Assembly (NCBI GenBank): GCA_002479035.1
Contig: DLLA01000184.1
Coordinates: forward strand, 1-14,652
Source: Bacteroidales bacterium UBA7574
GTDB taxonomy: Bacteria; Bacteroidota; Bacteroidia; Bacteroidales; Paludibacteraceae
Direction: 5' to 3'
DNA length: 14,652 bases
The notes beneath the pieces are model-generated. The model saw only the letters and a list, made by a program, of their open reading frames with translations. It did not search any database and was not told where the DNA came from. Position numbers and translations under genes: made by a program. Below, in pieces: positions 1-14,652 of the stretch (positions are counted from its first letter, which is position 1; each line of letters starts with the position of its first letter).

Positions 1-15
1 GAGGCTGTCTAACAA
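1..15 (+). repeat. Left terminal inverted repeat of the IS
   Basis: GAGGCTGTCTAACAA is perfectly complementary to the last 15 bases of the element (1881-1895). The similarity continues imperfectly inward: both ends carry GGCAGTCT followed by a T-rich tract, offset by 4 bases (29-36 at this end). Confidence 0.9.
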
Positions 16-48
16 TGCAAAGTTGTTGGGCAGTCTTTTGTTTTTATC
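1..48 (+). terminator. Inward-facing terminator-like hairpin at left IS end
   Basis: Bases 5-15 pair with 23-33 over 11 bp (two G-T wobbles) around a 7-base loop, TGCAAAG. The stem can be extended by four further weaker pairs to bases 1 and 37. A T-rich tract, TCTTTTGTTTTT, follows directly. Read rightward into the element this has the form of an intrinsic terminator, which would stop transcription entering from the left flank. It is formed by the terminal repeat itself. Function is inferred from form only. Confidence 0.5.
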
Positions 49-180
49 AGGAGGCGTGCTATACTCAATTCGGCAAAGCACCAACCGACAAAAAACAGGT
101 AATTGATTTTATCTTTGTAAATTGCCTCCGAAAACGGACAAACGAGTAATAATTGCCCTCAAAAAAAGCAAAAAAGGCTC

Positions 181-1707
181 TTATGCGCCCCTTCTGTGCA
201 TCTTTTGGATGTTATGCGCCATTGCTTTAAGACCAAACTCAAGGCTCACCCCCTCTTTACCACGCAAACGCATACGGCGAAACCCGCCGTTCGCCTTTAA
301 TTGTCCGAAGACCGCTTCAGGTTCTATCGGACGTTTGCTTCTGTATTCCAACCCCTCTTCGCTTGTCAGCAGTTCACGCGCCTGACGTTTGTATGCGTTC
401 AGCCTGTGATTGACTTCTATCTGTCTGTTGCCTCGGGCTTTATGACACTGCCCCCGCAACGGACAACCCTCACAATTCTGTGCCCGATAGACACTTACCA
501 CACTCTTGAAACCGCCGTCACTCACCCGCTGTTCGTCCCGCACCTTGTCCATGTGCTGCCCCATCGGACAGACATAATAATCATCTTTCTCGTTATAATA
601 CAGGTTGTTCGGCAGAAAGGCATTCTCTTGGTACTTCTTGTGCTGCTCCTTATGGAAAAGGGGATACTTGACATACGCCGTAATACCTTTCTGCTCAAAG
701 TACTGATAGTTCTGTTCGCTGCCATAGCCGGAGTCCGCCACCACCACATCACTATAAAAACCGTACCGTTTCGCAAAACCCTCCTGATACGGGATGTTGG
801 TCAGATAATCCGTTGGGTTGGGAAAGACCTCGTAATGAGTGATAAACTGATTTTCCGTGGATTGCTGTACGTTATACCCCGGTTTCAGTTGTCCGTTCAT
901 CATGTGGTCTTCCTTCATCCGCATAAAGGTGGCATCTTCGTCTGTTTTGGAATAGGAATTGCGTTCTCCCATCTTGGACAGATGCTCGTCATACTCCTTC
1001 AGTTTGGGAAGAGACTTTTGTTCGGCATCTTTTAAGGCTTTCTGCTGCTGTTTTGCCAACTTCGCCTCATCAACAGCGGATTTGATACGCTCGATGCGTC
1101 GGCTGAAATCTTCCGTGCTGATGTTTTCAGGAGAGGGCAACTCGCCGCTTTCCAACTCGTTCTCCTGCTCTATCTTTTGCAGCAAAGCAGCCACACGGGC
1201 TTTGAGTTTGGATTGGTTTTTCTCCACACTCTTGCGCCAGACAAAGGTGTACTTGTTGGCACAGGATTCCACTTTGGTACCATCCACATACTGCACCTTC
1301 AAACTGACGAAACCCTGTTCGGACAAAAGAACCACCACTTGGGTGAAGAGACTGTTAAAGTGTTCTTTCAGGCGTTTGCCGCGGAAATAATTGATGGTAC
1401 GCCAGTTGGGGCGGCGCATACCCGACAACCACATGAAAGTAACATTCTCACGGAGGGCTTGCTCTATCTTGCGGGAGGTATAGATATTGCACAGATAGGC
1501 ATAGACCAGTATCTTTACCATTGTGCGCGGGGAAAAAGCACTGGTGCCGCCGCCTTTGTAGGTGCCGAACAATTCGGAGATATCCAAGCGGTCAATCAGC
1601 GCGTTTACGGCACGGACTATGTGCGTTTGAGGAATTAAATCGTCAATATCTATCGGAAAAAGACCTTTCTGTTTGGCGATCTCGGATTTTATTGCTAATT
1701 TTGCCAT
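181..1707 (-). CDS. IS1182-family DDE transposase
   Basis: This 508-aa protein catalyses cut/paste or copy movement of the surrounding IS. The N-terminal part (about residues 15-125, with SPRTMVKILVYAYL) matches the DUF772-type transposase domain. The probable catalytic triad is D142 in YVDGTKVES, D325 in VVADSGYGS and E464 in RPIEPEAVFGQLK, followed by the family-typical GGFRRMRLRG. A charged, probably coiled-coil insertion of about 90 residues (155-245) separates the first two acidic residues. A cysteine cluster (C380, C412, C415, C421) before the last catalytic residue may bind zinc. The frame is full length without stops, so the enzyme may be active. The start is the ATG at 1707; it follows a good promoter by about 40 bases. 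No transfer-related neighbour is present. Confidence 0.93.
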   Translation of the reverse strand: MAKLAIKSEIAKQKGLFPIDIDDLIPQTHIVRAVNALIDRLDISELFGTYKGGGTSAFSPRTMVKILVYAYLCNIYTSRKIEQALRENVTFMWLSGMRRPNWRTINYFRGKRLKEHFNSLFTQVVVLLSEQGFVSLKVQYVDGTKVESCANKYTFVWRKSVEKNQSKLKARVAALLQKIEQENELESGELPSPENISTEDFSRRIERIKSAVDEAKLAKQQQKALKDAEQKSLPKLKEYDEHLSKMGERNSYSKTDEDATFMRMKEDHMMNGQLKPGYNVQQSTENQFITHYEVFPNPTDYLTNIPYQEGFAKRYGFYSDVVVADSGYGSEQNYQYFEQKGITAYVKYPLFHKEQHKKYQENAFLPNNLYYNEKDDYYVCPMGQHMDKVRDEQRVSDGGFKSVVSVYRAQNCEGCPLRGQCHKARGNRQIEVNHRLNAYKRQARELLTSEEGLEYRSKRPIEPEAVFGQLKANGGFRRMRLRGKEGVSLEFGLKAMAHNIQKMHRRGA

Positions 1708-1744
1708 AGGTTATGTCGCTTCAGTTCTGTTCTTTTTTACACTA

Positions 1745-1775
1745 CAAAGTTACTGAAAATCTTTGACATAACCAA
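1745..1775 (-). promoter_or_regulatory. Bacteroidota-type promoter of the transposase gene
   Basis: On the minus strand, TAACTTTG (1745-1752) matches the -7 consensus TAnnTTTG exactly. A TTGG (1772-1775) lies 19 bases further upstream, the normal spacing for the -33 element. Transcription would begin near 1738, leaving a leader of about 30 bases before the ATG at 1707. Confidence 0.65.
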
Positions 1776-1855
1776 GGTTTTTCTGCTTTATTTTTCGGCA
1801 GAAAGACCTTTTTTTATACACACAACTTTTATATTTTATACACAACCATACTCTA

Positions 1856-1895
1856 CAAAAAAGAGACTGCCAAACGATACTTGTTAGACAGCCTC
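1856..1895 (-). terminator. Inward-facing terminator-like hairpin at right IS end
   Basis: Read on the minus strand from base 1895, the terminal repeat folds into a stem (CTGTCTAAC with GTTTGGCAG, one T-T mismatch and one wobble, loop AAGTATC) and is followed by TCTCTTTTTT. This mirrors the hairpin at the other end, so both ends could block outside transcription from reaching the transposase gene. This end lies just upstream of the transposase promoter, where read-through protection would matter most. Confidence 0.5.
1881..1895 (-). repeat. Right terminal inverted repeat of the IS
   Basis: TTGTTAGACAGCCTC is the exact reverse complement of bases 1-15. The inner shared block (AGACTGCC on the plus strand) lies at 1864-1871. 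The sequence beyond 1895 continues as the open reading frame of a truncated gene, which fixes the element's boundary. Confidence 0.9.
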
Positions 1896-1896
1896 T

Positions 1897-2016
1897 ATCG
1901 GTATAGATGCGATGCAACCGGCAAGCCGCAAATGGATGGAGGACGGTGTGCTGCGCATAGAGCACAACGGACGTGTGTACGATGCGCAAGGCAATGTGCT
2001 GAAAGACAAACAGTAA
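1897..2016 (+). pseudogene. C-terminal remnant of a secreted protein gene cut by the IS
   Basis: Immediately after the IS end an open frame of 39 codons runs to a TAA at 2014-2016. It ends in ...EDGVLRIEHNGRVYDAQG..., which resembles the short conserved C-terminal tail (DG-x-L-x-I-x-x-x-G-x-x-Y-x-x-x-G) found on many exported Bacteroidales proteins. The upstream frame meets a stop (TAG, 1885-1887) inside the IS, so no full gene can be read from within the element. The remnant has the same polarity as the operon downstream and stops only 32 bases before the amidase start, so it was probably the preceding operon member. The N-terminal part would lie left of base 1. An alternative is a tiny intact gene from the ATG at 1912, which I consider unlikely. 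Confidence 0.6.
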
Positions 2017-2048
2017 ACTGAGATATTAACATTCTAATACCTACAAGT

Positions 2049-5000
2049 ATGAGAAAATTCTTTACTCTTTTAGGGTTGGTGGCAGCGATAGTTGCCTTTG
2101 CCCAGACGAGCGTTACGATTGAAGACCGGAAGATGGTGGTTATGCGTGACGGTCAGAGTTATGTGCTGACGCCGAATGGCGAGGATGCCAGTTATTTCTG
2201 GGCAAGCGTATCGCCCGATGAGCAGCACTTGGTGTATGTGACGGCACGTTATGGCACGTTTGTGTGCGACATAGACGGAAAGCACGTGCAGTCAATGGGT
2301 CGTATGAATGCTCCGAAATGGATAGACAACCGCCATGTGGCAGGTATGCAGGAGTTCTATACGGGGCATGACGAGATAGACTATATCCGCTATATCGCGC
2401 GCAGTATAGACGGGCGCGACACCCGTGACCTCTGTACGGTGGAGAAGCAAGTGTTTATTGAGGCGGAGAATGTGCGTCTGGCAGCCGAGAAGAAACGTCA
2501 GGCAGCGCGTTTGGCAGCCCGCCATGAGGCACAGCAAGAAGCGGGGCTGAAGGGCATAAAGATATACATCAACCCCGGGCACGGCGGACATGATGCCAAC
2601 GACCGCAGTATATGGACGATACCCGTACCCGAAGTATGGACCAACCCGAAAGGCTACTGGGAGAGCAACTCGAACCTCGTGAAGGGCTTGGCACTCCGCG
2701 ATATGCTGGAGAAAGCAGGTGCCACGGTGATTATGTCGCGCACGACGAATAATTCGGGAATCCGCGATGTGAAATACTATCCGAATGCGACGGCAGAGGA
2801 GTTGAAAGAGTTGGAGAACGGCGACGACCGTGACCTGAGTGCGATAGCCGAGGAGGCGAATGCCAACAATGTGGACCACTTTATCTCGATACACTCCAAT
2901 GCACTGAACTCGCAGACCAACTACCTGCTGATGCTGTATCACGGCAAGACAGGCGAACCGACCGTGGCACAGAGCGACCAGATGGCAGCCAGCAGCGGCG
3001 GGATACAGATAACCAACCCGCTGACGGTATGGACCAGTCCGGCTCCTATCCTGCGCGGTGACTTGACATTCTACAATGACGATATGGGTTTGGGCGTGCT
3101 GCGTCCGCTGACGGTGCCGGGATTCCTGAGCGAGGGTAGTTTTCATGACTACGCGCCGGAGACACACCGTTTGTGCAACGATGACTATTGCAAGTTGGAG
3201 GCATTGCGTATGTACCAGCACTTCCACAAGTGGTTCAAGCGCGAGTTGCCGCAGACCGCCACGATTAGCGGCTGGGTGAAGTCAAGCAATGAGTTGGTGG
3301 ACGTGCTCAACCAACCGAAGTTCGTGTATGTGCCCAACAGCGATGACCAGTGGTTGCCGTTGAACGGAGCGAAAGTGGAGTTGTACAAAGGTGATACGAA
3401 GATTGCCGAGAAGACGACCGACGACTGGTACAACGGTGTGTTTGCTTTCTATGACCTCGAGCCCGGTGACTACCGTGTAGTGGCAAGCAAGGATAAATAC
3501 AGCACCTTGGAGACGCAGGTAACCGTGAAAGCCGAGGAGATAGCAGGCGTGAAGATGCAACTGAAGAATATCCGCTTGCAGGCTACGGATTACCCGTGTG
3601 CGGAAAGCGATGCGATGGCATTGGACAACTATGAGTTTGAGACGGTGGGCGAGAAGGCGGCATGTCCCGCAGGCGTGACGCGTGCGCTGTACCGCAATGG
3701 CAAGTGCTATATGCTGATTGGCGGCGTGGTGAAGAGTTACAACACGGACATGACGGGCGAGACCGCCCTGCCGATGCCCGAAGGTGTGGTGCTGAGCGAT
3801 ATAGGCTTCAGTGCAGACAACTACCTGATAGGTAAGGTGGCAGACAAGGGCACCTTCTATATATGGGACGAGAATATGCAGAACCCCACGGTGCTGTTTG
3901 AGAATGAGGCGGCAAAAGGCAAGTCGTTCTCCATCAGCGGTTCGGCATGGTGCAGCCGCTATATGACAGGAACAGGCAAGACCGTTTGCAGCCTTGTGTA
4001 CAATGCTGATGCAGAGGGCGAAAAGACTGCCATTGCAATGGCAGAGACAGAAGAAGATTATACCGACAAGCAACTGACCATTGACCCGTTTGGCAAGGTG
4101 TGTGATATTGCAGGTGTCAGTTTCTTCTGCTACGCAGGGCACTACTATATGGCACGCCCTGTGAGCGACGGCAAGGCAAAAGTGGGTTTCCGCCTGTATG
4201 ACGTTACCGAGGGTATGGACAAGGCACAAGAGGTCAGCAGCCAATATCCCGCAGAAGGTTTGGGCGAAGCAGAGGCTGCCTATATGAGCACTATGGCATG
4301 GGTGGACGGATATACCATTCATATCATCGTATTGGCAGACGGCGAGGGTGTGCAGCACTTCCAATCGCTGTCGTCACCGGTGGCAAATATCTACGCGGGT
4401 GAGTTGGACTGCGACGGCACGAACTTCTATTTCCGCCTCAATGAAGACGCTACCAACGTGAGCATCACCATTGAGAAGGACAATGAGATAGTGGATACAC
4501 ATGTGATTGGTGCTATGAGCAAGGGTTCGCACAAGGTGGCTAACCCGTTCACAGGCAAGGAATTCGACCACTACAGCATTACGGCTGCCACACGCGCTAT
4601 TGCTTACCCCGCCAAAATCAGCACGGATGACGAGGTGTTCCAGTTCTATGCCGCACGCGGTGTGGCTGTGGACAAGACCCCGTCCAGCCCGTATTTCGGA
4701 CGTGTATATGTCAGCAACTCGGTAGGCGGTCAGTGCGCAGAAGGCACGGCACCCTCGTTCCGCAACTCGGAAAAAGGCATATTCGTGTTGGGCAACGACT
4801 TGACGGATGTTACCAACCAAGGGGCTAAGGCGTGGACAGGTGCCGTAGAGTGGGGAGCAGAGGAACCTGCCACCTACCAATTCGCCTTGGCACGCCTCTC
4901 GGTGGCTCCTGATGGCGATGTGTTTGTACCAAGTTCCTCTTTCGGTTCGTCGGGTGTATATGTGATGAACCCCGCCAAACCCGACAGTGCTTTCACCCCT

Positions 5001-5855
5001 GTCTTCAGTGGCAAGCGCAGCAAATCCACAGGGCAAGTCAAATCGGGTTCAAAGGATGTGATATGCAATCCCGTGATGAGTTGCGTGGTACTCGGCACAG
5101 GCAAAGACGAGGTGCTCTATACGTATGACCGCGACAATAGTATGGGGCCTATAATCAGCAATATCAACCAATACAATATCGGTGAGCAAGAGGCATTGCC
5201 TTGGACCACGGCACCATCGGCAATGTTCTTCGATGATGCCAACACGGGTTCGCACATGAAGAATGGTAGTGGCGAGTTGGCTTATGACCAGCGCGGAGGC
5301 TTCTTTATGAGCCAGTACCGTTTCAATAGTGGTGCTGCTGTTCCCGCTCTGATTCACGTGAACGCCAAGGGCGAGATAGACTTCAATATCGCCAACAACG
5401 GCATCGACGGTGCCCACCAAGGCGGTATGGGTATCAGTGCAGACGGCAATATGATAGCCGTAGGTGCGGAAAAGGGTACCGTGAAGGTATGGGACGTAAC
5501 CTACAACGAGACTACGGGTGCACCCACCCTCACCGAGAAGTGCATCATCGAGTGGGGCACAACCGGCAACACGATGGGTGTGGACTTTGATGCAGCGGGC
5601 AACCTGTACATCGTCTCCAACTCCAACGAGCGACTGATGGTATATGCCCTGCCGAACACCAACAACACCTATACTACGCGCGTACCCGTACGTGAGGGCA
5701 TTCAGTTCCCGATGGGCGTTGATGAGGTAGGTGCAGATACCACACCCGCCATGCGTCAGGGCATCTACACCGTCACGGGGCAGTACTTAGGCACCGACGA
5801 GAGCCAACTACCTGCAGGTATGTACATCATTAACGGCAAGAAAGTAATCAAATGA
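2049..5855 (+). CDS. Secreted multidomain N-acetylmuramoyl-L-alanine amidase (Amidase_3) with propeller-like C-terminal regions
   Basis: This 1268-aa protein should cleave the bond between MurNAc and the stem peptide of peptidoglycan. A signal peptide (about 1-18) is followed by a small beta-rich segment (22-110) and a charged helix (about 133-165). The Amidase_3 domain spans about 168-400: probable zinc ligands are H178 (INPGHGGHD), E205 (YWESNSN) and H282 (SIHSNAL), and the catalytic glutamate is probably E362 (FLSEGSFHDY). Residues 403-508 form a carboxypeptidase-regulatory-like beta sandwich. Residues 520-780 are beta-rich and recall the propeller of the lipoprotein at 11238. After another sandwich (780-850), residues 865-1230 carry NHL/WD40-like repeats (AVDKTPSSPYFGRVYVSNS, MGVDFDAAGNLYIVSNS). 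It ends in GMYIINGKKVIK, a Bacteroidota C-terminal tail motif. No promoter is visible in the 32-bp upstream gap. It overlaps susC by 4 bp. Amidase activity is well supported; the roles of the C-terminal regions are unknown. Confidence 0.9.
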   Translation: MRKFFTLLGLVAAIVAFAQTSVTIEDRKMVVMRDGQSYVLTPNGEDASYFWASVSPDEQHLVYVTARYGTFVCDIDGKHVQSMGRMNAPKWIDNRHVAGMQEFYTGHDEIDYIRYIARSIDGRDTRDLCTVEKQVFIEAENVRLAAEKKRQAARLAARHEAQQEAGLKGIKIYINPGHGGHDANDRSIWTIPVPEVWTNPKGYWESNSNLVKGLALRDMLEKAGATVIMSRTTNNSGIRDVKYYPNATAEELKELENGDDRDLSAIAEEANANNVDHFISIHSNALNSQTNYLLMLYHGKTGEPTVAQSDQMAASSGGIQITNPLTVWTSPAPILRGDLTFYNDDMGLGVLRPLTVPGFLSEGSFHDYAPETHRLCNDDYCKLEALRMYQHFHKWFKRELPQTATISGWVKSSNELVDVLNQPKFVYVPNSDDQWLPLNGAKVELYKGDTKIAEKTTDDWYNGVFAFYDLEPGDYRVVASKDKYSTLETQVTVKAEEIAGVKMQLKNIRLQATDYPCAESDAMALDNYEFETVGEKAACPAGVTRALYRNGKCYMLIGGVVKSYNTDMTGETALPMPEGVVLSDIGFSADNYLIGKVADKGTFYIWDENMQNPTVLFENEAAKGKSFSISGSAWCSRYMTGTGKTVCSLVYNADAEGEKTAIAMAETEEDYTDKQLTIDPFGKVCDIAGVSFFCYAGHYYMARPVSDGKAKVGFRLYDVTEGMDKAQEVSSQYPAEGLGEAEAAYMSTMAWVDGYTIHIIVLADGEGVQHFQSLSSPVANIYAGELDCDGTNFYFRLNEDATNVSITIEKDNEIVDTHVIGAMSKGSHKVANPFTGKEFDHYSITAATRAIAYPAKISTDDEVFQFYAARGVAVDKTPSSPYFGRVYVSNSVGGQCAEGTAPSFRNSEKGIFVLGNDLTDVTNQGAKAWTGAVEWGAEEPATYQFALARLSVAPDGDVFVPSSSFGSSGVYVMNPAKPDSAFTPVFSGKRSKSTGQVKSGSKDVICNPVMSCVVLGTGKDEVLYTYDRDNSMGPIISNINQYNIGEQEALPWTTAPSAMFFDDANTGSHMKNGSGELAYDQRGGFFMSQYRFNSGAAVPALIHVNAKGEIDFNIANNGIDGAHQGGMGISADGNMIAVGAEKGTVKVWDVTYNETTGAPTLTEKCIIEWGTTGNTMGVDFDAAGNLYIVSNSNERLMVYALPNTNNTYTTRVPVREGIQFPMGVDEVGADTTPAMRQGIYTVTGQYLGTDESQLPAGMYIINGKKVIK

Positions 5856-8800
5856 AACGATTAGCAACCATACTATTGGCATTGGCTACCCTCTGTGTAG
5901 CCAATGCTGCTACTATTACCGGCAAGGTTACGGACGGCGCAGGCGAACCCCTGATAGGTGTCAGCGTGTTGGTGGTAGGTACCACCACGGGTACCATCAC
6001 CGATTTCGACGGCAACTATGCCATTGAGGCAGATGCCAAGGCGCAACTACGCTTCTCCTATATCGGCTACAACACCCTCACCGAACCCGTCAACCAACGC
6101 ACGGTAATCAATGTCACGCTGCGCGAGGACAACAAGATGCTCGACGAGGTGGTTGTAGTCGGCTACGACACCCAGCGCAAGGCCAACCTGACGGGTGCAG
6201 TGGGGTCCGTGAGCGTGGAAGACCAGTTGGAGGGGCGTCCTATCGCCAATGTGGGTACGGGTCTGCAAGGTGCCGTTCCCGGTCTGACTGTTACGCAGTC
6301 TTCCGGACGGTTGGGCGACACGCCTAAGTTCCGTATCCGTGGTGCTGTCGGCACACTGCTCAACGAGGGCAACGATGCCAGCCAACCGCTTATCCTGGTG
6401 GACGGTGTGGAGATTAGCGACATTTCCATGGTCAATGCCGATGATATTCAGGACATCTCCGTATTGAAAGACGCGGCTTCCTCCAGCATCTATGGTACGC
6501 GTGCCGCCTTCGGTGTGATACTGATTACCACCAAGTCGGGTGCAGGAGCGCAATCCAAGTTCACGGTCAACTATTCCAACAACTTCTCGTGGGCAACCCC
6601 GACGGCACTGCCCGAGGTGGCTAAGTCGTATGTCGGTGCGGAGATGGCACTCGAGGCACGCCAGCGTCGTACACCGGGTACTACGGTCTTTACGAATGCA
6701 TGCGGACTCGTATGGGATGCCGAAGATATTGAGAATATGAAGGAATGGGACCGTATGTACGGCAACCAGAATCTCGGACCCGAGATGGTGGAGGGGCGTG
6801 ACTTTGTCATCAAGTCAGGCACCCCGCATTTCTATCGCGGCTGGAACGCTGCTGACGAGTACATCAAGGACTTCTCTTTCTCGCAGCAGCACAACCTCAG
6901 TTTCAGCGGTACGGCGGGCAAGACCAACTATTATATGGGGCTCAGTTATATGGGGCAGGGCGGTGTCGTGAAGGTCAACCCTGACGAATACAACCGCTAC
7001 TCGGTGAATTTCTCCACTGATACCGAAATCAAGCCATGGCTTCACGTCCGCAGCAAGGCTCTCTACACGCGTACCGACCTTGAGACACCGTTCAACTACG
7101 GCACATCCAGTTACGATGCCCTCTACTACCTCTACCGTTGGCCTGCTATCATGCCTTACGGCACCTACGAGGGACACCCGTTCCGCAACTCGGTCACCGA
7201 GACGGCTGCGGCGAATATGAACAGCAACCTCAAGGACTATATGCGTATGTCCGTGGGCGCGACTTTCACCCTCGGCATACCCGACTTGACCCTCGACCTT
7301 GATTATACCTACAACCTTGACAATCAGAGTATCACCCAGCGCGGTGGCACTGTGGGCGGTTGGGATTTCTGGAGCGGCAGTATGCAACTCGTGGACAACT
7401 GGGCAGCCACTTCGCGCAACAAGATTGACAAGTACATCTACCACCGCAACTACCACGCGGGCAATGCGGTCCTGCGTTACAAGCACACGTGGAACGATGC
7501 TCACAGCCTCAATGTCTTTGCAGGTATGAACATCGAGTACAAGGCGGTGGACTATGTCAACGCCGAGAAGCGCGACCTTCTCGACCAGAACAAGGCGGAA
7601 ATCTCCCTTGCCACGGGCGAGAACTTCATCTATGGCAGCCACTCTTCGTGGGCAATCATGGGCTTCTTCGCGCGTGCCAACTATGCCTATCGCAACCGCT
7701 ACCTCGTTGAGTTGAACGGCCGCTTCGACGGCTCCTCACGTTTCCCCACCGACCAACGCTGGGGCTTCTTCCCGTCGGCTTCGCTCGGTTGGGTGGCAAG
7801 CGAGGAGAACTTCTGGGAAGTCCTCAACCCGTGGTGGAGTTTCTTCAAGATTCGCGGTTCGTACGGCTCTATCGGCAACCAGGACATCGGCGACAACCGC
7901 TTCCGTGCTATCATGAGTTCCTACAACAGCGGCTGGATTGTCGGCTCTACCAATATGCTTACTTTCTCCTTGCCCACCGCCATTGCCGACGGCTTCACAT
8001 GGGAGACCATCAAGACCATGAACCTCGGTATCGACACACGTTTCTTCAAGGATGAACTGGGTGTCAGTTTCGACCTCTACCGCCGTATCAACGATGGCAT
8101 GGTAGTGGGTGGCACAGAGGTCCCGAGCACTTTCGGAGCCACTGCACCCTACGAGAACGCAGCCCAACTCACCACCAACGGTTGGGAACTCTCTCTCGAC
8201 TACCACCACCGTTTCAACTGCGGGCTGCGCCTCAACCTCACCGCCAACCTCGCCGACGCGCTCACCATCGTCACCAAGCACCCCCGCAAGAACACCTCCG
8301 TCATCGACGGCAGCAACTACGAGGGCAAGATATATGGCGAGATATGGGGCTTCATCACCGACCGCCTCTTTCAAGAGGATGACTTCAATGCCGACGGCAC
8401 CCTCGTGGACGGCATCGCCTCGCAGTCCTACTTCGAGAAGATGAGCGGCTACGGCTACAAGTACGGCCCCGGTGATGTCAAGTATATGGACCTCGACGGT
8501 GACGGCGAAATCACGTGGGGCGACAAGACCGCTGCCAACCCGGGCGACTGGCGTCGCATCGGCAACACCACTCCGCGCTACGAGTACAACTTCAAGATTG
8601 GCCTCGACTGGTACGGCGTGGACCTCAGCCTGCTCTTCCAAGGTGTCGGCTCGCGTCAGTACTGGGCTACGGGCACCATGATGATACCCGGGTGGAACTT
8701 CTCCGAGGGCACCTACTATGCCCACCAGACCGACTACTGGAAGCCCGACCACACCGACGCTTTCTACCCTCGTCTCACTGAGACCAACCAACCCGGGCAG

Positions 8801-9100
8801 TACTCGGCGGCAGGCTTCAACTTCCTCTGCCAGACGCGCTACCTGCTCGACATGAGTTACCTGCGTCTCAAGAACATCACCCTCGGCTACAGCCTGCCCG
8901 AAAAGGCGCTCCGCAAGATGCACTTCTCCAAGTTCCGCATTTATTTCAGTGCTGAGAACGTCTGTGAGTTCGACCACCTTGGTAACCTGCCTATCGATCC
9001 AGAGACCGACACCTCTACCGGTGACGGTGGTGCCATGGGCTGGGGACGTATCTACCCCTTCACCCGCCAACTCAGTTGTGGTCTCCAAATCTCGTTATAA
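5852..9100 (+). CDS. SusC/RagA-family TonB-dependent outer-membrane transporter
   Basis: This 1082-aa protein is the TonB-driven outer-membrane channel that takes up oligomers held by its SusD partner. It has a signal peptide (about 1-19), a carboxypeptidase-regulatory-like N-terminal extension (about 20-92; ITGKVTDGAGEPLIGVSVLV), the TonB-box region LDEVVVVGY (97-105), a plug (about 110-230, ending in the family signature SVLKDAASSSIYGTRAAFGV) and a beta barrel to the C-terminal GLQISL. An EF-hand-like acidic loop, DLDGDGEI, lies at 880-887, as in many SusC proteins. The length is normal for the family. The start ATG overlaps the amidase stop in ATGA, suggesting translational coupling; the SusD gene follows after 19 bases. 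The substrate cannot be read from the sequence; the neighbouring amidase and NamZ point to peptidoglycan fragments. The gene is C-rich in its third codon positions, with CTC and ACC common. Confidence 0.95.
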   Translation: MKRLATILLALATLCVANAATITGKVTDGAGEPLIGVSVLVVGTTTGTITDFDGNYAIEADAKAQLRFSYIGYNTLTEPVNQRTVINVTLREDNKMLDEVVVVGYDTQRKANLTGAVGSVSVEDQLEGRPIANVGTGLQGAVPGLTVTQSSGRLGDTPKFRIRGAVGTLLNEGNDASQPLILVDGVEISDISMVNADDIQDISVLKDAASSSIYGTRAAFGVILITTKSGAGAQSKFTVNYSNNFSWATPTALPEVAKSYVGAEMALEARQRRTPGTTVFTNACGLVWDAEDIENMKEWDRMYGNQNLGPEMVEGRDFVIKSGTPHFYRGWNAADEYIKDFSFSQQHNLSFSGTAGKTNYYMGLSYMGQGGVVKVNPDEYNRYSVNFSTDTEIKPWLHVRSKALYTRTDLETPFNYGTSSYDALYYLYRWPAIMPYGTYEGHPFRNSVTETAAANMNSNLKDYMRMSVGATFTLGIPDLTLDLDYTYNLDNQSITQRGGTVGGWDFWSGSMQLVDNWAATSRNKIDKYIYHRNYHAGNAVLRYKHTWNDAHSLNVFAGMNIEYKAVDYVNAEKRDLLDQNKAEISLATGENFIYGSHSSWAIMGFFARANYAYRNRYLVELNGRFDGSSRFPTDQRWGFFPSASLGWVASEENFWEVLNPWWSFFKIRGSYGSIGNQDIGDNRFRAIMSSYNSGWIVGSTNMLTFSLPTAIADGFTWETIKTMNLGIDTRFFKDELGVSFDLYRRINDGMVVGGTEVPSTFGATAPYENAAQLTTNGWELSLDYHHRFNCGLRLNLTANLADALTIVTKHPRKNTSVIDGSNYEGKIYGEIWGFITDRLFQEDDFNADGTLVDGIASQSYFEKMSGYGYKYGPGDVKYMDLDGDGEITWGDKTAANPGDWRRIGNTTPRYEYNFKIGLDWYGVDLSLLFQGVGSRQYWATGTMMIPGWNFSEGTYYAHQTDYWKPDHTDAFYPRLTETNQPGQYSAAGFNFLCQTRYLLDMSYLRLKNITLGYSLPEKALRKMHFSKFRIYFSAENVCEFDHLGNLPIDPETDTSTGDGGAMGWGRIYPFTRQLSCGLQISL

Positions 9101-9119
9101 CATTATCTAACAACGTATT

Positions 9120-10955
9120 ATGAAGAATAATCATATAATCCTTTCGCTCCTCGTCGCCGCTTCTGCGCTGGCGTTTACGGGCTGTGAAAACTTCCTCAAC
9201 CAGCCTGCCTACGACGACTTCACCGATGCCGAGTACTGGCAGAACGAGGACCAGGCGCGCACCTACATGTACGGCTTCTACACCTCTGTCTTCTCGGGCT
9301 ATGGTACGGGCACGTCCCACGGACCGTTCCTCATGGGGCAGACCACCAACGACGACTTCGCCTCCGACAAACAGCAACTCAACCTCCGTCCCGAGGCGGT
9401 GCCTGTTTCCGATGGCTCGTGGTCGTTCTCCAATATCCGCAAGGCGAACTATGTGCTTGAGAATATCGACCGCATCGATGCCAACGCGGCTACCAAGAAT
9501 CACTGGCGCGGGGTGGCACGTTTCTTCCGCGCCTGCTACTACAGCAACCTCACCTTCACCTACGGCGATGTGCCTTGGTTCGACCGTGTGCCTGTGGCAA
9601 GCAGCAAAAAGGAGGACCTCGACTACCTCTACAAGGACCGCGACCCCCGCACCTACGTGGACGCGCGTATCATCGAGGACTTCCGCTATGCTATGGATAG
9701 TGTCCGCGAGAACGATGGCGCGATGCAAGTCAACCGCTATGTGGTGGCAGCCATGGCGTCCCGCTATCTGCTGCGCGAGGGTACGTTCCTCAAGTACCAT
9801 AATATCGACCTCGATATGGCGGAGCGGTGTCTCGTTGCCGCACGCGATGCTGCCTTGCTCGTCATGAACTCAGGCAAATACTCCATCGCGCCGTCCTACA
9901 AGTCGCTTTTCGTCAGTGATAACCTCGCCGACAATCCCGAAATCATCATGTACCGTCACTATGAAGATGGCGTCCTCGCGCACTCCACGCTCACCTATTC
10001 ATTCACCGAGGCGCAGGCAGGTCTCAGCAAGTCCCTCGCCGAGTCTTTCCTCACCGCCGACGGACTGCCTTTGGAATACAAATATCCAACGTATATTCCA
10101 AAGACAGAGGAAGAGTTCTTTAACAATCGCGACCCACGTCTTACAATGTGTATTCGCCCTCATTATTATCTGAAGGGCACTGACACCAAGCCTTTCAACT
10201 ATGCATTGTCGGGCTACTCGTGGTGCAAGTTTATGGATGACGACCGTGCCACAGCACCCGAAGCCACGTGGACGGGCTCCAAGAACATCACCGACGCACC
10301 TTGTTTGCGTTATGCAGAAGTGTTGCTTAACTATGCAGAAGCGGCTTATGAGCTCCACTTGCTTAATGCATCTTATCCATTCTCCAATGCAGAACTTGAC
10401 CGTTCTATCAACCTTATCCGTGCTCGTAAAGATGTTAATTTACCAGCCTTACAGGTTATTGCAGGCAACCAACCGGCTGTAAATGGAATAGCGTATGTAG
10501 ACCCCAAATATACAGCAATAGAGTACAATGCACAATACTACCCGGGCGATAGAACAAAAGACGGAGGTCCGATAGATGCCATCCTTTGGGAGATTCGTCG
10601 TGAACGCCGTGTGGAACTGTGTATGGAAGGCTTCCGTCTCAACGACCTCAAGCGTTGGTACAGATTAGGGTATCTTTATAATGGCTGTAATCCAGACATA
10701 CGTTATGGTGCGTATATCAACAAAGATAACTACCAAGGTACTGACCCTGAAATAGTGCTTGTAAGTGCAGATGTGAATGATATGGCTACCGCCACTGCAG
10801 ATGCCGCACTCAAAGAAGGCTACATTCTCCGTAATACTGAAGGTATGCGTGAAATGCCTGTCCCACGCAACTATGTCAATCCTGTGCCGTCAGGGCAAAT
10901 CACCTTGTACAAAACCAAGGGCTACACCCTCACCCAAACCAAGGAGTGGCAATAA
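9120..10955 (+). CDS. SusD/RagB-family surface lipoprotein
   Basis: This 611-aa lipoprotein is the lid and binding partner of the SusC transporter directly upstream. The lipobox is LAFTGC with the acylated cysteine at C22, followed by ENFLNQPAYDDFTDAEYW, the usual SusD start. Alpha-helical TPR-type segments follow; KNHWRGVARFFRACYYSNLTFTYGDVPWF is typical (given here as a family signature beginning near residue 126). The C-terminal part contains LRYAEVLLNYAEAAYEL and REIRRERRVEL-like sequence (WEIRRERRVELCMEGFRL). Full length for the family. It is odd in composition: to about codon 319 (base 10076) the gene is as GC-rich as susC, while the rest is much more AT-rich and uses different codons, without any break in the frame. 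That suggests a mosaic allele. Confidence 0.94.
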   Translation: MKNNHIILSLLVAASALAFTGCENFLNQPAYDDFTDAEYWQNEDQARTYMYGFYTSVFSGYGTGTSHGPFLMGQTTNDDFASDKQQLNLRPEAVPVSDGSWSFSNIRKANYVLENIDRIDANAATKNHWRGVARFFRACYYSNLTFTYGDVPWFDRVPVASSKKEDLDYLYKDRDPRTYVDARIIEDFRYAMDSVRENDGAMQVNRYVVAAMASRYLLREGTFLKYHNIDLDMAERCLVAARDAALLVMNSGKYSIAPSYKSLFVSDNLADNPEIIMYRHYEDGVLAHSTLTYSFTEAQAGLSKSLAESFLTADGLPLEYKYPTYIPKTEEEFFNNRDPRLTMCIRPHYYLKGTDTKPFNYALSGYSWCKFMDDDRATAPEATWTGSKNITDAPCLRYAEVLLNYAEAAYELHLLNASYPFSNAELDRSINLIRARKDVNLPALQVIAGNQPAVNGIAYVDPKYTAIEYNAQYYPGDRTKDGGPIDAILWEIRRERRVELCMEGFRLNDLKRWYRLGYLYNGCNPDIRYGAYINKDNYQGTDPEIVLVSADVNDMATATADAALKEGYILRNTEGMREMPVPRNYVNPVPSGQITLYKTKGYTLTQTKEWQ

Positions 10956-10984
10956 TCCATGCAATACGCTTAAGGTTCTCTTTG

Positions 10985-11013
10985 TCCCCCTCCTTGAGGG
11001 GGGCGGGGGAGTC
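10985..11013 (+). repeat. G/C-rich palindromic repeat, copy 1
   Basis: CCCCCTC-CTT-GAGGGGG forms a perfect 7-bp stem with a 3-base loop, followed by GCGGGGGAGTC. The 29-bp unit recurs at 14405-14433 in the same orientation with 26 of 29 bases identical. It lies 29 bases after the susD stop. No T tract follows, so it is not a classical terminator on the plus strand. It looks like a dispersed intergenic (REP-like) element. Confidence 0.6.
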
Positions 11014-11047
11014 CCTAATTATTATCGTTTATTAATCGATTCAAACA

Positions 11048-11085
11048 GCAAGGGATACGCAACCCTTATGCAAGGGATAGGCAAC
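11048..11085 (+). repeat. Pair of 16-bp direct repeats with 22-bp period
   Basis: GCAAGGGATACGCAAC (11048-11063) and GCAAGGGATAGGCAAC (11070-11085) differ at one base and start 22 bases apart, about two helical turns. The first copy plus the spacer can also fold as AAGGG-N8-CCCTT. The pair lies in the 282-bp gap before the propeller lipoprotein gene. It could be a regulator-binding site or the relic of a short duplication; nothing decides between them. Confidence 0.45.
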
Positions 11086-11179
11086 GGATAAACCATCCAT
11101 ACGTGAGTAATTGTTATAAATTATAAACACCCGCTACTGCGGAGAATTAATGGTTAATTACACGGTAATTACGTGTTCC

Positions 11180-11206
11180 TTGTTTTTATGGGTAAAGAAT
11201 GTTTTG
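11180..11206 (+). promoter_or_regulatory. Weak candidate promoter for the propeller lipoprotein gene
   Basis: A TTG (11180-11182) and ATGTTTTG (11199-11206) partly resemble the -33 and -7 elements of Bacteroidota promoters; the conserved TA of the -7 box is missing and the spacing (16 bases) is short. Transcription would begin close to 11213, about 25 bases before the ATG at 11238. Just upstream lies an inverted repeat, ACACG-N7-CGTGT (11160-11176). The rest of the gap 10956-11237 shows no gene, only AT-rich sequence and the repeats listed separately. Read-through from susD is an equally good explanation for expression. Confidence 0.25.
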
Positions 11207-11237
11207 GTTAATACCAATGTGAATTATTAGTTGTTAA

Positions 11238-12971
11238 ATGTATATGAAACGTAATCTTTTCTTTTCGTGCATCGCCCTTATCGGGTTGCTGTGCACACCC
11301 GGATGCAAAGGTCCGGAGGAGAACAACAATGACACCGTTGAGGCGCTCATCAAGTCTATCTCTATCAAAAACTCCACCTACACAGGTACGGTGGACAACA
11401 CCGCTTACACCGTCACCTTCGACAACGTAGCAGCCGAGACCGACGTCAACGCTATCCAGTTCAACGCCAAACTCTCGCTCGGTGCCAAACTCGACAAGGA
11501 CACCTACGACTTCACCCTCAACACCTCCGAGGACGGCAAGCAACTCAAGCAGGACGTGAAGGTCATCAACGGTACCAAGGAGCAGGTCTATGAGGTCTTT
11601 ATCAACCTCAGCGACCCGACCTCGGACCCGCAGCTCGACAAACTCGTCATGAAGTCCCGTGGCGGCACCGAGTACACAGCCCAAGTGGTGGACGGCATTC
11701 TCGCGCTCGGTATGCCCGATGAGGCGGAGGCTATCCTCTCGTCTATCACGCTTATCCCCGCACGTGCCACCTACCAATTCACCGAGATGAAAGACGATGT
11801 CCTCACCGCAGCCAACCCGGGCAAACTCATTATCGAGTTCATGGGGCGCAAGACGGAGATGGAAATCACCTTCAAGAGCGGACCTACCCCGGGCGTGGAC
11901 TTCTCACAAGCCGTTGTACACGACTTCTCTGTCGCTACGGGTGCCACACCTGCCTATTTCGCAGGCGAGCAGGTTCGCGGTAGCGATTTCGATGGTGAGT
12001 ATGTGCTTATCGTCTCCCGTGAAGGAGCAGAGACGCCCACACCGCGCCTGTTGAAGGTCGCTGACCTTCTCGCCAACAACGCAAACGCTCCGATTATGCT
12101 CAATGTTGAGGGCGTGACGGGCGGTACACACGTTGTCAGTGCCGGTCGTCTCTCACACGGACACATCTATATCTGCAACCTTGTAGCCCCCGTCAGTGCG
12201 GCTTCACCCTTGAAGGTATATCACTATGCGTCCCCGACGGCTATGCCCGATGTATGGACGTGGGATGGTGTCATCAGTGTGAACGGCAACGATACCACCA
12301 AGTACAACGGACGTCTTGGTGACAATATGTCTATCAACCTCGACGAGAGCGGTAACGGATACGCCTTCTTCTGCAAGCAGGAGCCCGGCGACAAGATTTA
12401 CCGATTCAACGTTACCAACTTCACTACCTTCTCCGACCCCTACGAAATCAGTCTCGAAGATATATGCTCCTACTACGGTTATGTCAATCAAGTGGAAGCG
12501 GGCAAATACCTGTTCACCAGTACGTACGTACCGTTTGTTCGCCTGATGGATGCCAATGGTACGAAACTCATTGACGACGTGGAGTTCGATTTCACCGAAG
12601 CGGACGCACGACCCAATCACGGAGTGGACCCGCGTATCATCAACTACAATCGCGGACGCTATCTGATGTTCACCGTAGCCAACTCGCAACCGATGCACTA
12701 CAATTTCGGTCCTGTACTCTACATCATGGACATCACCGACGGTGTGGACAACCAAGCCGCATTGGTTAAGTTGTCAGAGGCTATCAATAACAGCACCGAG
12801 GAGAACCCATGGGAGCCTACGTATGGCTACTTCCTTGACACGGAGGGTAAGACCACGGCATCGGCTTGCTCCGCACAGTGCAACGCTGCCGAAGTGGACG
12901 GCAAGTTAGTGGTTTATACCGCCGCTGTCAATGCCGGCTTTGCCCTTATCGAATTCCCCAAGGCTCAATAA
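11238..12971 (+). CDS. DUF4623-like beta-propeller lipoprotein, likely surface ligand-binding
   Basis: This 577-aa predicted lipoprotein (LLCTPGC, C23; then an acidic KGPEENNND stretch) follows the SusC/SusD pair, where surface glycan-binding proteins usually sit. Two Ig-like beta segments (about 37-125, resembling DUF5018; and 128-215) precede a C-terminal propeller region (about 220-577) that resembles DUF4623: GSDFDGEYVLIVSRE, RLLKVADLL, GGTHVVSAGRLSHGHIYICNL, PLKVYHY. No catalytic motif is recognised. I infer it binds the locus's substrate or its product, in the position of SusE/SusF. The start at 11238 gives MYMKRN; the ATG at 11244 (MKRN) is equally possible and gives a more usual signal peptide. 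Composition returns to GC-rich shortly after the start. A hairpin terminator follows 29 bases after the stop. Confidence 0.8.
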   Translation: MYMKRNLFFSCIALIGLLCTPGCKGPEENNNDTVEALIKSISIKNSTYTGTVDNTAYTVTFDNVAAETDVNAIQFNAKLSLGAKLDKDTYDFTLNTSEDGKQLKQDVKVINGTKEQVYEVFINLSDPTSDPQLDKLVMKSRGGTEYTAQVVDGILALGMPDEAEAILSSITLIPARATYQFTEMKDDVLTAANPGKLIIEFMGRKTEMEITFKSGPTPGVDFSQAVVHDFSVATGATPAYFAGEQVRGSDFDGEYVLIVSREGAETPTPRLLKVADLLANNANAPIMLNVEGVTGGTHVVSAGRLSHGHIYICNLVAPVSAASPLKVYHYASPTAMPDVWTWDGVISVNGNDTTKYNGRLGDNMSINLDESGNGYAFFCKQEPGDKIYRFNVTNFTTFSDPYEISLEDICSYYGYVNQVEAGKYLFTSTYVPFVRLMDANGTKLIDDVEFDFTEADARPNHGVDPRIINYNRGRYLMFTVANSQPMHYNFGPVLYIMDITDGVDNQAALVKLSEAINNSTEENPWEPTYGYFLDTEGKTTASACSAQCNAAEVDGKLVVYTAAVNAGFALIEFPKAQ

Positions 12972-13000
12972 GATATAGCACAGCGTGCATTTTATAGTTG

Positions 13001-13037
13001 GAGGCTGTCTGGCATAGCATGGTCAGGCAGCCTCTTG
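13001..13037 (+). terminator. Hairpin terminator after the propeller lipoprotein gene
   Basis: GAGGCTGTCTGGC (13001-13013) pairs with GTCAGGCAGCCTC (13022-13034) over 13 bp, including two G-T wobbles, with an 8-base loop (ATAGCATG). Only a short, imperfect T tract (TTGCT) follows. Position between two same-strand genes, with a promoter just downstream, supports termination of the upstream operon. Its outer ten bases, GAGGCTGTCT, equal the outer ten bases of the IS ends. Confidence 0.6.
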
Positions 13038-13055
13038 CTAAAAGTGCCACCATGG

Positions 13056-13086
13056 TTGTAGAATCCAACCAAAACACCTACCTTTG
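13056..13086 (+). promoter_or_regulatory. Promoter of the NamZ gene
   Basis: TACCTTTG (13079-13086) matches the Bacteroidota -7 consensus TAnnTTTG exactly, and a TTG (13056-13058) lies 20 bases upstream as the -33 element. Transcription would begin near 13093, about 15 bases before the ATG at 13108. An inverted repeat, TGGTTG-N7-CAACCA (13053-13071), overlaps the -33 element and could be an operator. This makes the NamZ gene a separate transcription unit from the upstream operon. Confidence 0.7.
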
Positions 13087-13107
13087 TACCATAGATAGAA
13101 AAGAGAA

Positions 13108-14328
13108 ATGAAAAGAATACTTTTGTTTTTGGTAGCCCTGACGGGTACTATCCTTTGCGGGGCTGTCACGGCAGACCCGCGGCAACCTGCTGAACAGACG
13201 CGCGTCATCGTAGGCGCGGAGCGCACCGATGCCTATCTGCCCCTCTTGCAGGGCAAGCGCGTGGCACTGCTCAGCAACCATACGGGTATGGTGGGCGATG
13301 TGCATACGTTGGACCACCTCCTTGCGCACGGTGTGCAAGTCACCGCTGTCTTCTCCCCCGAACATGGCTTCCGCGGCACGGCACGCGAGGGCGAACATGT
13401 GCAGAGCAGCGTGGACGAGAAGACCGGCATTCCCATTCTCTCCCTCTACGACGGCAAGACCTATCGTCCGTCGGCAGAGTCCATGGCTCTGTTCGATGTG
13501 CTCATCACGGACATACAGGACGTAGGACTGCGTTTCTACACCTACTATATCACCATGATGCGTCTCATGGACGCCTGCGCCCATAGCGGCAAGCCGTTCA
13601 TTGTCTTCGACCGACCCAACCCCAACGGATACTACATCGACGGACCCATCTTGGATATGCGCTACAAGTCGGGTGTCGGGGCTTTGCCTATCCCTGTGGT
13701 ACACGGTATGACGTTGGGCGAACTGGCACAGATGATAAACGGAGAACACTGGCTGAATGATTCACTGCAGGTTGATTTGACGGTCATTACTTGTCTCAAC
13801 TACACCCACCAGACCACCTACAACCTGCCTGTACCCCCTTCGCCCAATTTGCGGAATATGTTGGCTATCTACCTCTATCCGTCTGTCTGCCTGTTCGAGG
13901 GCACCCCCGTTTCTTTGGGGCGCGGTACGGACAAGCCTTTCCTCTGCTACGGGCACCCCGACTATCACTCCGCCACGGCGACAGACACGCTTTCTTTTAC
14001 ACCTGCGGCTTCCACCCAGAAGGGCAACCTGTGCCACGGCATTGACCTGAGCGGTATTTCGGAAACCGATGCCCGTAAGGTGCATTTCTCGTTGCGGTAC
14101 CTGATAGATGCCTACAACGTGGTACGTGCCAATGCCGACACCACCGATGGCAAGGCATGGGACGGAAATGCCTTTTTCACACCTTTCTTCGAGAAACTGG
14201 TTGGGGTGGACTATATCCGCCGTGACATCATCGCCGGGCATACCGAAGAAGAGATTCGCGCCCGCTGGCGGGCGGACGTGCAGCACTTTGAGAAACAGCG
14301 TAAGCCCTACCTGCTCTACGCAGAGTAA
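13108..14328 (+). CDS. namZ: Exo-beta-N-acetylmuramidase NamZ (DUF1343, GH171)
   Basis: This 406-aa exported protein belongs to the DUF1343 family, whose characterised members (NamZ/YbbC of Bacillus subtilis, glycoside hydrolase family 171) release MurNAc from the non-reducing ends of peptidoglycan glycans. A cleavable signal peptide ends near A22 (GAVTA). Family motifs are all present: LLSNHTG (54-60), SPEHGFRG (83-90) with the likely catalytic E85 and adjacent H86, DIQDVGLRFYTY (135-146), FDRPNPNG (167-174), IPVVHGMTLGELA, and PPSPNLRNMLAIYLYP followed by FEGTPVSLGRGTDKPF. Length is normal for the family. It has its own promoter, follows a terminator, and converges with an SGNH hydrolase gene. 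Removal of stem peptides by the amidase upstream would fit exo-muramidases preferring unsubstituted MurNAc ends; that cooperation is inference. Confidence 0.92.
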   Translation: MKRILLFLVALTGTILCGAVTADPRQPAEQTRVIVGAERTDAYLPLLQGKRVALLSNHTGMVGDVHTLDHLLAHGVQVTAVFSPEHGFRGTAREGEHVQSSVDEKTGIPILSLYDGKTYRPSAESMALFDVLITDIQDVGLRFYTYYITMMRLMDACAHSGKPFIVFDRPNPNGYYIDGPILDMRYKSGVGALPIPVVHGMTLGELAQMINGEHWLNDSLQVDLTVITCLNYTHQTTYNLPVPPSPNLRNMLAIYLYPSVCLFEGTPVSLGRGTDKPFLCYGHPDYHSATATDTLSFTPAASTQKGNLCHGIDLSGISETDARKVHFSLRYLIDAYNVVRANADTTDGKAWDGNAFFTPFFEKLVGVDYIRRDIIAGHTEEEIRARWRADVQHFEKQRKPYLLYAE

Positions 14329-14345
14329 GTGCTGCGGGTTACTTT

Positions 14346-14372
14346 AACGTCAGTTGCGCTGATTGTGACGTT
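14346..14372. repeat. Inverted repeat between the convergent NamZ and SGNH genes
   Basis: AACGTCA (14346-14352) and TGACGTT (14366-14372) are perfect complements around a 13-base loop, starting 18 bases after the NamZ stop. There is no adjacent T tract, so it is a poor intrinsic terminator; it might still help end transcription in this convergent gap or be chance. Confidence 0.3.
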
Positions 14373-14404
14373 CAAAAGAGCCCACAGTAATGCCATAGTG
14401 AAAA

Positions 14405-14433
14405 TCCCCCTCTTTGAGGGGGTGGGGGGAGTC
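14405..14433 (+). repeat. G/C-rich palindromic repeat, copy 2
   Basis: CCCCCTC-TTT-GAGGGGG is a perfect 7-bp hairpin, followed by TGGGGGGAGTC; 26 of 29 bases match the copy at 10985-11013. It lies 7 bases after the stop of the SGNH hydrolase gene on the minus strand. On that strand the hairpin is followed by ATTTTC, so this copy could act as a weak terminator for that gene. Confidence 0.6.
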
Positions 14434-14440
14434 TGTTGCT

Positions 14441-14652
14441 TTATAGGTGTTTGTTTATCTCGGCAGTGATAATAGGCTCCATAATGTCGTAGCCTGCTGC
14501 GGTAGGGTGTACGCCGTCCTTGGAGTACGCTTCGGGCAGTCCGCCGCGTTCATCGACCAAGGCGGAGTAGTAGTCCACATACGGGATATGGTTCTTCTCG
14601 GCGTATGCACGGAGCAGACTGTTGAGTTGGCGGATAGTCTCTGCGGGAGAGC
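14441..14652 (-). CDS. SGNH/GDSL-type hydrolase, C-terminal part (runs off the window)
   Basis: The minus strand encodes 69 C-terminal residues and a TAA stop; the N-terminal part lies beyond base 14652. The segment contains YSKDGVHPTAAGYDIM, the SGNH-hydrolase block V in which the aspartate and histidine (DGVH) complete the catalytic triad, and upstream IRQLNSLLRAYAEKNHIPYVDYY, the usual helix and strand before it. Such enzymes are esterases or acetylesterases; the substrate cannot be told. Being next to NamZ, de-O-acetylation of peptidoglycan sugars is a possibility, but it is on the opposite strand and may be unrelated. The frame and motif make the call secure despite the truncation. Confidence 0.85.
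   Translation of the reverse strand, partial: SPAETIRQLNSLLRAYAEKNHIPYVDYYSALVDERGGLPEAYSKDGVHPTAAGYDIMEPIITAEINKHL

What the first reader, a model, noticed from the sequence alone, without database searches (positions are those of the whole stretch)
2049..14328. Candidate peptidoglycan/muropeptide utilisation locus built on SusC/SusD
Seen: an Amidase_3 enzyme with intact metal and catalytic residues is translationally coupled to a SusC/SusD pair, followed by a propeller lipoprotein and a GH171 NamZ. Known: SusC/SusD systems mainly import glycans or peptides, and NamZ releases MurNAc from glycan ends. Inferred: this set takes up and dismantles cell-wall fragments from other bacteria or from the cell's own turnover. 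Few Sus-type systems are assigned to peptidoglycan, so this is the most likely 'undescribed system' in the window.
Basis: partly seen in the sequence, partly recalled or inferred. Interest (0 to 1): 0.72.

Follow-up and report, generated by a model that had tools for sequence, protein, structure and literature searches.

The report
Sus-type locus for eating bacterial cell walls
A Bacteroidales genome carries a set of genes that appears built to strip, cut, import and dismantle the cell-wall sugars of bacteria, using the kind of transport machinery these bacteria normally use for dietary and host glycans; the gene set recurs in related genomes, and in this strain its first gene has been hit by a mobile element.

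Summary
The amidase, with its expected active-site residues, overlaps susC by 4 bp and is followed by susD, a DUF4623 propeller lipoprotein and NamZ. Relatives strengthen it. The upstream gene, cut here by IS1182, is a GHL10 peptidoglycan glycan-cleaving enzyme: its 39-residue remnant is 34/39 identical to a GHL10 tail. GHL10 stands just upstream of the amidase in 30 of 33 testable loci; SusC-SusD-DUF4623 follows in 17 of 20 and is nearby in 2 of the other 3. NamZ lies within 4 kb of DUF4623 in 12 of 30 genomes, with an SSF symporter next in 11. DUF4623 is in 30 of 30 such genomes against 11 of 393 drawn Bacteroidales; MurQ in 28 of 30 against 21 of 149. Single relatives add GH20, MurQ, a BadFG kinase and NlpC/P60. 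Best reading: a polysaccharide-utilisation-type locus for peptidoglycan glycan, probably from outside the cell. No biochemistry exists; my paper searches found no such SusC/SusD system. New variant of a known kind.

The parts
1..1895 (-). IS1182-family insertion element; 15-base perfect terminal inverted repeats 1-15 / 1881-1895; transposase 181-1707 on the minus strand
   Evidence: NF033551 454 bits, over its cut-off; inverted repeat I2 100%
1897..2016 (+). remnant (last 39 codons plus stop) of the GHL10 (PF02638) gene cut by the element
   Evidence: 34 of 39 residues identical to the end of GHL10 protein P0189; GHL10 just upstream of the amidase in 30 of 33 loci
2049..5855 (+). Amidase_3 with signal peptide (by eye), PD40-like N-terminus, CarboxypepD_reg domain, long propeller-like region and sorting-type C-terminal tail (by eye), 1268 aa
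5852..9100 (+). SusC/RagA TonB-dependent transporter, 1082 aa, ATGA overlap with the amidase
9120..10955 (+). SusD lipoprotein, 611 aa
11238..12971 (+). DUF4623 lipoprotein, N-terminal beta-rich part plus propeller, 577 aa; candidate surface glycan-binding protein
13108..14328 (+). NamZ (GH171-type) exo-beta-N-acetylmuramidase with signal peptide (by eye), 406 aa

Best explanation
This is a polysaccharide-utilisation-type locus for the glycan strand of peptidoglycan. Proposed steps: (1) the secreted Amidase_3 removes stem peptides from MurNAc; (2) the GHL10 enzyme, encoded just upstream and cut by IS1182 in this strain, cleaves the bare glycan strand; (3) DUF4623 and SusD bind the fragments and SusC imports them; (4) in the periplasm NamZ takes MurNAc off the non-reducing end, alternating with a beta-hexosaminidase (GH20 in some relatives); (5) free MurNAc enters the cytoplasm, in relatives through the SSF symporter next to namZ, and is used through a MurK-type kinase and MurQ. 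Shown here: the genes, their kept motifs and their repeated linkage. Inferred: every biochemical step in these proteins, their cellular location, and the ligand of SusC/SusD.
For: GHL10 within three same-strand ORFs upstream of the amidase in 30 of 33 loci, and SusC-SusD-DUF4623 downstream in 17 of 20. The same genes in another order in L019, L021 and L032, and in L031 without a GHL10 hit. Starting instead from DUF4623 in drawn genomes, 11 of 393 match: GHL10 is the next gene in 4 (L117, L118, L120, L121), with SusC-SusD alongside in the wider regions L133-L136; G007 is the amidase locus itself; the other 6 are weak hits (72 bits or less) with no labelled neighbour. NamZ within 4 kb downstream of DUF4623, same strand, in 12 of 30 genomes, SSF next in 11 (the 12th contig ends). 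L017: MurQ, NlpC/P60, an MR_MLE-family enzyme, GH20 and SpoIID in the adjacent divergent cluster. MurQ over cut-off in 28 of 30 locus genomes against 21 of 149 drawn (Fisher 3e-17). The only PDB sequence match (E <= 0.01) of a relative's GHL10 is Cwp19, 267 bits, a lytic transglycosylase by the abstract and passages of PMC6016235. The window NamZ falls with the SSF-linked NamZ, apart from the recycling-type branch.
Against: No SSF, MurK, MurQ or hexosaminidase gene lies in the window, and no whole genome is held for it. NamZ is not near DUF4623 in 18 of 30 genomes, some with contig ends. GH20 is divergent upstream in 9 of 26 loci by a three-ORF rule (L017 also has it, further off). MurQ is not over the cut-off in G003 and G019. 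MurQ, NlpC/P60 and the MR_MLE enzyme were seen close by in one or two loci only. In L135 the NamZ beside the kinase and MurQ is of the recycling branch. In L133, L134 and L136 no NamZ or MurQ was labelled, and four scanned neighbours in L133 are HMGL-like, aconitase and Iso_dh-type enzymes. 44 of the 80 fetched loci (L037-L080, some short) carry shorter amidases, with no DUF4623, SusD or NamZ hit. Sampling leans to Paludibacteraceae, so Fisher values overstate independence. SprA (28 of 30) was not compared with a background. Nothing shows what SusD or SusC binds.
Confidence: 0.75

Rival explanations
1. The locus salvages the cell's own shed wall (outer-membrane recapture in recycling) rather than feeding on other bacteria.
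For: The enzymes would act on any peptidoglycan; MurQ is over cut-off in 28 of 30 genomes.
Against: 25 of 30 locus genomes have two or more NamZ matches, against 16 of 149 drawn. In G007 one NamZ sits with SpoIID, an MFS/BT1 permease and MurQ, a set that looks like recycling, so recycling seems already served there. Sorting domains (PF18962) in 6 of the 20 proteins of A1, not the window's, and SprA in 28 of 30 genomes fit export.
Confidence: 0.15
2. SusC/SusD import the released stem peptides, RagAB-like, while the glycan is handled elsewhere.
For: The amidase gene overlaps susC and its products include peptides; L017 has NlpC/P60 and an MR_MLE-family enzyme, which would fit peptide breakdown.
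Against: SusC scores 358 and 265 bits with 8aa4 and 5t3r (SusC homologues; 5t3r is BT1762-1763, elsewhere called a levan transport system) against 183 for RagA, called RagAB peptide transporter. SusD's RagB matches rank 49 and 50 of the 50 shown. These are weak guides to ligand.
Confidence: 0.12
3. The SusCD pair takes up some other glycan, and the wall enzymes are chance neighbours.
For: Ligand class cannot be read from SusC/SusD sequence; NamZ is not near DUF4623 in 18 of 30 genomes.
Against: Recurrence of GHL10 and amidase next to the same SusC-SusD-DUF4623 set in 30 of 33 and 17 of 20 loci, and in altered order elsewhere.
Confidence: 0.05

Closest known systems
Polysaccharide utilisation loci (Sus-type), e.g. 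the levan system of B. thetaiotaomicron (SusC, SusD, GH and SGBP utilisome; passages of PMC11658791)
   Same: SusC-SusD pair, further surface lipoprotein and enzymes in one transcriptional direction; DUF4623's second-best Foldseek hit, over part of the protein (204 columns, TM 0.15), is levan utilisome chain 8aa2_G
   Different: The enzymes are peptidoglycan enzymes (amidase, GHL10, NamZ) and no regulator gene was recognised in the window
Tannerella forsythia MurNAc salvage (murTKQ, AmpG, NamZ1/NamZ2)
   Same: Sodium-symporter-family MurNAc transporter, kinase and MurQ in one operon (passages of PMC5790795); two NamZ paralogues (title seen only in a reference list)
   Different: No SusC/SusD pair, DUF4623, GHL10 or amidase is mentioned with it in the passages I saw
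GHL10 enzymes: Cwp19 (lytic transglycosylase) and E. coli DigH (denuded-glycan hydrolase)
   Same: A relative's GHL10 matches Cwp19 at 267 bits; DigH degrades denuded glycan (PMC12288456)
   Different: Those serve autolysis and cell separation; here the gene is part of an uptake locus. That DigH belongs to PF02638 is recalled; one search shows only that the family's search rings in the E. coli control genome
NamZ (GH171)
   Same: Both NamZ domains over cut-off; PDB 4jja at 508 bits
   Different: Beside SusCD, and in relatives beside SSF; lies on a branch apart from the recycling-type NamZ

Membership tests
Polysaccharide utilisation locus (Sus-type) | adjacent susC and susD | tested here: met
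   TIGR04056 and PF07980, 19 bases apart
Polysaccharide utilisation locus (Sus-type) | linked enzymes that act on one glycan | tested here: met
   amidase and NamZ in the window plus GHL10 remnant; amidase-GHL10-SusCD linkage conserved, NamZ in 12 of 30
Polysaccharide utilisation locus (Sus-type) | surface glycan-binding lipoprotein | tested here: inconclusive
   DUF4623 has a lipobox-like start (by eye) and propeller fold; binding unknown
Polysaccharide utilisation locus (Sus-type) | linked regulator | tested here: inconclusive
   none recognised among the six window proteins scanned; both window ends cut the neighbourhood
Polysaccharide utilisation locus (Sus-type) | growth on, or import of, the glycan | not testable with these tools
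   needs culture
Amidase_3 N-acetylmuramoyl-L-alanine amidase | zinc ligands and catalytic Glu | tested here: met
   H178, E205, H282, E362 kept in 31 of 31; roles recalled
NamZ exo-beta-N-acetylmuramidase (GH171) | NamZ_N plus NamZ_C and conserved motifs | tested here: met
   PEHG and DRPNP kept in 17 of 17 aligned (second copies of genes from overlapping loci left out)
GHL10 (PF02638) | catalytic domain present in this strain | not testable with these tools
   only the last 39 codons are in the window; the window starts at the end of IS1182
Type IX secretion cargo | recognised C-terminal sorting domain | tested here: inconclusive
   PF18962 in 6 of 20 members of A1 but not called in the window amidase; SprA in 28 of 30 relatives' genomes, no background taken
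MurNAc salvage (MurT/MurK/MurQ) | SSF transporter, kinase and etherase encoded | tested here: inconclusive
   found in relatives; not in the window and no genome held

The most novel reading that the evidence does not exclude
A dedicated outer-membrane peptidoglycan 'utilisome': a surface amidase and GHL10 enzyme attack the wall of dead or living neighbours, DUF4623-SusD-SusC capture and import peptide-free glycan, and NamZ with SSF feed MurNAc into catabolism, so that some gut and rumen Bacteroidales live partly on other bacteria's cell walls.
Probability: 0.55. Interest if true: 0.78.

Novelty: new variant of a known kind. Interest (0 to 1): 0.62.

Why it matters
SusC/SusD loci are a main way Bacteroidales take up glycans, yet the paper searches I made turned up none assigned to peptidoglycan. 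If right, a cell-wall-eating niche becomes testable, DUF4623 gains a likely role (binding peptidoglycan glycan), and a route appears by which gut bacteria could consume wall fragments that otherwise may reach the host.

Tried and rejected
Chance neighbours: rejected by recurrence. IS1182 lying between unrelated genes: rejected, since the remnant matches a GHL10 tail at 34/39. An earlier comparison with locus proteins only was suggestive: local scores 57-73 for six GHL10 ORFs (L001-L005, L033), 49 or less for the other GHL10 tails shown and for 945 other ORFs; BLASTP there was weak, its best hit a 713-aa protein (E 0.006) ahead of a GHL10 (E 0.023). The remnant being the tail of an amidase-type protein: best amidase tail 65 against 184.

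SSF next to namZ in the window: absent; a converging fragment, SGNH-like by eye, is there instead. NamZ presence as a marker: not informative, 138 of 149 drawn genomes have it. MurQ with a laxer cut, near misses and partial hits counted: 28 of 30 against 29 of 149. Both draws hold their centre genome (G007; G003), which is itself one of the 30. Of the 149 drawn genomes those with DUF4623, G003 included, have MurQ in 4 of 5; an earlier 4 of 4 left G003 out, as did the 4 of 4 for amidase-positive genomes (G040, G071, G102, G139; with G003 it is 4 of 5). Two of those DUF4623 hits (G102, G158) are near the cut-off. Sigma-70-type promoter hits did not exceed shuffles. A Bacteroides-type promoter pattern at 1672 overlaps the IS transposase gene and a looser one at 1762 lies within the IS; not followed. 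A draw of 393 genomes with the window amidase itself gave 25 with a match, most to one domain or tail.

Papers: ten searches, seen as listings. None listed a SusC/SusD system for peptidoglycan by title or abstract start. Passages (find) seen: PMC11382707, PMC10877868, PMC7670621, PMC5790795, PMC12288456 (plus section 8), PMC12440217, PMC10465942, PMC6016235 (plus abstract), and, in checking this report, PMC6987092, PMC11658791, PMC11748540, PMC12131861, PMC12915301, PMC10322874, PMC13209645. Those passages assign no SusC/SusD pair to peptidoglycan; PMC12131861 names GH171 as a core Bacteroides family and PMC11748540 lists it under host glycans. Subscription journals are mostly outside the library. 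The NamZ1/NamZ2 paper is not held.
Full report
OBSERVATION. The five genes lie as described and belong to the stated families. The amidase stop and susC start overlap by four bases. The four residues expected of an Amidase_3 active site are kept in 31 of 31 long relatives over 200 bits. NamZ has both domains and matches PDB 4jja at 508 bits. The DUF4623 protein models well and superposes on PDB 4ftd and, over residues 218-577, on NHL-type and sialidase-type propellers.

Bases 1-1895 are an IS1182 element with perfect 15-base ends. Just after it, 1897-2016 encode the last 39 residues of a gene. These are identical at 34 of 39 positions to the end of P0189, a GHL10 protein found by homology. In relatives GHL10 stands within three same-strand ORFs upstream of the amidase in 30 of 33 loci with at least 2.5 kb upstream: immediately before an amidase gene in 16, with one PD40-type ORF between in 13, with more between in L033. 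So the first gene of this locus was hit near its 3' end. The window begins at the element's end, so the rest of the gene cannot be seen.

CONSERVATION. One scan of genome contigs with an alignment of 20 amidases gave 80 loci, the best of 87. L001-L036 carry the long amidase type, some on short contigs; L037-L080 carry shorter amidases, with no DUF4623, SusD, NamZ or GHL10 hit among their ORFs. Among L001-L036, SusC, SusD and DUF4623 follow the amidase in 17 of 20 loci with at least 7 kb downstream. Of the three exceptions, L021 has them upstream, L034 has them further on (L132), and L013 lacks them. L019, L031 and L032, which end too soon for that count, carry them upstream. Searching from the other side with DUF4623, 11 of 393 drawn Bacteroidales genomes matched, one being the centre G007 with the amidase locus. 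GHL10 is the next gene in L117, L118, L120 and L121; wider regions (L133-L136) show SusC-SusD there without the long amidase. The other six genomes have weak hits and no labelled neighbour. DUF4623 is found in 30 of 30 genomes taken from amidase loci.

CATABOLIC GENES. NamZ lies within 4 kb downstream of DUF4623 on the same strand in 12 of 30 genomes (G001-G006, G017, G018, G024, G027, G028, G030; my reading). In 11 of these an SSF symporter follows NamZ (in G006 with a small ORF between); in G018 the contig ends. G011 has a NamZ-SSF pair apart from the locus. T. [quoted passage not shown] In L017 the divergent neighbours are MurQ, NlpC/P60, an MR_MLE-family enzyme, GH20 and SpoIID; that the MR_MLE enzyme is an L-Ala-D/L-Glu epimerase is my inference. 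In L135 a BadFG kinase stands between NamZ and MurQ, a few genes from DUF4623-GHL10-SusC-SusD, but that NamZ is of the recycling branch. A divergent GH20 stands within three ORFs of GHL10 in 9 of 26 loci. MurQ passes its cut-off in 28 of 30 locus genomes and in 21 of 149 drawn Bacteroidales; with near misses and partial hits it is 29 of 149. Since many locus genomes are related, the Fisher values overstate the case.

TWO NAMZ KINDS. 25 of 30 locus genomes have two or more NamZ matches, against 16 of 149 drawn. The window NamZ groups with the SSF-linked kind; NamZ from L082 (second copy), L135 and L145 that sit with SpoIID or MurQ form a separate branch with support 1.0. In L145 that cluster holds SpoIID, an MFS/BT1 permease, NamZ, an FAD-linked oxidase and MurQ, which looks like recycling.

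MECHANISM. Amidases make denuded glycan, and DigH specifically degrades it (PMC12288456). Cwp19, the only PDB sequence match of a relative's GHL10 (267 bits), is a lytic transglycosylase with a GHL10 domain (PMC6016235). An amidase next to a GHL10 enzyme therefore reads as 'strip, then cut'. SusC-SusD would import the pieces and NamZ would take MurNAc from the end. Export of the enzymes is suggested by sorting domains in 6 of the 20 aligned amidases and in GHL10 of L016, and by SprA in 28 of 30 genomes (no background taken); the window amidase ends in a similar tail, judged by eye, which Pfam does not call. SusC is closer to 8aa4 and 5t3r than to RagA, a weak guide.

LIMITS. No genome is held for the window. 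SSF, MurK, MurQ and a hexosaminidase are not in the window. No ligand data exist. The element may leave the locus unexpressed in this strain.

NOVELTY. All parts are known families; the assembly as a SusC/SusD locus for peptidoglycan did not appear in ten paper searches or in the passages read (listed under Tried and rejected), from a library that lacks most subscription papers. I class it as a new variant of a known kind.

Noticed in passing
window 1-1895: IS1182-family element inserted near the 3' end of the locus's first gene; its left end coincides with the start of the window.
   Followed up: yes
window 14441-14650, minus strand: End of an SGNH/GDSL-like hydrolase gene (judged by eye) converging on namZ, where several relatives have the SSF symporter; no relative of it was found among the locus ORFs.
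   Followed up: partly
window about 10986-11014 and 14402-14430: Two similar C/G-rich hairpin-forming stretches (CCCCCTC...GAGGGGG...) after susD and after namZ, perhaps a small dispersed repeat.
   Followed up: no
L037-L079, many of them Muribaculaceae: A different recurring set: an 800-850 aa ORF upstream (PF09992 phosphodiester-glycosidase domain in the one scanned, L079), PD40 protein, shorter Amidase_3 proteins, in part of them near SpoIID, a family 2 glycosyltransferase, DUF4922 and a golvesin-domain protein.
   Followed up: partly
L082:9430-17470, L145:8174-20000: Second NamZ cluster with SpoIID and an FAD-linked oxidase; in L145 also an MFS/BT1 permease, Cys-rich protein and MurQ; looks like wall recycling with D-lactate use.
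   Followed up: partly
L003:22031-22918 and homologues in L001, L002, L004, L139: A protein of about 295 aa (no Pfam match for the L003 one) lies between DUF4623 and namZ in the nearest relatives and is absent from the window.
   Followed up: no
L006, L007, L009, L011, L015, L025, L027 and others: A second protein with a related propeller region but no amidase-domain hit follows the amidase; it is missing in the window.
   Followed up: partly
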